A stretch of 64,000 bases of DNA from Candidatus Sulfotelmatobacter sp. (GTDB lineage: Bacteria > Vulcanimicrobiota > Vulcanimicrobiia > Vulcanimicrobiales > Vulcanimicrobiaceae): NCBI GenBank assembly GCA_035504415.1, contig DATJRY010000011.1, forward strand, positions 1 to 64,000, written 5' to 3'. How positions within the stretch are numbered: the stretch's first letter is position 1; every line of letters begins with the position of its first letter. This document shows positions 1 to 64,000 of this stretch, one piece after another. The notes beneath the pieces are model-generated. The model worked only from the letters and a program-made list of their open reading frames with translations. It made no database searches and was not told the DNA's origin. The translations under genes were made by a program, and so were the position numbers.

Positions 1-100
1 ACAGAATGACCTTTTTCGTTTCGTTTTTCAATGCGAACTGGCGGGCAGTCTCTTTCCCAAGCCCCGCATTTGCTCCGGTGATCAAGATACTTTCGATCAT
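1..100 (-). CDS. short-chain dehydrogenase/reductase, N-terminal part (cut by window edge)
   Basis: Only the first 33 codons are inside the window. They begin with an ATG at 98-100 and read a Rossmann opening, ILITGANAGLGKETARQFA, the TGxxxGxG dinucleotide-binding motif of short-chain dehydrogenases. A good ribosome site (AAGGA) lies 8 bases upstream of the ATG. The substrate cannot be told. It is divergent from a TetR-family gene 226 bp away, the usual arrangement for a regulator and its target, so control by that regulator is a reasonable inference. Confidence 0.85.
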   Translation of the reverse strand, partial: MIESILITGANAGLGKETARQFALKNETKKVIL

Positions 101-326
101 GTTTTGTCCTTAATTCGGTCGTTCATTGCGCGCGGAGTGGAGCAGCCCGACAGTCAGCTGCTGCCGGGAGGCGGACGAACGGCTGGCGGCTCGCTCCAGC
201 GTCTGATTCATGCTGAGATGAGGGGATCGAACCGGAAGTCCCAGCAACGCTTGGGTCCCCTTGCCATTTCGAACCTTTCAGTACAATAATGGATTAGACG
301 GGCCAGGACAAGGATTTTCAAACGAA

Positions 327-941
327 ATGATTCAAAAAGCGGCGCGGCCACGTGGACGGCCGCGCAGCTTCGACGAGAACGCCGCGCTGGCAAAAGCGAT
401 CCAGGTGTTCTGGCTCAAGGGCTATGACGGCGTGACGATTGACGATCTGGTCGCCGGCATGGGGGTCGGGCGCCCGAGCCTGTACGCCATTTTTGGGGAC
501 AAGCGCACGATCTTTTTGCGCGCCCTGCGGGCGTACGCGGATGGGAAGGGCGCGGGGACCGCAGAGGCACTCCTCGCGCCCCAGCCCCTGCGCGACTCGA
601 TCGCGAGCTTCTTGAGGTACGCCGTCACAACGGCGACCGAGGAAGGCAGCGCCTCGGGCTGTCTGCTCATGTGCGTCGCGCCGCTCGTGGATGACGCTGA
701 GGTCCGGCAATTCATCCAGGAAGCTGCCGTCGGCGCGGTGGCCCTCGTCGAAGGTCGTTTCAACGACGGGATCCGCGCCGGGGAAATCCCATCGGACTTT
801 CCGGTCACCGAACGCGCGATCCAGATCGTCGACCTTGCCCGCGGTCTGACGATGCGTGCGCAGATGGGCATGGCGCGTGAGACGCTCCTCAAGGACGCTG
901 AGGCAGCGGCAGACGTGATGCTCCTACCGCCCAGCTCTTGA
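327..941 (+). CDS. TetR/AcrR family transcriptional regulator
   Basis: A 204-residue DNA-binding repressor of the TetR type. Residues 10-25 are the basic lead-in GRPRSFDENAALAKA, and residues 36-60 hold the helix-turn-helix (VTIDDLVAGMGVGRPSLYAIFGD in outline). The C-terminal half is helical and ligand-binding, as in the subgroup that controls oxidoreductase genes. The frame is open upstream to 261, but ATG 327 is preferred because AAGGA lies about 12 bases before it and the protein then starts directly at the basic arm. It is divergent from the dehydrogenase at 1-100, which is its likely target. Confidence 0.9.
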   Translation: MIQKAARPRGRPRSFDENAALAKAIQVFWLKGYDGVTIDDLVAGMGVGRPSLYAIFGDKRTIFLRALRAYADGKGAGTAEALLAPQPLRDSIASFLRYAVTTATEEGSASGCLLMCVAPLVDDAEVRQFIQEAAVGAVALVEGRFNDGIRAGEIPSDFPVTERAIQIVDLARGLTMRAQMGMARETLLKDAEAAADVMLLPPSS

Positions 942-942
942 G

Positions 943-1191
943 TTGCGAGTAATCGTGGTCCACGGCGCTGCCGTCAACGGCGCAACGTGGATACCGCTCG
1001 AGCGGATCGTACCGGCCTCCGTCGAGGTGATCGCCGATGACCTACCCGGGCACGGCCAACGCCGCAATGAGCCGTTTGATTTCGCGTCCGCCGTCGCCGG
1101 CATCATTGCTGCTGCTGGCAGCGCAGGCGCGCGCCCGTCGATCTCGCGCGTCAGACGCGCGGGCGAGCTTCCAGCGTCGCCGTCACCTTGA
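943..1191 (+). pseudogene. alpha/beta hydrolase remnant
   Basis: The frame opens with TTG one base after the TetR stop and reads an alpha/beta hydrolase N-terminus: RVIVVHGAAVNGATW (oxyanion HG), then VIADDLPGHGQR. After roughly residue 60 the similarity stops and composition becomes that of an off-frame read. The nucleophile GxSxG and the rest of the fold are missing. A hydrolase normally needs about 230 residues, so this is a 5' gene fragment, probably left by a deletion that brought in the DUF2442 gene that follows. Confidence 0.6.
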
Positions 1192-1541
1192 GCGATCAGC
1201 CGCGTCTCGTAGTACGTTTGGAGGACCGCAGCGTCGAGGTCTCCTTCCCGGTCTCCCGGATCGACAGCTTCCGCCGGCGTGTCGCGCCGCGGCGCGCGCT
1301 CGCCGGCCGCACGGCGGCCCTGGTGAACGTCGTCGCCGCAGACGGGGGGAGCACGATCGAATGGCCGGACCTCGACGTGAGCTTCTCGGTTGCGGAAATG
1401 CTGCCGGAGTACCTCGGACTGAGCGCCGTCGTCAGGTCCACGGCCGCGCGGAAGGCCGCCAGCACGAGAACTCCTGCCCGGTCGCATGCGTCGCGCGAGA
1501 ACGGCAAACTTGGCGGCCGTCCACGGAAGAAGGCGGCTTGA
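1188..1541 (+). CDS. DUF2442 domain protein (orphan)
   Basis: A 117-residue protein starting at TTG 1188. Residues 56-76 read STIEWPDLDVSFSVAEML, the conserved end of DUF2442, and the C-terminus is RENGKLGGRPRKKAA, the lysine/glycine tail common in this family. DUF2442 genes often follow a DUF4160 gene in what look like toxin-antitoxin pairs. No DUF4160 partner is visible here: the sequence upstream is a hydrolase remnant. The start is uncertain because no clear ribosome site precedes it. Confidence 0.6.
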   Translation: MSDQPRLVVRLEDRSVEVSFPVSRIDSFRRRVAPRRALAGRTAALVNVVAADGGSTIEWPDLDVSFSVAEMLPEYLGLSAVVRSTAARKAASTRTPARSHASRENGKLGGRPRKKAA

Positions 1542-1635
1542 CCGTTACGAGGTTCCGCGCCTCTTGAGTAGGTCCGGGGGCAGTCCGATCATGTGGTCGA
1601 GGCAGTGGTCCGGCCGATCCTTGCGCGGAGCGTTG

Positions 1636-1743
1636 TTACAGGATTCCGCGGTTCCTGAAGGACGCTCGGATCTTCGGGATCATGTGGTCGAGCGCGGCGT
1701 GCGTACGCTCGTGGTATGTCGGCAACGCGTCGGCGCACGCGCG
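1636..1743 (-). pseudogene. 3' fragment of the winged-helix gene family seen intact at 8160
   Basis: Read on the minus strand this gives RACADALPTYHERTHAALDH then MIPKIRASFRNRGIL and a TAA stop. It matches, residue for residue apart from a few changes, the last 35 residues of the protein encoded at 8160-9443. No start, no upstream body of the gene: a detached gene end. Two more such ends lie at 4570-4728 and 13667-13744. Confidence 0.75.
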
Positions 1744-1789
1744 CCGACAATCAGAAGTGCTCCGCTACAACCGAACACGATCCGTTTCA

Positions 1790-1910
1790 AAAAGCGTGTG
1801 AGGTGGCCGATTGGCTTCGGTCGAGGTGGCGACTAGGGGCGACTCACGGTGAAACTCTCGGGGGCGTCCGGTGGCCGGTTTTTTGTAAAGGATGCTGCCA
1901 ACAAAAAAAG
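1790..1910. repeat. composite repeat, copy A (degraded)
   Basis: The plus strand carries 'GCCGATTGGCTTCGGTCG' and a two-base-shorter version of the end of the fragment at 13745-13912, then GGTGAAACTCTCGG, then GCCAACAAAAAAAGCCCGG, in the same order as copy C at 13745-14040. The right half of the terminator stem is lost, so this copy is the most decayed of the three. Confidence 0.6.
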
Positions 1911-2001
1911 CCCGGCGCGCACGATTTTCGAACGCGGCGGATATGCCGGCATCACCTGGTGGAGCTCCTACGGTCCAGACTGGTCGGTACCGCTATTGGG
2001 G

Positions 2002-4311
2002 TTAGACGTGCGGCGCGGTGTCGTCGAAACGCACCATCTGCGCGACCGATGGTTTCCCCCGGCAATCGACGTAGAACATCATGTAAAACGCCGGCGGGAT
2101 GTTCGCGCGTTGGGCGATCGGTGCCGTGAACCGGATTCGGTTGGCAGCGGTCACGTGGAACGGCAACGAGACGAACTGCTGGCCGGGCTGCCAACCGTGT
2201 GTCGCCGACGGGAGCTTGATCAGCACCAGCGACGCACCCGCGGACGAACACGCCGTCGGCAATCCGGTGAGGCTGACGTCGTACGTCACGCCGCTGCGCA
2301 TGAGATAGAACGTCTTACCGCCGATCACGCTGCGATACGGATACGACGCGTCGACGGGTGCGAGCGCGTCGATGACCGCGCGGCGTCCGGGATCGATGAA
2401 GAGATAGGGCGGACTGAACGTCTCGGCGACCCAGTCCTCGGACGGCGTCGTCAGTTCTCCCGGCTGACCTTTCCCTTGCGGCCCGTCGGCGAAGAAGTAT
2501 CGGTCGAGGTCGACCTCGCCGAGGTTCGGCAGCGGCTGCCCGGTGCGTGTCGGATCGGGCGTCGGTGGCGGCACGTCGTCGCGAAGCAACGCGCGGGTCG
2601 TGTTGCCGCCGGACACCAAAATGCGACCATCCGGCAAAAGGACCGCGTTGTTGTGATAGAGCCGCGGCTCGACGCCGTCGCTCATGCGCTCTTTTCGGTA
2701 TCCGGTGAAGACCGTGCCCTGAAAGATCGGTGTGAGCAGAAGCGGGGCGTGCACCGGCCCGTAGAAATCGTAGTTGCCGCCGTTGATGATGAGGATCTGG
2801 CGCGTCGGCAGGACGATCGCGTAATGCATGGTGCGATCGTCGTTCTCGCTGGTGCCCAGAAAGTTCGGATCGAGCGTCCAGGAGCCGCCGCCCGGCTGCG
2901 CCGTGTTGAGATGCAGCGTTTCGATTTTGCGGCTGCCCCGGCCACCGGCGAAGTGCGTGACCGGCGGCAGCGACGGCGGGCTGACGCAGTTGCGTGCGAG
3001 TTCCGCCGACGAGACGGAGTTCGGCGGCAAGAACGTGCCGGCCGAGGTCGGCTGCCCGCCAATGATGGAGATCATGCCGCTGTTTGGATCGAAGAGCGAG
3101 GTTCCGTACGACGAGACCTCGTCGGGACGATCGGGACCGGGCGCGAACTGCACCGTCGGCTGATCGCGGGTTCCGCCGATCCGCGCCCAATACGTGCGCC
3201 GCGTGCGCCGCATGAACGCCGCGTCGCACGTGCGCGCACTCACCCAGTCGCCTTCGCGCGTGAGAAAGATGCGGCCGTCCGGCAGCAGATAGTTCTCGGG
3301 ATAGAGCTTGAACTCGTCGTACCGATTGTCGCGCACGCACCGCGCATCGCACGCGACGCCGGGTGTCGGCCGGAAACCCGGATTGATCAGCGTCGCGTAC
3401 GGGCTGTGCGGCAGCGATTTGACGTCGACGTTACGCCACGCCGCCTGCGGGTGCAGCGGATCGAAGCGCGCCGGATCGAAGAAGTCGACTGTCGAGTTCA
3501 TCTCGAACGTGTACATCGGCGGGTAGCCTTCGTCGAAGCCGACGAAACCGCCGAAGATTGCCAGACGCCCGTCGAGCAGCGGGACGGCGCTCGCGTACCA
3601 CCGTCCGCGCTGCATGAACCCGGCGAACGTCCACGGATCGTTTGCCGGTGCCGGAATCGTTCGCCAGTCGACCGACGGCCAATTGATGGTGAGCTCTTTC
3701 TTCCAGTCGAAGATGAACGTCGAGTTGTTGCCGGTTCGATACGGCGCGTAGTACTGCGTGCCGCCGATGAACAGCACGTTCCCGTCCCGCAACTGCTGGT
3801 GGCCGGTGCAGAACAGATCGTCGGGCGCGAAGTGGCCGGGATGGTGCGGATCCGGGACCGGGACCGGATGCGGGATGCGGTAGAACGTGTTCGCTTCCGG
3901 ATCGTAGATCGCGACGTTGTTCACCATCCGGTAGTAGCTCGCGAGCTTCGCGTTTTGGAACGGGTCCTGCGCGCGGTCGAAGAGTCCGGTGCCCGCCTGC
4001 GGATTGCGATCGCGCGGGTACGCCTGCACGGGTGCGCGATTGCGCCAGCTGCTCCCGCTCGCGAAGAGCACTTTCCCGGACGGCAGCAGCACGGCATGCA
4101 CCGTCTGCATCCCAAGTATCTTGCCGACGGCGGCTCCATCGGCGCGCGGGATGACGGTGTCCCACCTTCCGAACCGGCTCGGATCGGTGTTGCCGTACAC
4201 GTCGGCCGCTGCCGGTGAGGTCGGTGCTGCGCGCGGTGCTTGGACGGTAGCGGCGGCGCCGAGCAGCACGACGGCGGCAAAAACGAAATACGTCACGCGA
4301 TTGACGGTCAT
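2002..4311 (-). CDS. secreted galactose-oxidase-like copper radical oxidase
   Basis: A 769-residue protein predicted to oxidise an alcohol or aldehyde outside the cytoplasm with a single copper and a Tyr-Cys cofactor. Residues 1-25 form a signal peptide. Kelch-type strands (DGRxxxxGG) recur through the body and the C-terminus (about 655-765) is the DUF1929 domain. The positions known as copper/radical ligands in galactose and glyoxal oxidase all have counterparts: Cys168 (LFCTG), Tyr239 (RGRWYASA), Tyr552-His553 (PRLYHNNA) and His705 (SATHGW). The start ATG 4311 follows GGGGGAG by six bases and begins the signal peptide; the longer frame is not needed. It stands alone between decayed repeats. 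The substrate is unknown. Confidence 0.85.
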   Translation of the reverse strand: MTVNRVTYFVFAAVVLLGAAATVQAPRAAPTSPAAADVYGNTDPSRFGRWDTVIPRADGAAVGKILGMQTVHAVLLPSGKVLFASGSSWRNRAPVQAYPRDRNPQAGTGLFDRAQDPFQNAKLASYYRMVNNVAIYDPEANTFYRIPHPVPVPDPHHPGHFAPDDLFCTGHQQLRDGNVLFIGGTQYYAPYRTGNNSTFIFDWKKELTINWPSVDWRTIPAPANDPWTFAGFMQRGRWYASAVPLLDGRLAIFGGFVGFDEGYPPMYTFEMNSTVDFFDPARFDPLHPQAAWRNVDVKSLPHSPYATLINPGFRPTPGVACDARCVRDNRYDEFKLYPENYLLPDGRIFLTREGDWVSARTCDAAFMRRTRRTYWARIGGTRDQPTVQFAPGPDRPDEVSSYGTSLFDPNSGMISIIGGQPTSAGTFLPPNSVSSAELARNCVSPPSLPPVTHFAGGRGSRKIETLHLNTAQPGGGSWTLDPNFLGTSENDDRTMHYAIVLPTRQILIINGGNYDFYGPVHAPLLLTPIFQGTVFTGYRKERMSDGVEPRLYHNNAVLLPDGRILVSGGNTTRALLRDDVPPPTPDPTRTGQPLPNLGEVDLDRYFFADGPQGKGQPGELTTPSEDWVAETFSPPYLFIDPGRRAVIDALAPVDASYPYRSVIGGKTFYLMRSGVTYDVSLTGLPTACSSAGASLVLIKLPSATHGWQPGQQFVSLPFHVTAANRIRFTAPIAQRANIPPAFYMMFYVDCRGKPSVAQMVRFDDTAPHV

Positions 4312-4569
4312 TGCAGCTCCCCCGGTAAGCGCATGCCCGAACGGTGGTCGGTTGACCGGACTATGCTCTAGGACGAGGCCCGAGCGCAACAAGCAAGCAC
4401 TCGGTGCGTCTCGGCCCATCACCGGGGAGTCGGGGACTCGCAGTGGTGCGGTGAAAGAGAAAGCCGCTTGAAGTCTAAGCTGCCGAACGAGCCATCAGTC
4501 GTTGGGCTGCGGTCCGAAGCCTGAGATGCGCATTGAGCTGCGCGAAAGCGCACCGCGACATTTACTGGT

Positions 4570-4728
4570 GAGCGCGGCCTGCGTGCGCTTCCGGTACGTC
4601 GGCCACGCGTCGGCGCAGGCTTGCAGCAGCGCTTCCAGTTCCGCCTTCGCGGGGAATTCGTCGGAGAGCCGCAGCACGCGAGGACCGAACCCGGGCCCGC
4701 GCAGACGGCTTCCGGTGAGCAGTCGACT
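4570..4728 (-). pseudogene. 3' fragment of the winged-helix gene family
   Basis: The minus strand reads LLTGSRLRGPGFGPRVLRLS then DEFPAKAELEALLQACADAW and PTYRKRTQAAL, matching the region before the C-terminus of the protein at 8160-9443. It breaks off before the DHMIPKTRAYF ending that the other two fragments keep, so the pieces come from overlapping but different parts of the 3' end. Confidence 0.75.
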
Positions 4729-4800
4729 ACCTCCATCCGGATCGCTGCTTCCCGGAGGCGGCGGACCCGCTGATCGCCGCGGCGTAGTCGGCTCTTCCCA

Positions 4801-4832
4801 AAAGGGCGTCGGAGAAATTCGGCGCCCTTTTC
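4801..4832. terminator. rho-independent terminator, works in both directions
   Basis: AAAAGGGCG and CGCCCTTTT form a nine-base stem with an A-run on one side and a T-run on the other, the layout of a bidirectional intrinsic terminator. It lies upstream of the oxidase gene and beside repeat copy B. Confidence 0.75.
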
Positions 4833-4840
4833 GTTTTCCG

Positions 4841-5108
4841 ATTTATGGTGAAAGTCGTGCGCGCGTCCCTGGCGCGGGCTGAATTTGTGATTCATGGTGA
4901 AACTCTCGGAGACGTCGAGCACGCCCGTTTTCGTGCGGAGTCCGCCAACGAAAAAGCCCGCTACGGCGGGCTTTTTCGTTCAGCCGAGTCCTCGCGGACA
5001 TTTCATCATGAACGCCGCGTTTCACCATGAATCGGCGAAAATGCCGATTCATGGGGACACAGCACTAGAACGGCGTTGACTCCCAATTTGGGACTTTCAC
5101 CATGAATC
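4841..5108. repeat. MITE-like element with nested inverted repeats (copy B)
   Basis: The outer ends GATTTATGGTGAAAGT (4841-4856) and ACTTTCACCATGAATC (5093-5108) are inverted with one mismatch. Inside them GATTCATGGTGAAAC (4889-4903) and GTTTCACCATGAATC (5019-5033) are perfectly inverted. A strong terminator sits at the centre. No transposase is encoded. The interior (4891-5015) is closely similar to 13917-14040 beside ssb, and near 5063 the sequence CACTAGAACGG repeats the bases at the ssb stop. Confidence 0.65.
4951..4976. terminator. rho-independent terminator inside repeat copy B
   Basis: AAAAAGCCCGC and GCGGGCTTTTT surround a short loop, with A and T runs on either side. The same hairpin recurs at 13977-14005 downstream of ssb. 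Confidence 0.85.
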
Positions 5109-5121
5109 GCCGTCGCCATGA

Positions 5122-5394
5122 TCATTTCAGCATGATTCCGCGGATACGGCCGGACTTCATGTCGGCGACGTCGACGACGGCGGGAAAATCGTCCTCGGCC
5201 ACGATCGGCTCGTCGGAGATATCGTCCTCCCAGGGCTTCGGCTTCGGCGCGGCCTTCGGTTTCTCAGGCGCCCGCGGTTTGTCCCACGCGCTGGAGTGGC
5301 AGCGGGCGCACATGCGGGGCTTCCTCTCTCCGCGCGCCGGCCAGACGTGGCCGCAGCGCGTGCACTCCCAGGCGGGAATCTGGACGCGAGGCAT
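5122..5394 (-). CDS. small zinc-ribbon protein
   Basis: A 90-residue protein with two CxxC knuckles, Cys11/Cys14 (ECTRCGHVW) and Cys29/Cys32 (MCARCHSSAW), spaced as in a rubredoxin-like or zinc-ribbon fold. The remainder is a proline/lysine stretch followed by an acidic tail. ATG 5394 is chosen over the longer frame because GGAG lies nine bases upstream. The function is unknown; such small ribbons are often nucleic-acid- or protein-binding accessory factors. Confidence 0.7.
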   Translation of the reverse strand: MPRVQIPAWECTRCGHVWPARGERKPRMCARCHSSAWDKPRAPEKPKAAPKPKPWEDDISDEPIVAEDDFPAVVDVADMKSGRIRGIMLK

Positions 5395-5426
5395 TGGGGG
5401 TTCTCCTCGCTCGGGCGTGAGCAAAA

Positions 5427-5459
5427 CCCGGCGCGCCCGTCGTAGGCGGACGCGCCGGG
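5427..5459. terminator. hairpin upstream of the zinc-ribbon gene
   Basis: CCCGGCGCG and CGCGCCGGG form a perfect stem, followed on the minus strand by GTTTTG. It could end minus-strand transcription or act in the leader of the zinc-ribbon gene, which starts 33 bases further on. Confidence 0.45.
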
Positions 5460-5570
5460 TGGGGCGACCGTTGCGACGGTCGTGCGATTCGGCGGCGACG
5501 TCCTTTCGTACACGTCATCCGGTCATACGCGGGCCGGACAGGCTGTACGGTCAGAAAGGAACGGTGCCGG

Positions 5571-5720
5571 ATGAAAAAGAGCGTCGAGGTCTACATCCTC
5601 GAAGCTCTCCTCTCGCTGGCCATCTCGATCACGGCCAACGTGGGTCTGCCCGATGGTTCTGGTGAACCGGTAAGAGGACGGGCTACGAGAAAGCTCATCC
5701 GCCTAGTTCTAGGGGTGTGA
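5571..5720 (+). CDS. possible 49-residue peptide
   Basis: An ATG at 5571 preceded by AAAGGA about 12 bases upstream opens a 49-codon frame: MKKSVEVYILEALLSLAISI, then a basic C-terminus ending KLIRLVLGV. The N-terminal part could be a short membrane or amphipathic helix. It is the only plausible coding unit in the 448 bases between the neighbouring genes (5395-5842). Nothing similar is recognised, so it may be chance. Confidence 0.3.
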   Translation: MKKSVEVYILEALLSLAISITANVGLPDGSGEPVRGRATRKLIRLVLGV

Positions 5721-5769
5721 ATCTCCCGGGTCGTTCTCTTCTTTTTGCCGTCGGGATATCGTCCGGTGA

Positions 5770-5799
5770 CGCGCCCGCCGACGCCGGAGGCGGCGGGCG
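5770..5799. terminator. GC-rich hairpin at the end of the lipoprotein operon
   Basis: GCGCCCGCCG and CGGCGGGCGC form a ten-base stem 44 bases beyond the stop of the minus-strand lipoprotein operon. There is no T-run, so it is a candidate terminator by position and stem strength only. Confidence 0.4.
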
Positions 5800-5842
5800 C
5801 GGCAGCGGCGCGAGCGGACCCGAAGCTCTGCCGTAATAGTGC

Positions 5843-6508
5843 TCAGAAATCGCTTAGCGGGCGAACTTCTGATGGGTCCCCCTTGCACTGGACCTGGTAT
5901 TCTTGCCGCATCGAGGTGAAGGCGGCGGAGTAGTCCGTACTCATCCGGTTTAGCGACGCTCCGAACATCGCATCGAACGTGGCCGTTCCGCTAACACCGG
6001 GCTTCGTTTCAAAGGCGATGAGCCGATTCACCAGCCCTTCGGCGCCAGGAACAGGTGCCGTTCCCCACGAGCCATCTGGGCTTTCCAGTTTGGTATCCCC
6101 GACTTTCCTAATGAATATCGCGATGTCGGTCCAGAGGTCGTTCATGTGCAGTTCGACAGAAGGGACGGCTTCGAACGCGGTCGCGTTGATGCTCGGCTGG
6201 GCCAAAATTGCATCGATGATGTCCGGGCTGACCTTCGCGATCATGATCTGATTTGCGTCCTTGGTCGGTTTGGACTCTGCGACCTGATTGCGAAAGGCCG
6301 TCGTCTTCTCGCTGTACGCGGCGTAGAGGCTCGAATTCTTGTTCCAGTCATCGATAAGCCCGTTGCAGACCGCTGAGGACAGATGTGGCTTGCCGGAGCA
6401 TGCCGCTAAGAGAACGGCAATGCTCAAGCCGACGAGCCCGGGCAACTGGCGAAGATGAGAGAATTGAACGCCGAGGATTCGGTCGCTAACGCCATCCGGA
6501 TCTGTCAC
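5843..6508 (-). CDS. predicted lipoprotein of unknown function
   Basis: 221 residues from GTG 6508, whose bases overlap the stop of the upstream gene (GTGA), so translation is probably coupled. A hydrophobic segment ends in the lipobox LLAAC, with Cys37 the lipidation site. The mature part is helical, with two further cysteines and no recognised domain. It shares an operon with a second lipoprotein gene (6505-8076), which suggests the two act together at the cell surface. Confidence 0.65.
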   Translation of the reverse strand: MTDPDGVSDRILGVQFSHLRQLPGLVGLSIAVLLAACSGKPHLSSAVCNGLIDDWNKNSSLYAAYSEKTTAFRNQVAESKPTKDANQIMIAKVSPDIIDAILAQPSINATAFEAVPSVELHMNDLWTDIAIFIRKVGDTKLESPDGSWGTAPVPGAEGLVNRLIAFETKPGVSGTATFDAMFGASLNRMSTDYSAAFTSMRQEYQVQCKGDPSEVRPLSDF

Positions 6509-8076
6509 TGAAGATGCCCCCCATACACCACATCGTCTTCGTGAATGAGCTTCGCGCTGACGCCCGGGCCGGGATCGCACACCGTGACGTCGTCTGTGGC
6601 TAGCCAGAGGGTTGTCATGTACCGGTCCGCGTCTTGGATCAGAAACTTGCGGCCGTCGAGCAGTTTCACCACGGCGCCGTCATCGCTCACTGACTCAATG
6701 CTCTCCGACGTGCAGTCGGAGTAAGGGTCGGCCGCCGCCACGGTCTCGCCGGCCCCCGTCGTGTCGTGCACCGGGTTCGAGTGACTGGCAGCCGCGGTCC
6801 CCGAATCGCCGGCGCTAGCGCTCGGCCGATCCGGCACGAATCTGGGCGGAGCTGTCGGAACCGAAATCGTCGCAATGGACCACCCGAGATCTTTCGTCGG
6901 GATCCATGCGTACTTCGTGCCCTGAACCGTGAAGGTGACCTTCCCGCTGTTCGCGTCGTACTGGCTGCCCGTTGTGCTCATGTGCGGGAAGCCGGGCAGG
7001 TCGATAGAGTCGATCGTCTTGCCCTTGACCGAGATCGCGTCCAGCAGCCAAAGGCCCGAGCCGTGAGCGAACGTCCACGTGTCGTGCCGGGTGAAGTGGA
7101 ACCTGGCGCCGCTGCCCGAGACCAATTGGTACGTGGTCGTCACGTCGGCGACGGGACCGCGGACGTCGTCGACGCGGCCCTGCATGGACTTCGCGCCGAA
7201 TAGCTCCAGGATTCGCAGACCCATCTTGTCGTTGTGCGCGAACGCGGAGGAGAAGATCGGCGGCCCCTGCTTGTTCGTGCCGGGCTGTCCTCTCTCGATC
7301 ACCCGCTGGACGGCCTGGGCGATTTCGGTGCGCGTGGGCATCAGCGTCGGCGTGGGGCTCGTCGTTGGCGTCACGGTCGCTGTGTCGGTGCTGGAGCCCA
7401 CGAATTGCGTGAGGTCGTCATCTCCGGTCGTCGCGTTCAGGTCGAGAAGATTGGCGTATCCGTCCCGTCCTTTGAGCGGGCCGCTCAGCACCGTGACGGC
7501 GACGTAGGTCGTGGGCGAATCGGGGAATACCTGCCGCACGCGGACCCGGGTATGGTCCTGCATCGTGCCGATGGTGTTTTCTCTCTGGTCGACAAGTTCG
7601 GGCGTCGTATCCCGCTGATCATCGGAACCGTGCGAGATGTCCATGACGACGAGTTCGGTATCCGCCGGGATATACGGCGACAAGTCCTGGGCGCCGACGT
7701 ACTGAAGTGCGGAGTTCTTCCCGCCGGTCGACACGGCGAGGATGTACTTCTGCTTCCCCTGCGCGTCGACGCGCTGTATCTCGAGGAGCGAGCCGGGCTT
7801 CGTCTTGCGGCAACCGGCGGTGGCATCGTCGTCGGACTCGTTGTACTGCTGAAAGGCGGCTTCGCTGTCGCACGCGATCACATCGTGGAGGGGATTCGGG
7901 TAGGCCCATCCGCCCGGTGCGAGGACGAGCCAGTTCGGTGGGTCCTGACCGAGATCACGGCTGTCTGCGGCGTAAAGCCACGTATGGTCGGTCGGCTCCG
8001 ACGAGCCGCAACCGGTCAAGGGGATCAATCCGACCGCGACCATCGCGATCGGGCACACGATTCGTTTGTCGAGCAT
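6505..8076 (-). CDS. predicted lipoprotein of unknown function
   Basis: 523 residues. The signal peptide ends LIPLTGC, with Cys23 the predicted lipidation site. The mature protein has an N-terminal globular part (residues about 30-230), a threonine/proline linker (TVTPTTSPTPTLMPTRTE), a second globular part and a C-terminal stretch with two cysteines. No family is recognised. ATG 8076 has GGAG seven bases upstream. The gene overlaps the following lipoprotein gene by four bases. Confidence 0.7.
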   Translation of the reverse strand: MLDKRIVCPIAMVAVGLIPLTGCGSSEPTDHTWLYAADSRDLGQDPPNWLVLAPGGWAYPNPLHDVIACDSEAAFQQYNESDDDATAGCRKTKPGSLLEIQRVDAQGKQKYILAVSTGGKNSALQYVGAQDLSPYIPADTELVVMDISHGSDDQRDTTPELVDQRENTIGTMQDHTRVRVRQVFPDSPTTYVAVTVLSGPLKGRDGYANLLDLNATTGDDDLTQFVGSSTDTATVTPTTSPTPTLMPTRTEIAQAVQRVIERGQPGTNKQGPPIFSSAFAHNDKMGLRILELFGAKSMQGRVDDVRGPVADVTTTYQLVSGSGARFHFTRHDTWTFAHGSGLWLLDAISVKGKTIDSIDLPGFPHMSTTGSQYDANSGKVTFTVQGTKYAWIPTKDLGWSIATISVPTAPPRFVPDRPSASAGDSGTAAASHSNPVHDTTGAGETVAAADPYSDCTSESIESVSDDGAVVKLLDGRKFLIQDADRYMTTLWLATDDVTVCDPGPGVSAKLIHEDDVVYGGHLQ

Positions 8077-8159
8077 GCCCGCTCCGATGCGACGGTGAAA
8101 CGCCCGGCCGTTAGGCGGTCGTCGCGCTCACGTATTTCGGCGCGGGCTGGCTCTGACGC

Positions 8160-9443
8160 CTACAGGATCCCGCGGTTCTTGAAGTACGCCCGAGTCTTCG
8201 GGATCATGTGGTCGAGCGCGGCCTGCGTGCGCTCGCGGTACGTCGGCCACGCGTCGGCGCACGCGCGCAGGAGAGCTTCCAGTTCCACCCTCGCCGGGAA
8301 GTCGTCGGAGAGCCGCAGCACGTGAGGACCGAATCCGGGCCCGCGCGGACGGCTTCCGGTGATCAGCCTCTCTTCTTCCAGCCGGCGCAGCGCCGTCTTC
8401 ACCACGACGCGATCGTAGCCGGCGGCGACCTCGACGCACAGCGCTTCGTACGTCCAGCCGCGCGCGGCGATCGTCATCAGCAGCGCCATCGGGACCTCGT
8501 TGCCGAAGATCACGTGATGGTCGCCGCTCCACGGCCGGCGCGTCGGCGGCTCGGGAGGCGCGCCGGGCGCGAACGGCCGGAGCGGGTAGGTCTGCTCCAG
8601 CTTGAGCAACAACCTGCGCAGCGGCTCGTGCACCGGGTAGTCCGGATCGAGCGTCGCGTAGGTCGCCTCGCCGACGCGCCACGTGCGGACCTGCGAGCCC
8701 CGCCCGAACGGCGCGTTGCTCGCGTTCTCGTCGACGATGTGGTCGCTGCCCGTGATGCGCGCGAGGTCGTCGTACGAGAGGATGCCGTGCTTGGAGAGCG
8801 CCATGAACACGCGCAGCCGGATGTCCGTGCCGAACAGCCGCGGCGCGCCGTCGCCGGCGCGCATGAAGGCGGCGGGCGCCGGTGCCGCTCCCGTCGACGG
8901 CGGCGCGCTCTCCAGGACGTCGGCGACGCGCCGGACGAGCGCGACGTACGCGTCCGGAACGCCCGGAGCGAAGCGGTAGCGCCCGAGCGCGTCTTCCGCG
9001 AGCACGCCGACCTCGACCAGCCTGCGGATCGCCTTGCCCGCGCTGTCGCGCCCCATCAAGACGGCCTGGAACAGGTCTGCGCGCGAGACGGGACCGCCCG
9101 CTCTCGCGATCATGCTTACGAAACGTGAAGTCGAATTCCGAGCGCTGGCCGAGCGGCCGCATCCGGTCGATCTGCGGCGGCGGACCGTCCGCGGGCTCGG
9201 GCTCGACACCCGGCGTTCCCGTCAGCGCGGCCAGGGTCCGCGTAGCTCCCGATACGCCGGATGGTGCCGGTTGAGCGTGACGTGAAGGGGCGATCGCGGG
9301 TGGCGGGCGACCAGTCCGTAGCTGAAGATGCGATCCCGCACGCTCGGTACGTCGAGCACCGAGAACCCGCGCAGGTGCATCTCTTCGAGCCTGCGTTGGA
9401 GCGTGCCGAAGAGTTGCGGCTTGGCACGCATGGACGTGGACAT
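8160..9443 (-). CDS. multi-winged-helix DNA-binding-like protein with two compensating frameshifts
   Basis: The main open part (8160 to about 9113) reads three winged-helix-like blocks: around SRADLFQAVLMGRDSAGKAI, then LRVFMALSKHGILSYDDLAR, then YDRVVVKTALRRLEEERLIT. The upstream part (about 9240-9443) reads sensible protein in the same frame, ending HHPAYRELR. Between them the sensible text (TLAALTGTPGVEPEPADG ... EFDFTF) lies in another frame. One base missing near 9240 and one extra near 9117 would restore a protein of about 430 residues. Real decay or consensus errors are both possible. Detached copies of its 3' end occur three times elsewhere. A DNA-binding role is inferred from the fold pattern only. 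Confidence 0.55.
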
Positions 9444-9558
9444 GGGTGACGGCGCCCAGCGTTCCTTTGCTCGGGTATCGTTCGGGCCGCGAGCCGCGCT
9501 TTCGGATTGCCAACGGATCCGGACCTTCATTGGGCAACGGAGACGTGATGCTCAGGGA

Positions 9559-10335
9559 CTACGCGGGGGCTTCGATATCGAAGTCCAACTCCTTCGGCTC
9601 ATCCGACCGGCCGGGAAGGCGTTCGAAGTGCTCAACCTCCCAGGACACCTCGTCGGAACAGCGTTCCGGACGAGGCTCGATCTCTCGGCCGAGCCACGGG
9701 ATGCGAAAGACCGGGTACGCGAGGGTCTCGCCCAGCGAGCGGTACTCAGTGATGTACTTGTTGCCGCGGATGTCGTACGCGCGGATCCGAATCATCTGGC
9801 ACCAACTCGCGCTCGAAGGCAGTACGAAAAACTCAGGTACCTGAACCCCTTCGGATGGATCGATTTTCTGAACGAATACGCTGTGGAACTGACTGGCTGA
9901 GTCTCTCCCGGTGACCTGGACATACGACGCCAATGCTCCGGAGTTTGACAACTGCATGATGAAGCGGTCTCCGTTCGCGTTCAGTTTCATGCTCGCGGTG
10001 ATGCGAGGCGCGAGAGACCTGTCGCGGTCGACGTCGGCTTTTTGAAGATAGCGCAACTGACCCTGACCAAGCCGGAGCGTCTCTTCGGTCTGCTTCGTCG
10101 CAGCGCGCGTCTCGGAAAGCTGGTCACTGGCGAGCTTCAGTTCGTCCTTCGCCGCCTGGAGAGTGTCCTCGGCCAACTTCGTCTGACTACGCGCCTGGTT
10201 GAACGCGTCCAGAGCGACGCGCATGGCGATGACGCCGACGATCGCGGCGACGATCGCGGCGATGGCCGCGACCACGGACCACGGATCGGTCGGCAGCGAG
10301 TCCACGACGACGTGAGGTGAAGGTGATTGCAGCAT
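9559..10335 (-). CDS. membrane protein with coiled coil, unknown function
   Basis: 258 residues. A single membrane helix at about residues 20-40 (SVVAAIAAIVAAIVGVIAM) is followed by a long coiled coil rich in Gln, Lys and Glu (about 45-105) and then a compact C-terminal domain. ATG 10335 is taken as the start, with GAGGG about ten bases upstream; a longer frame is open to 10389. It follows the AIPR-like gene on the same strand 74 bp away and may belong to the same unit. No family is recognised. Confidence 0.65.
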   Translation of the reverse strand: MLQSPSPHVVVDSLPTDPWSVVAAIAAIVAAIVGVIAMRVALDAFNQARSQTKLAEDTLQAAKDELKLASDQLSETRAATKQTEETLRLGQGQLRYLQKADVDRDRSLAPRITASMKLNANGDRFIMQLSNSGALASYVQVTGRDSASQFHSVFVQKIDPSEGVQVPEFFVLPSSASWCQMIRIRAYDIRGNKYITEYRSLGETLAYPVFRIPWLGREIEPRPERCSDEVSWEVEHFERLPGRSDEPKELDFDIEAPA

Positions 10336-10408
10336 GGCTTCGGCCCTCATCGAGGGACGGGAGCCCGGCGTAGACCGGGCTCCCGTCATCGGACGCTAAC
10401 GAACGGTC

Positions 10409-11899
10409 TTAGGCGTTCGCAGTCGTCTTCGTTGCTGCGAGGCTGGCTCGCAACGCTTCGAGTTCAGCCGCTTGGAGCGCGTTGATGCGGTCCTTGCGTG
10501 CTCCCGCGACCATCTCGTCGACCATGGGCCAGTAAGTCCGCGACTTGCCGAGCGCGTTGAGGACGTAGCCGAGGCCGTGCAACTGCGTTTGCGCGGTCTC
10601 GACGAGCTTGGCCGAGATGGAGTGCCAGACCTCAAGAATCTGGGCGAACGGTACTTCCCATTCGTAGTGCGTTTCGAGCTTCTCGGTGCCCGGGATCACC
10701 TTGCCGTCCAGCGTCGGCGGTCCGTCGCGCTCGATGACGAACTGGCGGAAGGCGCCGAACATCGCCCACGCCGCCTGGGGCAGTAGGATCTGGTCGACGA
10801 CCTTGCCGGTGAACGGCAGGACATGCGGTTCACGCTTACGCGTCTTGCCCTTGCGGTCGACGATGGTCGTGCCTTCGACGATCTTCAACGCTCCGTACTT
10901 GCCGGAGTAGTGGGCCCCCGCCGTCGCGCGGATGGTCTCTGACAGGGTGAAGGCGTCTTGCAACAGCCCGGCGGCTTTGAGATAGGCGGTGGCGTCGTCG
11001 CCGTACTCCAGGATGTACTGCTTGCGGTAGGCGTAGGAGTTGATCGGGGGCCGCGGGTCGGGCATGACGCAGCGGAGCACCGCAAGCACGTAGGCCGAAT
11101 CGAGGTCGCCTCGTTGCGGGCCGCTTTCTTCGTCAATGTAGGCGATGCCCGGGCCCCAGTCGATCTTCCCGTCGAGGCGCGTCCCCTTGAGGACGTACTT
11201 CAGCGGAGCGAACTTGCCCTCAAGGTTGACGATCGCCGCCTCCGGGACTTGGACCGAACTGTTGAGCGCGCGCGACACCTCGCTGACCGCCTCGGGGGGA
11301 AGCCCCACGTAGACCTGCATCAGCACGTAATTTTCCGGCATCCCGCTCGAATCGGTCTTGCCGAGGAACTTGCGCTGGATCTCCAAGATCGCGTCCTGCG
11401 TGTGACCGCCGTTCACGAGCCCGTCTCCCGGGAACTCCGGCAGAGACGGGGGCCGGAAGAACAGGCGCACCACGCCGTCCTTCACGCCGTCGTCGGTTAC
11501 GTTCAGTTGCGCGTCGCGCAGCTTCAGGTAATCGTCCGTCTTGTAGAACTCGGTGCGCTGCGCGAAGATGTACTCGCCGCTGTTCTTGTACATGAAGATT
11601 CCGGGCGTAACGTCTTCCTCGACCGACTCCGTCGTGGGGGACCGGCCGTCGAGGAGCGAGACGCGGACGTCGCGGTAGACCGCCGCGTTCTTCTTCGCTT
11701 GCGGGTCGCGGGCGTTCGGCCAGTTCACGACCTCGCGCCACTCGCGGACGTCGACGGCCGCGAACAGGATGTAGCGTCCTTCGGCCTCGGTCGGATGGGT
11801 CTTCGTGTACGGGTCGGGCATCTTGCGATACCGGGCCACCGGAACGTCAAGAAAGCGCTGCGTATAAGACGGCGCTTCGAACTCATCGTAGTTGTTCAT
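10409..11899 (-). CDS. AIPR-like abortive phage infection protein
   Basis: 496 residues with the layout of the AIPR family: a MYKNSGEYIFAQRTEF block (the family's 'F..RN.GI.i.a' region), then GDGLVNGGHTQDAILEIQ, which matches the diagnostic VNGGxT motif, then SEVSRALNSSVQVPE, the position of the usual 'ia.a.Ns.n.v' segment. AIPR proteins occur in phage-defence contexts and some restriction-linked islands; the biochemical activity is not established. It is shorter than many members. The gene lies in a minus-strand run of unknown genes and has its own promoter candidate at 11987-12015. Confidence 0.6.
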   Translation of the reverse strand: MNNYDEFEAPSYTQRFLDVPVARYRKMPDPYTKTHPTEAEGRYILFAAVDVREWREVVNWPNARDPQAKKNAAVYRDVRVSLLDGRSPTTESVEEDVTPGIFMYKNSGEYIFAQRTEFYKTDDYLKLRDAQLNVTDDGVKDGVVRLFFRPPSLPEFPGDGLVNGGHTQDAILEIQRKFLGKTDSSGMPENYVLMQVYVGLPPEAVSEVSRALNSSVQVPEAAIVNLEGKFAPLKYVLKGTRLDGKIDWGPGIAYIDEESGPQRGDLDSAYVLAVLRCVMPDPRPPINSYAYRKQYILEYGDDATAYLKAAGLLQDAFTLSETIRATAGAHYSGKYGALKIVEGTTIVDRKGKTRKREPHVLPFTGKVVDQILLPQAAWAMFGAFRQFVIERDGPPTLDGKVIPGTEKLETHYEWEVPFAQILEVWHSISAKLVETAQTQLHGLGYVLNALGKSRTYWPMVDEMVAGARKDRINALQAAELEALRASLAATKTTANA

Positions 11900-11986
11900 C
11901 GTGGTACCTATTCTGCCAGCCTATCCGGGCTCGGCGTTTTTCTGTGGGCGTCGGATCGCGCTCTATCCGGAGCGGCCGACACGCAA

Positions 11987-12015
11987 ATAGTACCCCAGAT
12001 CAGCCTGGCGTTCAA
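11987..12015 (-). promoter_or_regulatory. sigma70-like promoter for the AIPR-like gene
   Basis: On the minus strand TTGAAC (12010-12015) and TACTAT (11987-11992) are separated by exactly 17 bases, about 90 bases upstream of ATG 11899. Both hexamers are imperfect, but they stand in an unusually A/T-containing patch for this DNA. Confidence 0.4.
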
Positions 12016-12035
12016 GACCTCCCGTCAGGTCGATC

Positions 12036-12248
12036 TCACAGGCTGCTCACCCTCGCGGTCGTGCGCGATCGCGAGCACCGCGACGCTGGAGGAACCGGCG
12101 GATCGTCAGCCAGCCGCCTCCGAAGACCGCATTCTGCGGCTTGAGTCCGTCGGATCTCGTCGGCGACCGCCTGACGACGCGCGCGCTCGGCCGGCGACAG
12201 CTTCGCGATCTCGCTCGGGATGAGCATCGTGACGTCGATCTTGCCCAT
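12036..12248 (-). CDS. small protein of unknown function
   Basis: 70 residues starting MGKIDVTMLIPSEIAKLSPA, three bases after the stop of the upstream gene, so probably translated by coupling; no separate ribosome site is seen. The first 40 residues look like a helical small protein, while the last 20 are arginine/serine-rich and could be read-through of a shortened gene. No relative is recognised. Confidence 0.4.
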   Translation of the reverse strand: MGKIDVTMLIPSEIAKLSPAERARRQAVADEIRRTQAAECGLRRRLADDPPVPPASRCSRSRTTARVSSL

Positions 12249-12251
12249 GTG

Positions 12252-12987
12252 CTACGGCAACGTGCCGAACTCGGCGTCGAACCACTCGGAGTTCGCCGGC
12301 GCGCCGGCCTGCGTGTCCGCCACCAGGCCCAGCCCGATCCACGTCGAGGAGGCGTTCCCCACCGGCCAGTCCGGACACGTCGCGTAGGTCGGCGGCTGCG
12401 GGCACCCGGCCGCGATCGACTGCCACCCCTGCACGACGCCGCCCCAGTCGGCCGCCAGCGACCCGCCGTCTTCCGCCACCGAGTAGGCACCGCCGACGGA
12501 CTCGGCCGCGGCGGGCTCGCCATGCGCGGTCTCGTACGCGGGGGCGGTGACGCACTGCGGCGGACCCTGGCCCGACGGGCACTGGTCCGGGCCCGCGCCC
12601 GGGTTCGCGTCGACGAACGCCGCCCACTCGCGCTGGGCCTCCGTCTCGATCTCGTCGTTGTCGAGAGCGTCTGCCAACTCTTTGCCTTGCACGAACTGGA
12701 TCTTTTCGTCTTTAGTGACTCTCACTTCGAAGCCGCAGATCGCCCACGTGAGTCGGTTCAGGGCACTGATAACGCCCTCGTCCTGGGTCATCTGAACGTG
12801 CAGCCAGAGACCTTGGGCGATCTGTCCCATCCCGGGCCAGACGCCTTCCGCCCATCCTTCGATGAAGGCGCCCCCCGTCGGGATGTTTCCTGACCACGCT
12901 CTTCTCGTAGAGATTCCGGATGCGGCTGAGCCCGGCTCGGGCTTCGGGGAACTCGGAATTGTAGGGTGCTCCACGTCCAGGATACAT
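12252..12987 (-). CDS. unknown protein, frameshifted at a run of six C
   Basis: ATG 12987 has a near-perfect ribosome site (GGAGGACATAATG) and opens MYPGRGAPYNSEFPEARAGL, but this frame turns to nonsense after about 38 codons. The sensible continuation (GGAFIEGWAEGVWPGMGQIA ... ending WFDAEFGTLP) lies in the other frame and can be joined if the C run at 12871-12876 had one base fewer. The joined protein would be about 244 residues with several cysteines and no recognised domain. The alternative start at 12974 in the downstream frame lacks a ribosome site and reads as low-complexity Ser/Pro. Homopolymer error or slippage are both possible. Confidence 0.5.
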
Positions 12988-13078
12988 TATGTCCTCCGCT
13001 ATGGCGGATGCGATTGGTGACGCTTCGGGCTAAAGCGGTGGCACTTCACCAGGTGGACTCCATCGGCCGGGGACCTCG

Positions 13079-13125
13079 TCGGCTGACGCGGTCGCCGACG
13101 CCGAAGGCGGCGGCCGGGTCAGCCG
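13079..13125. terminator. hairpin between two minus-strand unknown genes
   Basis: CGGCTGAC and GTCAGCCG bracket an inner GC-rich inverted repeat (GCCG...CGGC), making a long imperfect stem-loop just past the stop of the gene at 13146. No T-run follows. Confidence 0.35.
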
Positions 13126-13145
13126 CAAGGGAAAATCACTGCGAT

Positions 13146-13412
13146 CTACGTTGCCGGAAAGCGACCTGTACCATCCAGGCCGTAGCGAACATCGACCCAG
13201 GTCAACTCGACCTGGACGTCGTCGCCTCCGACGTGTCGAGAGGGGTCGAAGGTGAAAAGCCGGCCGACAATTTCTACCTCCGATCCGTAGAGGTATAGCC
13301 GGTCTCCGATCAGCGGGATTGGTAAGCTGGCTGGCCAGTCAACCTCGTTGCTGCGGAGATGCTCCTCACCGTGGATGCCTTGGTCTGGATGCGCCGAGAA
13401 AGCCAGCTTCAT
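13146..13412 (-). CDS. small protein of unknown function
   Basis: 88 residues from ATG 13412; a TTG three codons upstream is also possible. The text PLIGDRLYLYGSEVEIVGRL suggests a small beta-barrel-like domain. No ribosome site is clear and no family is recognised. It lies at the upstream end of the minus-strand accessory run. Confidence 0.45.
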   Translation of the reverse strand: MKLAFSAHPDQGIHGEEHLRSNEVDWPASLPIPLIGDRLYLYGSEVEIVGRLFTFDPSRHVGGDDVQVELTWVDVRYGLDGTGRFPAT

Positions 13413-13488
13413 TGTCGGCAAGTTCGTCGACGGCCACGGAGGGTTCTCCTGATACGGGAATCACACCGGTTCCATCGTACCTTCGGGC

Positions 13489-13650
13489 ATGGGGAACGGT
13501 GAAGAACCTGACTACGCGAACGACCTCGACGCGTTCGAGGATCTGATCAAGTCGAGTACCGCCGAGAACCTCGGTCGTTTGAAGGCGGATGCGCTGTGGC
13601 TCGTCTCTGAGGTTCGGCGGTTGCGGGCATCTCAGAAACCTGCCGAGTAG
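13489..13650 (+). CDS. possible 53-residue helical peptide
   Basis: ATG 13489 opens MGNGEEPDYANDLDAFEDLI and continues with a regular amphipathic pattern (LGRLKADALWLVSEVRRLRA) to TAG 13648. The acidic front and helical back look like real protein rather than a shadow frame, but there is no strong ribosome site and no recognised relative. It is divergent from the gene at 13146-13412. Confidence 0.4.
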   Translation: MGNGEEPDYANDLDAFEDLIKSSTAENLGRLKADALWLVSEVRRLRASQKPAE

Positions 13651-13666
13651 CCCTCCGTCACGAAGG

Positions 13667-13744
13667 TCAGATCATCCCGCGCCGCTCGAAGTACGCCCGG
13701 GTCTTCGGGATCATGTGGTCGAGCGCGGCCGGCGTGCGCTTGCG
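13667..13744 (-). pseudogene. 3' fragment of the winged-helix gene family
   Basis: Read on the minus strand: RKRTPAALDHMIPKTRAYFE then RRGMI and TGA. This is the same protein ending as at 1636-1743 and 8160. It stops abruptly at 13744, where an unrelated plus-strand fragment begins at the next base. Confidence 0.75.
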
Positions 13745-13912
13745 CTGTTTCTGAACGAGGCTTTGATCGAGAAGAGCAAGACCAAAGGGCTCTTCCGTGA
13801 AGTCCTCGGCGCAATCGGCATAAATGACCGCAGCTACGTGTGGTGTTACGCCTTCGTGCTCGGCAAGGCACGTGCAGTAGCCGACTGGCTTCGACCGAGA
13901 TGGCGCGACTAG
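13745..13912 (+). pseudogene. 3' fragment of an unidentified second gene family
   Basis: A 55-codon stretch with protein-like composition: LFLNEALIEKSKTKGLFREV, then GINDRSYVWCYAFVLGKARA, ending VADWLRPRWRD and TAG. There is no start of its own; upstream the frame runs into the antisense of the neighbouring fragment. The final ADWLRxRWR recurs in copy A near 1800-1836. The parent family is not recognised. Confidence 0.6.
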
Positions 13913-13916
13913 CGGC

Positions 13917-14040
13917 GTTCATGGTGAAACTCTCGGAGGCATCCGGTGGCCGGTTTTTGTAAGGGATGTCGCCCACAAAAAAAAGCCCGCCGTAGCGGGC
14001 TTTTTCGTTCAGCCGAGTCCTCGCGGACATTTCCTCATGA
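13917..14040. repeat. terminator-bearing repeat, copy C
   Basis: TTCATGGTGAAACTCTCGGA, a variable spacer, the terminator stem, then TTCAGCCGAGTCCTCGCGGA and CATTTC.TCATGAA. The same blocks in the same order occur at 4891-5015. It lies immediately downstream of ssb and ends that operon. Confidence 0.75.
13977..14005. terminator. terminator of the rpsF-ssb operon
   Basis: AAAAAAGCCCGC and GCGGGCTTTTT form a stem with A and T runs, 51 bases beyond the ssb stop. It can stop transcription from either side. Confidence 0.85.
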
Positions 14041-14055
14041 ATGCTGCGGTCAACA

Positions 14056-14496
14056 CTAGAACGGAATCTCTTCCTCTTCCAGCGGTTCCTCATAGCTCGA
14101 TCCACCGCCGACGTTGGATGCGCCGGCGTCGGCGGCCGGGCGTGCGGGACGCTCGTACGAGCCGCCGCCTTCGCGGTTGGGGCGATCGAGCATCTGCATC
14201 GTGTTGACGACGACCTCGGCGGCTTTGCGCTTCTCGCCTTCCTTCGTCTCGTACGAACGAATCGAGAGACGGCCGTCGACCAGACACGACATCCCCTTCT
14301 TGAGGTACGTGTTGCAGGTCTCCGCGAGCTTGTCCCAAGCCACGCAGTCGATGTAGTCGGTCTCTTCCTGCTGCTTGGCGCGCCGGTTCACCGCCAGGGT
14401 GAACTTCGTGACGGCCGCACCCGAGCCGACGTAGCGGATCTCGGGATCGCGGGTGAGGTTGCCGACCAGGGTGATGCGATTGAAGCTGCCAGCCAT
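14056..14496 (-). CDS. ssb: single-stranded DNA-binding protein
   Basis: 146 residues. The OB fold opens MAGSFNRITLVGNLTRDPEI and continues with the usual TKFTLAVNR and DYIDCVAWDKLAE blocks; a glycine-rich linker follows, and the protein ends LEEEEIPF, the acidic tail that recruits partner repair and replication proteins. AAGGAT lies nine bases before the ATG. It follows rpsF as in many bacteria, but rpsR and rplI, which often come next, are absent: a terminator and decayed repeats follow instead. Confidence 0.98.
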   Translation of the reverse strand: MAGSFNRITLVGNLTRDPEIRYVGSGAAVTKFTLAVNRRAKQQEETDYIDCVAWDKLAETCNTYLKKGMSCLVDGRLSIRSYETKEGEKRKAAEVVVNTMQMLDRPNREGGGSYERPARPAADAGASNVGGGSSYEEPLEEEEIPF

Positions 14497-14623
14497 CGTT
14501 GTCTATCCTTCTGCTGCTCTCTGCTCTGCTCGCTTTGCGCAGCTGGCGTGATATGGCGGGGCGAACGCCCCGCACAGCGTTACGATTGCACCGCGTCGTG
14601 CCAGCATCGTGGCACGGTGGAGA

Positions 14624-14929
14624 TCAGGTATCCTTGCGGATGAGGATCTGGCGCAGCACGTCTTCGTTCAGGCGGAGCAGGCGGTCCAGCTCCTTGGCCT
14701 GAGCGGCGTCGGCCTTGAAGTGCATGGTGACGTAGTAGCCTTCGCGCACGTCGTCGATCTCGTACGCCAGACGACGCTTGCCATGCTGCTCGAGCTCACC
14801 GACGACCTCGCCGCCGCGGGTCTTCACGCCCTCGGCGATCGCGTTGGAGCGCTCGGCGACCTCGGTCTCCTCGAGGCTCGGGCGCAGGATATAGGTGATC
14901 TCGTAGTCGTTGGTGGTCGCGGTAGCCAT
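14624..14929 (-). CDS. rpsF: 30S ribosomal protein S6
   Basis: 101 residues: NDYEITYILRPSLEETEVAE at the front, and GKRRLAYEIDDVREGYYVTM in the centre, the signature of bS6. It binds 16S rRNA together with S18 in the small subunit platform. GAGAGGG precedes ATG 14929 by six bases. A much longer frame is open upstream but reads as nonsense. It is first in an operon with ssb and has a structured leader and a promoter candidate upstream. Confidence 0.97.
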   Translation of the reverse strand: MATATTNDYEITYILRPSLEETEVAERSNAIAEGVKTRGGEVVGELEQHGKRRLAYEIDDVREGYYVTMHFKADAAQAKELDRLLRLNEDVLRQILIRKDT

Positions 14930-14961
14930 GATGCCCTCTCTGGACGCCGGCGGGGCCGGCG

Positions 14962-14980
14962 GCCCGGCACGCGGCCGGGC
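14962..14980 (-). promoter_or_regulatory. hairpin in the rpsF leader
   Basis: GCCCGGC and GCCGGGC form a perfect seven-base stem with a five-base loop about 35 bases upstream of the rpsF start, with a second GC-rich inverted repeat just downstream. S6 operons in many bacteria carry an S6:S18-binding leader that represses translation. The position fits, but the conserved motif cannot be confirmed by eye. Confidence 0.35.
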
Positions 14981-15024
14981 AGTGGGGAGATACCCGGCGC
15001 CGGAGGCACCGGGAGAACCCCCGG

Positions 15025-15054
15025 ATTCTATCACGCGCTCCCGTCCGGCGACAA
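15025..15054 (-). promoter_or_regulatory. sigma70-like promoter of rpsF-ssb
   Basis: On the minus strand TTGTCG (15049-15054), 18 bases and TAGAAT (15025-15030). The -10 box matches five of six consensus bases. It leaves a leader of about 90 bases before rpsF. Confidence 0.55.
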
Positions 15055-15142
15055 GGCTTGGCGGATCGGGCCCGCCCCTCGTCGGCGGGCGGCTTGGCCA
15101 TCTGGAGAGCGGAGGCCGCCTGGCGGGTAGGAAGGCAATCGA

Positions 15143-16585
15143 ATGCGCTCGATCCTCGACCGGTACGCTCCGGCGCCGGCGTTCGACGAGTTTGCAGCCG
15201 CCGACGGACAGCCCCGGGATCACTACGCCCCGTTGGCCGCGACGCTGGCGGGCATCTCGTCGGCCGACTTCCGCCACCGCGTGACGACCGTGAACTCGGT
15301 GCTCTTGCAGCGCGGCGTCACCTTCACGGTCTACGCCGACGCGCGCGGGACCGAACGCATCCTTCCCTTCGACCTGATCCCGCGCATCATCTCGGGCGCC
15401 GAGTGGGACGTCATCTCGCGCGGCGTCGCGCAGCGCGTGCGCGCCCTCAACGCGTTCCTGGTCGACGTCTACGGCGACCAACGGGCGTTGCGCGAAGGCA
15501 TCATCCCGCGCGAGCTCGTGTTCTCCTCGCAACACTTCGAGCGCGAGGCGGTCGGCGTGCGGCCGCCGCACGACACCTACGTGCACGTCTCGGGGATCGA
15601 TCTGGTGCGCGACGCCGACGGCACCTACCTCGTGCTCGAGGACAACTGCCGCACGCCCTCGGGCATCTCGTACGTGCTCGAGAACCGCGACGTCCTCAAG
15701 CGCGCGTTTCCGCGCCTGTTCGCCGGTTACGATCCGCTGCCGGTCGACGACTATCCGCGCCGGCTGCGCTCGGCGCTGTTGGCCAGCGCGCCGCGTAACG
15801 CGCTCGAACCGACCATCGCGATCCTCACGCCGGGCATCTACAACAGCGCGTACTTCGAGCACACGCTGCTGGCGCGGCGGATGGGCGTCGAGCTGGTCGA
15901 GGGCAGCGATTTGTTCGTGCGCGACAACGTGGTCTACATGAAGACGACGCGCGGGCCGGCGCGGGTCGACGTCATCTACCGCCGCGTCGACGACGACTAC
16001 CTCGACCCGCTCTACTTCCGCGGCGACTCGGCGCTCGGGGTGGCGGGGATCTTCGACGCCTATCGCGCCGGCAACGTCACGCTGGCCAACGCGGTCGGCA
16101 CCGGCGTCGCCGACGACAAGGCGATCTATCCGTACGTCCCGACCTTCATCCGCTACTACCTGGGCGAAGAGCCGATCTTGCAGAACGTGCCGACCTTCGA
16201 CTGTTCGGACGCCGCGCAGCGCCAGCACGTGCTGGGCCGGCTCGACCAGCTCGTCGTCAAACGGACTGCCGCATCGGGCGGATACGGCATGCTGATGGGA
16301 CCGATGAGCACGGCCACCGAACGCGCCGACTTCGCCGACGCGATCCGCGCCAACCCACGCGACTTCATCGCGCAGCCGGTCGTCACGCTGTCCGCGCATC
16401 CGACCGTCGTCGACGAAGGGCTGGCGCCGCGCCACATCGACCTGCGCCCCTTCGCGCTCTTGCACGGCGACACGGTCGACGTCCCGCCGGCCGCGCTCAC
16501 GCGCGTCGCGCTGACGGCCGGATCGCTGGTCGTCAACTCCTCGCAAGGCGGCGGCTCCAAAGACACCTGGGTGCTGGCCGACTGA
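15143..16585 (+). CDS. circularly permuted ATP-grasp type 2 protein
   Basis: 480 residues of the DUF404/DUF407 type, an ATP-grasp ligase with its halves permuted. Family marks: LNAFLVDVYGDQRALREGII near residue 110, VSGIDLVRDADGTYLVLEDN near 150, TPGIYNSAYFEH, DVIYRRVDDDYLDPLYF, and the nucleotide loop VVKRTAASGGYGM around 371-382. Such enzymes are predicted to join an amino acid or peptide to an amine; the product is not known. It is first in an operon with alpha-E and transglutaminase genes, each joined by an ATGA overlap, a widely conserved trio proposed to make and trim a peptide. Confidence 0.93.
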   Translation: MRSILDRYAPAPAFDEFAAADGQPRDHYAPLAATLAGISSADFRHRVTTVNSVLLQRGVTFTVYADARGTERILPFDLIPRIISGAEWDVISRGVAQRVRALNAFLVDVYGDQRALREGIIPRELVFSSQHFEREAVGVRPPHDTYVHVSGIDLVRDADGTYLVLEDNCRTPSGISYVLENRDVLKRAFPRLFAGYDPLPVDDYPRRLRSALLASAPRNALEPTIAILTPGIYNSAYFEHTLLARRMGVELVEGSDLFVRDNVVYMKTTRGPARVDVIYRRVDDDYLDPLYFRGDSALGVAGIFDAYRAGNVTLANAVGTGVADDKAIYPYVPTFIRYYLGEEPILQNVPTFDCSDAAQRQHVLGRLDQLVVKRTAASGGYGMLMGPMSTATERADFADAIRANPRDFIAQPVVTLSAHPTVVDEGLAPRHIDLRPFALLHGDTVDVPPAALTRVALTAGSLVVNSSQGGGSKDTWVLAD

Positions 16586-17499
16586 TGCTCAGCCGCGTCG
16601 CCGAGTCGCTGTACTGGATGGCGCGCAACGTCGAGCGCGCCGAGGACCTCGCCCGCCTGCTCGACGTCACCGCGACCCGCTCGTTCGACCGGCTCGAAGA
16701 CGCGTTGCCGCGCTGGCAGGCCATCTACACCGTCGCCGGCATCACGCCTCCGGAGAACGCCGCCGACCGCCTGCAAACGGTCGACGACGTCGTGTTCGAC
16801 ACGACCTCGCGCTTCTCGATCGCGGCCTCGGTCCGCATCGCGCGCCAGAACGCGGTCGGCGTGCGCGCCGAGCTGACGACCGAGGTCTGGGAGTGCATCA
16901 ACGGGCTGTACCTGTTCGTCGAGGCGCAGTCGGCGCGCGCGGTCGGACCGGACGGCACCTCGACCTTCCTGCGCAGCGTGCGCGACACCGCGCAAGCGTT
17001 CGGCGGCATCTGCGATGCGACGCTGGCTCACGACGACGCCTGGGAGTTCTTGCGCATCGGCCGCTTTCTCGAACGCGCGCGCATGACCTCGCGCATCCTG
17101 CGCGCGGTCGAGGACGACGACGTCGCGCCGCACGTCTGGCAGCTCACCCTCGAAGCGTGCTGCGCCAGCTCGCCGTTCGCGCGCGCGCGCCGGCAGTCGG
17201 CCGACCCGGTCGAAGCGCTGGCGTTCCTGGCGCTCTCGCCGGTCTTCCCGCGCTCGCTGCGCTTCTGCGTGCGCGAGATCGACGCCGCGCTCCACATGCT
17301 CTCGGGCGCCCCGGCCGGCACCTTCGCCGACAACGCCGAGCGGCACTCGGGCCGCATCGCGGCCTCGCTCGACTTCGCCGGGCCGTTCGACCTGGTGCGC
17401 GAAGGAGCGCGTCCGTTTGCGGTGCGGCTCGCCGCTCAGCTCGACGAGCTGGGCAGCGCCATCGTCTCGACCTACTTCCCCGCGGTGCCGGTCGGCTGA
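16585..17499 (+). CDS. alpha-E domain protein
   Basis: 304 residues, all helical. It begins MLSRVAESLYWMARNVERAE DLAR, the signature of alpha-E (DUF403) proteins, and its ATG shares bases with the stop of the ATP-grasp gene. Internal marks include WEFLRIGRFLERARMTSRIL and LRFCVREIDAALHMLSG. The family always travels with permuted ATP-grasp and transglutaminase genes and is thought to be a partner of the ligase. No enzymatic residues are recognised. Confidence 0.92.
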   Translation: MLSRVAESLYWMARNVERAEDLARLLDVTATRSFDRLEDALPRWQAIYTVAGITPPENAADRLQTVDDVVFDTTSRFSIAASVRIARQNAVGVRAELTTEVWECINGLYLFVEAQSARAVGPDGTSTFLRSVRDTAQAFGGICDATLAHDDAWEFLRIGRFLERARMTSRILRAVEDDDVAPHVWQLTLEACCASSPFARARRQSADPVEALAFLALSPVFPRSLRFCVREIDAALHMLSGAPAGTFADNAERHSGRIAASLDFAGPFDLVREGARPFAVRLAAQLDELGSAIVSTYFPAVPVG

Positions 17500-18413
17500 T
17501 GCGCTACACGATCGTCCACCGCACCCGCTACCGCTATCCGGTCCCGGTCCACGAGAGCCACACGATCGTCCACTTGCAGCCGCGCAGCGACCTCTCGCAG
17601 TACTGCACGCGCTACGAGCTGATCGTCGTGCCGCGCTCGCGCGTGTTCTCGTACACCGACCGCTACGGCAACGACGTCCAGCACTTCGGCGTCTTGCCCG
17701 AGCACAAGCTGCTCGACGTCGTCGCCCGCTCGCAGGTGGTGACGGTGCGCGGCGATCCGGTCGCGCCCGAACCGTTGCCGCGGCGGCTGATCGACGAAGA
17801 CCCGACGCGCGACGAGCTGTGGGACTTTCTGCACGAGAGCCGGTACGTGCGCTTCTGTCCGGAACTCGACGCGCTGGCCGTCGAGATCGGCGAGCCGGGG
17901 CCGGACGACGACGTCGCGGCCTGGTTCGGACACGCCTCGCACCACGTCCACCAGACGTTCACCTACGCGACCGGCTTGACGTCGGTCCACGCGACCGTCG
18001 CCGAGTCGATCGCGCTGCGCCGCGGCGTCTGCCAGGACTTCGCGCACGTGCTGGTGGCGCTGTGCCGCCGCGCGGGCATCCCGGCGCGCTACGTGAGCGG
18101 CTACGTCCATTCCGGCAGCGGCGACATGCTCGGCGCGGAGGCCTCGCACGCCTGGGCCGAGGCGTATCTGGGCTCGCGCGGCTGGATCGGCGTCGACCCG
18201 ACCAACGACACCTGGATCGGCGACGCGTTCGTGCGCGTGGCGACCGGGCGCGACTATCGCGACGTCAGCCCGGTGCGCGGCGTCTACCGCGGCGCGTCGG
18301 CCTCCACGATGTCGGTCGACGTCGCCGTCGAGGCCCTCGCCCACACGCAGAACGAGATCTACGCCCAGATCGAGGACGAGCACTACCAAGAGCAGCAGCA
18401 ACAGCAGCAGTAG
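17499..18413 (+). CDS. transglutaminase-like cysteine peptidase
   Basis: 304 residues. The N-terminal beta domain (YTIVHRTRYRYPVPVHESHT) is the bacterial transglutaminase-like N-terminal domain. The catalytic triad is visible: Cys178 (RRGVCQDFAH), His217 (EASHAWAEAY) and Asp233 (WIGVDPTND). Proteins of this type probably cleave isopeptide or peptide bonds rather than cross-link. ATG 17499 overlaps the alpha-E stop. An oddity is the C-terminus, a run of glutamines written mostly with CAG repeats (18390-18410). Confidence 0.92.
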   Translation: MRYTIVHRTRYRYPVPVHESHTIVHLQPRSDLSQYCTRYELIVVPRSRVFSYTDRYGNDVQHFGVLPEHKLLDVVARSQVVTVRGDPVAPEPLPRRLIDEDPTRDELWDFLHESRYVRFCPELDALAVEIGEPGPDDDVAAWFGHASHHVHQTFTYATGLTSVHATVAESIALRRGVCQDFAHVLVALCRRAGIPARYVSGYVHSGSGDMLGAEASHAWAEAYLGSRGWIGVDPTNDTWIGDAFVRVATGRDYRDVSPVRGVYRGASASTMSVDVAVEALAHTQNEIYAQIEDEHYQEQQQQQQ

Positions 18414-18431
18414 TGCCCGTCCGGGGACGGG

Positions 18432-19424
18432 CTAGGACGCCTTCGTGCTCGGGAACAGCTGGTCGAGTGAAGGGACCATGGCGCGCTCGGCGATCCCGGT
18501 GACTGCCGAGCCGCCGATGCCGCCCATGTCGGCGTCGTCCGCACCGGTCGCGACGAGCGCGCCGCCGCAATCGAGCAGCCCGAGGTGCATCGAGGCATGG
18601 GAGCGTCCCGTCTTGTCGGACTGCTCGATGCGCACGTTCGGGACGATGATCCCCTGCGCACCGGCCGCGGCGCACAGTTGCGGAGCGGTCGCGATCGCGG
18701 TCAGGTGATCGATGGGCGCCCCCAGCACGACGTTCAGGTTTCGCTTCTGCAGCTGCAGGATGAACGAATGGGTGACGTCGTTGACGTGCGGATCGGCGAT
18801 CGTCGGCTGCGCGAACGGCAGCACGAGATACTTCGCGCCAGGCGGAATCGGAGCGCCGGGTTGCCGCGGCGCGGCGGGTGGCGCCGATACGACGGTCGCG
18901 CCGGCGAATGCTTTGACGGCACCTTGGGCGGCGATTCGGTACGCCGCGTCGACGGTGGCGCCGAGGTTTCCGACCGAGATGAAGCCCGACACGCTTTGGT
19001 CGCCGGTCGCCGTCGTGGTCCAGCGCACGGTGCCGTCGCAACCGACCTCGTCCAGACGCAGCTCGACGTGCGTCGGATAGGTGATGATGTTGATGAACGG
19101 ATTGTGCTTGCCGGTCTGCTCGTAGCGGCCCTCGGGAATCAGGAGTCCCGTCGTGCCGGTATCGGCGCAGATCTTCGCGGCCGTCGCGACGGCCTCCAGA
19201 TGGTTGACCGGCGGGAGCGGGACGATCGCGACGCCGGCGGCGGCGAAGTCGTCGGTCAGGTCGCGCGACACCCCCTGCGCGAAGGGATCCGTGCCACCGG
19301 GCTCTTCGTACGGGACGAACGCGAGCTTCGCCGCCGGGCTTGCGGCCTGCGCCGATATCGCGGATGTGGAGAAGCTCGCCAGCACCAAGACGCCGGCCGC
19401 GAGCAGTGCCTTTCCGTATGTCAT
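18432..19424 (-). CDS. secreted protein with two tandem copies of an unknown domain
   Basis: 330 residues with a signal peptide (cleavage expected after ISAQA). Two related halves follow: KLAFVPYEEPGG...VNHLEAVATAAKICADTGTTGLLIPEG and KYLVLPFAQPT...IDHLTAIATAPQLCAAAGAQGIIVPNV, each ending with a conserved Cys-Gly region (GCDGTVRW; LDCGGALVATG). ATG 19424 has AAGGGA six bases upstream. The fold resembles periplasmic ligand or lipoprotein domains only in general outline; no function is claimed. It is convergent with the transglutaminase gene. Confidence 0.7.
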   Translation of the reverse strand: MTYGKALLAAGVLVLASFSTSAISAQAASPAAKLAFVPYEEPGGTDPFAQGVSRDLTDDFAAAGVAIVPLPPVNHLEAVATAAKICADTGTTGLLIPEGRYEQTGKHNPFINIITYPTHVELRLDEVGCDGTVRWTTTATGDQSVSGFISVGNLGATVDAAYRIAAQGAVKAFAGATVVSAPPAAPRQPGAPIPPGAKYLVLPFAQPTIADPHVNDVTHSFILQLQKRNLNVVLGAPIDHLTAIATAPQLCAAAGAQGIIVPNVRIEQSDKTGRSHASMHLGLLDCGGALVATGADDADMGGIGGSAVTGIAERAMVPSLDQLFPSTKAS

Positions 19425-19620
19425 CGCTGTCCCTTCCGTGTTCGCCGTTCGCACCCGAGTCGTGCGAACATAGCGAGATAGGCCCCGTCGTCAGAGGCGC
19501 CGCCGGGTCGTCGCGCTCTTGACAGAGGTTGGCGGCGATCCCTCTCCGCCTATCAGTTTCGCCAAGCACGGTGCCGGAAACGTGGGTTCTCCCGGCAGAG
19601 GTAGCAGCCCAGACGGGACC

Positions 19621-20151
19621 CTATTCGCCCAGGTAGAGCCCCGCGAACATCGCGTCGACCTCGTACGCGAAGCCGGGCATCAGCGCATGCGTCACGACCT
19701 CGCCCGGACCGAAGCGCGTCGTGCCGTCGCGCGCGTGGGCGATGACCGTACGCCGCGGCGGATCGACGACGAACACCACCAGCGCCCCGGCCGCGAGATA
19801 GGCGGCGATCTTCCAGGCCAGTCGCCGTTCGTTCTCGCCGGCCGAGAGGATCTCGACGGCCACCTCCGGTGCACGCGGCGGCGACTCCGCCGCCGCCTCA
19901 CCCAACTCGTCGATCGCCGCGCGCGAGAGATACGCGACGTCGGGGACGAGCGAGGCAAACCGGTAGCCGGGGGCGTGGAACTCGTGGCGCCACTCGTGAT
20001 AGGCCTCGCCGTCGCCCCAGGTGCGCAAAGCGAGCATCCAGCGCACCTCGAGCTCTTGATGGCGGCGCTTGGGGCTCGTCTTCTGGACGAGCTGGCCGTC
20101 GACGAGCTCGAGCGCGGGCTTCGTCGCCGGAATGTCGACCCGATCGAACAT
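19621..20151 (-). CDS. Uma2-family (DUF820) putative restriction endonuclease
   Basis: 176 residues with the PD-(D/E)xK pattern of the Uma2 family: LVPDVAYLSR, EVAVEILSAGENERRLAWKI, then AYLAAGALVVFVVDP. ATG 20151 follows GAGGAGACGCCC, a strong ribosome site; the longer frame is not needed. Uma2 proteins are abundant in cyanobacteria and several soil phyla, where their role is not settled. It stands alone, divergent from the phosphoesterase gene. Confidence 0.85.
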   Translation of the reverse strand: MFDRVDIPATKPALELVDGQLVQKTSPKRRHQELEVRWMLALRTWGDGEAYHEWRHEFHAPGYRFASLVPDVAYLSRAAIDELGEAAAESPPRAPEVAVEILSAGENERRLAWKIAAYLAAGALVVFVVDPPRRTVIAHARDGTTRFGPGEVVTHALMPGFAYEVDAMFAGLYLGE

Positions 20152-20241
20152 GGGCGTCTCCTCACGCCATGCTATCACTCCGGCGGGTCGCAGCGTCAAG
20201 GCGGGCAGGCCCGCCGCGCCGCTCCGCCCGAAGCCGGACCG

Positions 20242-21081
20242 ATGCGTTCTTGGTCCGCCCTCGTCGCCTCGCTGGCCGTGCTCTCGCTCGCTACGCCGCC
20301 GGCGCTCGGCGCGAGCGCGCCGCTCCCGCGGCCCGCGCACGTCGTGGTCGTGATCGAAGAGAACCACACCTTCGCGCAGATCGTCGGCAACCCGCACGCG
20401 CCGTTCCTCACCGCGCTCGCGGCGCACGGCGCGGCGTTCACCAACGCGCACGGCGTCACCCATCCCAGCTTACCGAACTATTTCGCGCTGTTCGCCGGGC
20501 TGACGAACACCAACGGCGACGGCTGTCCCGCGCACGCGGTCCCCGCCGACGCGCCGAATCTCGGCAGCGAGCTGGAGGCCGCGCACCTTTCGTTCGTCGG
20601 CTACGCCGAGTCGATGCCCGAAGAAGATTGGCACGGCTGCTGGGCCGGCCCGTACGCGCGCAAGCACGTCCCGTGGGCGCAGTTCGCGAACTTACCGCGC
20701 AGCGCCAGCGAACCGTTCACGGCCTTTCCGTCGAACCTCGACCGGCTGCCGACCGTCGCGTTCGTCGTCCCGAACGTCGACGACGACATGCACGACGGCA
20801 CCGTCGCGCAAGCCGACGCGTGGGCGCGCCGGAATCTCGGCCCGCTGGTGCGTTGGGCCGACGCGCACGACACGCTGGTCATCCTCACGATGGACGAGGG
20901 GTACGACAGCACCAACTCGATCCCGATCATCTTCGCCGGGCCGATGGTGCGGCCGGGACGCTACGCGCAGCGCATCGATCACTACAACGTGCTGCGCACG
21001 CTCGCCGACATGTACGGGCTCACGCCGCCCGGCCGCGCGGCGCGCGTCGCGCCGATCACCGACTGTTGGCGTGTGCGCTGA
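20242..21081 (+). CDS. secreted phosphoesterase (acid phosphatase / phospholipase C family)
   Basis: 279 residues with a signal peptide (residues 1-23). The motif VVVVIEENHTF (Glu39, Glu40, Asn41) and the later HPSLPNYFALF and VILTMDEGYDS belong to the phosphoesterase family PF04185, alkaline-phosphatase-like enzymes that hydrolyse phosphodiesters or phosphomonoesters outside the cell. The N-terminal 240 residues of the longer open frame are nonsense. Its 3' end overlaps the antiparallel deacetylase gene by 26 bases. Confidence 0.88.
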   Translation: MRSWSALVASLAVLSLATPPALGASAPLPRPAHVVVVIEENHTFAQIVGNPHAPFLTALAAHGAAFTNAHGVTHPSLPNYFALFAGLTNTNGDGCPAHAVPADAPNLGSELEAAHLSFVGYAESMPEEDWHGCWAGPYARKHVPWAQFANLPRSASEPFTAFPSNLDRLPTVAFVVPNVDDDMHDGTVAQADAWARRNLGPLVRWADAHDTLVILTMDEGYDSTNSIPIIFAGPMVRPGRYAQRIDHYNVLRTLADMYGLTPPGRAARVAPITDCWRVR

Positions 21082-21847
21082 CGTCGCTGAGCGCCTGCGG
21101 GAACCGCGTGAGCGCCGAGTAGCGATGGATCATCAGCAAGTTGTCGGAGTCGCCGGCGTTGCCCCAGTCCTCGGTGAAGGCCAGCTCGTACCCGTTCTGC
21201 GCCGCCAACCGCGCGACGCGCACGTCGTAATGATCCTCGGGATAGACGAGGGCCCAGATCTTCACGCCCAGCCGGTGCTCGAGTGAGAACCGCGAGAGCA
21301 CGTACTCGTGCACGACGTCCTTGTCGGAGAGCACGCGCAGGTCGGGCGGATGGTTCGCGGTCTGGCTCTGGATCGTCATGATCCCGCTGTGCGCCATCTC
21401 CAGCAGTTGCGGCCAGGTGTTGTGACGCTTGCCGTGCGTGGTCAGTCCGACGAAGTTCGAGTGCACGAACATGGTGGCCGGAAAGCCGTACTGCCGCAGC
21501 AGCGGGAAGGCGTTCTCGTAGATGCCGTGACCGTCGTCGTCGAAGGTGAGAACCAAGGGCTTCGTCGGCAAGGGCGCGCCGTGTTCGAGGTGCTCGCGCA
21601 ACGCCTGCAGCGTGACGACGTGATAGCCGCCGCTCTTGATCGCGGCCAACTGACCCTTGAAGGTATCGAGCGGGGTGTCGAACCAAACTTCCTTCGGCCC
21701 TGCGACGACGTCGTGCCAGACGATGACGGCGACGTAGGGTGAGCGGCCGCCGGGCGCGACCTGCGGCAGCCCGTCGTCGGCGATGGCGGGCAGCGCGACC
21801 AGCGACCCTAGGACGAGAGCGATCGAGGCGAGGATCCGAGTGATCAT
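21056..21847 (-). CDS. secreted polysaccharide deacetylase, one metal ligand altered
   Basis: 263 residues from ATG 21847, with a signal peptide (ILASIALVLGSLVALPAIA). The NodB-type fold is clear: KPLVLTFDDDGHGIYENAFP and YGFPATMFVH. The usual metal motif HTxxH is here QTANHPPDL, so the first histidine is replaced by glutamine and activity may be altered. Its start region overlaps the divergent gene starting at GTG 21840 by eight bases, so one of the two starts may be wrong. It belongs to an envelope-polysaccharide cluster. Confidence 0.82.
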   Translation of the reverse strand: MITRILASIALVLGSLVALPAIADDGLPQVAPGGRSPYVAVIVWHDVVAGPKEVWFDTPLDTFKGQLAAIKSGGYHVVTLQALREHLEHGAPLPTKPLVLTFDDDGHGIYENAFPLLRQYGFPATMFVHSNFVGLTTHGKRHNTWPQLLEMAHSGIMTIQSQTANHPPDLRVLSDKDVVHEYVLSRFSLEHRLGVKIWALVYPEDHYDVRVARLAAQNGYELAFTEDWGNAGDSDNLLMIHRYSALTRFPQALSDVSAHANSR

Positions 21848-23948
21848 CGAGAGCGGTGTTGCGCCCAGGCGGGCGTCGTTCCCCCGTCGTTTCCCGAAGC
21901 GGACCCTGACCATCGCGCTGATCGTGCTCGTCGTGCTCGTCCTCGCAGCGCTGGTGGCGCGCGATGCGATCGAACGCAGCTACCTCCAGTGGCAGCTCGG
22001 GCAGACCGTCGGCGGCGACGCCAGCATCGGGGACCTGCACCACGCCGACGGCGCGACCGTGCTCGACAACGTCCACCTCGCGAGCGAGGGCGGCGCCGTC
22101 ACCCTGGACGCGGCGCAGATCACGTTCACGGTCACCGGCGGCGTGCTGCACCTGCGCGCGAGCACGCCGCAGGTCGCCATCGCAATCGACCTCGCGCGCG
22201 GCGACGAAGCCCGGCGCGCGCGCGACTTCGCCGGCCGCTTGGGCGCGCACGCGCTCGCGCTCGACGTCCAGAACGGCACGCTGACGATCGCTCGCAGCGC
22301 CGGCGCGGCAGCGCCGCTGACGTTCGCGGCGATCGGCGGCAGCGTGCAGCTCGACGCGAGCGGCACCCTCGACGGCGACGCCACGCTCGCACTGCGTGAC
22401 GGCACCGCCAGCTACCCGATCACGCTGCGGCCGACGACGACACCCGACGGCACCGCCGCCGAGGAGCTGACCGCGAACGCACTGCCGTTGGCGCCGCTGG
22501 CGGCCGTGTTCGTTCCCGACCGCTTCGCGCCGCTGCGCGGCGTCGCGCGCACGGTCGACCTCGAGTTCGAGAACGGAGCGCCGCACGGCACGTTCGTGCT
22601 GAACGACGCGGCCGCGCGCATCGCCGGCGCCGAGCTGCAGGGCGTGAGCGGCGAGGTCTCGCTGGCGCCCGACGGCATCGGCGCGGCGCTGTTGAGCGGC
22701 GCGGTCGGCGCCGTGCCGGCGAACTTTTCCGGCGAGGTGCACGACGTGCGCTCGTGGGCCGATGTGGTGACGAACGGCACGCCCGACCTGCGCTCGCTGG
22801 CCTGGATGTTCGCGCAGGTCGCCACCAAGCCGGCCGTCTCGTGGATGACCTTCGAGACGACGGCGCCCGGCATCACCTACGGCCAGTACGGCATGACGCT
22901 GGACGACATTCCGCGCGCGGTCTCGCTGCTGCGAGTGAATCCCGACGAGCCGACGGTGCGCTTCGACACCGCCATCGCCGAGGACCACATCATCTCGCAC
23001 GGCGAGCGCACCTCGCAGCTCGCCGACCGCACCGGCGCGGTCGCCGGCGTCAACGGCGACTACTTCGACATCGGCCGGACCTACGAGCCGCAGGGGATGC
23101 TCATCAGCCACGGCCGGCTGCTGCGCGGGCCGACCGATCGCGCCGCGCTCATCATCGACAAGAACAACCACGTCACGTTCGCCGACTTTCACATGGACGG
23201 CAGCGTCGTCGACGGGAAGCACCGCTACCGGATCACGCAGGTCAACTCGTGGCCGCTCGAAGACACGACGATCATCACGCCGGACTACGGCGCGCCGCTC
23301 AAGCCGGCCGACGGCGTCACCTTCGAGCCGCTGGAAGACCTGGGCGATCACCGCTATCGCATCACCGGCTCGATGCCGGCGACGCAGCCGATTCCGGTCC
23401 AGCTCGGCGTCGCGTTCGGGCCGAAGGCGGCGCTGCCGCTGCCCAAGCCCGGCGACGTGGTGACCATCCACTACGACATCGAGCCGCACGTGCCGGACGC
23501 GGTGGCGGGGATCGGCGGCGGTCCGCAGCTGCTGCGCAACGGCGAGTGGTACGAGGACCCCAAGGCACCGGCACCCGCCGAGCGCGACGTGCGCTGGGCC
23601 GTCGTCGCGCTGGGCACGCTCGCCGACGGGAATCTCTTGCTGGTCACCGTCGACGCGCGACATCCCGAGCGCTCGATGGGGATGACGCGACCCGAGTTCG
23701 GCGACTTGCTGCGCAGCTACGGCGTGGTCGACGCGATGGCGCTGGACTCCGGCGGCTCGGTGACGATGGTCTCGCGAGCGCCGGGCGACACGGAAGCGAC
23801 CCTGCGCAACGTGCCGTCCGACGACAGCTGGGAGCGCGTCATCTCCGATGCGCTGCTGATCTACAGCAGCGCGCCGCGCGGCACGCTGGTGACGACCCGG
23901 CCGCCGCCGCTGCCGCAAGCGCGCGTCCTGCCGCCGGGCACGAAGTGA
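21840..23948 (+). CDS. membrane-anchored phosphodiester glycosidase domain protein
   Basis: 702 residues from GTG 21840. A basic stretch and a membrane helix (residues about 20-42) anchor it; an AsmA-like beta-rich region spans about 50-300; the C-terminal part is the NAGPA-type phosphodiester glycosidase domain (PF09992), with VAGVNGDYFDIG, GIGGGPQLLRNGEW and MALDSGGSVTM. NAGPA domains remove terminal GlcNAc from phosphodiesters; in bacteria they act on envelope polymers. The next gene starts within its stop (GTGA) and encodes a paralogue. The exact start is uncertain because of overlap with the divergent deacetylase. Confidence 0.85.
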   Translation: MIIESGVAPRRASFPRRFPKRTLTIALIVLVVLVLAALVARDAIERSYLQWQLGQTVGGDASIGDLHHADGATVLDNVHLASEGGAVTLDAAQITFTVTGGVLHLRASTPQVAIAIDLARGDEARRARDFAGRLGAHALALDVQNGTLTIARSAGAAAPLTFAAIGGSVQLDASGTLDGDATLALRDGTASYPITLRPTTTPDGTAAEELTANALPLAPLAAVFVPDRFAPLRGVARTVDLEFENGAPHGTFVLNDAAARIAGAELQGVSGEVSLAPDGIGAALLSGAVGAVPANFSGEVHDVRSWADVVTNGTPDLRSLAWMFAQVATKPAVSWMTFETTAPGITYGQYGMTLDDIPRAVSLLRVNPDEPTVRFDTAIAEDHIISHGERTSQLADRTGAVAGVNGDYFDIGRTYEPQGMLISHGRLLRGPTDRAALIIDKNNHVTFADFHMDGSVVDGKHRYRITQVNSWPLEDTTIITPDYGAPLKPADGVTFEPLEDLGDHRYRITGSMPATQPIPVQLGVAFGPKAALPLPKPGDVVTIHYDIEPHVPDAVAGIGGGPQLLRNGEWYEDPKAPAPAERDVRWAVVALGTLADGNLLLVTVDARHPERSMGMTRPEFGDLLRSYGVVDAMALDSGGSVTMVSRAPGDTEATLRNVPSDDSWERVISDALLIYSSAPRGTLVTTRPPPLPQARVLPPGTK

Positions 23949-25912
23949 TCGCGCTGCCGGCTACGCTGGCACCGCCCGCGCCGTTCCCGCCCATCGTCGC
24001 GCAGCACGCGCACAGCGAAGCCGTCGCGCCGGGCATCGTCCGCGCCGACTACCGGCTGACGACGAGTGACGGGCCGCTGATCGTGCACGCCGTCGCCGTC
24101 GACCTGCGCGAGCCCAGCGTGCGTCTGCGCGTCGTCGTGGCGCACGACCGGCTCGTGTCGAGCGGCGAGACGGTCTCGTCGATGGCCGTGCGTACCGGCG
24201 CCGTCGCCGGCGTCAACGCCGACTACTTCGACATCGGGCAAACGAACCAGCCGCTCAACGCGGTGGTGCAGGACGGCGCGCTGGTGCGCACGCCATCCGC
24301 GCGCGCGGTGCTCAGCGTCGCGCGCGACGGCAGCGTTTCGTTCGGCACGCTCGGCTTCGCCGGCACGGCGTCGTACGGCGCGACGCGGGTGCCGTTGACC
24401 GGCGTCAACGTCTGGCCGCCCGAAGGCGGCGCCGCGCTGATCGACGCCGCGTTCGGGCCGCTGACCGCCGCGCCCGGCGTGACGGTCGCCGCCCTCACGC
24501 CGCTCGACGGCGTCGCCGGCGCACCCGGAACGTATCGCGTCACCGCCGTCGGACCGGCCGCCGCCGGACCCGCGAACGGCACGCTGCTCGCGCTCGGGCC
24601 TGCCGCGCTGCGCAGCGGCGCGCCGCCGGCGGTCGGCGACACGGTCGCGATCGCGTACGACACGACGCCGCCGCTCGCGACCGTGAGCGCGGCGGTCGGC
24701 GGCGGTCCGCTGCTCGTCGCCGGCGGCGCGCCGGTCGACGATCCCAACGCGCCGGCACCGGAGGAACGCAACGTGCGCTTTCCGGTCTCGGGCGCAGCCG
24801 TGACCGCCGGCGACACGCTGCTGCTGCTGGCGGTCGACGGCCGCATCCCCGCGCTCTCGATCGGGCTGACCCGGCCGCAGTTCGCGGCGCTGATGCTCGG
24901 CTTCGGCGCACTCGACGGGATGGCGTTCGACTCCGGCGGCTCGGCCACGCTCGTCGCGCGCGTGCTCGGCGACGCGCAGTCCAGCGTCCTCAACACCCCC
25001 AGCGACGGCGAAGAGCGGCTCGTCGCCGACGGCCTGTTCGTCTACAGCGATGCGCCCGGCGGCGGCGCGTCGCACCTGATCGTGCGGCCGACCGGCTTCG
25101 CCGCGCTGCCGGGCGCCGTCGTCGCGCTGCGCGGCGCCGTCGTCGACGCGAGCGACCACCGCTTGCACGGCGCGACGCTCGCGCCGCTGCACGTCGACGC
25201 CGCGCCCGGTGCGCACGTCGCCGTCGTCGCCGACCGCGACGGCTTGCGCGCCGAGGTGCCGTACACGACGCTGGCGCGGGCCGCCACGCTCGCGGTCACG
25301 CCCGAACGGCCCGATCCGGATCCGCACGCCACCGTCGCGCTCAGCGTGCGCGCGCTCGACGCGAACGGCGATCCCGTCGTCCTCGGCCCCGACGTTCGCT
25401 GGCGCGCCGACGGCGGCACGCTGGCGCCGGACGGCGCCGACGCCGTCTACCGTGCGGGCACGCGCGACGCGCACGTCACGGTCGCCGCGGGCGGCGTCGA
25501 GACGAGCGTGCTGGTGCACGTCGGCCGCCACGAGGCAGCACTGCCGGAGTTCGCGGCTGAGCCGCTGACATACGACTTCACCGGCAACGCCCGCGTCGCG
25601 CGCGACGCGGTCGCCGTCACGCTGCCGGGCGAGCCGATCGCGGTCAGCCTCGAGGTGCGCGGCAACGGCGACGGCGTGCCACTGCGCGCGACGTTCGTCA
25701 ACCGTTTCGGCGAGCTGCGCGCGCTGACGCTGGCCGCGCACGTCGATTGGACCGGCTGGCGACGCGTGACGCTCGTGCTCCCGCCCGATCTCAACCCGCC
25801 GGTTCGCCTGACCTCACTCTACGTCGTACCCTCGCTCGGCGGCCCGCCCGTGCACAGCACCGGCACGCTCGCCTTCCGCACTCTCACCGTCACGCTGCCC
25901 GGGAGTCCTTGA
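23945..25912 (+). CDS. second phosphodiester glycosidase domain protein
   Basis: 655 residues from GTG 23945, overlapping the previous stop. It repeats the neighbour's catalytic domain near its N-terminus (VAGVNADYFDIGQTNQPLNA, VGGGPLLVAGG, MAFDSGGSATLV) and then adds beta-sandwich domains, one Ig-like (VTPERPDPDPHATVALSVRA) and a C-terminal one resembling a carbohydrate-binding jelly roll. No membrane helix and no classical signal peptide are visible at this start. Paralogy with the upstream gene indicates a tandem duplication with different anchoring. Confidence 0.83.
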   Translation: MIALPATLAPPAPFPPIVAQHAHSEAVAPGIVRADYRLTTSDGPLIVHAVAVDLREPSVRLRVVVAHDRLVSSGETVSSMAVRTGAVAGVNADYFDIGQTNQPLNAVVQDGALVRTPSARAVLSVARDGSVSFGTLGFAGTASYGATRVPLTGVNVWPPEGGAALIDAAFGPLTAAPGVTVAALTPLDGVAGAPGTYRVTAVGPAAAGPANGTLLALGPAALRSGAPPAVGDTVAIAYDTTPPLATVSAAVGGGPLLVAGGAPVDDPNAPAPEERNVRFPVSGAAVTAGDTLLLLAVDGRIPALSIGLTRPQFAALMLGFGALDGMAFDSGGSATLVARVLGDAQSSVLNTPSDGEERLVADGLFVYSDAPGGGASHLIVRPTGFAALPGAVVALRGAVVDASDHRLHGATLAPLHVDAAPGAHVAVVADRDGLRAEVPYTTLARAATLAVTPERPDPDPHATVALSVRALDANGDPVVLGPDVRWRADGGTLAPDGADAVYRAGTRDAHVTVAAGGVETSVLVHVGRHEAALPEFAAEPLTYDFTGNARVARDAVAVTLPGEPIAVSLEVRGNGDGVPLRATFVNRFGELRALTLAAHVDWTGWRRVTLVLPPDLNPPVRLTSLYVVPSLGGPPVHSTGTLAFRTLTVTLPGSP

Positions 25913-26661
25913 TGCGCCCGTTCCTCGCCGCCGCCCTCGTCACGCTCGCCGCCACCTGTCTCGCAACCGCTTCGCCCGGCAGGGCCGCGGACACGTGGGC
26001 CGGCGTGCCGGTGCTGATGTATCATCACGTCAACGCCAGCGTGCCGCGCGACCCGGTCGGTGCCGACCTGACCGTGACGCCGACTGCCTTCGAAGCGCAG
26101 CTGCGCTGGCTGCGCGACCACGGCATCCACACGCTGACGACGCGGCAGCTGGTCGACGCGCTGCGACACGGGCAGCACCCGCAGCATGCGGTCGTGCTGA
26201 CCTTCGATGACGGCTACAGCGACGCGGCGACCGTCGCGACGCCGCTGCTGCGCAAGTACGGCGACGTCGCCAGCTTCTACGTCTCGGCCGGCTTCATCGG
26301 CGACGGGCGACACGCCGACTGGAAGCAGCTGCGCGCGATGCGCGCCGCCGGGATGGAGATCGGCTGCCACGGCACCCACCACCTCGACCTCTCGACGCTC
26401 GACCGCGCCGGGACCGAGGCTGAGGCCGGCCACTGCGCGATCGCGTTGGCCCACTACCTGGCCCCGCCGGTGACCTACGCCTACGCGGCGGGCAAATGGA
26501 AGGCCGAGACGATCGCGGTCTTGCGCGAGCATGGATTTTGGGTCGCGCTCACCGAACGCCCCGGCGTGGTGACGAACCTCGACGACCCCTACGTCCTGCA
26601 GCGTCGTCGCGTGCGCGGCGCCGCGAGCGTAGCCGAGTTCGCGGCGGTCGCGACGCCGTGA
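25912..26661 (+). CDS. secreted polysaccharide deacetylase
   Basis: 249 residues with a signal peptide. All NodB motifs are intact: VVLTFDDGYSDAA (catalytic Asp pair), EIGCHGTHHLDLSTL (metal histidines) and PVTYAYAAGKW near the end. It should remove N-acetyl groups from a cell-wall or exopolysaccharide. Its ATG overlaps the previous stop, so it is translated with the two glycosidases, which suggests that deacetylation and phosphodiester cleavage act on the same polymer. Confidence 0.92.
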   Translation: MRPFLAAALVTLAATCLATASPGRAADTWAGVPVLMYHHVNASVPRDPVGADLTVTPTAFEAQLRWLRDHGIHTLTTRQLVDALRHGQHPQHAVVLTFDDGYSDAATVATPLLRKYGDVASFYVSAGFIGDGRHADWKQLRAMRAAGMEIGCHGTHHLDLSTLDRAGTEAEAGHCAIALAHYLAPPVTYAYAAGKWKAETIAVLREHGFWVALTERPGVVTNLDDPYVLQRRRVRGAASVAEFAAVATP

Positions 26662-27176
26662 GACCGCACCACGTCGCGCTGGCCACCGCCGTCCTCGTCG
26701 TGTTCGCCGGACCCCCGGCGCAGGCGGCCACCACCGCCGGCACGCTCGACGCCTGGACCGCGCCCGCGAAGGTCGCCTCGATCATCGGGCCGTGCGCGAA
26801 GCCCGTCGGCGACGATCCGCCCTCGAAAGCGACGCCGTGTTCGACGAAGTTCGTCGACGCGTGCTCGCACGCCAACGGCGACTCGACGTTGTCGATCAGC
26901 CAATGCGCGGAAGCGGCCGCGGTGTATTGGCGCGACATCGTCACCCAACGCACCGCCGCGCTCGAGAAGCTGCGCGTCGCCGCGATCACGAAATACGTGC
27001 AGTCGAGCGACGCGGCGTGGAAGCGCTACCTCACGACGCGCTGCTCGATGTACGGTCAGTTCGAAGGGACCATCAACGAGATTCTCTCCGCCGAGTGCGT
27101 GCTCGACACGACCATCCAGCGCGCCGACGACCTCGACCGCTACGCGTCGCACGCCTCCGCGCAGGGCGTCCAGTAG
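26658..27176 (+). CDS. LprI-like (DUF1311) secreted protein
   Basis: 172 residues from GTG 26658, overlapping the deacetylase stop. A signal peptide ends at about residue 23 (PPAQA). The mature part has paired cysteines and the LprI pattern: SSDAAWKRYLTTRCSMYGQF then ILSAECVLDTTIQRADDL. The M. tuberculosis LprI protein inhibits lysozyme; by analogy this could protect the wall, but only the fold pattern is seen. It is the last gene of the glycosidase/deacetylase operon. Confidence 0.7.
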   Translation: MRPHHVALATAVLVVFAGPPAQAATTAGTLDAWTAPAKVASIIGPCAKPVGDDPPSKATPCSTKFVDACSHANGDSTLSISQCAEAAAVYWRDIVTQRTAALEKLRVAAITKYVQSSDAAWKRYLTTRCSMYGQFEGTINEILSAECVLDTTIQRADDLDRYASHASAQGVQ

Positions 27177-27182
27177 CGGCGG

Positions 27183-27392
27183 CTACATCCCCATCGTCGC
27201 GCTGGCGTTGACGTAGTCGATCCAGGCCACCAGCGCCCAGGCGATCACCGCGCCGGCGAACAGTGCGACCGGGATCGCGATCGGCAGCACCTTGCGCGGG
27301 CCGTGCTCGGCGATGAACGATTGGGCGACCATCATCGTTCCTCCGATACCGATGACCACGCCGACCACCGCGAAGAGCTGTTGCTGCGACAC
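27183..27392 (-). CDS. small membrane protein, two helices
   Basis: 69 residues from GTG 27392 (SQQQLFAVVGVVIGIGGTMM). Two membrane helices, about 5-24 and 37-58, are joined by a short basic loop. The upstream open frame is nonsense. Function unknown. It is convergent with the LprI-like gene and divergent from the TonB-C gene. Confidence 0.55.
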   Translation of the reverse strand: MSQQQLFAVVGVVIGIGGTMMVAQSFIAEHGPRKVLPIAIPVALFAGAVIAWALVAWIDYVNASATMGM

Positions 27393-27446
27393 CCCGGTCG
27401 CTTTCCCGCGCGGGAGCCGCGACCCCCGCCGCGAAGGCGCGCAGCG

Positions 27447-28244
27447 ATGACGCGTTCGCTTCTGTTGACGGCCGCGCTCGCCGCGGCGCTCCCGTTCGCC
27501 GTCGGCCCGCGCCCGGCCGCCGCCAACGTCTTCTGTCCGGCCACGGTCGGCTCGGTCGTCGACCTGGGCGCCGTGGGACGCGCCGGGACGTACGGCATCC
27601 TGCTCAACGTCGACCGCGGCGACACGCGCTCGGTGCGCGTCCGCCTCGACAGCGACCGCAATCGCTACGCGCTGGACGTCAACGACGTCCCGCTGATGAC
27701 GTTCAGCGGCGTGCGGGTGACGCGTTACTTCACGCTGCCGCCCGACGAGCACCTGATCGGCGCGTGGGTGCAGGCGACCGGCCTGGCCGCGAACGAGCGG
27801 CTCGACTGCCCGCTGACCTCGCCGTGGAGCCCGGACTTGCCGCCGCCCAGCAGCCCGTCCGCTCGCGAACAGGCCGATCGCGACCGCCAGGCGGCTCTCG
27901 ACGGGTACGGCACGCACACGGTGCTCGTCGCGCCGATCTCGTTCGGGCCCAACACGCCGCCGGCGTGCGCGCAGCCGTTCACGCCCGCCGTCCCGGCGCA
28001 GCCGATTCGTCCGCCCTTCCCGCCCGAAGCGCGCGCGGTCAACGCGACCGGCGTCGTCGAGATGCACCTGGACGTCGACGACACGGGGAGCGTCGTCAAC
28101 GCGCTGATCACCCGCTCGAGCGGCTTCGCGCCCCTCGACCGCGCCGCGATCGCCGCCGCACGCGCGACGCACTTCACCCCCGCCACCTTCGCCTGTCACC
28201 CGATCGCGACGACGCTCGAGCTCCAGACCGGCTTCGGCGTCTAG
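27447..28244 (+). CDS. secreted TonB C-terminal domain protein
   Basis: 265 residues with a signal peptide (residues 1-27). The last 80 residues are a TonB C-terminal domain: PPFPPEARAVNATGVVEMHL then GSVVNALITRSSGFAPLDRA AI and the closing FTPATF. It lacks the usual N-terminal membrane anchor and proline region of a TonB energy transducer, so it may be a free periplasmic partner. ATG 27447 starts the signal peptide, with AAGG upstream. The stop is followed directly by the stop of the antiparallel relA gene. Confidence 0.75.
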   Translation: MTRSLLLTAALAAALPFAVGPRPAAANVFCPATVGSVVDLGAVGRAGTYGILLNVDRGDTRSVRVRLDSDRNRYALDVNDVPLMTFSGVRVTRYFTLPPDEHLIGAWVQATGLAANERLDCPLTSPWSPDLPPPSSPSAREQADRDRQAALDGYGTHTVLVAPISFGPNTPPACAQPFTPAVPAQPIRPPFPPEARAVNATGVVEMHLDVDDTGSVVNALITRSSGFAPLDRAAIAAARATHFTPATFACHPIATTLELQTGFGV

Positions 28245-30407
28245 CTAGCCGCTGACGCGGGCTTCGCGTTTGGTCACGCGCCAGACGTTGCGGACCTCCT
28301 TGACGCCGCCGAGCTTGCGCAGCAGCGTGTGCAGGTGGTCGAGGTCCGTGATCTGGGCGGTGATCGAGATGAGCGCGCCCTTGTCGCGCTTGACGCGCGC
28401 GTTGACCGAGCTGACTTGCGTCTTGAGCTCGGCGGCGACGCCCATCACGTCCTGCAGCAGGCCGGGGCGGTCGGCGGCTTCGATCTCGATGTCGACCGCG
28501 TGGGTGAGCTGCGAGCGGTCGAGCCATTCCGCCTCGAGGATGCGCTCGGGCGCGGCGTTCATGTAGGCGGTGTTCGGACAGTCGGCGCGGTGCACGGAGA
28601 CGCCGCGGCCGATGGTGACGAAGCCCATGATGGGATCGCCCGGCACGGGGCTGCAACACTTCGAGAGGCGCACCAGCACGTCGTCGACGCCGGCGATGCG
28701 GATGCCGCTGGAGTTGCGCGCGATGCGGCGCGTCGACGTCGGACGCGTGAGCGCCGCGATGTCGACCACGTTGTCGACCTTGGTCTCGTCGCGCAGCTTG
28801 GCGGCGACCGTCGCGGCGGTCGCGTCGCCGAACCCGATCGCGGCGAACAGGTCGGTCGCGCTCTGGTAGTTCATCTTGCCGGCGACCCGCTCGATGGCGT
28901 CGCCGCGGGCGAGGTCGACGCGCAATCCGGCGCGCGCCAGCTCGGCCTCGACGGCCTCCTGGCCGGCCAGCGTGTTCTCTTCCTTGCGCTCCTTGCGGAA
29001 CCACTGCTTGATCTTGTGCTTCGCGCCGCTGGTCTTGACGACCGAGAGCCAGTCCAGCGAGGGGTGCGCGGACTTGTTGGTCAGGATCTCGGCGATGTCG
29101 CCGTTCTTGAGCTGATAGTCGAGCGGGACGATCTTGCCGTTGACCTTCGCGCCCACGCAGTGGTGGCCGACGTCGGTGTGCACCTGATAGGCGAAGTCGA
29201 GCGGCGTCGCGGTGCCGGGCATCGAGAAGACGTCGCCTTTGGGCGAGAACACGAACACCTGCGAGTCGAACAGGTCGAGCTTGAGGTTCTCCATGAACGT
29301 GCGCGAGTCGCGCATGTCGTTCTGCCACTCGAGCAGCGAGCGCAGCCAGGTCAGCTTCTGCTCGAAGTCGTCCTTCTTGCCGCCCTCTTTGTAGCGCCAG
29401 TGCGCGGCGATGCCGTACTCGCTGGTGCGGTGCATCTCCCAGGTGCGGATCTGGACCTCGAGCGGATCGCCGCCCGGCCCGACGACCGTAGTGTGCAGCG
29501 ACTGGTACATGTTGGGCTTGGGCATCGCGATGTAGTCCTTGAACCGCCCGGGGAGCGGCTTCCACATCGCGTGCACGACGCCCAGCGCGCCGTAGCAGTC
29601 CTTGACGTTGTCGGTGATGACGCGGACCGCGGTCAAATCGTAGATGGTCGAGAAGTCGCGGCCCTTCTGCATCTTCTTGTGAATCGAATAGAAGTGCTTG
29701 GGCCGGCCGGTGACGTCCGCCTGCAGGCCGACTTTCTCGAACTCGGCGCGCAGCTCGGTGATGACCTTCGAGACCGCTTCTTCGCGCGCGGTGCGCTTGG
29801 TCGCTACGCGCTCGGCGATGTCGCGGTAGGCGTCGGCGTCGAGATAGCGCAGCGAGAGATCTTCGAGATCCCACTTGACGCGCCAGATGCCCAGCCGGTG
29901 CGCGATCGGCGCGTAGATCTCGATCGTCTCGCGCGCGATCGACTGCTGCTTGGCCGGCGGCAGGCTCGAGAGCGTGCGCATGTTGTGCAGGCGGTCGGCC
30001 AGCTTGATGATGATGACCCGGATGTCCTTGGCCATCGCCATGAACATCTTGCGCAGGTTCTCGACCTGCGCATCTTCCTTCGATTGATAGGGGATGCGGG
30101 TCAGCTTGGTGACGCCGTCGACGAGGGTCGCGATCTCGACGCCGAACTGCTCGGCGACTTCCTCGTTGGTGATGACGGTGTCTTCGACCACGTCGTGGAG
30201 GATGGCCGCCGCGATCGTCGCGCGGTCCATCTCCAGGTCGGCCAGGATGTCGGCCACCGCCAGCGGGTGGGCGATGTAGGACTCGCCCGACGCCCGGCGC
30301 TGCCCCTCGTGGGCATGGTCCGCCACGTCGTAGACGCGCTCCAGCCACGCCCCGTCCAGGCCCGGGTCGTATTGCTGGACTTTGGTGACGAGGTCGGTGA
30401 TCGTCAT
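28245..30407 (-). CDS. relA: bifunctional (p)ppGpp synthetase/hydrolase (RelA/SpoT homologue)
   Basis: 720 residues with the full RSH architecture. The hydrolase HD domain has His47 and His71-Asp72 (AAAILHDVVEDT), so hydrolysis is likely active. The synthetase domain carries RVITDNVKDCYGALG and GRFKDYIAMPKPNMYQSLHT. TGS (SMPGTATPLDFAYQVHTDVG) and ACT (HAVDIEIEAADRPGLLQDVM) domains follow. It controls the alarmone (p)ppGpp during starvation. ATG 30407 is chosen since the upstream frame is nonsense. apt lies 65 bp upstream, a pairing seen in many bacteria. Confidence 0.95.
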   Translation of the reverse strand: MTITDLVTKVQQYDPGLDGAWLERVYDVADHAHEGQRRASGESYIAHPLAVADILADLEMDRATIAAAILHDVVEDTVITNEEVAEQFGVEIATLVDGVTKLTRIPYQSKEDAQVENLRKMFMAMAKDIRVIIIKLADRLHNMRTLSSLPPAKQQSIARETIEIYAPIAHRLGIWRVKWDLEDLSLRYLDADAYRDIAERVATKRTAREEAVSKVITELRAEFEKVGLQADVTGRPKHFYSIHKKMQKGRDFSTIYDLTAVRVITDNVKDCYGALGVVHAMWKPLPGRFKDYIAMPKPNMYQSLHTTVVGPGGDPLEVQIRTWEMHRTSEYGIAAHWRYKEGGKKDDFEQKLTWLRSLLEWQNDMRDSRTFMENLKLDLFDSQVFVFSPKGDVFSMPGTATPLDFAYQVHTDVGHHCVGAKVNGKIVPLDYQLKNGDIAEILTNKSAHPSLDWLSVVKTSGAKHKIKQWFRKERKEENTLAGQEAVEAELARAGLRVDLARGDAIERVAGKMNYQSATDLFAAIGFGDATAATVAAKLRDETKVDNVVDIAALTRPTSTRRIARNSSGIRIAGVDDVLVRLSKCCSPVPGDPIMGFVTIGRGVSVHRADCPNTAYMNAAPERILEAEWLDRSQLTHAVDIEIEAADRPGLLQDVMGVAAELKTQVSSVNARVKRDKGALISITAQITDLDHLHTLLRKLGGVKEVRNVWRVTKREARVSG

Positions 30408-30422
30408 GCGGATGTAGGGCCT

Positions 30423-30452
30423 ATCGTATACATAACAGGCCCCGCGCGCAAA
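30423..30452 (-). promoter_or_regulatory. possible promoter between apt and relA
   Basis: On the minus strand TTTGCG (30447-30452), 18 bases, then TACGAT (30423-30428) inside an A/T-rich patch (TTATGTATACGATAGG). It would allow relA transcription independent of apt. Confidence 0.35.
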
Positions 30453-30472
30453 GAGTTTGGTCCGCCCGGTCG

Positions 30473-30991
30473 CTAGTAGCGGATGAAACTGCGAACCTCG
30501 ACGCCCGGCAGCGCGGCCCGGCCGTTGAGGGCCTCCAGCTCGACCAGGACCGCGGTCCCGACCACGTTCGCCCCCAGCTTCTCGAGCAGCCGCAGGGTGG
30601 CCGCGATCGTCCCCCCGGTCGCCAGCAGATCGTCGACGACCAGCACCCGGTGCCCGTGGCCGACGGCGTCGGCGTGGATCTGCAGGGCGTTGGTCCCGTA
30701 TTCGAGGGCGTACTCTTCGGTGTAGGTCTTGCCGGGCAGCTTGCCGGGCTTGCGGACGGGGACGAAGCCCGCCCCCAGCTGGTAGGCGACCGGCGCGCCG
30801 ATCATGTAGCCGCGCGCCTCGATCCCGACCACGTAATCGACCTTGGCGTCGCGATACGGCTCGACGAACAGGTCGATCAGGGCCTTGAACCCCGCTCGGT
30901 CGCCGAGCAGTGGGGTGATGTCGCGGAAGAGGATCCCGGGGATCGGAAAATCGGGGATGGCTCGGATCAGGCTTTGGATCTGGTCGGTCAC
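30473..30991 (-). CDS. apt: adenine phosphoribosyltransferase
   Basis: 172 residues from GTG 30991. IRAIPDFPIPGILFRDITPL at the front and the PRPP loop VLVVDDLLATGGTIAATLRL (about 117-136) identify Apt, which salvages adenine to AMP. The family's GYMIGAPVAYQLGAGFVPVR stretch is intact. The longer open frame upstream is nonsense and runs antisense to a TonB-like gene. It is next to relA as in many genomes. Confidence 0.96.
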   Translation of the reverse strand: MTDQIQSLIRAIPDFPIPGILFRDITPLLGDRAGFKALIDLFVEPYRDAKVDYVVGIEARGYMIGAPVAYQLGAGFVPVRKPGKLPGKTYTEEYALEYGTNALQIHADAVGHGHRVLVVDDLLATGGTIAATLRLLEKLGANVVGTAVLVELEALNGRAALPGVEVRSFIRY

Positions 30992-31069
30992 GGCTCGCCC
31001 GGTTCGCGCTTGCCGGCCGAGCGCCTGCGGCAGAGGAACCGTGCGGAACGGGCGGCACGTTCCCACCAG

Positions 31070-31912
31070 GTGAACCTCCAGCGCTACCGGACGCGCCTGA
31101 TCGTGGCGTTCGCGTGCGCGATCGCGCTCCACGAGATCGTGGCCGGCTTCGTGCCGGCGCCGGCGGCGCCGCGTGCCGACGAGCGCAACATCGAGGTCAC
31201 GCTGCTGGACGTGCGCACGCCGCGGCCGACCCCGCGCCCGACGCCGCGCGCCACCCCACGCCCGACGCCGACGCCGCGGCCGACGCCGGTGCCGACCCCG
31301 CCGCCGCGCGTAACGATTCCGCCGCACGCGACCCTCGCGCCCGTCCCGCGGATCGCGGCCCGCGCCCACGGCACGCCGCAGCCCCGTCACGGCGGCGGCG
31401 CGCCGCGGCGGATCGTCCTGGTCACGCCGGTCCCGGCCGCGCCGGCCGCCGCGGAAGGCGGCGCGGGCACCGGCAGCGCCAGCGGAACGGGCAGCGGGAC
31501 CGTCGCCGGGACCGGCGGCGGTGCCGGCGGCAACGGGACCGGGATGGCCGGGAACGGCAACGGCGCGGTCAACGCGCAGACGCCGTGCGGCACGGTCGAC
31601 CTCGAGGCGCAGGACGAGCCGCACTGGAACGGCACGACGATCAGCGAGCAGGTCGTCGCGACCGTGACGTTCCCCGACGGCCACCACGAGCAGGCCGTGT
31701 TCCCCTACCGCTGGGTCTACCAGAACGGCGAGGAGACCGATCCGTGGTCGTCGACGAACTTGCGCAAGCCGCAGTACGAGATCGTGCTGCAAACGCCGCC
31801 GCCGGGAGCCGACGTCGCCAGCTACTCGCCGTTGATCCAATACATCATCAAGCACACGCAAGCGAACGGCACGACCGATCTGCCGCCGTGCCCGCGCGGC
31901 GTCCGCTCGTGA
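31070..31912 (+). CDS. TonB-like proline-rich membrane protein
   Basis: 280 residues from GTG 31070. A membrane helix at about 8-25 is followed by a proline/threonine repeat (PRPTPRPTPRATPRPTPTPR), a glycine-rich stretch and a C-terminal globular region of about 100 residues with two cysteines. The N-terminal half looks like TonB; the C-terminal domain does not show the TonB fold pattern, so partner and role are open. The next gene starts inside its stop (GTGA), linking it to glycosyltransferases. Confidence 0.6.
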   Translation: MNLQRYRTRLIVAFACAIALHEIVAGFVPAPAAPRADERNIEVTLLDVRTPRPTPRPTPRATPRPTPTPRPTPVPTPPPRVTIPPHATLAPVPRIAARAHGTPQPRHGGGAPRRIVLVTPVPAAPAAAEGGAGTGSASGTGSGTVAGTGGGAGGNGTGMAGNGNGAVNAQTPCGTVDLEAQDEPHWNGTTISEQVVATVTFPDGHHEQAVFPYRWVYQNGEETDPWSSTNLRKPQYEIVLQTPPPGADVASYSPLIQYIIKHTQANGTTDLPPCPRGVRS

Positions 31913-32868
31913 TCCACGTCGCCGTCGACGCGCGCGACCTCGACCGCGACTGGCGCGGCATCGCGCGCTACGTGCGCGCCGTGCTGACGCGCTTCGCCGC
32001 GCGCGACGACGTACGCGTCACCCTGGTGCGGCGCGGTCCGTTCGGGCAGCGCGCGCCGCGCGACGCCGACGTCGTCTGGCATCCGTGGAACGGGACGTTC
32101 TTCACCGCGCGCGCGCCGTCGGTCGTGACCTTCCACGACGCGGTGCCGTTTCGGTTTCCACCCGCCGATCCGCGCCGGCGCGCCAACGATCAAACGCCGT
32201 GGCTGCGTTCGGCCGCGCAGGCGCGCTCGTTCCTGGCCAACTCGCACTTCACCGCCGGCGAGGTCAGCACGTATCTCGGCGTCGCGCCGGAGCGCCAGAC
32301 GGTGACGTTGCTCGCGGTCGAGCGCGACGTGTTCGCGCCCGCGGGCGAGGCCGCGCGTCTGCCCGACGGGCGCCCCTACGTGCTGTTCGTCGGCGCCGAC
32401 GAGCCGCGCAAGAACCTGCGCACGCTGGCCGACGCGCACGAGCGCGCGTTTCCGAACGCCGAGGTCGCGCTGGTCGTCGCCGGCGGCGCGCCGCCCCCCG
32501 GCGTGCGCGCGACGGCGCTGGGCGCGCTGGACCCGGCCGCGCTCGCCCGCTGGTACCGCGGCGCGCTGCTCGTCGCGGTGCCCTCGTGGTACGAAGGCTT
32601 CGGGTTCCCGCTGCTCGAGGCGATGGCGTGCGGTGCGCCGGCGGTGGCGTCGCGCGCGACCTCGCTGCCCGAGGTCGGCGGCCAGGCCCCGTGCTGGATC
32701 GACGACCCGCTCGACGTCGCGGCGTGGTGCGACGCGCTGCGCGCGCTGGCCGCCGATGCCGCCGCGCGCGCGCGCTTGCGCGACGCCGGCCTGGCGCGCG
32801 CGGCGACCTTCTCGTGGGAGCGCTGCGCCGAGGAGACGCTGGCCGTGTTGCGGCGGGCCGCGCGATGA
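31909..32868 (+). CDS. glycosyltransferase family 4 type (GT-B)
   Basis: 319 residues from GTG 31909. RPYVLFVGADEPRKNLRTLA marks the start of the nucleotide-sugar domain, and PSWYEGFGFPLLEAMACGAP carries the E-x7-E motif of retaining GT-B enzymes. It is about 36% shorter in the acceptor domain than large members but complete. Donor and acceptor are unknown. It is translationally coupled to the gene before and the paralogue after it, an apparent tandem duplication. Confidence 0.9.
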   Translation: MIHVAVDARDLDRDWRGIARYVRAVLTRFAARDDVRVTLVRRGPFGQRAPRDADVVWHPWNGTFFTARAPSVVTFHDAVPFRFPPADPRRRANDQTPWLRSAAQARSFLANSHFTAGEVSTYLGVAPERQTVTLLAVERDVFAPAGEAARLPDGRPYVLFVGADEPRKNLRTLADAHERAFPNAEVALVVAGGAPPPGVRATALGALDPAALARWYRGALLVAVPSWYEGFGFPLLEAMACGAPAVASRATSLPEVGGQAPCWIDDPLDVAAWCDALRALAADAAARARLRDAGLARAATFSWERCAEETLAVLRRAAR

Positions 32869-33908
32869 CGACGCCGCTGCACATCGCGGTCGACGCGCGC
32901 TTCGCCGTGCTCGACGATCGCGGCATCGGGCGCTACACGCGCGCGGTCGCGGCGCGGCTGCGCGACGATCCGGCGCTCGCGTGGACGTTCGTCGCCCCGG
33001 GTCCGTTCGCACCGCGCGCGCGCATCGCCGCGGCTCTGAGCGTCCCGCGCGCGCAGGTCGTCGGCCGCGTCCCGCGCGACGCCGCGGTCGTCTGGAACCC
33101 CTCGAACGCCACCGACCTCGCCGCCGCCGCGCCGCAGGTGACGATGGTGCACGACCTCGTGCCCTTCGCGTTCCCCGCCGCCGACGCGCGCGTGCGCGCA
33201 CGCGAACAGGATCCGTTGCGCCGCACGGCGCGGCGCGCGCAGCGGATCCTCGTCAACTCGGCGTTCACGGCAGCCGAGCTGACGACGTACCTCGGCGTCG
33301 CGCCCGAGCGCATCACGGTCACGCCGCTGGGCATCGAGCCGGCGTTCGCAGCCGGCGGCCCGCGCCATCGCCTGGCGGACGGGCGCCCGTACGTGCTGCA
33401 CGTCGGCGCACACGATCCGCGCAAGAACCTACCGACCCTGGTCGCGGCCTGGCGCCGCGCGTTTCCCGACGCGTCGGTCGCGCTGGCCTTCACCCGCGCG
33501 CCGCGCGATCGCATCGCGGGGAGCGTCACCGTCGCGCCGGCCGACGACGCCGCGCTGGCGGCGCTGTACCGCGGCGCGGCGCTCGTCGCGGTGCCCTCGC
33601 TGCACGAGGGCTTCGGCCTGCCGGTGCTCGAGGCGATGGCGTGCGGCGCGCCGGTCCTCGCCTCGCGGGTCGCCGCGCTGCCCGAAGTCGGGCGCGACGC
33701 CGTCGCGTGGATCGACGAGCCGCTCGACGTGGCGGTCTGGGCGAGCGCGCTTTGCACCGCGCTGTACGACGCGGCGGTGACGCGCGCGCGCGCCGAGCGC
33801 GGGCCCGCGCTGGCCGCTGGGTACACGTGGGAGCGCTGCGCGACGCTGACGCTGACGGCGCTGCGCGACGCCGCGCTCAGCCCCGAAAGATATCCAACAT
33901 CCGGCTGA
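32865..33908 (+). CDS. glycosyltransferase family 4 type, paralogue
   Basis: 347 residues from ATG 32865 (ATGA overlap with the previous gene). It shares almost every block with its neighbour: HIAVDARFAVLDDRGIGRYT, RPYVLHVGAHDPRKNLPTLV, and PSLHEGFGLPVLEAMACGAP with the E-x7-E pair. Two adjacent paralogues suggest successive sugar additions on one glycan. Its 3' end overlaps the antiparallel glycosyltransferase gene by 32 bases. Confidence 0.9.
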   Translation: MTTPLHIAVDARFAVLDDRGIGRYTRAVAARLRDDPALAWTFVAPGPFAPRARIAAALSVPRAQVVGRVPRDAAVVWNPSNATDLAAAAPQVTMVHDLVPFAFPAADARVRAREQDPLRRTARRAQRILVNSAFTAAELTTYLGVAPERITVTPLGIEPAFAAGGPRHRLADGRPYVLHVGAHDPRKNLPTLVAAWRRAFPDASVALAFTRAPRDRIAGSVTVAPADDAALAALYRGAALVAVPSLHEGFGLPVLEAMACGAPVLASRVAALPEVGRDAVAWIDEPLDVAVWASALCTALYDAAVTRARAERGPALAAGYTWERCATLTLTALRDAALSPERYPTSG

Positions 33909-35061
33909 CGTGCGTCTCCAGGCGCCACAGCTCCGAGCGCTGGTGGGCGGCCTCCGCGTACTGCGCCCAGTTGGCCGGATCGAAGACCTGCTCGATGGCG
34001 CGCGCGAGCGCGGCCGTGTCGTTGCGCGGCACCAGCACGCCGGCGTCGCCGAGCCAGTCGCTGATTCCGCCGACGTCGAAGGCGACCGCCGGACGCCCGC
34101 GCGCCTGACCTTCGACGCCGGTCAGCCCGAACGGCTCCGGCCACGTCGACGGCATCGTCACCGCCGTCGTCTCGTCGATCGCCTCGCGCAGCTGCGCGAC
34201 GTTCAGCCAGCCGCGCCAGTCGACGGCGACGTCGAGCCGCTGCGCATCGGTGCGCGCGTCGCGCTCTTCCTGCTCGCCGCGGCCCGCGACGACCAGCAGC
34301 GGACGCCGCGCCGCCGGGATGCGCGCGAGCGCCGCGATCAGCGGACGCAGCCCCTTGTTGGGAACGAGCCGTCCGGCGAACAGCAGCGCGTCGCGCGCCG
34401 GCCGCGGCGCGGGGACCGCGCGATAGGCTTCGCGCCGGAGCGCCGGCGAGATGACGACGATGCGGGCCGGATCGATGCCGTTCATGATCGCGCTGCGGCG
34501 CATCATCTCGCTCGCCACCGTGATGACGTCCGCGGTGGCCAGCGCGTCGCGCACGGCCTTGCGGCGCGCCAGCGCGTGCTCGCTCGAGGGGCGCGGTCCG
34601 TGCACGCAACCCCGCAGGACGGCGTTCACGCGGCACGCGTTCCCCATCGGGTGCGTGCAGATCGCCGGGAACTGCGGAAAGATGCGGTCGCCGGTCGGGC
34701 AGAACGCGCGATGGTCGTGCAGGCGCGCCACCCAGCGCTTCGCGACGGCGCGAATCGCGCGCAGCACCTCGGCGTCGAAGATGCTGGCGCTCGCGACCGT
34801 CGACGCGCCGGTCGCGCGGACCGCGTCGGCCACCGCTCGCGCGGCCTCGGGCGAGGGATCGTGATCCTCGTCGGACCAGCGGATCTCGGTCGCCGGCACG
34901 CCGAAACGGTGCTTCTCGTCGACGATGCGCCCGAACAGCCGCACGTCGACGCCCGCGTCCGTCAGCGCCGGGACGACCGTTTCCCAGTACCGCTCCGCGC
35001 CCCCCACGTCGGCGACGTGGTCGTAGAGGATGGCAAGCGGCTCGGTGAGCGCGGCGGGCAT
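33877..35061 (-). CDS. glycosyltransferase family 4 type
   Basis: 394 residues. AILYDHVADVGGAERYWETV at the front and DALLFAGRLVPNKGLRPLIA plus STWPEPFGLTGVEGQARGRP in the C-terminal domain show a retaining GT-B enzyme. An insert with cysteines (HDHRAFCPTGDRIFPQFPAI CTHP) resembles the segment seen in capsule-type GT4 enzymes. It is on the opposite strand to the other glycosyltransferases of this block but surely part of the same surface-glycan locus. Confidence 0.88.
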   Translation of the reverse strand: MPAALTEPLAILYDHVADVGGAERYWETVVPALTDAGVDVRLFGRIVDEKHRFGVPATEIRWSDEDHDPSPEAARAVADAVRATGASTVASASIFDAEVLRAIRAVAKRWVARLHDHRAFCPTGDRIFPQFPAICTHPMGNACRVNAVLRGCVHGPRPSSEHALARRKAVRDALATADVITVASEMMRRSAIMNGIDPARIVVISPALRREAYRAVPAPRPARDALLFAGRLVPNKGLRPLIAALARIPAARRPLLVVAGRGEQEERDARTDAQRLDVAVDWRGWLNVAQLREAIDETTAVTMPSTWPEPFGLTGVEGQARGRPAVAFDVGGISDWLGDAGVLVPRNDTAALARAIEQVFDPANWAQYAEAAHQRSELWRLETHVSRMLDIFRG

Positions 35062-35109
35062 GGACGGCGGAGGAGGTTCATCGGACCGAGCGTTCTACCT
35101 TCGTACGGA

Positions 35110-35769
35110 ATGCGATGGCCGTGGCAACCTCCCGCGTGGTATGCGCAGCACGGTGAGGATCGAACGCTTGCTATGCTCCTTGGGCGGCGACGCCGCGGCT
35201 TTTACATCGACGTCGGCGCGTGGGACCCGGTCCAAGACTCCGTCACCAAGTACTTCTACGACCGCGGTTGGCACGGTATCAACGTCGAGCCGAATCCCGC
35301 GTTGTACGCGCGGCTGTGCGCGGCGCGACCGCGCGACGTCAACCTCGAGGTCGCGCTCTCCGACGCGCCGGGCGAGCTCGAGCTGCACGTCATCGGAACG
35401 ACGGGACTTTCGACGTTCGCGCCGGAGTTCGCCGGCTCGAGCACCGCGTGGGCGGTCGAGAACCGCGGCGTCGACGGCGCGCACGCGGTTCGGGTCACCG
35501 TCACGACGCTGTCCGCGATCTGCCGCGAGCACGTTCCCGCCGGGACGCAGATCGACTTCCTCAAAGTCGACGTCGAGGGATGGGAAGAACGCGCGCTGCG
35601 CGGCGGCGACTGGTCGGCGTATCGGCCGACCGTGTTGTGCATCGAAGCCGTCGAACCGCTGAGCGACCGTCCGAACTGGGCGTCCTGGGATGCGTTCGTG
35701 CGCGCGCAGGACTACGACTTTCTCGACTTCGACGGCCTCAATCGCTGGTATCGCCGGCGCGAGCGCTGA
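35110..35769 (+). CDS. FkbM-family methyltransferase
   Basis: 219 residues from ATG 35110. RRGFYIDVGAWDPVQDSVTK YFYD is the SAM-binding start, and NVEPNPALYARLCAARP and IDFLKVDVEGWEERALRGGD complete the FkbM pattern. Such enzymes O-methylate sugars or polyketides; among glycosyltransferase genes a sugar is the likely substrate. The following glycosyltransferase starts inside its stop. No strong ribosome site is seen before the ATG. Confidence 0.9.
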   Translation: MRWPWQPPAWYAQHGEDRTLAMLLGRRRRGFYIDVGAWDPVQDSVTKYFYDRGWHGINVEPNPALYARLCAARPRDVNLEVALSDAPGELELHVIGTTGLSTFAPEFAGSSTAWAVENRGVDGAHAVRVTVTTLSAICREHVPAGTQIDFLKVDVEGWEERALRGGDWSAYRPTVLCIEAVEPLSDRPNWASWDAFVRAQDYDFLDFDGLNRWYRRRER

Positions 35770-36845
35770 TGCGGGTTCTGTTCGTCGTCCGCCCCAATAC
35801 CCCGGAGCGCCGCGGCGGAGACACCACCGTCGCCGACGGCGCCGCCGTCGCGCTGCGCGCCGCGGGCCTGGAGGTCACGATATCGGCCGACCGGGAACCC
35901 GATCCGCGCGGCTACGACGTCGCGCACCTGTTCGGCATCTTCGAACCCGAGACGCAACAGCCCCAGATCGACGCGCTGCGCCGTCACGGCGTGCCGCTCG
36001 TCATCTCGCCGATCTGGTGGGACCGCAGCGGACTGTTCGCCCTCGGACCGCGCCTCATTCGCGTCTTGAACGACCGTGATCCGCGGCGGATCGAGCGGCG
36101 GATCAAACGGTTCCAGGACGACGAGCGCAAGCTGACCGCACGCGTCGGGAAAGGCGCGGAACGCCGGCTGGCACGCCAGGCCGCGATGCTCGCGGCCGCC
36201 GACGTCGTCGTCACCGCCAGCGAGCTGGAGAGCTTCGTGTGCGCGCGCGGCTTGCGCGTCGTCGAGCCGCCGTACGTCGTCGCGAAGTACGGCCTCGAGC
36301 GCGACGCCTTCGTGCCATGGGCGACGCGGCGCGCCGGCGTCGTGTGCGTCGGCCGTATCGAGCGCCTCAAGAACCAGGCGATGCTGCTCTTCGCGCTGCG
36401 TGACCTCGACGTCGACGTCACGCTGGTCGGGCGCTCCTACGAGGACGAGTATCTCGCCGTGACCCGCCGTTGGGCAACGGCCCGCACGCACTTCGTCGAC
36501 CGCCTGCCCATCGACGAGCTGCGCGACTTGCTCGCGCGAAGCGCCGTGCACGTCTTGCCGTCGTGGGCGGACTTGCCGGGGATGGCGTCGCTCGAAGCGG
36601 CCGCGGCCGGCGCGCGCATCGTCGTCGGCAATCGCGGCAGCGAGCGCGAGTACGTGGACAACGAGGCGGAGTACGCCGATGCGCTCGATCCCGCGGGGAT
36701 CCGGGCGGCCGTCATGCGCGCACTCGAGCGTGGCCCGCGCGAACCCGGCGACGCACTCGAGCAGCGGTTGCGTGCGACGCGGTGGGAGGACTATGCCGCC
36801 CGCGTCGCCGCCGCCTACCGGCTCGCTAGTTCGGCGCGCGCTTGA
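35769..36845 (+). CDS. glycosyltransferase (GT-B fold)
   Basis: 358 residues from ATG 35769, coupled to the methyltransferase. MRVLFVVRPNTPERRGGDTT starts the acceptor domain, GVVCVGRIERLKNQAMLLFA the donor domain, and PSWADLPGMASLEAAAAGAR replaces the usual EGFG...E block, so the first glutamate of the E-x7-E motif appears changed. It probably adds a sugar to the same glycan as its neighbours. Its 3' end overlaps the antiparallel lipoprotein gene by 20 bases. Confidence 0.85.
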   Translation: MRVLFVVRPNTPERRGGDTTVADGAAVALRAAGLEVTISADREPDPRGYDVAHLFGIFEPETQQPQIDALRRHGVPLVISPIWWDRSGLFALGPRLIRVLNDRDPRRIERRIKRFQDDERKLTARVGKGAERRLARQAAMLAAADVVVTASELESFVCARGLRVVEPPYVVAKYGLERDAFVPWATRRAGVVCVGRIERLKNQAMLLFALRDLDVDVTLVGRSYEDEYLAVTRRWATARTHFVDRLPIDELRDLLARSAVHVLPSWADLPGMASLEAAAAGARIVVGNRGSEREYVDNEAEYADALDPAGIRAAVMRALERGPREPGDALEQRLRATRWEDYAARVAAAYRLASSARA

Positions 36846-37251
36846 TGTCGTCGATCACCCACTCCGCGCCGTCCCACGCCAGTGAGACCTGCTCGTACTC
36901 AGCGAGGTGCTGCGCGGGATCGTGCGCGTCGGTCCCGGTCAGGCGGACGTCGACGCTGCGGTCGCCGAGCTGGCGCACCAGCACGTCGGGCGAGTCGATC
37001 GTGCTGTAGCGATCGATGAAGTCGTCCTCGCTGAACCGTTTGCGGTAACGCGCCGAGAGCATCCCGTAGGCGAACGACCAGTGCTTGCCCTCGATCTGCT
37101 GATAGAAGTTCTCCATCATCGCGCTGAAGTCGGGATCGCTCGGGGCCGGTGCCGGCGACGCGGCCGAGGTGGACGACGACGAGCCCGAACAGCCGCCGGC
37201 GCACACCGCCGCGGCGAGTGAGACCGCGAGCAGCACGAGTCGAACCCGCAT
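36826..37251 (-). CDS. small lipoprotein of unknown function
   Basis: 141 residues from ATG 37251, with AAGGGGG upstream. The signal peptide ends VCAGGC, giving a lipidated Cys; a serine/proline linker follows, then a domain of about 110 residues (FYQQIEGKHWSFAYGMLSAR ... WDGAEWVIDDIKRAPN) of the type seen in NTF2-like or DUF4878-like proteins. The exact family is uncertain. Confidence 0.65.
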   Translation of the reverse strand: MRVRLVLLAVSLAAAVCAGGCSGSSSSTSAASPAPAPSDPDFSAMMENFYQQIEGKHWSFAYGMLSARYRKRFSEDDFIDRYSTIDSPDVLVRQLGDRSVDVRLTGTDAHDPAQHLAEYEQVSLAWDGAEWVIDDIKRAPN

Positions 37252-37332
37252 CGCGGCCCCCTTGGCGGGCCGCGGGCGGTCGCCCTGTCGAGCCGTCGAG
37301 GAAGGGCAAGCGGCTCGTCGAAGCGCGCCGCC

Positions 37333-38253
37333 ATGCAGCCGACACGCGCGATCGTTCCCCTGCTGAGCTTCGTCGCCGCCGCGACGACGGCACTCGGCGC
37401 GCAGGCGCCCACGAGCGGTGACCGCGCGGGCAGCGTGGTCGTCGGCGGCGTCACGCGCACGTACGTCTACCACGTCCCGCCCACGCTCGGGAAACGCGTA
37501 CCGCTGATCCTGGTCTTCCACGGTCACTACATGACCGGCGAGCAGCAGTCGAAGATGACGCACCTCGATCCGCTCGCCGACCGGCGCGGCTTCATCGTCG
37601 TCTACCCGAACGGCATTCGCCGTGGCTGGAACGACGGCCGGCGCAACAAGGGCGTCGACGATCTCGGGTTCCTGCACGCGCTGATCGCGACGTTCGCGCA
37701 GCGCTACCCGATCGACCGCAAGCGCATCTACGTCACCGGCTTCTCGAACGGCGCGACCTTCTCGGAGATCGTCGGCTGCACGCAAGCCGACACGATCGCG
37801 GCGATCGCGCCGGTGTCCGGACCGCTCGCAGCCGACATGCTCTCCAGCTGCCATCCGCAGCGTCCGATCTCGGTGCTGGCGATCGAAGGCACCGCCGATC
37901 CGCTGGTGCCGTACGGTGGCGGTCAAGTGCACATCTTGGGGTTCGCGCGCGGTGCGGTGCTTTCGATCCGGCAGACCATCGACTTCTGGAAGACCAACGC
38001 CCATTGCACCATCGGACCGCGAGAGACCGCGCTGCCGCCGATTCCGCCCGGCGACGGGACGCGGGTGACGCGCACGGCCTTCGCCGGCTGCACGGACGAC
38101 GCGGCCGTGCAGCTCTACACGATCACCGGCGGCGGGCACGCGTGGCCGCAGGGGCCGCAGTACCTGCCCAAGGCCGTCGTCGGCATCGCCAGCACGCAGC
38201 TCGATGCCGACGGCGCGATCGTCGACTTCTTCTACGCGCACCCGCTGCCCTGA
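37333..38253 (+). CDS. secreted LpqC-type esterase (PHB depolymerase / feruloyl esterase-like)
   Basis: 306 residues with a signal peptide (residues 1-23). The alpha/beta hydrolase triad is visible: Ser138 (TGFSNGATF), Asp189 (EGTADPLVPYG) and His269 (TGGGHAWPQG). Such enzymes cleave esters of hydroxyalkanoates or feruloylated sugars outside the cell. Cysteines flank the active site as in secreted members. Substrate unknown; the setting among surface-glycan genes favours an ester on a carbohydrate. Confidence 0.9.
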   Translation: MQPTRAIVPLLSFVAAATTALGAQAPTSGDRAGSVVVGGVTRTYVYHVPPTLGKRVPLILVFHGHYMTGEQQSKMTHLDPLADRRGFIVVYPNGIRRGWNDGRRNKGVDDLGFLHALIATFAQRYPIDRKRIYVTGFSNGATFSEIVGCTQADTIAAIAPVSGPLAADMLSSCHPQRPISVLAIEGTADPLVPYGGGQVHILGFARGAVLSIRQTIDFWKTNAHCTIGPRETALPPIPPGDGTRVTRTAFAGCTDDAAVQLYTITGGGHAWPQGPQYLPKAVVGIASTQLDADGAIVDFFYAHPLP

Positions 38254-38260
38254 GCGACGC

Positions 38261-38962
38261 CTACGGAGCGCCCTCGACGACGACGTTCAAGCTGACGGTC
38301 TGCGAAGCCGCGCGCCCGCGCACGCCCGTCCGCGCGCCGATTCCGACCTGATAGGTCAATTCGAGCGGATAGCTGCCCGCGCGCACCGCCGGCGGCACGT
38401 CGACGATCAGGTCGACGCAGTGCGTTTGCACTTCGTGCGCCACCGGCGAGGTCCAGACGGTCTGGCCCCGCTCGCCGCCGTTGTAGAGCGTCGTCTTGGC
38501 GCCCGAAAGATCCGGCACGGACCACGACACGGCGCTCTTCGCGGGCGCACGATAGGCCGGGAACGTGTCCGTCGTGTTGGCGGCGAACCCCGCCAGGTCC
38601 GCGTACGCGAGCGCGCTCGGATCGGCCGTCGTGATCTGCAGCGCGCAGGCGAAGGTGTTCGTTCCCTGCTGCGCGATCAGCGTCGGCGTTTGCACGGCGA
38701 CGCTCAGATACTCATCCAATCCGCGCGTGTCCGGCGACGGCGTCGGCGATGCCGTCGGCGTGGGCACCGGCGTCGGTGACGGCGTCGCGGTCGGCTGGGG
38801 GCCGCCACGGGTTCCACCCAGTGTGCGATCGACACTCGCACCATCGGCGCTCGGCGTGCGGAGCGACGGGATCGTCGTCGGCGTCGCGCCCGAACAGGCG
38901 GTCAGCGCGCACGCCGAGAGCGCGGCAAGCAAAGCGAAATACTTGCCGTTGCACACGGCCAT
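38261..38962 (-). CDS. lipoprotein with proline-threonine linker
   Basis: 233 residues. The signal peptide ends ACALTAC, the lipidation Cys; a flexible linker (PTATPSPTPVPTPTASPTPS) follows, then a beta-rich domain of about 150 residues without recognised relatives. GGAGGG lies upstream of ATG 38962. It is convergent with the esterase gene and has two inverted repeats in its upstream region. Confidence 0.65.
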   Translation of the reverse strand: MAVCNGKYFALLAALSACALTACSGATPTTIPSLRTPSADGASVDRTLGGTRGGPQPTATPSPTPVPTPTASPTPSPDTRGLDEYLSVAVQTPTLIAQQGTNTFACALQITTADPSALAYADLAGFAANTTDTFPAYRAPAKSAVSWSVPDLSGAKTTLYNGGERGQTVWTSPVAHEVQTHCVDLIVDVPPAVRAGSYPLELTYQVGIGARTGVRGRAASQTVSLNVVVEGAP

Positions 38963-38994
38963 CTCTATTACACCCTCCGATAAAGTCGGCCGGA

Positions 38995-39019
38995 CACTGT
39001 GCCGCTTGACGGCACAGTG
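38995..39019. promoter_or_regulatory. perfect inverted repeat upstream of the lipoprotein gene
   Basis: CACTGTGCCG and CGGCACAGTG are perfect inverted copies around a five-base loop, 33 bases before ATG 38962. A second pair, CTCCGTACC (39030-39038) and GGTACGGAG (39077-39085), brackets the A/T-rich stretch that may hold the promoter. They could be operators, a leader hairpin, or the terminator of the upstream helicase gene. Confidence 0.5.
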
Positions 39020-39105
39020 CTACGTCCCTCTCCGTACCGGCCAGGTTAAATATCGGTTTGTGTTTTGCTTAGTTTAGGTACGGAGCGTCTTATTTTGCGC
39101 GGTTA

Positions 39106-41133
39106 TCAACACTGCAACGCGACGCCGCTTGGGTAGATTGGCCGATCGATCAACGATTCGAGCACGTCCGGCTTCGCGGTGAGCACGACGTCGCAAAACG
39201 CGGCGAACGCGGCCCGGATCGCTTCACCCTCCGCGAAGCGCTCGGTGGCGGTGATGTCGACTTTTCCGTCAACCGCGAGGAAGCGCACGAACCGACCGTC
39301 GTCGTCTTCGTCGACCGCGACCAAACCCGCGTCGGCGAAGATGCGAAAGGCGGCGTTGACGGTCGAGCCTTCGACCCGCTCGAGGTCGACGCTGGCCGCG
39401 ATGTCCGCGGCGGTCATGCGCAGCACGCCGTCGGCCGCGAGGCGTTTGGTCGCCGCGTACAGCGCGCGCAACGTCGGCAGCGGCGGCGCGTCGCGCGCGA
39501 TGATGTAGTCGTTGATCGCGCGGTCGCGCTCGCCGAAGAGCAGGTGGATCGAGGCGTCGGCGCCGTCGCGGCCGGCGCGCCCGGCCTGCTGGTTGAACTC
39601 GGTGAAGTCGAAGTTGAGGTGGTAGAGCACGACGTGCCGCACGTCGGGCAGGTCGATCCCCTCGCCGAACGCCGAGGTCGCGACGACGATGCGAATCGCC
39701 CCCTCGCGGAACCAGCGCTCGACCTGCAGCCGCTCGGCGCTGGCCACGCCCGCGTGGTAGAAGGCGACCCCGTCGCCCAGCCGCGCGCGCAGCTTCTCGG
39801 CCACCTTGGTCGCCTCGGCGCGCGAGTTGCAATACACGATCGCCTTCGCGCCGTCGGCGCACACCTGTTCCAGATAGGCCAGCTTGTTGGTCGTCCCGCG
39901 CGCGTCGACGACGTGCAAGTTCTCGCGCACGGTCGGGTCGATGACCCAGGAGTCGATCCCCAACGCCTCGCGAATGCGCTCGAAGGCTTCATCGCCGGCG
40001 GTCGCGGTCAACGCCAAGACTTGCGGCGCGCCCAAGCCGCCCAGCCACGCGTCGATCCGCGCGTACGCGGGGCGGTGGGTCGAATCGAACAGGTGATGCG
40101 CTTCGTCGACGACCACCAGCGCGGGCCGCGAGCGCTCGCGGAACCGCTCGAGGTGGTACTGGACGAACTCGGGCGTCGCGCAGATGACGTCCCACTCCCC
40201 GGTCTCGAGCGCGGCGAGCAGGGCCGCCCGCTCGCCGGCGTCGATCGCGCCGTTGGCGCGGTGAATGCGCAGGCCCAGCGGCCCCAGGCGCCGCTGCAGC
40301 GCCTCGTACTGATCGTTGGCGAGCGCGCGCAGCGGATACAGCACCAGCGTCTTCTCACCGCCCTCGAGCGCCCGCACCGCCGCCGGATACTGGAAGCACA
40401 ACGACTTTCCGCGCCCGGTGCCGAGCACGGCCAGCGTGTTGCGCCCGTCGGCCAGGCGCTCGAGCACGGCCTGTTGCGCCGGGCGCAGCGGCCGCTCGCC
40501 GATCAGCGCCCGCAGCACGTCCTGTGCACCGGCGGCAACGGCGTCGCGGGCGGGCGCGACGGCCGCGGCGCGCGCGCGGCTGACGTAGATGTTGATGCCG
40601 AACGAGCGCGCGCCGCCGCCGGTCACGGCCGTCACCTCGGCGGTGTAGCGTTCGCCGGCGTCGAGGTTCGGCGCGATGCGCGCCGCGATCTCGCGCTTGA
40701 CGAAGCCCAGCTGCAGGCTGCCGTACCACACTCCGATCGCGTTGGGATCGAAGGCGTTGTCGGCGTGCCGGCGCAGCTCGAGCGCCTCGCCGGCCCGCAG
40801 CGCGCCGACGACGTCTTGGCGCCCCTCGAAGGTGACGCCGACGACCTTGGTGTTGAAGCCGGTGGCCTCGCCGATCGTCGCGTAGGGGTCGCGGTCGAGG
40901 AACTCGCCCGCCCGCGCGTACAGCCCGTCGAGAAACGCGCGCGCGTCCGGCGGAATCTCCGCGGACGCGCGTGGGGTACCGAACTCGCGCAGCAGCCGCT
41001 CGAAGGCGGCCTCCGACGCCGTCGGCGGCGGCAACTTTCCTTTGGGCGGACCGGAGCGCAGCGAGGACCGCGACGGGTTCGGCGTGCCGAACCCTCTAAA
41101 TGTGCGACTCGTGCTCGGGCGCGGGTTCGCCAT
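39106..41133 (-). CDS. HIRAN domain-RecQ-like DEAD/DEAH helicase
   Basis: 675 residues from ATG 41133. Residues about 85-190 form a HIRAN domain (VVGVTFEGRQDVVGALRAGE, LRRHADNAFDPNAIGVW, LGFVKREIAARIAP), which binds DNA 3' ends or damage sites. The helicase follows: Walker A GTGRGKS near 238, DEAH box VVVDEAHH near 341, motif VI QQAGRAGRDG near 517, and an extended winged-helix C-terminus. RecQ-type 3'-5' unwinding in repair or fork restart is the likely role. It begins inside secF (38-base overlap) and takes the place where recJ lies in many secDF loci. Confidence 0.85.
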   Translation of the reverse strand: MANPRPSTSRTFRGFGTPNPSRSSLRSGPPKGKLPPPTASEAAFERLLREFGTPRASAEIPPDARAFLDGLYARAGEFLDRDPYATIGEATGFNTKVVGVTFEGRQDVVGALRAGEALELRRHADNAFDPNAIGVWYGSLQLGFVKREIAARIAPNLDAGERYTAEVTAVTGGGARSFGINIYVSRARAAAVAPARDAVAAGAQDVLRALIGERPLRPAQQAVLERLADGRNTLAVLGTGRGKSLCFQYPAAVRALEGGEKTLVLYPLRALANDQYEALQRRLGPLGLRIHRANGAIDAGERAALLAALETGEWDVICATPEFVQYHLERFRERSRPALVVVDEAHHLFDSTHRPAYARIDAWLGGLGAPQVLALTATAGDEAFERIREALGIDSWVIDPTVRENLHVVDARGTTNKLAYLEQVCADGAKAIVYCNSRAEATKVAEKLRARLGDGVAFYHAGVASAERLQVERWFREGAIRIVVATSAFGEGIDLPDVRHVVLYHLNFDFTEFNQQAGRAGRDGADASIHLLFGERDRAINDYIIARDAPPLPTLRALYAATKRLAADGVLRMTAADIAASVDLERVEGSTVNAAFRIFADAGLVAVDEDDDGRFVRFLAVDGKVDITATERFAEGEAIRAAFAAFCDVVLTAKPDVLESLIDRPIYPSGVALQC

Positions 41134-42454
41134 CGTCACCGAGGTTGAGCCGGATCTCCTCGTGGCCGAGCTCCGCCGCCTCGTCGTGCAGGCCCATCGT
41201 CTGCGCATCGAGCGGGTCGACGACGTGCTCGATGTGGTTGCGCGCGAGCTCTTCGTCGGCGATCTCGGACGGCGTGCGCTCCGGGACGCCGAAGTTGCGC
41301 TGCTCGTACTGGCTCAGATCCTGATCCTGAGACTTGCGTTTGTAGCGCGCGGGCTGCGTCGTGCGGCGCGAGGCCGTCTCGCGGTTGCGCAGCTCGCGGC
41401 GCTCGCGGCGCTGCGCCAGCACCTCTTCGCGGTCGCGCAGCGCCTGCGCGGCGGTGGCCTTCTGTGCCCGCGCGGCCGCGACCGTGCGCGGCTGCGAATC
41501 CAGCCCCGAACGGTGGAACAAGCCGCCCAGGCTCGAGCCGCCGCGGCGCGAGCGCTTGTGCAGCACCGCGACCAGCGGGGCCGAGAAGAAGATCGAGTGG
41601 TAACCGCCCGAGCAGATGCCGACCAGCAGCGCGAAGGCGAAGTTCTGCAGCGACGCGCCGCCGAACGCCAGCAGTGCGACCAGCGTGATGACGACCGTCG
41701 CCAAGGTGTTGACCGAGCGGCTCATCGTCTGCAGGATCGACGTGTTGACGATCGTGTCGAACGGCTGCCCGTCCATCAGCTTGACGTTCTCGCGGATCCG
41801 GTCGAGGATGACGATCGTGTCCATGACCGAGTAGCCGATGACCGTCAGGACGGCGGCCAAGAACGCATCGTCGACGCGGCGCCCGGCGATGGCGTAGATG
41901 CCGATCATCATCAGCGAGTCGCGCACCAACGCGACCACGCAGACCCAGCCGAAGATCAGGTTCCAACCGAAGCGGAACGCGATGTAGAGGAACTGGATCG
42001 CGATCGCGATGACCAGCGCCTTGACCGCGTTGAGCAGATACTCGTGTGAGAGCGACGGCCCGACCGCCGAGATCGACGACGCGTTGCGGTCGACGGGCGC
42101 CACGGAGTTGAGCGCGGCCCACAGCGGGTCCGAGTCGTTCCCGAAGTCGTGCTGCGTTTCGACGGTCCAGCCGAGCCCTTGCGTCTGACCGGCCTTGGTC
42201 AGCGTGTTGACCTGCGCGTCGGCGACGTCGATCTTGGCCAGCGCGGCTTGGATCGCTTCCTGCGTCGCCGGCTTCTTGAAGGTCACCGTGACGTCGGTGC
42301 CGCCGGTGAACGAGAGGCCCAGCCGCAGCGGCGCGCCGGTGTGGACCCAGTTCCACACCATCATCGCGATGCCCAGGCCGATGATGACGTACGAGATCGC
42401 CGAGACGGTGCGGAACCAGCCGACGACGTTCCAGTTGAGACGACGGAAGAACAT
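41096..42454 (-). CDS. secF: protein translocase subunit SecF
   Basis: 452 residues. FFRRLNWNVVGWFRTVSAIS begins the first membrane helix, LGLSFTGGTDVTVTF is the family signature, and VIGYSVMDTIVILDRIRENV marks the conserved helix 4 region. With SecD it pulls exported proteins through the channel using the proton gradient. Six membrane helices end near residue 320; a charged 130-residue cytoplasmic tail follows, longer than in E. coli SecF. It begins one base after the secD stop. Confidence 0.95.
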   Translation of the reverse strand: MFFRRLNWNVVGWFRTVSAISYVIIGLGIAMMVWNWVHTGAPLRLGLSFTGGTDVTVTFKKPATQEAIQAALAKIDVADAQVNTLTKAGQTQGLGWTVETQHDFGNDSDPLWAALNSVAPVDRNASSISAVGPSLSHEYLLNAVKALVIAIAIQFLYIAFRFGWNLIFGWVCVVALVRDSLMMIGIYAIAGRRVDDAFLAAVLTVIGYSVMDTIVILDRIRENVKLMDGQPFDTIVNTSILQTMSRSVNTLATVVITLVALLAFGGASLQNFAFALLVGICSGGYHSIFFSAPLVAVLHKRSRRGGSSLGGLFHRSGLDSQPRTVAAARAQKATAAQALRDREEVLAQRRERRELRNRETASRRTTQPARYKRKSQDQDLSQYEQRNFGVPERTPSEIADEELARNHIEHVVDPLDAQTMGLHDEAAELGHEEIRLNLGDDGEPAPEHESHI

Positions 42455-42455
42455 G

Positions 42456-43778
42456 CTAGTGGGCCTCCGCCGTCTTCACGGGCGGCAGCACGGTGCCGCC
42501 ACCGGCGCCGTACGCGGCCTTGTTGGTCACCAAGTCGTTCTCGACGACCACGTCCATGAAGAACCGGGTCACGACGACCGCGGTGAAGAGCGAGAACGCG
42601 GTGCCCCAGAAGAGCGTGTACGCGAAGCCCTTGACCGTCCCGGTACCGAGCATGTAGAGCACGCCGGCGCCGACGATGGTGGTGAAGTGTGAGTCGAAGA
42701 CCGAGCTGAACGCGCGCTGGAAGCCGATGCGCACCGCGGCGCGCAAGCTCTTGCCGGCCCACAGCTCCTCTTTGAGGCGCTCGAAGATCAGGACGTTGGC
42801 GTCGACGGCCATACCGATCGAGAGCACGAAGCCCGCGATCCCCGGCAGCGTCAGCACCGCGTGCGCGACCGAGAGCAGCGCCAGCAGCGCCAGCACGTAG
42901 ACCATCAGCGCGACGTCGGCCAGCACGCCGGGCAGCCGGTACACGAACGCCATGAACAGCAGCACGATCACCAGGCCCGCGCCGCCGGCCCACAGCGACT
43001 TGACCAAGTCTTCCTTGCCGAGCGTCGGGCCGACGTCTTCCTTCTCGATGATCGTCAGCGGAACGGGCAGCGCGCCGGCGTTGAGCTCGTTGGCCAGCGT
43101 CGAGACCTGGTCTTCCGTGAACTGACCGTGGATCATACCGTCGGTCGAGATGATCCCTTCGATCGTGGCCGAGCTCATGAACTGGCGGTCCAGGAAGATC
43201 GTCAGCTGCTGACCCATGTGGTCGCGCGTGAGCTTGGCGAACTTGGTCGGGTTCTTCGTCTGGAAGTCGACCTGCGGCTCGTTGCCCTGTTGGCTGAAGG
43301 CCGGCGTCGCGCTCTTCAGCTCCGCGCCGCTATAGACGACCGGGCCGCAATCCTTGTACGCGCCGTTGGGGTCTTGCGCGTATTTCGGGTTCGATTCGGC
43401 CTTCGTGACGATTTGCGGCGGGCAGATCTTGAAGTCGAGCACGGCCGCTTGTTTGAGCAGCTTCTCGAGCTCGTCGGCGTTGGCGACGGCCGGCAGCTCG
43501 ACGAGGAGCCGGTTCGACCCTTCCTTCGAAATGATCGGTTCGGACACGCCGGCATTGTTGATGCGGTTCTGGATGACCAGCTGCACCTGATTTTGGACGT
43601 CGTCCGTGATCTGCGGCACGTCCTTGGTCGTCTCCATCTGGAGCAACACGCGGGCGCCGCCTTGCAGATCGAGGCCGAGGCGAATTTTTTTCTGGATGGG
43701 CGTGATGGCCCATACGCAGAGCCCGACCAGTGCGAGCAGGAGCACCGCTTGTAACGGCCGCTTGAGCTTATTCCACAT
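42456..43778 (-). CDS. secD: protein translocase subunit SecD
   Basis: 440 residues. IRLGLDLQGGARVLLQMETT is the SecD signature; the periplasmic P1 region follows, shorter than in E. coli, and six membrane helices with GIAGFVLSIGMAVDANVLIF and RAFSSVFDSHFTTIVGAGVL complete it. ATG 43778 is chosen since the protein then starts WNKLKRPLQAVLLLAL, the first membrane helix. First gene of the secD-secF-helicase operon, with a good promoter candidate 30 bases upstream. Confidence 0.96.
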   Translation of the reverse strand: MWNKLKRPLQAVLLLALVGLCVWAITPIQKKIRLGLDLQGGARVLLQMETTKDVPQITDDVQNQVQLVIQNRINNAGVSEPIISKEGSNRLLVELPAVANADELEKLLKQAAVLDFKICPPQIVTKAESNPKYAQDPNGAYKDCGPVVYSGAELKSATPAFSQQGNEPQVDFQTKNPTKFAKLTRDHMGQQLTIFLDRQFMSSATIEGIISTDGMIHGQFTEDQVSTLANELNAGALPVPLTIIEKEDVGPTLGKEDLVKSLWAGGAGLVIVLLFMAFVYRLPGVLADVALMVYVLALLALLSVAHAVLTLPGIAGFVLSIGMAVDANVLIFERLKEELWAGKSLRAAVRIGFQRAFSSVFDSHFTTIVGAGVLYMLGTGTVKGFAYTLFWGTAFSLFTAVVVTRFFMDVVVENDLVTNKAAYGAGGGTVLPPVKTAEAH

Positions 43779-43809
43779 ACCGGATTCCGGGGAAGGGGAG
43801 AACCCCCGG

Positions 43810-43838
43810 ATCGTAGCATGGGGGGCGAACAGCGTCAA
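43810..43838 (-). promoter_or_regulatory. sigma70-like promoter of secD-secF
   Basis: On the minus strand TTGACG (43833-43838), 17 bases, TACGAT (43810-43815), about 30 bases upstream of the secD ATG. Spacing is optimal and five of six -35 bases match the consensus. Confidence 0.6.
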
Positions 43839-43898
43839 ACGACGTTGCGGTCGTCCGGGATCGCGTGGGGGTAGGCCCGGGGCAGGCGGAGGTCATCG

Positions 43899-44339
43899 AT
43901 GATCGACACCAAGGGCGTCGATGCAGGACTCCTTCAAACGCGATATCGTCTTACCAAGCAGCGTGCCGCCGTGTTACGCGCGCTCGAGGACGGTGCGCAT
44001 CTCACCGCCGAGGCGATCCACGAACGGGTCCGTGCCGCGCTGCCCGCGGTCAGCCTGGGGACGATCTACCGCACGCTCGACATCCTGCGGGCGATCGGCC
44101 TGGTGCAGGTGTTCTCGCACGGCGGCGCCGCGCGCTACGAGGCGGCGCTCGACAAGCACCATCACCTCGTGTGCACCACGTGCAGCGAGATCGTCAACGT
44201 CCCGGCGCCGCAGATCGGCGCGATCGCGATGGCGGTGGCCCAGGATCACCGCTACTCCGGGGTCGACGCCGCGCTGGTGGTGACGGGGCGCTGTGCCCGT
44301 TGCGCCGGCCTGGCGCGCAACGGAGCGGGGCCCTCCTAG
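43899..44339 (+). CDS. Fur/PerR family metal-dependent regulator
   Basis: 146 residues. The winged helix (YRLTKQRAAVLRALEDGAHL) is followed by the dimer/metal domain: DKHHHLVCTTC with Cys92 and Cys95, and RCARC with Cys132 and Cys135, the structural zinc site. Whether it senses iron, zinc, manganese or peroxide cannot be decided. GGAGG precedes ATG 43899 by seven bases. It is divergent from secD. Confidence 0.92.
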   Translation: MIDTKGVDAGLLQTRYRLTKQRAAVLRALEDGAHLTAEAIHERVRAALPAVSLGTIYRTLDILRAIGLVQVFSHGGAARYEAALDKHHHLVCTTCSEIVNVPAPQIGAIAMAVAQDHRYSGVDAALVVTGRCARCAGLARNGAGPS

Positions 44340-45932
44340 GTGGGTTCGCCTTCGGGCGAACCCTTCGCGTTCGGCCGGTGGCCGATCCGCACCGCCCTCG
44401 TCCTCGCTGCCGCCCTGACGCTCGCTCCGCTCGCGGCCGGCTCGCAGGTGACCAACCCCGCACCGGGGCCGAGCGCGAGTCCGGCCCCGCTCGCGTTCGC
44501 GCAGCCGCGGGTGGGCGTCGTGCCCGGGGGCACCCTCGCGGTCGGGCTCACCGGCGGGACGCCGCCGTACACCCTCACGGCCTCGTTCGCGGTGGGCGCG
44601 GCCTACGATCCGGCGCAGAACGCGGTCGTCTTGAGCGGACGAGCGCCCGGCGCCGGGACGGTCACCGCGACCGACGCGAGCGGCGCCAGCACGAGCTTGG
44701 CGGTGCTGGTCGCACCGGCGGCCGGCGTCGTCCCGGCCGATACCGACGTGCGGCTCGGCGGGACGGTCGGTGCCGACTTCGCCCAGGTACAGACGCAGAC
44801 GCTGATCGGGGCGGTCGCGCAGCTACGGCCGGGGGCGACCCTCGCGGTCGGGGGGCTGAACCTGCCCGCGCAGCTGCCGCCCGGGACCGTGCTCGACCTG
44901 CCCGCCCCGGTCACCATCGCCGGCAACGGCCGCTGGGTCGACGTCAGCGGCACCACGACCGTTCACCTGCGGGTCGACCGGCTCTCGCCGCTGGTGCCGA
45001 CGACGCTCTTCTACAGCGACGATCCCGAGCGCATCACGGCGGCCATGCAAGGCGTGCTGTTTCGCGGCACCATCGATCCGACGCATCCGGTGCGGCTGTA
45101 CGCCTACCATCTGGCCGACCGGCCGCGCCGGCTGGTGCTCGTGCTGAACGCCACCGGCGGCATGGAGTCGGACGTGCAACTGGTCGGCGCGGCCGCGGGC
45201 CCCTCGCAAGAGTTCGCGTACGTCGGCCATCTCTCGACCGTGCGCTATCTGCTGGCGCGCGCGGCACAGCAGAGCGTCGTGCTGCCGGTGACGCCCGACG
45301 CACCGTTCTTCCTCGACCTGGGCATCCTCACGCCGGGTCAGCTCGTCGCCGCGGTCGACGACCTGCGGGTGCTCGACGGCAACACGCTCGACGCGATGAT
45401 CGTCGCGGTCGATCCCAACGTCGATCCGGCCAACTACCTGCGGCAGCCGACCCTGGCCGGCGACGGCCACGGCCGGCGCGGCGAGTTCTCGCTGGTCGAC
45501 GTCCCGCCGCTCGCGCTCAGCTACACGGTCGGTGCCGCGGAGCCGGCGCCGTTCGTCATCGGCCGCCCCACGCTCCCGAACCTGGTGCCCGGGGGTCGCG
45601 CGCTGGGCGGCGATTACGGCATCATCCGCCGCGTCGCGCTGCACCTGGTCAACCCGACGCAGCAAACGCAGAACGTCTATCTCTACGAGCAACTCGGTCA
45701 TACCACCGGCGGTACGACCACCACGATGTGGTTCACCGGCGACCCCGCGCCGATCCAGGTGCCGTGCATCGGCCACCCGGATACGCGGTACCTCGTGCGC
45801 GGCTTCGCGCTCGCGCCCGGCGCCGACGAAACGGTCGGCGGCGACTACATGACCGACGGCACCTCGTCGTTCCCGCTGTATTTCGGGCTCACCTCGACGC
45901 CGCCGGTCACGCTGACGAAATCCGCCTGCTAG
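44340..45932 (+). CDS. secreted protein of unknown function
   Basis: 530 residues from GTG 44340, immediately after the Fur stop. A signal-like helix (TALVLAAALTLAPLAAGS) lies at residues 18-35, so the N-terminal region is long; a later start would lack a valid codon. An Ig-like/BIG domain (about 55-125) is followed by beta-rich domains with VALHLVNPTQQTQNVYLYEQ near the end. No catalytic family is recognised. A stable hairpin at 44342-44363 overlaps its first codons. Confidence 0.65.
   Translation: MGSPSGEPFAFGRWPIRTALVLAAALTLAPLAAGSQVTNPAPGPSASPAPLAFAQPRVGVVPGGTLAVGLTGGTPPYTLTASFAVGAAYDPAQNAVVLSGRAPGAGTVTATDASGASTSLAVLVAPAAGVVPADTDVRLGGTVGADFAQVQTQTLIGAVAQLRPGATLAVGGLNLPAQLPPGTVLDLPAPVTIAGNGRWVDVSGTTTVHLRVDRLSPLVPTTLFYSDDPERITAAMQGVLFRGTIDPTHPVRLYAYHLADRPRRLVLVLNATGGMESDVQLVGAAAGPSQEFAYVGHLSTVRYLLARAAQQSVVLPVTPDAPFFLDLGILTPGQLVAAVDDLRVLDGNTLDAMIVAVDPNVDPANYLRQPTLAGDGHGRRGEFSLVDVPPLALSYTVGAAEPAPFVIGRPTLPNLVPGGRALGGDYGIIRRVALHLVNPTQQTQNVYLYEQLGHTTGGTTTTMWFTGDPAPIQVPCIGHPDTRYLVRGFALAPGADETVGGDYMTDGTSSFPLYFGLTSTPPVTLTKSAC
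44342..44363 (+). terminator. UUCG-tetraloop hairpin overlapping a gene start
   Basis: GGGTTCGCC and GGCGAACCC pair perfectly around TTCG, giving C(UUCG)G, one of the most stable RNA tetraloops, three bases after the Fur stop. It may end the Fur transcript or hold down translation of the next gene, whose GTG lies two bases before the stem. Confidence 0.55.
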
Positions 45933-45976
45933 CGAGCATATCCTGGGCTACCGGCACGCTTCGTGCGAGGGGCGCA

Positions 45977-46144
45977 ATGAACAAACAGGTACTCGTCGTC
46001 GTCTACGTGGTCGCGATGGCAGCGATCATCATCGGTGTCGATTTCGCGTTCTTCCGCGACCGCTTCACCGAACGCCTGATCGTGAACATCGGCATCGTCT
46101 TGGTGTTCGCGGCGTTCTACTTCCGATTCCTCAGATATCCGTGA
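45977..46144 (+). CDS. small membrane protein, two helices
   Basis: 55 residues, MNKQVLVVVYVVAMAAIIIG at the front and IVNIGIVLVFAAFYFRFL at the end: two membrane helices joined by a charged loop. GAGGGG five bases before ATG 45977 supports expression. No relative is recognised. Its last 28 bases overlap the 3' end of the antiparallel MFS gene. Confidence 0.7.
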   Translation: MNKQVLVVVYVVAMAAIIIGVDFAFFRDRFTERLIVNIGIVLVFAAFYFRFLRYP

Positions 46145-47346
46145 GCGGGAAGCACGACGATCGCGGCCGCGCACACGAAGGCCGCGATGCAGCAGCCGAA
46201 CGCGACGGGGTAGCCGAAGCGGTCGACGGCGCGACCGACGAGCAGCGGCCCGAGCGCGCCGAGCAGCGCGATCGGCACGCCGTGCACGGCGATGATCGCG
46301 CCGTACGCGCGTCGCCCGAACAGGTCGGCGATCACCTCACCGCGCAGCGGCGAGAGCGCCCCGTACGCGGCACCGAACGCCAGCACGTACGCGAGCACCG
46401 CGATCGTCGCGCTGCTCGCGATCAGCACCGCCAGGCCGGCCGCCTGCAACAGGAACGCGATCGCCATCTGCTGCAAGCGCGGCACCCTGCCGGCCGCGTA
46501 CGCGACCAGCGAACGCCCGGGCAGATACGCGACGCCGAACAACCCGACCAGCGACGCCGCGCCGGCCGGCGCGTACCCGCGGTCGATGAGGTACGCGACA
46601 TGCTGCACCAGGACCGCTGAGCTGGCGCCCAGCGCCAGCGTCAGCGCGACCGTCACGGACCAGAACGCCGGCGTGGTGAGCGCCGCGCGCAGCGCCATCC
46701 CGCTCTGCGGGCCGGCATCGCGGGCGTGCGCGCGGCCGTCGGGGACGAGGCCGAGGTCTTCCGGATGCCGGCGTACGAGCGTCGCGTGCAACGGCAACGC
46801 GATGCACAGATGGATCGCCGCGAGGACGGTCACCGCGATGCGCCAGCCGTAGGCCGCGATCAGCAGACCGGAGAGCGGATAGAAGATCGTCGAGGAGAAC
46901 GCGCCGAAGAACGTCAGCACCGCCAGCGCGTGCACGCGGCGCGCCGCGAACCAGTTGGCCAGGACGGTGAACGAGACCGGATAGTAGGTGAGCGCCGTTC
47001 CCACCCCGAGCCCGAGCGCCCACACGAGCTGGAATTGCGCCAGCGTGCGCACCTGTGCCAGCGCCAGCAGCGAAGCACCGGTCACCAGCGAGCCCGCGCA
47101 CAGCACGAGCCGGGCACCGACCCGGTCGAGCACGCGACCGATGCCGATTCCGACCAGCCCGGCCACCAGGATCGTGCCGGAGTAGGCACCCCCGATCGCG
47201 GCGCGGCTCCAGCCCAGCTCGCGCACGAGCGGGTCGACGAGCAAACCGATGAGGTACTGGGTCGTCCCGTACGCGACGATCGTCGTCACGCCGAGCGCGG
47301 CGACGATCGTCCAGCCGTAGTACCAGCGCGGCGCCGCGCGCGTCAC
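46117..47346 (-). CDS. major facilitator superfamily permease
   Basis: 409 residues with twelve membrane helices. WYYGWTIVAALGVTTIVAYG at the front, GIGRVLDRVGARLVL (the loop 2-3 motif) and PLLVGRAVDRFGY in the second half are MFS marks; the pattern resembles the oxalate/formate and monocarboxylate antiporter group. Substrate unknown. GTG 47346 overlaps the stop of the helicase gene upstream (GTGA), an odd pairing of a transporter with a nuclease-helicase. Confidence 0.9.
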   Translation of the reverse strand: MTRAAPRWYYGWTIVAALGVTTIVAYGTTQYLIGLLVDPLVRELGWSRAAIGGAYSGTILVAGLVGIGIGRVLDRVGARLVLCAGSLVTGASLLALAQVRTLAQFQLVWALGLGVGTALTYYPVSFTVLANWFAARRVHALAVLTFFGAFSSTIFYPLSGLLIAAYGWRIAVTVLAAIHLCIALPLHATLVRRHPEDLGLVPDGRAHARDAGPQSGMALRAALTTPAFWSVTVALTLALGASSAVLVQHVAYLIDRGYAPAGAASLVGLFGVAYLPGRSLVAYAAGRVPRLQQMAIAFLLQAAGLAVLIASSATIAVLAYVLAFGAAYGALSPLRGEVIADLFGRRAYGAIIAVHGVPIALLGALGPLLVGRAVDRFGYPVAFGCCIAAFVCAAAIVVLPAHGYLRNRK

Positions 47347-50300
47347 CCCGCGCGCTCGACGAAGGTGCAGAACGCCGCCGCCGCGCGCAGCTGCTCGACC
47401 GACGTGCACGGCGTCGCCAGAATGCGCGGCGAGCAGACCAGCACGGCCAGCGCGCGGCCGCGCGAGACCGCGACGTTGAAACGATTCTCTTCGAGCAAGA
47501 AGTCGGCGCCGCGCGGCGCGTCCTCGGCACTCGATGCGGCCAGCGAGTAGACGACCACCGGCGCTTCCTGACCCTGGAACTTGTCGACGGTCCCGACCCG
47601 AACGTCGTCGCCGAACCGCTCGGTCAGCGTGCGCCGCAGCAGGGTGACCTGCTGGTTGTACGGCGAGACCACCAGGACGTCGGCGGCCGTCAACGGACGG
47701 TCTCGTCCGGCGCAATCGGTGAAGGTGCTTCCCACCAGTTCGTCCATCAGCGCGACGACCGCGTCGGCCTCTTCGGTCGACGCCTGACTGTTCCCGGCGT
47801 GCGCGACGGGCACGTAGCGCAGACCGGCGCCGCGCCAACGCGGCGTGTCGATCCGCTGCGCCGCACAGGTTGGAGCCGGCGTCAGCCGGCCGTCGTACGA
47901 GAGGTCGGACACGAACCCGCACAACGGCGGCGCCATGCGGAAGCTGCGATCGAGGAACACCCCGCGATCGGGCGGGACCGTCGCCTCCTCACCGAGCAGA
48001 TGCGCGAGCACCGAGACTCCGGTCCGATCCGGGTGGGTCGCGACCGAGACGTGCGCCAGCTGCATCGGATCGCCGAGCAGCACCACCGATCGCGCGGCGG
48101 TCGCCATCGCCAGCGCGTCGGCGAGCGACACCTGCCCCGCCTCGTCGATCACCAGCACGTCGACGCGCTCCAGCTCCGCGCGCGAGAAGAGCCACGCCGT
48201 TCCCGCAACCAGGTCGTACTCGCCGAACGCGCCGTTGTCGGTGCTGGAGGCGATGAACGGCGTGACCAGCCGCGAGACGAACGGATTGTCGGCGGCGCTC
48301 TTCTTCACGCCGCGGAACGAGGCGTCGCGAGCGGCGACGACGCGTTCGACCTCGTGCAAGAGGTTGTGGATCGCGTGATGTCCGGTCGAGGTGACGCCGA
48401 CGCGCTTCCCCTCGGCGAGGAGATCGGCGATGACGTGCGCGCCGGTATAGGTCTTGCCGCTGCCGGGCGGCCCTTGGACCGCCAGAACCGAGTCGTCGAG
48501 CTCGCGCACCAGCGCGGTCACGTCGGCCGGGTCGATGGCCTGCGCGCCGGGCCGCACCGCGGGCTGGACGTCGCCGGCGAAAAGCCGCCCGCGCAAGCGC
48601 GGCGCCGCGCCACGCAGCAGATCGTACGCGGCACCGTAGACGCGCGCGGCACTCCCGTCGAGTACGGCCGCGGCGAAGCGGCGCAGCGCCCCCTGCTGCT
48701 CGTCGGTCTCGAGCGGCCATCCTGGTCCGAGCGCGCGCGGGTGGGGCGACTGCTCGGCGCGCTTGAGCTCCAGCAGCCCGTCTTCGTCGTCGATGCGCAC
48801 GATCTCGCCGGGCGACTTGCGCGTGCGCACGTCGACCGGCTTGCGGCCGAGCTTGTGCTGCTGCGGCGGAAAGCGGTAGGTGTAGATGAGGTTCTTCGCC
48901 TTCGGCTTGTCGGGATCGCGCCGGGGCGGAACCTTCGCGCAGAGCTCGAGGCCGCCGAGCGCCTCCGTGTCGTCGGCCACGAAGTCGAACGCGTCGTCGC
49001 GCTCCGAGCGCTCGTAGACGGCCCACTGGACCGGCTTGGCCTCGCGGCGATGGTAGCCGAGCAGATGGGCCAGCGTGCGGCGCGGATCGTCGGCCGGTGC
49101 GTTCGCTTCGAGCGCCGCCTGCAGCGCGGTCCGCTCCGCCGCGGCACGGCGCTCCTCGTCGGTCGGCTGCCTCGGGTCGACGACGGCTCGGTAGGCGATC
49201 GGGACGCCGAATCGCGCCTCGGCTTCCTGGCGCAGACGCAGCAGCCAGCGGTGAAGCGCGTGCGTCGAGACGCAGTCTTCACGATTGTAGGCGATGATGT
49301 CGTCGCGCGTGGCGTCGTCGCGCTCGGTCAGATACCGCTCGAAGGCGACGATCGAGTCGTCCCCCTTGCGGACGTCGGCACGGCGCACGAACCCGTAGAG
49401 CGGCTCGAGCGTCTTGATCGAGTAGCTCTCGCCCGACTGCGCGAGTGCGCCGCCGACGACGGCGAACAGATCGACCAGCGCTTGCGCGCGGAGCAGCTCG
49501 TCGACCTCGTCTTCGCGCGTACCGTGCCGCATCGCGAGGTTGCGCAGCGCCGACTTCTCGTACGACGCGTAATGGTAGACGTGGGCACCCGGATGAGCGA
49601 GGCGATACGCGGTCAGCCAGTCGACGAACGCCTCGAACGCCCGCCGCTCGTCGTCGCGCGTATGTCCCCAGAAGTGGCGGTAGCCGCCGTCGGGACCGTC
49701 GACGTACGCGCCGAACAAGTACTCCAGGCCGACGCCCGGCTCGTAGAGCGGGTCGCCCTCCATGTCGAAGTACACGTCTGCGTCGGTCGGCGGCGGCAAG
49801 AGGGCGAAGCCGCCGCCCTCCGTTGGTGTCAGCAGCTCGTACGAAGGCCGGCCCGTGACCCGCTGCGCGCGCTGCAGCGTCGCCTGGCGCTGGAGCTTGA
49901 GGAACGTCGCGGCGGCCATCCGCGCCGGGCGCTCCGCGACGCCCGCGCTCGCCAGCGCCGTCAGCGTGGGGATCGCGGCCTCGCGCAGTCGCTCGACCTG
50001 CGCGCGGCGGATGCGCGCGACCAGCGAGAGGTGGTCCTCGGCGCGTCGTGCGCCATCGCACACGGCCGACCACGCGCACGTGGCGCACGCCGTGAGACGA
50101 TCGGGAACCACGTCGGGATCGAGACCCGCGACCGCCGCTTCGAAGCGCGCCCGGGCCGCGCGCACGTAGGCGACGAAGCGGGCCGTCGGATACGCCGTGT
50201 CGTGTCCGTCGCCGAACAAGGCGCGAATCGTGCGCGGCAGCGTGCCTTGGATGCTCGCCACCAAGTCGGCGTACACGCACAGCTGCACGACGAAGGCCGC

Positions 50301-50846
50301 CTTCTCGCGGACGGCGAGCTTGGCGTCGCCGACGTCGTACGACCACGAACCCAGGTCGCTCGGAACGTCCGTGCGGTACAGGAAATCCGCGCGTCCGAGC
50401 CAGCGGCCGTCGGTCAGCGTCGCCTGATAAATGACCGGCGCGCCCGCGCGCATCGCGGCGCGCGTCCCTTCGGCCGCCAGCCGCAACGCGTCACCGCTGC
50501 CGTCTCCCTCGGCGATGCGCGCGACCTCGACCCCGGCGTTCTCGAGCCGCCGCAGCACCGCATGCTCGTGCTGCTCCCCTTTGCGCGCGATGATCTCGAG
50601 CGTCGGGTCGTCGGCCGGCGGGGCGGCGCCGGCGGCGCGGGCGCGACGGTTCAAGGCCACGCGATGCTCGCAGGCGAGAAAGTCGTTGAGGTCGGTCGCC
50701 GCGTAGAGGAGCCGCTGATCAGCCAGCAGCACGGGCGTGTTCCGGGCGGGCCACGCGGCGAGCGTAGCAGGGACGAGTGCCAGCGGGGTGGCCGCCTCGT
50801 CGCCCGACGGTGGTGTCGGGACGGCGACGTTGCCGAGTTCGCTCAC
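47343..50846 (-). CDS. TM0106-family RecB-like nuclease / RNase H-like / UPF1-like helicase
   Basis: 1167 residues in three parts. N-terminal Cas4/RecB-like nuclease with the iron-sulphur cysteine set: one in FLACEHRVAL, three in TACATCAWSAVC. Central DEDD RNase H-like nuclease: VYFDMEGDPL, then HYASYEKSALRNLA and YNREDCVSTHALH. C-terminal superfamily 1 helicase: Walker A VQGPPGSGKTYTGAH near 795, Walker B VLVIDEAGQVSL, then GDPMQLAHVS and ENRFNVAVSRGR. Its role is probably DNA or RNA processing in repair or defence; the family is not fully characterised. GTG 50846 is a tentative start; GTG 50733 also fits. Confidence 0.85.
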   Translation of the reverse strand: MSELGNVAVPTPPSGDEAATPLALVPATLAAWPARNTPVLLADQRLLYAATDLNDFLACEHRVALNRRARAAGAAPPADDPTLEIIARKGEQHEHAVLRRLENAGVEVARIAEGDGSGDALRLAAEGTRAAMRAGAPVIYQATLTDGRWLGRADFLYRTDVPSDLGSWSYDVGDAKLAVREKAAFVVQLCVYADLVASIQGTLPRTIRALFGDGHDTAYPTARFVAYVRAARARFEAAVAGLDPDVVPDRLTACATCAWSAVCDGARRAEDHLSLVARIRRAQVERLREAAIPTLTALASAGVAERPARMAAATFLKLQRQATLQRAQRVTGRPSYELLTPTEGGGFALLPPPTDADVYFDMEGDPLYEPGVGLEYLFGAYVDGPDGGYRHFWGHTRDDERRAFEAFVDWLTAYRLAHPGAHVYHYASYEKSALRNLAMRHGTREDEVDELLRAQALVDLFAVVGGALAQSGESYSIKTLEPLYGFVRRADVRKGDDSIVAFERYLTERDDATRDDIIAYNREDCVSTHALHRWLLRLRQEAEARFGVPIAYRAVVDPRQPTDEERRAAAERTALQAALEANAPADDPRRTLAHLLGYHRREAKPVQWAVYERSERDDAFDFVADDTEALGGLELCAKVPPRRDPDKPKAKNLIYTYRFPPQQHKLGRKPVDVRTRKSPGEIVRIDDEDGLLELKRAEQSPHPRALGPGWPLETDEQQGALRRFAAAVLDGSAARVYGAAYDLLRGAAPRLRGRLFAGDVQPAVRPGAQAIDPADVTALVRELDDSVLAVQGPPGSGKTYTGAHVIADLLAEGKRVGVTSTGHHAIHNLLHEVERVVAARDASFRGVKKSAADNPFVSRLVTPFIASSTDNGAFGEYDLVAGTAWLFSRAELERVDVLVIDEAGQVSLADALAMATAARSVVLLGDPMQLAHVSVATHPDRTGVSVLAHLLGEEATVPPDRGVFLDRSFRMAPPLCGFVSDLSYDGRLTPAPTCAAQRIDTPRWRGAGLRYVPVAHAGNSQASTEEADAVVALMDELVGSTFTDCAGRDRPLTAADVLVVSPYNQQVTLLRRTLTERFGDDVRVGTVDKFQGQEAPVVVYSLAASSAEDAPRGADFLLEENRFNVAVSRGRALAVLVCSPRILATPCTSVEQLRAAAAFCTFVERAG

Positions 50847-50908
50847 CGACCGCTGCGTGCGTCGCGCGCCTCCGTCGGGTACTCGCGCAACGGAGGTATT
50901 CTCGTTCC

Positions 50909-51238
50909 ATGACACCCACCACGCTGTTTCGCTCCGCCGCCGTCGCCGCGCTCGTTCCGTTGCTGGCCGCGCCGGCACTCGCGCAGAGCATGAGCATGGG
51001 CGCCTACGGTTACGCGCCCGTGCACGCCGATCCCGCCTGGCACGTGAACCTGACGAACGCGTCCGGCAAGCTCGTCAACGTCTCCCCCGTCGCGGCGCGC
51101 GTTCGTTTCGCCGACGGCCGTTCGCGCATCTTCGAGATCTCGCACGGTCAGTACGAGCGCCTGCGCTCGATGCGCGGCGCTTGGATCTCGTTCGACGTCC
51201 GGCACGACGTGCTGCGCGACGTCAACGACATGGCCTGA
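50909..51238 (+). CDS. small secreted protein of unknown function
   Basis: 109 residues with a signal peptide (TLFRSAAVAALVPLLAAPAL AQ). The mature part, HVNLTNASGKLVNVSPVAAR then RVRFADGRSRIFEISHGQYE, is one small beta-rich domain. GGAGG lies 13 bases before the ATG. It is divergent from the large helicase gene and convergent with the TelA-like operon. Confidence 0.6.
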   Translation: MTPTTLFRSAAVAALVPLLAAPALAQSMSMGAYGYAPVHADPAWHVNLTNASGKLVNVSPVAARVRFADGRSRIFEISHGQYERLRSMRGAWISFDVRHDVLRDVNDMA

Positions 51239-51253
51239 GCGCCGGCACGCGGG

Positions 51254-52450
51254 CTAGGACGGCAACGCTCCCGGCCCGCTCTCCGCGGCAGGCAGCTCGG
51301 TCAGCTCGCGCCGCGTCGCCAGGTACTCCTTGGCCTTGCCGACCTCGTCGCCCAAGGCGTCGACCGTCTTTTCCATCGAGGAGAGCGCGCGAATGCGGTA
51401 GTCGCTCATCGAGTCGATCGTCGCCCGCACGTTGGCGAACGCCTCTTTGAGCTTCTCGACGTCGATGGTCGCGTTGGTCGCGCCCTCTTGAATGCGCCCG
51501 GCATTGGTCTTGAGCATCTGCGAGGTCGAGACGATCAGGTTCGAGGTCGTCGACTGGAGGGCGCTGATCTGGTCGAGCACGAGCTTCTGGTTGGCGACGG
51601 CTTGGGCGGTGATGACCGCGGTGCGCAGCGCCGCGACGGTCGTCGTCGTCGCGCGGTCGACGCCTTTGACCAGCTCGGCGTTGTTGCGCTTGATCAGGTC
51701 GAGCGCCATGTAGCCCTGGACGTTGACGGCCAGCTGCGTCGCGATGTCCTGCTGCTTCTGGCGCGCGGTGAACAGGATCTCTTCTTGCAGCGCGCGGGCG
51801 CGTTCGGGATCGCTCGCCTGCAGCGCCGCGACTTCCTGGTCGACCGCGTCGCCGATCGCGCGCGCCAGGTAGCCCGCCTTCTCCAGCTCGCCCATCAGCG
51901 ACCACATCGTCGCCTTCTCGGTCTCGATCGAGGCGTTGTCGCGCAGCAGCTCGTCCTTGCCGTGGCGCAGGCTCTCGATGATCGCGTTGAGGTGCGTCTG
52001 CGAGGACTCGTAGCCGCGGAAATAGTCGCGCAGCTTGTTGCCGAACGGGATGACGCCGAGCAGCTTCTTGGCGCCGAACAGGTCGCCGCGGGCCGAGGGG
52101 TCGAGCTTCTCGACGGTGCCGCGCAAGTCGAGCAGCGTCTTGGCGACCGGCGAGCCTTCCGCCAGCGTCGCCATCGCGCGGGTCGGCCGATCGATCAGCC
52201 GGTTCGAGACGTTGGCGGAGCGCGCGATGTCGGCGTTCGCCAGCGACTCGAGCGATTGCAGCTGCGCGCGATACGCGGCGCTGCGCGGATCGAGCCGCGC
52301 GACCTCGCGCGCGATCTCCTGCGCCTGCGCGTCGAGCGTGGCGCGCTCGTCGGTCGGCACCGGCACCTTGCCGATGGCGTCGGCCGGCGCGACCGCCGCG
52401 ACGGGCTCGGGCGCCGTGAGCATCGGGGGCTGCAACGCGTCGTCGGACAA
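51254..52450 (-). CDS. TelA-family (toxic anion resistance) protein
   Basis: 398 residues from TTG 52450, with GAGGAG seven bases upstream. Long helical coiled coil throughout: KLLGVIPFGNKLRDYFRGYE, then SQTHLNAIIESLRHGKDELL, ALQEEILFTARQKQQDIATQ and NAELVKGVDRATTTTVAALR, all typical of TelA/KlaA proteins linked to tellurite and other stress resistance. Biochemical role unknown. It ends a four-gene operon with two unknown genes and a tandem YbjQ-like protein, all on the minus strand. Confidence 0.88.
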   Translation of the reverse strand: MSDDALQPPMLTAPEPVAAVAPADAIGKVPVPTDERATLDAQAQEIAREVARLDPRSAAYRAQLQSLESLANADIARSANVSNRLIDRPTRAMATLAEGSPVAKTLLDLRGTVEKLDPSARGDLFGAKKLLGVIPFGNKLRDYFRGYESSQTHLNAIIESLRHGKDELLRDNASIETEKATMWSLMGELEKAGYLARAIGDAVDQEVAALQASDPERARALQEEILFTARQKQQDIATQLAVNVQGYMALDLIKRNNAELVKGVDRATTTTVAALRTAVITAQAVANQKLVLDQISALQSTTSNLIVSTSQMLKTNAGRIQEGATNATIDVEKLKEAFANVRATIDSMSDYRIRALSSMEKTVDALGDEVGKAKEYLATRRELTELPAAESGPGALPS

Positions 52451-52461
52451 GAACCGCTCCT

Positions 52462-52668
52462 CTACTGGTCGTTGACGTTCAGGATCTTGCGCTGCCCGCC
52501 CAAGACGCGGTCGTACGTGCTGGTCATGTCGTATCCTTCGCTGCCGCGTCCCTCGCCCTCGCCGCCCATGCCGAACATCCCGAGGACCCCCTCGACCGCG
52601 CCCTCGGCTCCGCGCTCCGCCAGCGCGTCGCCGATCAGCCCGCCGAACAAGTCCCCCAGCCACGACAT
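52462..52668 (-). CDS. small glycine-rich protein
   Basis: 68 residues, SWLGDLFGGLIGDALAERGA then a glycine-rich centre and the ending VLGGQRKILNVNDQ. It starts four bases after the YbjQ-like stop and ends 11 bases before the TelA start, so it is translated within that operon. Unrecognised; probably a small partner in the same stress system. Confidence 0.6.
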   Translation of the reverse strand: MSWLGDLFGGLIGDALAERGAEGAVEGVLGMFGMGGEGEGRGSEGYDMTSTYDRVLGGQRKILNVNDQ

Positions 52669-52672
52669 GGCG

Positions 52673-53524
52673 CTAGTCGTTCAACCCGACTTGGAAGGTC
52701 AGCGGGACGGTCTTGGGCTCGCCGCGCTTCTCGACCGAGGTGCCGATGGCCATGAACTCGATGACGTGCGGGCTCCAGATGTGCGTCTTCTCGACGATTT
52801 GCATGCCGATGATGCCGTCGGCACCGTGCGACTCCGCCTCGCCCTGCATCCGCCCCATCGCCAGCTCGCGCGCGTCGTAGATCGCCTCGGTGTAGTTCTG
52901 CAGCTCGATGTTGTTGCCCAGCGTGCGCATCGCTTGGGCGAAGCCCTGGTGCGCGATGTGGTAGACGCAGTTGCCCAGCACCAGCTCGCGCGGGACATAG
53001 CCCGTCGAGGTGACCAGCTTGTAGAAGTCCTGCACGCTGAAGTCCGAGGTGAAGGGCTTGTTGTCGCGCGTGCGCCACGGCTTCTCGGACGCCGGTCCTT
53101 TGACGGCGGTGCCGATGGCGGTGAACTCGAGCGCGTTCTCGGCCCAGGCATAGCCGCCGACCTCGAGCCGCACGCCGACGACGCCGTCGGCGCCGAGCAC
53201 GTCCGCCTCTTCTTCCATGCGCGTCATCGCCAACTCGCGCGCCTCGTACAGCGCGGCGGTCAGGTACTCGAGCTCCTGGTTCTGGTAGAAGTTCGCGTAC
53301 TGGATGCCGACGTGATAGATCGAGCTGCCCAGCACCAGACCCAGCGCGCTCCACCCCATCTGCTCGAGCAGCACGAACTCCGAGACGGACAGGTCGCTGG
53401 TGAACAGCGGCTGACCGCCCTCGCCGCGCATGCGCCGCAGGCGCGAGATCGCGTCGAGCGGGACGCCGCCCTGCGTGGTGCGCACGGTCGACTGCTGCTG
53501 CTGGTTGCGTCCGAAGAAACCCAT
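52673..53524 (-). CDS. tandem YbjQ-like (heavy-metal-binding domain) protein
   Basis: 283 residues with two related halves. Each has a SDLSVSEFVLLEQMGW-like front, then a YEARELAMTRMEEEADVLGA block and an ending like GVVGVRLEVGG...EFTAIGTAV (first) and GIIGMQIVEKT...EFMAIGTSV (second), the pattern of YbjQ/PF01906. YbjQ proteins form pentamers; function unsettled. Tandem fusion is unusual. It lies in the TelA operon. Confidence 0.8.
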   Translation of the reverse strand: MGFFGRNQQQQSTVRTTQGGVPLDAISRLRRMRGEGGQPLFTSDLSVSEFVLLEQMGWSALGLVLGSSIYHVGIQYANFYQNQELEYLTAALYEARELAMTRMEEEADVLGADGVVGVRLEVGGYAWAENALEFTAIGTAVKGPASEKPWRTRDNKPFTSDFSVQDFYKLVTSTGYVPRELVLGNCVYHIAHQGFAQAMRTLGNNIELQNYTEAIYDARELAMGRMQGEAESHGADGIIGMQIVEKTHIWSPHVIEFMAIGTSVEKRGEPKTVPLTFQVGLND

Positions 53525-53533
53525 CGTGTCTCC

Positions 53534-54307
53534 CTAAAAGAAGCGGGTGAGCGTTTCGCGCGCGCTGCGATCGCGCTCGGCGTAGTCGCTGAGATCTTGC
53601 ATCAGGCCCGCGATCCACTCGCCGACCTCGGCGGTGACGGTCTTGTTCTTGATGCCGCGCAAGAATCGGGTGACGGTCGCCTCGACGCCGCCGTAGGCGG
53701 TCCGGGCGAGCGCGTAGCGCAGCATGTCGTCGCGACGCGGGACGTCGAGCGCGACCGCGTCGACCGGACCGCGCCCGAGGAAGCCGCTCCGGTGGACGGA
53801 GACGATCGCCGGGAAGCGCCGCGCGACCTCGCCGGCGACGTTCTCGATGAGCGCGACCGGACTCGAGCCGGCGTCGGCCTGCAAGCGGTCGAACATCCGC
53901 CGGACCAGGATCGCCGGCGGCGCGGTGCCGGCGGCGACCGCCTCGACGGCCGACGCGTCCGGCAACGTCTCGAGCGCGCCGAAGCGCTCGGTGAGGAACG
54001 CGCCGTTGGCCGAGAGCTGTGTTTCCGCGCTCTCGCTGAGCGTCGCCAGCCGCTGCGCCGTCGCTCGCTCGAGCAGCCGCAGCTGGTCGACCAGCATCGC
54101 CTGCGCGGTCGCGTCGCGCCGCGCCGGCGGGATGTCCGTGTATGCCCGCAGGGTGTCGGGGAGATAGCGGCGCTCGGTCTCGCGCAGCGCGTAGGCCGCC
54201 TCGTCGGCGCCGCCCTGCGCCAGCAGCGGCTCGGCCTGGGCCAGCAGACCCTCGATCCGCGCCACCAAGGTCTCGGCCTCCGCCGGCAAGCCGTCCACGT
54301 CGCGCAT
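53534..54307 (-). CDS. unknown helical protein, first gene of the TelA operon
   Basis: 257 residues from ATG 54307, with GAAGGG ten bases upstream. The first half is helical (AETLVARIEGLLAQAEPLLA, LVDQLRLLERATAQRLATLS), with a mixed second half (VALIENVAGEVARRFPAIVS). It is similar in layout to the 'coiled-coil plus five-residue-motif' proteins often seen upstream of TelA genes, but no family can be named. Followed nine bases later by the YbjQ-like gene. Confidence 0.65.
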   Translation of the reverse strand: MRDVDGLPAEAETLVARIEGLLAQAEPLLAQGGADEAAYALRETERRYLPDTLRAYTDIPPARRDATAQAMLVDQLRLLERATAQRLATLSESAETQLSANGAFLTERFGALETLPDASAVEAVAAGTAPPAILVRRMFDRLQADAGSSPVALIENVAGEVARRFPAIVSVHRSGFLGRGPVDAVALDVPRRDDMLRYALARTAYGGVEATVTRFLRGIKNKTVTAEVGEWIAGLMQDLSDYAERDRSARETLTRFF

Positions 54308-54441
54308 TACCAGCGGCCCTTCCCGATGTTGCAGCCGAAGCCGCTTGCTCGGGCCGTCCCGGCCTGCTACCATTCCATCGCGCGGGCGGCCGACTGTCTC
54401 GGCGCGCTCGCCAGCACGCGTTCCGAGGGAGTTGACGCAGC

Positions 54442-54705
54442 ATGGGTCCCATTCCGCCGTACGGCCCCGCCATCACCCAAGCCGCCCAGAGCGGTGACCT
54501 CGCTCAAATGCAGGCGACCGCCAACGCGGCGCGCATCGCCATCGCCCGGTGCGGCGGTGAAACGCTGAACTTCGGCGGCGCTCAGGGTACGGGCAGCGTC
54601 GAGTTCGTTGCATGCACCCCCGATCAGGTCGCCGACGTCGCGGCCGCCCTCAAGACGCTCGAAGACGCGATCGCCAAGGCCGAAGCCGCGCAGCAGAGCT
54701 CGTGA
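54442..54705 (+). CDS. DUF1843 'GDL motif' peptide, probable substrate of the radical SAM enzyme
   Basis: 87 residues: GPIPPYGPAITQAAQSGDLA QMQA at the front is the DUF1843 signature with its GDL motif (18-20), and the end AAALKTLEDAIAKAEAAQQ is the helical tail. Two cysteines (37, 58) lie in a central glycine/threonine stretch, LNFGGAQGTGSVEFVACT. GAGGGAG precedes the ATG. The stop overlaps the start of a radical SAM/SPASM gene. Short peptides with this motif are associated with such maturases, so this is probably a modified peptide precursor; the modification is unknown. Confidence 0.7.
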   Translation: MGPIPPYGPAITQAAQSGDLAQMQATANAARIAIARCGGETLNFGGAQGTGSVEFVACTPDQVADVAAALKTLEDAIAKAEAAQQSS

Positions 54706-56111
54706 GCGCGGGCGCGCTGCGGCCGAACCGGTTCCTGACCGAGCTCGACCGTACCGCGCACCATCCCGTCCACGTCGTCTGGGAGATCACGCTGGCCTGC
54801 GACCTCAAGTGCGGCCACTGCGGCTCCCGCGCCGGCGCGCGCCGCCCCGACGAGCTCTCCACCCAGGAGTGCCTCGAGGTCGTCGACGCGCTGGCGGCGC
54901 TGGGGACGCGCGAGGTGACGCTGATCGGCGGCGAGGCGTACCTGCGGCGCGACTTCGCCGCGATCATCGCCGCCGTCACCGCGGCCGGGATGCAGTGCAC
55001 GCTGCAGAGCGGCGGGCGTAACCTGACCGACGAGCGCATCGCCGATGCGGTCGCGGCCGGATTGACCTCGGCCGGCATCTCGCTCGACGGGCTGCGACCG
55101 CTGCACGACCAGCTGCGCGGTGTCCCCGGCTCGTTCGACGCCGCGGTCGGGGCGTTACGGCGGCTGAGCGCGAGCGGCGTGCGCACCAGCGTCAACACGC
55201 AGATCTCCGCGCCGGTGCTCGACCAGCTCGAGGCGCTGCTCGAGGTGATCGTCGCGAGCGGCGCGACGCACTGGCAACTGCAGCTCACCGTCCCGATGGG
55301 GCGCGCCAGCGACCACCCGCAGCTGATCCTGCAGCCCTATCAGATGCTGGCGGTCATGCCGCAGATCGCCGCGCTGTTCCGGCGCGCACGCGAGCGCGGC
55401 GTGCTGGTGCAGATCGGCAACAACATCGGCTACTTCGGTCCGCACGAAGGGATGCTGCGCGGCTACGGCGTCGAGACCGAGCACTACGGCGGGTGCCTGG
55501 CCGGCGACAACACGATGGGGATCGAGGCCGACGGCGCGATCAAGGGCTGTCCTTCGCTGCCGACGGCGTCGTACGTCGGCGGCAACGTGCGCGAGCTGGA
55601 CCTCACGGCGATCTGGTGGGAGACCCCGGAGCTCTCGTTCGCGCGCGAACGGCGGGTCGAGCAGCGGGGCTTCTGCCGCAGCTGCTACTACACCGACGTC
55701 TGCCGCGGCGGCTGCACGTGGATGGCGCACAGCCTGTTCGAGCAGCCCGGTGACAACCCGTTCTGTCACCATCGTGCGCTCGAGCTCGACCGGCAAGGGT
55801 TGCGCGAGCGCATCGAGCAGACGCGGTCCGCACCCGGCACCTCGTTCGACCACGGCGCGTTCGCGCTCGTGCTCGAGACCAGCGCGGGGCAACCGTGTGA
55901 CGCCGACGCCGTCGACCGCACGCCGCGCGATCCGGCCGCCGAGCGGGACACGCTGATCGTCTGCTACGGGTGCCGCCGCCACGTCTTCGCCGGCACGACG
56001 ACCTGTCCGTTCTGCGCCGGCGACGTCGCCGCGGCCGCGCGGCAGCACGAGGACGACCTCGACGCGGCGCGCCGCGCGGCAGCCGCGCTGCGTGCCGTCC
56101 TCCAAAGCTGA
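54702..56111 (+). CDS. radical SAM/SPASM maturase, peptide-associated
   Basis: 469 residues from GTG 54702, sharing bases with the peptide stop. The radical SAM cluster is Cys33-x3-Cys37-x2-Cys40 (ACDLKCGHC), then GGEAYLRRDF. The SPASM region carries a further cysteine set (GGCLAGDNTM, IKGCPSLP, GFCRSCYYTDVCRGGC, NPFCHHRAL) for auxiliary iron-sulphur clusters. The C-terminus adds a small zinc-ribbon-like segment (CYGCRR...TTCPFC). It should modify a peptide by a radical step; the coupled DUF1843 peptide is the obvious candidate. Confidence 0.85.
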   Translation: MSAGALRPNRFLTELDRTAHHPVHVVWEITLACDLKCGHCGSRAGARRPDELSTQECLEVVDALAALGTREVTLIGGEAYLRRDFAAIIAAVTAAGMQCTLQSGGRNLTDERIADAVAAGLTSAGISLDGLRPLHDQLRGVPGSFDAAVGALRRLSASGVRTSVNTQISAPVLDQLEALLEVIVASGATHWQLQLTVPMGRASDHPQLILQPYQMLAVMPQIAALFRRARERGVLVQIGNNIGYFGPHEGMLRGYGVETEHYGGCLAGDNTMGIEADGAIKGCPSLPTASYVGGNVRELDLTAIWWETPELSFARERRVEQRGFCRSCYYTDVCRGGCTWMAHSLFEQPGDNPFCHHRALELDRQGLRERIEQTRSAPGTSFDHGAFALVLETSAGQPCDADAVDRTPRDPAAERDTLIVCYGCRRHVFAGTTTCPFCAGDVAAAARQHEDDLDAARRAAAALRAVLQS

Positions 56112-56279
56112 GGCGCCGCCGCCGCGGCCTTGCGGTCCGCGGCGGCGTTCCAGGCTCGACGAAACGACGGTCGCGGCGCCGCAGTCCTAGCGTCGCGGCC
56201 GTGGTTTCATCGCCCCGGTCCTTCGAGCGTACGGGACGCCGCCTACGCGGCGCTTACGCGCGTGCCTGGGCGAGAGCGA
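56112..56279. other. intergenic, nothing recognised
   Basis: 168 bases between the convergent maturase and STAS genes. They are GC-rich with some short inverted stretches (GGCGCCGCC...GCGGCGC) just after the maturase stop that could act as a terminator. No gene is supported. Confidence 0.3.
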
Positions 56280-56573
56280 TCAGCGAGCGAAGACGCGGTC
56301 CAGGCCGTACAGGGCCAGCGCGTCGCGCAAGGCCTGCGTCGTCGCGTTGATCGCGATCGCGCCGCCGACCTCGCGCAGCCGGCGCAGACTGGCGATCAGC
56401 GCGGAGACGATTGCCGTCGGCAGATGCTCGCCGTGCAAATCGATCACCAGCTCTTTGCTGCGATCGCGGCGCGCCAAGAACGCGCCGACGGCGGCTTCGA
56501 GATCGGTGGCGGCGTCCGGACTGTCGACGGACAGCCAGATGCGGGGCAATTCTTGCGGCAGTTCTCGCGTCAT
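56280..56573 (-). CDS. STAS-domain protein (anti-sigma factor antagonist-like)
   Basis: 97 residues from ATG 56573. KELVIDLHGEHLPTAIVSAL then RRLREVGGAIAINATTQALR and LALYGLDRVF follow the STAS fold, as in SpoIIAA-like regulators. The usual phospho-acceptor serine in the central DS/T motif is not obvious: the equivalent region reads EHLPTAIV. It comes after flhA on the same strand and may be a partner-switch component of the motility system; the link is inferred from position. Confidence 0.7.
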   Translation of the reverse strand: MTRELPQELPRIWLSVDSPDAATDLEAAVGAFLARRDRSKELVIDLHGEHLPTAIVSALIASLRRLREVGGAIAINATTQALRDALALYGLDRVFAR

Positions 56574-56660
56574 CGCTCTTTCTCTACAACGCACCCGGCC
56601 GCACGATCGTAACCGCTGGGACTAACGAAGCGCTTACGGCGGCAGCGGGTGCGATCCACG

Positions 56661-58730
56661 TCATACCGGCGCGAGCGCGCGCGGCCCGGTCGTGGGTACG
56701 GCGGACGCGTCGAGCACGCCGGCCGGCGTCAAGCGCACGTCGGTCGGCAACTCGGCGAACGCGTAGACGGCGACGCCTGGCGCGGTTCGCGCGAGAAACT
56801 CGGCCAACAGCGGACGTAGCGGCGCGGTGACGACGATCGCGTGCGGCGCGGCGGCCGGATCGGCCAGGTAGGCGGCGACGCGCTCGCGCACGTGCAGGGC
56901 GGTCGCGGGATCGGGCGCGAGCCCACCGTCGGGCGACCACATCTTGGCCAGCTCCGCCTCGAAGGCGGGGGCCAGGATCAACGGCCGGATGGCACGCACG
57001 CCGTCGCGGCGCAACTGCTGCGGGATCACGACCCGGCGCGCGGCCTCGGCCAGCTCGCGCGGATCGCGCGCGGCCGGCGCGGCGTCGACGAACGCTTCGA
57101 ACACGCCGATCGGATCGCGGGGCCACGCGCGCTCGCGCAGCAGGTGGCAAAAGGCGCGGTGCGCGAGGCCGACCGGGAGCAGGTCGGTGCCGACGTCCTT
57201 CACCAGCGTCGGCACCGCAGCGCGCAGGTACTCGAGCAGCGTCTGGAACTCTTGGCGGCCGACGAGCTCGGCGGCGTAGGCGCGCGCCAGCTCCGCCAGG
57301 TGCGAGCCGATGATCGAGATCGCGTCGAACGCGAGCGCACCCGCCGCTTCCGCCTGCGCGCGCGCGGGCGGCGCGATCCACCGAGCCGACAATCCGTACA
57401 CCGGCTCGGTGGTCGGCTCACCGGCGATCCGGGCCAGCGCTTCGGGCGCGCCGACCGCGATGAGCCGATCGAGGCGAACCGTCCCTTCGCCCGCGACCCG
57501 GTCGCGCACGCGAATCGCATAGGTGTGCGGATCGCGCAGCGGATCGTCGCGCAGCCGCACGCCGGGGATGACGATGCCGATCTCCGCCGCCAGCGCGCGG
57601 CGCACGTCGCCGACCCGGTCGAGCAGCGCCTCGGCGTTGGGAGCGGCGAGCAGCGGGTAGAGCTCGGCGCCGACTTCGATCGCCAGCGCGTCGACGCCGA
57701 CCAGCCCGAAAGCCGTCTCCGGCCGCCGGACCGCTTCGCGGCGCGCGCGCTCGCGCGCCGCGGCCTCCTCGCCGGCGGCGCGCCGTTTCGCCCGCTCGGC
57801 CAGCGACGCGCCGCCCAGCGCGACCAGCCCCAGCGTCGCGAACAGCGCGGCCGGAAAGGCCGGCACGAAGGCCAGCGCCAGCACGAGCAGCGCCGCGACG
57901 CGCAGCACGTCGGGGCGCGCGAGCAGCTGCGCGGCGAGATCGACGCCGAGCGCGCCTTCGCCCGCGACGCGCGTCACCAGCAGCCCCATCGCGGTCGAGA
58001 TCAAGAAGGCCGGCAAGGTGGTGAGCAGCGCGTTGCCGATCGAGAGGATCGCGAAGGTCTGGATCGCGTCGAGCGGCGCCATCCCGTGGTAGACGGCCCC
58101 GACCAGCACGCCGCCGAGCAGGTTGAGCACGACGATGACCAGCGCCGCGATCGCATCGCCCTTGACGAACTTCCCCGCGCCGTCCATCGCCGCGTAGAAA
58201 TCGGCCTCGCGCTGGACGCGGGCGCGTTTGCGGCGCGCGCCCTCGGCGTCGAGCACGCCCGCGTGCAGGTCGGCGTCGATCGCCATCTGCTTGCCCGGCA
58301 TCGCGTCGAGCGTGAAGCGCGCGCAGACTTCGGCGACGCGCTGCGCGCCGCTCGCGATGACGACGAACTGGATGGTGACCAGGATCGCGAACACGATCAG
58401 CCCGACGACGACGTTGCCGCTCACCACGAACGCGCCGAACGCGGGGATCAGCGCGCCGACGCCGTTGGGCTCGTGCCCGTGGGTGAGGATCAGCCGGGTC
58501 GCGCTGACGTCGAGCGCCAGCCGGAAGAGCGTGGCCAGCAACAGCGAGGGCGCGAAGGCCGAGAACTCGAGCGGCTCCTCGACCCGCAGGCCGAGCAGCA
58601 GCACCAGCGCCGAGCCGAACACGTTGAGCGCCAACAGCACGTCGAGCAGCGGCGGCGGAAGCGGCACGACCAGGATCGCGACGACGCACAGCACCGCCAG
58701 CGCGAAGGCGGTCGTCAACCGCGCGCTCAC
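56661..58730 (-). CDS. flhA: flagellar / type III export gate protein FlhA
   Basis: 689 residues from GTG 58730. Eight membrane helices lie in the first half, with VVSGNVVVGLIVFAILVTIQ and DAMPGKQMAIDADLHAGVLD, the strongly conserved FlhA/SctV (FHIPEP) loop. The C-terminal cytoplasmic domain runs from about 340 on. It forms the export nonamer. It could be flagellar or the injectisome version; FliM- and FliN-like genes nearby favour flagellar. GTG overlaps the flhB stop. Confidence 0.93.
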   Translation of the reverse strand: MSARLTTAFALAVLCVVAILVVPLPPPLLDVLLALNVFGSALVLLLGLRVEEPLEFSAFAPSLLLATLFRLALDVSATRLILTHGHEPNGVGALIPAFGAFVVSGNVVVGLIVFAILVTIQFVVIASGAQRVAEVCARFTLDAMPGKQMAIDADLHAGVLDAEGARRKRARVQREADFYAAMDGAGKFVKGDAIAALVIVVLNLLGGVLVGAVYHGMAPLDAIQTFAILSIGNALLTTLPAFLISTAMGLLVTRVAGEGALGVDLAAQLLARPDVLRVAALLVLALAFVPAFPAALFATLGLVALGGASLAERAKRRAAGEEAAARERARREAVRRPETAFGLVGVDALAIEVGAELYPLLAAPNAEALLDRVGDVRRALAAEIGIVIPGVRLRDDPLRDPHTYAIRVRDRVAGEGTVRLDRLIAVGAPEALARIAGEPTTEPVYGLSARWIAPPARAQAEAAGALAFDAISIIGSHLAELARAYAAELVGRQEFQTLLEYLRAAVPTLVKDVGTDLLPVGLAHRAFCHLLRERAWPRDPIGVFEAFVDAAPAARDPRELAEAARRVVIPQQLRRDGVRAIRPLILAPAFEAELAKMWSPDGGLAPDPATALHVRERVAAYLADPAAAPHAIVVTAPLRPLLAEFLARTAPGVAVYAFAELPTDVRLTPAGVLDASAVPTTGPRALAPV

Positions 58731-59734
58731 GCCAGCAGCCCTGCGCGGGCGAGTGCGGCGACGATCTGCGCGACCGCGACGTACGTGTCCGGCGGAATCG
58801 GGCGGCCGTTCTCGCCCGCACGGTACAAGAGGCGCGCCAAGGCGACGTCTTCGATCACCGGGATATCGTGCTGCCGCGCGAGCGCACGCACGCGCAGCGC
58901 GACCTCGTCGAGCGCGCGCACGAGGATCTCGGGCACCGGGACGGCCGGCGGCGCGTAGCGCAGCGCGACCGCCACGTGAGTCGGATTGGCGACCACGAAC
59001 GACGCCTCGGCGACCCGCGAGATCGAGCCGCGCACCAGGGCCCGGTGCGCGCTCTTCCGGCGCGCCCGCGCGTGCGGATCGCCTTCGTTCTCCTTGGCGT
59101 CGCGCCGCGCTTCGTCGGCCGACATGCGCAAGCCGGCGCGCCAGCGCCGCCGCACTAGCGCATAGTCGGCCAGCGCGAACGCCGCGCCCACGCAGAGCGC
59201 CGCTCCGCACGCGCGCAACGCCGCGCCGGCGACCAGCGCGGCCCCCGCGGCGGGCGAGCCGAGCGTCGTTCCGGCCGCCAGCACCTCGCGCACCAGCGGC
59301 ACCAGTGCGATCAAAGCCAGCGCGAGCGCGGCCAGCGCGCGGGCGCCGGCCACCGCCGCCTCGGCGCCGAGCATCCGTTTGAGCCCCGCCGCGGGCGAGA
59401 GCCGTTTGACGTCGAGGTGCGGCGCGGTGACGTGCAGCCCGCCGCCCTGCAGAACGCCGGCGCCGGTGCCCGCAACGGCAGCCGCCAGCGCCGGCGTCAT
59501 CGCGGCGCACGCGAGGACCAGCAGGGCCCGTGGCGGACCGCCGAGCGGCGCGCGAGCCGCGTGCGCGAACGCCGCGACGACCGCGGACGCCGCGAGCGGA
59601 ACCGCGCCGGCGGCGGCCAGCGTCGCGCCGGCGAAGGCGGCGACCGTGCTCACCTCGTACGAGCGCGCGACGTTGCCCTCGCGCTTGGCGCGCGCGATGC
59701 GCGAGGGCGTGGCCGCGTGCTGTCGATCGCTCAC
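58727..59734 (-). CDS. flhB: flagellar / type III export protein FlhB
   Basis: 335 residues from GTG 59734. HAATPSRIARAKREGNVARS at the front, four membrane helices, then the cytoplasmic domain with the self-cleavage site Asn250-Pro-Thr-His253 (VVANPTHVAVALRY) that switches export specificity. Its GTG overlaps the fliR stop, and flhA starts in its stop. Alanine-rich membrane part; otherwise normal length. Confidence 0.93.
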   Translation of the reverse strand: MSDRQHAATPSRIARAKREGNVARSYEVSTVAAFAGATLAAAGAVPLAASAVVAAFAHAARAPLGGPPRALLVLACAAMTPALAAAVAGTGAGVLQGGGLHVTAPHLDVKRLSPAAGLKRMLGAEAAVAGARALAALALALIALVPLVREVLAAGTTLGSPAAGAALVAGAALRACGAALCVGAAFALADYALVRRRWRAGLRMSADEARRDAKENEGDPHARARRKSAHRALVRGSISRVAEASFVVANPTHVAVALRYAPPAVPVPEILVRALDEVALRVRALARQHDIPVIEDVALARLLYRAGENGRPIPPDTYVAVAQIVAALARAGLLA

Positions 59735-60447
59735 GGCGCGCTCCAGGGGACGACGAGCCACGGCCGCGCGCCGAGCGGTGCGAGCAACGGCACCAACACG
59801 ACCGCGACCAGCAACGCGGCGCCGAAGACGACCGGAAACGCCAGCGTGAAGCTGGCCAGGCGCGGCACAACCCGCGTCACCGCCGCCAGCGCCAGCTGCA
59901 GCGCCGCGGCGATCGCGATCGCCGGCGCCGCGATGGCAAAGGCGGCACGCAGCGTCGTCGCCGGTAACGCGAGCGCGAAGCGCAGCCACGCATCCGGCGC
60001 GACGATCGCTCCGGCGCGCACGTGCGCGAACGATCCGGCGAACGCGTCGACGACCGGCACCCAGCCGTCGAGCAGGACGAACGCGGCCAGGAAGCCGTAC
60101 GACCACAGGCGCCCGAAGGCTTGCGAGCTGGTCACGCTCGCGTTGGGGACGCTGCCGTGCACGCCGAGATAGTCGTCGATCGTCCGTCCCGCGAAGTAGG
60201 CCGCGTCGTACAGGAGCGAGGCGCCGAACCCGATCGCCGCGCCGAGGGCGAAGTCACCGACGATCGCCAGCGTGAACGCCGCCAAGTCGAGCCGGCCGAC
60301 CGGCACGACGTGCGGCGCGACCACCAGCGCCAGCGCGAACGCCATCCCGGCCCGCACCATCGGCGGCACCGACGGATGCGAGAACGCCGGCGCGCGCGCC
60401 ACCATCCCGGCCGCGCGTGCGAACACCAACAGCCCGGTCTGCGTCAT
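59731..60447 (-). CDS. fliR: flagellar / type III export protein FliR
   Basis: 238 residues from ATG 60447, chosen because it overlaps the fliQ stop (ATGA). Six membrane helices; the front reads TQTGLLVFARAAGMVARAPA F and the middle FALGAAIGFGASLLYDAAYF. Family length is about 250. It joins FliP and FliQ in the export gate core. Confidence 0.88.
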   Translation of the reverse strand: MTQTGLLVFARAAGMVARAPAFSHPSVPPMVRAGMAFALALVVAPHVVPVGRLDLAAFTLAIVGDFALGAAIGFGASLLYDAAYFAGRTIDDYLGVHGSVPNASVTSSQAFGRLWSYGFLAAFVLLDGWVPVVDAFAGSFAHVRAGAIVAPDAWLRFALALPATTLRAAFAIAAPAIAIAAALQLALAAVTRVVPRLASFTLAFPVVFGAALLVAVVLVPLLAPLGARPWLVVPWSAP

Positions 60448-60710
60448 CCGCGGGCGAGCAGCGGCATGCGCGCCACGACCTCGTTGAACAGCTGCGCGCA
60501 CAGCCCGAGCCCGAAGCGTCCGAACAGCGCCAGCACGACGCCGACCGCGACGACCTTCGGCAGCAGCGTCAGCGTCTGTTCCTGAACCTGCGTCGCCGCC
60601 TGCAGCACCGCGACCGTCGCGCCGACGGCGGTCGCGGTGACGAGCACCGGCAAGACCAGCAGCGCCGTCACCACCAGCGCGTCCCGCAAGAGCGCATCGA
60701 ACGTCTCCAC
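60444..60710 (-). CDS. fliQ: flagellar / type III export protein FliQ
   Basis: 88 residues from GTG 60710: two membrane helices (LVVTALLVLPVLVTATAVGA; VVAVGVVLALFGRFGLGLCA) with LQAATQVQEQTLTLLPKVVA between them, the FliQ signature. Correct family length. It lies directly upstream of fliR with an overlapping stop. metF separates it from fliP. Confidence 0.92.
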   Translation of the reverse strand: METFDALLRDALVVTALLVLPVLVTATAVGATVAVLQAATQVQEQTLTLLPKVVAVGVVLALFGRFGLGLCAQLFNEVVARMPLLARG

Positions 60711-60770
60711 GCGACGCAGACTACACGCGCGATGTTACCGCCGCGTGTCCGCGGTGCTACGGCGCTACGG

Positions 60771-61649
60771 TCACCAGGCGCGCCGAGCGGCGAGGACCGC
60801 CGAGACGACGGCGCGCGTCGCGGGCGAGCGGTTGAGCGTGTAGAAGTGCGCGCCGGGGGCGCCGCGCGCCAGCAGATCGGCGACTTGCAGCGTCGCGTAC
60901 GCGACGCCGAGGTCGATGACGGCCTGCGGATCGTCGCGGCGCGCTTCCAGCTCGGCGCGCAGGCTGGGCGGGATCGTCGCGCCGCACTGCCGCGTGAAGC
61001 GGTCGATCTGATCGTAGTTGGTGATCGGCATGATTCCCGGTAGGATTGGGACGCGAATGCCCCACTGCCGCGCGCGCTCGACGAACTCGAAAAAGCGCGC
61101 GTTGTCGAAGAACAGCTGGGTGACCAGGAACTCGGCCCCGGCGCGCACCTTGGCCGAGAGCGCCGCCAGATCGGCGTCCAGGCTGGCGGCCTCGGGGTGC
61201 TTCTCCGGATAGCACGCGCCCCCGACGCACAGCGCGAACTCGGACTTCACCAGCGTCACCAGGTCCGCGCTGGTCCGCAGGCCGTTCTCGGCCGGCACGA
61301 AGGTCGTGCTGCCGCGCGGCGGATCGCCGCGCAGCGCGAGCACGTTCTCGATCCCCCCGCGACGCAGATCGCCCAGCACGCCCCGCAGCTCGTCGACCGA
61401 GGCCCCGACGCAGGTCAGGTGCGCCAAGACGTCCAGTCCGCTCTCGGCGCGCAGCCGTTTGGCCAGGTCGACGGTCCGCGCCCGGGTCGACCCGCCCGCC
61501 CCGTACGTGATGGAGACGAAGCCGGGGTCGAGCGGCCGCAGGGCCGCGATCGTCGCCGCCAGGGCGTCTTCGGCCGCGTCGTCCCGCGGCGGAAAGAACT
61601 CGAACGAGAAAAACGGCCGCCGGGTCCCCAGCTTCTCGGCTATGCGCAC
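60771..61649 (-). CDS. metF: methylenetetrahydrofolate reductase
   Basis: 292 residues from GTG 61649, giving RIAEKLGTRRPFFSFEFFPP at the front as in the family; TTG 61700 is an alternative. Other marks: GFVSITYGAGGSTRARTVDL, ENVLALRGDPPRG, and EFLVTQLFFDNARFFEFVER. It makes 5-methyl-THF for methionine synthesis. It sits between fliP and fliQ on the same strand, an unusual place for a folate enzyme. Confidence 0.93.
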   Translation of the reverse strand: MRIAEKLGTRRPFFSFEFFPPRDDAAEDALAATIAALRPLDPGFVSITYGAGGSTRARTVDLAKRLRAESGLDVLAHLTCVGASVDELRGVLGDLRRGGIENVLALRGDPPRGSTTFVPAENGLRTSADLVTLVKSEFALCVGGACYPEKHPEAASLDADLAALSAKVRAGAEFLVTQLFFDNARFFEFVERARQWGIRVPILPGIMPITNYDQIDRFTRQCGATIPPSLRAELEARRDDPQAVIDLGVAYATLQVADLLARGAPGAHFYTLNRSPATRAVVSAVLAARRAW

Positions 61650-61766
61650 GCCAGCGGGCGTTGTCCGTTCCGCCCAAGATTCCGGCACACCCGAGTCCAA
61701 CGAGTCGCATTCGACCCTTCGTGGACATTCAACGAAGCGCAGTTCGCCGTCCTCAGTCCGCCTCTG

Positions 61767-62426
61767 TCAGCGAAAGCTCTGGACGACGCCGGTGCAGACC
61801 AGCGCCCAGCCGTCGACCATCACGAACAGGAGCAGCTTGCAGGGCAGCGCGATCACCGGCGGGCTGAGCATCACCATGCCCAGGCCCATGAGAATCGCCG
61901 CGACGGCCAGGTCGATCGCGACGAACGGCAGATAGAGCGCGACGCCGATGGCGAACGCCGAGCGCAGCTCGCCCACGACGAACGCCGGGATGAGCACCGT
62001 CAGCGGCACGTTCGCGGCCGGGGTCGCGTGCGGTTGACGCGCCAGCTCGGCGAACACCGCCAGATCGCGCGATTTCGTTTGCCGCAGCATGAACGCGCGC
62101 AGCGGCGAGGAGGCACGCCCGAGGAACGCCGATTGCGTGAGACGACCGGCCGCGTACGGGCGGATCGCGTCGCGTTCGATCGCGCTGAAGGTCGGCGTCA
62201 TGATGACGCAGGTCAGCACCAGCGCCAGGCCGGTCAGCACGGTGTTGGGCGGCAGCGTCGCCGCGCCGAGCGCCGAACGCACGATGCCAAGCACGACGAC
62301 GATTCGCACGAACGAGGTCGAGAGCACCAGCACGAACGGCGCGACCGAGAGCAGCGTCAGCGCCGCGAGCACGTCGAGCGGCAACGTGCTGTGCGCGTGG
62401 TGCGCGATCTGCAAGACGGCGTCCAT
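61767..62426 (-). CDS. fliP: flagellar / type III export protein FliP
   Basis: 219 residues. VLAALTLLSVAPFVLVLSTS FVRIVVVL and the later NVPLTVLIPAFVVGELRSAF and LGMVMLSPPVIALPCKLLLF are FliP signatures. Four membrane helices. The front lacks the long signal peptide of E. coli FliP, like many relatives. It forms the pentameric core of the export gate with FliQ and FliR, encoded further along. Confidence 0.94.
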   Translation of the reverse strand: MDAVLQIAHHAHSTLPLDVLAALTLLSVAPFVLVLSTSFVRIVVVLGIVRSALGAATLPPNTVLTGLALVLTCVIMTPTFSAIERDAIRPYAAGRLTQSAFLGRASSPLRAFMLRQTKSRDLAVFAELARQPHATPAANVPLTVLIPAFVVGELRSAFAIGVALYLPFVAIDLAVAAILMGLGMVMLSPPVIALPCKLLLFVMVDGWALVCTGVVQSFR

Positions 62427-62482
62427 GTGCCGATCGTGCGCCGCCGACGCGAACGCGACGTGTCCGCCGCGTTACGACGCGG

Positions 62483-62887
62483 TTACCGATGCTTCTCCTT
62501 GGCGCCGTTCTGAACGGAGAGCTCCCAGCGGTACCCGTCGGGATCGTGGAACCACAAACCCAGGTGCGGCGAGCCGGGGCCTTCGGGGCCGATCTCGTCG
62601 CCGGGATCCTCGAGCTTCACGCCCCCTGCCCGAAGCGCGTCGAGCGCCGTGTGCAGCGCCGTCATGGTCGGCAGATGGAACGACATGTGACCGAACGTTC
62701 CGGGATGGGGGACGCCGCGGTGCAGCGCGATCGTGACGGCGTCGTTACTGATCGCCACGCCCTGGTCGAACCGGAAGATCTCCTCGAGGTCGAAATGCTC
62801 CGTCCACCACGCCGCGCTGGCGTCCGGATCGCGCACGGCCAACCCGAAGTGGCCGACCTGCCCCAGCTTCACTCGCATGCCGGGCAT
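62483..62887 (-). CDS. glyoxalase / VOC superfamily protein
   Basis: 134 residues. KLGQVGHFGLAVRDPDASAA WWTEHF is the first beta-alpha-beta unit and GLWFHDPDGYRWELSVQNG the ending typical of VOC metal-enzyme folds. Possible metal ligands are the first His, a central His (GHMSFH) and the late Glu (WEL). Substrate unknown. It lies between fliN and fliP on the same strand with no obvious link to motility. Confidence 0.85.
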   Translation of the reverse strand: MPGMRVKLGQVGHFGLAVRDPDASAAWWTEHFDLEEIFRFDQGVAISNDAVTIALHRGVPHPGTFGHMSFHLPTMTALHTALDALRAGGVKLEDPGDEIGPEGPGSPHLGLWFHDPDGYRWELSVQNGAKEKHR

Positions 62888-62908
62888 CGTACCCGAGGGG
62901 CTCGGGGC

Positions 62909-63166
62909 TTACGGTTTTTCGATCAGCTCGGTGACGCGGACGCCGAAGTTGTCGTCGATCGCCACGACCTCGCCGCGGGCGACGAGCCGGTCGTTGACCA
63001 GCAGGTCGACGGGTCCGCCGGCCAAGCGGTCGAGCTCGACGATCGAGCCCGTCCCCAGCTTGAGGATGTCCCGGACCAGCATCTTGCACGTGCCAAGCTC
63101 CGCCGTCACCTTCAGCGGCACGTTCATGAGGAGATCGAGATTCTTGGCGGACTCGGACATGATCAC
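62909..63166 (-). CDS. fliN: flagellar motor switch protein FliN (SpoA domain)
   Basis: 85 residues from GTG 63166, which overlaps the fliM stop; ATG 63160 is also possible. [40 protein letters not shown] and [14 protein letters not shown] form one SpoA domain, the C-ring subunit. It lacks a long N-terminal extension. It binds export and switch proteins at the base of the flagellum or injectisome. Confidence 0.93.
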
Positions 63167-63957
63167 GAGGGGACTCCCGAAACGACGCTGTTGACGAGGA
63201 AAGCCGCACGCACCCCGAGGTTACCTGGCTCCCCGAAGGCGCAACGTCGCCCTTCGATGTTCAAGCATGCCGGAGCACCGACCTTGGTGTCCAGCTTCAC
63301 GATCGAACCCGGCCGAATCTTCACGAAGTCCGCCGCGTCCAACGACCCGCGCGCGAACTCGATCCGCGCTTCCACGGTCACCGAGGCGAGCGCGTCGGCG
63401 GTCAACGCGCCGCTCGGCCCGGGGTCGGGCAACTCGCGGACGATCCCGACCCCGAGGAGCAACGGGACCGGTGCCGCGACCCGGACGTCGACGTACGCGA
63501 CGCAGGCCGGGACCTCGTGCGCGGCGATCGCGCGCGGGGGGCCGACCCGCTCCGCACAGAGCGGCTCGCAGGCCGGCGCGCAGCGCCCGGCGATCCGTTC
63601 GAGCGCGTGCAGCTCGAGCGCCGAACAGGCCTCGTCCGGGGCCGCCTCGATCTCTCCGAAGGCGCGGCGAACCAGCCGACGCGCGTCACGCTGCGGCAAC
63701 ACCAGCACGACGTCGGTTTGGCGACCGCGCATGAGAAATAGACACGCCTCGCGCGCCAGCTGTGTCCAGGTCGCGGCGTCGAGCGCGGCCGGCTCGCCGA
63801 GCTCGAGCTCGCAGCGCTCACCGAACAGCTCGCGCAACGTCTCGCGCACGCCGTTGGCGACCAGGCACGCGGCTTCGAGCGGGATCGAGCAGCGGCGGAC
63901 GAAGCGCGCGCGGCGCACCCCGCGCGTCGGCGCGGTGAACGCCAGCTCGGCGATCAC
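63163..63957 (-). CDS. fliM: FliM-like motor switch / C-ring protein, short form
   Basis: 264 residues from GTG 63957, against about 330 in typical FliM. The last 70 residues are a SpoA domain ([23 protein letters not shown]...[13 protein letters not shown]). The middle corresponds to the FliM CheC-like part only loosely, with several cysteines. The N-terminal CheY-binding peptide of FliM (EI.sLL) is not present, so chemotactic switching may work differently, or this may be an SctQ-type protein. It overlaps the gene before and the gene after it by GTGA. Confidence 0.7.
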
Positions 63958-64000
63958 TTGACCAGATCCAGCGTGGTCTTCTGCAGCCCGGCGCGCGTGC
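63954..64000 (-). CDS. C-terminal end of an unidentified gene (cut by window edge)
   Basis: The last 14 codons visible read [14 protein letters not shown] and TGA, the stop overlapping the GTG of fliM. The coupling shows it belongs to the flagellar operon, but the fragment is too short to name. Confidence 0.5.
   Translation of the reverse strand, partial: TRAGLQKTTLDLVK

Follow-up and report, generated by a model that had tools for sequence, protein, structure and literature searches.

We propose that two adjoining genes in the window, the whole stretch of 64,000 nucleotides analysed here, form a unit in which a radical SAM/SPASM enzyme excises tyramine at Pro6-Tyr7-Gly8 of a DUF1843 peptide and the ends of the chain are rejoined, a reading to which we assign a probability of about 0.72. 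Homology and motif point to tyramine excision as the best reading of this predicted site. The x-Tyr-Gly motif is the known target of tyramine-excising spliceases, and the hallmark of the PlpX type of splicease is the loss of tyramine (about 135 Da, C8H9NO) from its substrate.

The first gene (54442..54705, + strand; ATG 54442 to TGA 54705) encodes an 87-residue protein, the proposed substrate, whose translation begins MGPIPPYGPAITQAAQSGDLAQM and in which an N-terminal core is followed by a helical follower. A Shine-Dalgarno-like GAGGGAG (54425..54431, +), read directly from the sequence, lies 10 nt 5' of the ATG. The initial annotation had named the peptide as DUF1843, and it matches PF08898 at 38.5 bits against a gathering cut-off of 23.3 (E 1.8e-9), the match being limited to residues 5-35, which correspond to positions 1-31 of the 52 in the profile. 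Tyr7 starts a Y-x10-GDL motif, in which ten residues separate it from Gly18-Asp19-Leu20, and the codons for Pro6-Tyr7-Gly8 occupy 54457..54465 (+). The peptide stop overlaps the start of the second gene, as had been noticed, with the four bases GTGA common to both.

The second gene (54702..56111, +; GTG 54702 to TGA 56111) encodes a 469-residue maturase that matches the Radical_SAM and SPASM families, confirming the enzyme class originally given to it. The CxxxCxxC motif CDLKCGHC (54798..54821, +) provides, with C33, C37 and C40, the ligands of the SAM-binding 4Fe-4S cluster and is invariant in 46 aligned relatives, the SPASM domain (PF13186) spans residues 265-329 (55494..55688, +), and a C-terminal zinc-ribbon-like segment, CYGCRRHVFAGTTTCPFC, covers residues 421-438 (55962..56015, +). 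The best NCBIfam match is TIGR03913, 'GDL motif peptide-associated maturase', with 580.1 bits over positions 3-468 of 477. This is 12 bits below the curated cut-off of 591.75, and we therefore call the enzyme TIGR03913-type; the enzymes of Streptomyces (577) and Aureibacter (535) also fall under the cut-off, while that of Azospirillum (760.6) lies above it. The second family is TIGR04103, nif11 maturase 3, at 423.8 bits against a cut-off of 725, and all further families score below 180 bits. In the tree, the window enzyme belongs to a clade of ten DUF1843-linked enzymes that includes the annotated TIGR03913 members from Azospirillum (support 95/87) and stands apart from TIGR04103. Relatives that are not linked to DUF1843 share with the window enzyme 42-53% identity and every one of the radical SAM and SPASM cysteines. 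The AlphaFold2 model has a mean pLDDT of 90.4 and a pTM of 0.88; both the ribbon and the final helix (442-468) exceed a pLDDT of 90. The nearest solved folds among the matches listed are the RiPP maturases SkfB and SuiB; no splicease structure is among those matches.

That peptide and enzyme form a modified-peptide system had been suggested from the window, and the pairing proved to be recorded knowledge, since the peptide carries the very motif that gives TIGR03913 its name. The DUF1843-maturase pairing is thus already known as a family; the chemistry is not part of that name. In 10 of 10 loci of the clade, the gene immediately before that of the enzyme encodes DUF1843. This holds for G008, G024, Streptomyces lateritius and G007, where the gene is in two tandem copies, and for three Azospirillum plasmids and Aureibacter, each with two or three copies; the Pseudomonadota were sampled through plasmids only. 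An overlap of four bases is also seen in G008 and G024. Among 30 genomes, all from one family in one phylum, DUF1843 exceeds its cut-off in exactly the four that encode the enzyme and in none of the other 26. A rare association of DUF1843 with this enzyme clade, which had been named as grounds for abandoning the idea, is therefore not what is seen.

No exporter or protease gene adjoins the pair, as had been observed. On the upstream side is a conserved divergent block (51254-54373, -) that comprises TelA, a YbjQ-type two-repeat protein and an unassigned 279-aa gene; this last gene matches nothing in Pfam, but most genomes of the genus retain it. The downstream neighbours are a STAS protein and FlhA/FlhB. 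Within the FlhA coding region, ARAGORN reports a 92-nt tRNA-Arg (CCG) at 57358-57449 (-), probably a false positive. Within the genus, the flanks (TelA, the YbjQ-type protein and the 279-aa gene; FlhA and FlhB) show synteny both in G007 and G008, which have the pair, and in G005 and G002, which do not; this indicates a cassette that was acquired or deleted whole and at a single position. Its recurrence as a unit in other genomes argues that the pairing is more than chance.

We aligned 17 DUF1843 peptides. Tyr7, Asp19 and Met23 are each present in 17 of 17, and Gly8 in 12, replaced by Met in three and Ala in two, with at least one YG copy at every locus aligned. The x-Tyr-Gly expected of a PlpX-type substrate is thus found in the window as Pro6-Tyr7-Gly8. 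The window's GPIPPYGPAI resembles the tested PlpXY tag GPIRPLYGLPI (PMC10533398). In the DUF1842-DUF1843 fusion protein PDB 8t0b, a weak alignment puts MYGVAI at the position equivalent to that of Tyr7. A Nostoc TIGR04103 enzyme (853 bits) follows a Nif11 peptide that ends in ALYGLPPELF and precedes a 71-aa ORF, the gene layout described for the PlpX splicease and plp (PMC11002830). That TIGR03913 and TIGR04103 score far above all other families also counts for the splicease reading. Spliceotides are protease inhibitors, and the reaction has been described as widespread (PMC10373908, PMC11117315).

Enzymes of this group also occur in 88 of 284 genomes of the G150 phylum (probably Myxococcota), where they are flanked by precursors with one to five C-terminal xYG motifs, mostly xYG[AGLV]P and often xYG[AGLV]PP. 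Several points count against the splicease reading. Five of the 17 peptides have YM or YA rather than YG, the +2/+3 context of the window peptide differs from the xYGxPP of other systems, X is Pro, and no PlpY-like ORF lies beside the pair in the window. The literature consulted yielded no biochemistry on the TIGR03913/DUF1843 family, and the separation of its clade from TIGR04103 means that the reaction could have changed. For this group Pro at X is nothing unusual, however, because PPYG is found among natural xYG cores (L056, L069, L073). When the downstream Nostoc partner was used as a single-sequence phmmer query, weak matches were found in the G137 and G138 loci only. In these two Eremiobacterota loci (L016, L017) a putative xYG precursor begins PLLPRKSWKDP and weakly resembles the PlpY-like ORF of Nostoc at its N-terminus (E 0.002-0.005); this N-terminus is perhaps a second docking module fused to a substrate.

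The invariant Tyr7 would also suit another modification, such as a crosslink, an oxidation or a decarboxylation of the mycofactocin or PQQ kind in which the peptide is spent on a small molecule. The mycofactocin and PqqE profiles do match the enzyme, but far lower, at 134 and 85 bits, and the closest characterised type excises tyramine at x-Tyr-Gly. Further genes of a cofactor pathway are absent nearby, and the helical part of the peptide is as conserved as the Tyr, a better fit to a protein product than to a consumed precursor. We consider a different fate for Tyr7 unlikely.

At longer odds still, DUF1843 could bind the enzyme as a partner or scaffold instead of serving as its substrate. DUF1843 paralogues are repeated in operons and have been picked as possible assembly proteins (PMC10994174), and the copies with YM or YA would be consistent with such a role. 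Against it, the DUF1842-DUF1843 protein is monomeric (PMC10994174), and the invariant Tyr sits beside Gly in a flexible N-terminal stretch, outside the helices; the same Tyr-Gly feature appears in substrates of related enzymes.

A sacti- or ranthipeptide-like thioether within residues 37-58, which the initial annotation offered as a candidate for the modified part, is barely credible: the peptide does have two cysteines (C37 and C58) and the enzyme fold is most like SkfB and SuiB among the matches listed, but Cys37 occurs in one and Cys58 in two of the 17 peptides, residues 37-61 lie within a variable insertion missing from short homologues, and the peptides of G008 and most of those of Azospirillum and Aureibacter have no Cys at all. 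The modified residue should thus be Tyr7 and not a cysteine, and we rejected the Cys core on this alignment. Thioether-type chemistry likewise lacks support, as relatives of the enzyme adjoin substrates with repeated x-Tyr-Gly.

Under tyramine excision, the DUF1843 protein would be made first, and the overlapping GTG would couple translation of the enzyme to it. The enzyme may then bind the peptide through its conserved helix, at about residues 11-36, with its own C-terminal ribbon acting as a built-in docking or folding module. The modified protein would probably be kept whole in the cell, since no protease or exporter is nearby, and might conceivably act as an electrophilic protease inhibitor or a binding protein.

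Comparison with known systems indicates what is particular to the window. As in TIGR03913 systems, a Y-x10-GDL peptide is directly upstream, the profile is matched at full length including the C-terminal ribbon, and the enzyme groups with annotated Azospirillum members. It differs from them in its score under the cut-off (shared with Streptomyces and Aureibacter), in having one peptide and not two or three, in the lack of DUF1842, for which no gene was found in the window's genome, and in the variable insertion between the two helices of the peptide. The radical SAM/SPASM core is about 43-45% identical to that of the Nostoc TIGR04103 member (PlpX itself being compared by description), and a small x-Tyr-Gly substrate again lies beside the enzyme. 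Unlike PlpX/PlpY, the window pair has neither a Nif11 or NHLP leader nor a PlpY-like gene, its enzyme falls in a separate clade, and its site is near the N-terminus with the putative recognition helix behind it. The Myxococcota-type systems share a homologous enzyme (43-53% identical) and the ribbon, but there the substrate begins with the ribbon and continues with a lipoprotein-like signal and the one to five xYG cores, whereas in the window it is fused to the enzyme.

The ribbon had been noted as an extra of this enzyme. It is indeed present, but it is no private addition, as it lies within the TIGR03913 profile and in all ten DUF1843-linked enzymes. We built a profile from the C-terminal ribbons of these ten enzymes and ran it on 2,976 ORFs (all loci and the window). 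It picks out the ribbons at the N-termini of Myxococcota-type XYG precursors, at E values from 7e-11 to about 1e-2, with no unrelated proteins in between, and the reverse profile of precursor ribbons finds the window enzyme at E 6.6e-7. Searched with a 20-row alignment of precursor ribbons, the window's whole genome has a single significant match, the maturase ribbon (55950-56024, E 1.5e-7; next 0.08). The same query matches only the maturases in G007, G008 and G024, and nothing under E 0.04 in G005, which is without the pair. Since the maturase ribbon is the sole significant match in each of these genomes with the pair, enzyme and precursor ribbons belong to the same ribbon subfamily rather than being any two zinc ribbons. 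Among 14 ribbon proteins inspected in two Myxococcota-type genomes, 13 carry xYG and the fourteenth is cut by the locus end. We did not find a link between enzyme and substrate ribbons in the literature checked, and as far as that goes it would be new.

Across 48 enzyme loci the ribbon is located in the enzyme in 12, in a neighbouring precursor in 27, in neither in nine and in both in none (Fisher p 4e-6). About two changes suffice on the tree, one for the clade with C-terminal ribbons (support 91/77) and one for Tropicibacter, whose ribbon is N-terminal; the mutual exclusion is therefore to be read as a pattern and not a statistic. These homologies suggest that the ribbon probably serves for docking and has passed from one partner, substrate or enzyme, to the other. 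In L047, L051, L056 and L062 a ribbon precursor lies in frame 3' of the enzyme with one or two stops between them, an arrangement from which the ribbon could be joined to the enzyme by a simple step. In a predicted read-through chain of enzyme and precursor from L056, with the stop codon read as Gln, the enzyme is well folded, but the core residues have a pLDDT below 32 and are left unplaced, so that this model does not bear on docking. Azospirillum rows, among them the chain in which peptide and enzyme are in frame, were left out of the folding. Separate precursors aligned to the fused chain came out misplaced, and these rows were dropped. Many ribbon precursors have, after the ribbon, a hydrophobic stretch ending in a lipobox-like Cys, which would make the ribbon a leader that stays in the cytoplasm and is cut off on export. 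We tentatively extend this to a ribbon portable across the splicease superfamily, a cleavable leader on the lipoprotein-like substrates of the Myxococcota type and fused to the enzyme in TIGR03913/DUF1843, possibly by loss of the stop codon before an in-frame precursor gene, with ribbon-free substrates recognised differently; we hold this model at slightly less than even odds.

Other ribbon arrangements were seen among the loci. Ribbon-led xYG proteins (L047, L050-L052, L055-L057, L062, L069, L073, L074 and others) have an N-terminal CxxCxRHVR..CPFC and one to five C-terminal xYG motifs. G562 and G655 each encode at least 10 of them, and the ones compared with Pfam and NCBIfam all stayed below the family cut-offs. 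L045 (G679:C408) pairs a C-terminal-ribbon maturase with non-DUF1843 substrates, three tandem proteins that each have a signal-like N-terminus, one YG site and a helical tail. The Tropicibacter enzyme with its N-terminal ribbon (L028) is encoded on a plasmid, where its cluster also contains two other radical SAM genes and genes for a trypsin-like and an M23 peptidase.

In Burkholderia thailandensis, DUF1842/DUF1843 genes rank with the most strongly induced of stationary phase (PMC12322963), and in Chromobacterium subtsugae they are under quorum control (PMC12114271); the DUF1843 product may therefore matter physiologically. TIGR03913/DUF1843 is named by its motif only; should it prove to be a branch of the spliceases, this widespread and uncharacterised gene pair would gain a defined reaction, one predicted residue and an expected mass shift. 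Through the common ribbon, substrate recognition by these enzymes would become open to testing, and ribbon-led XYG proteins, for which Pfam and NCBIfam have no model, could be searched for.
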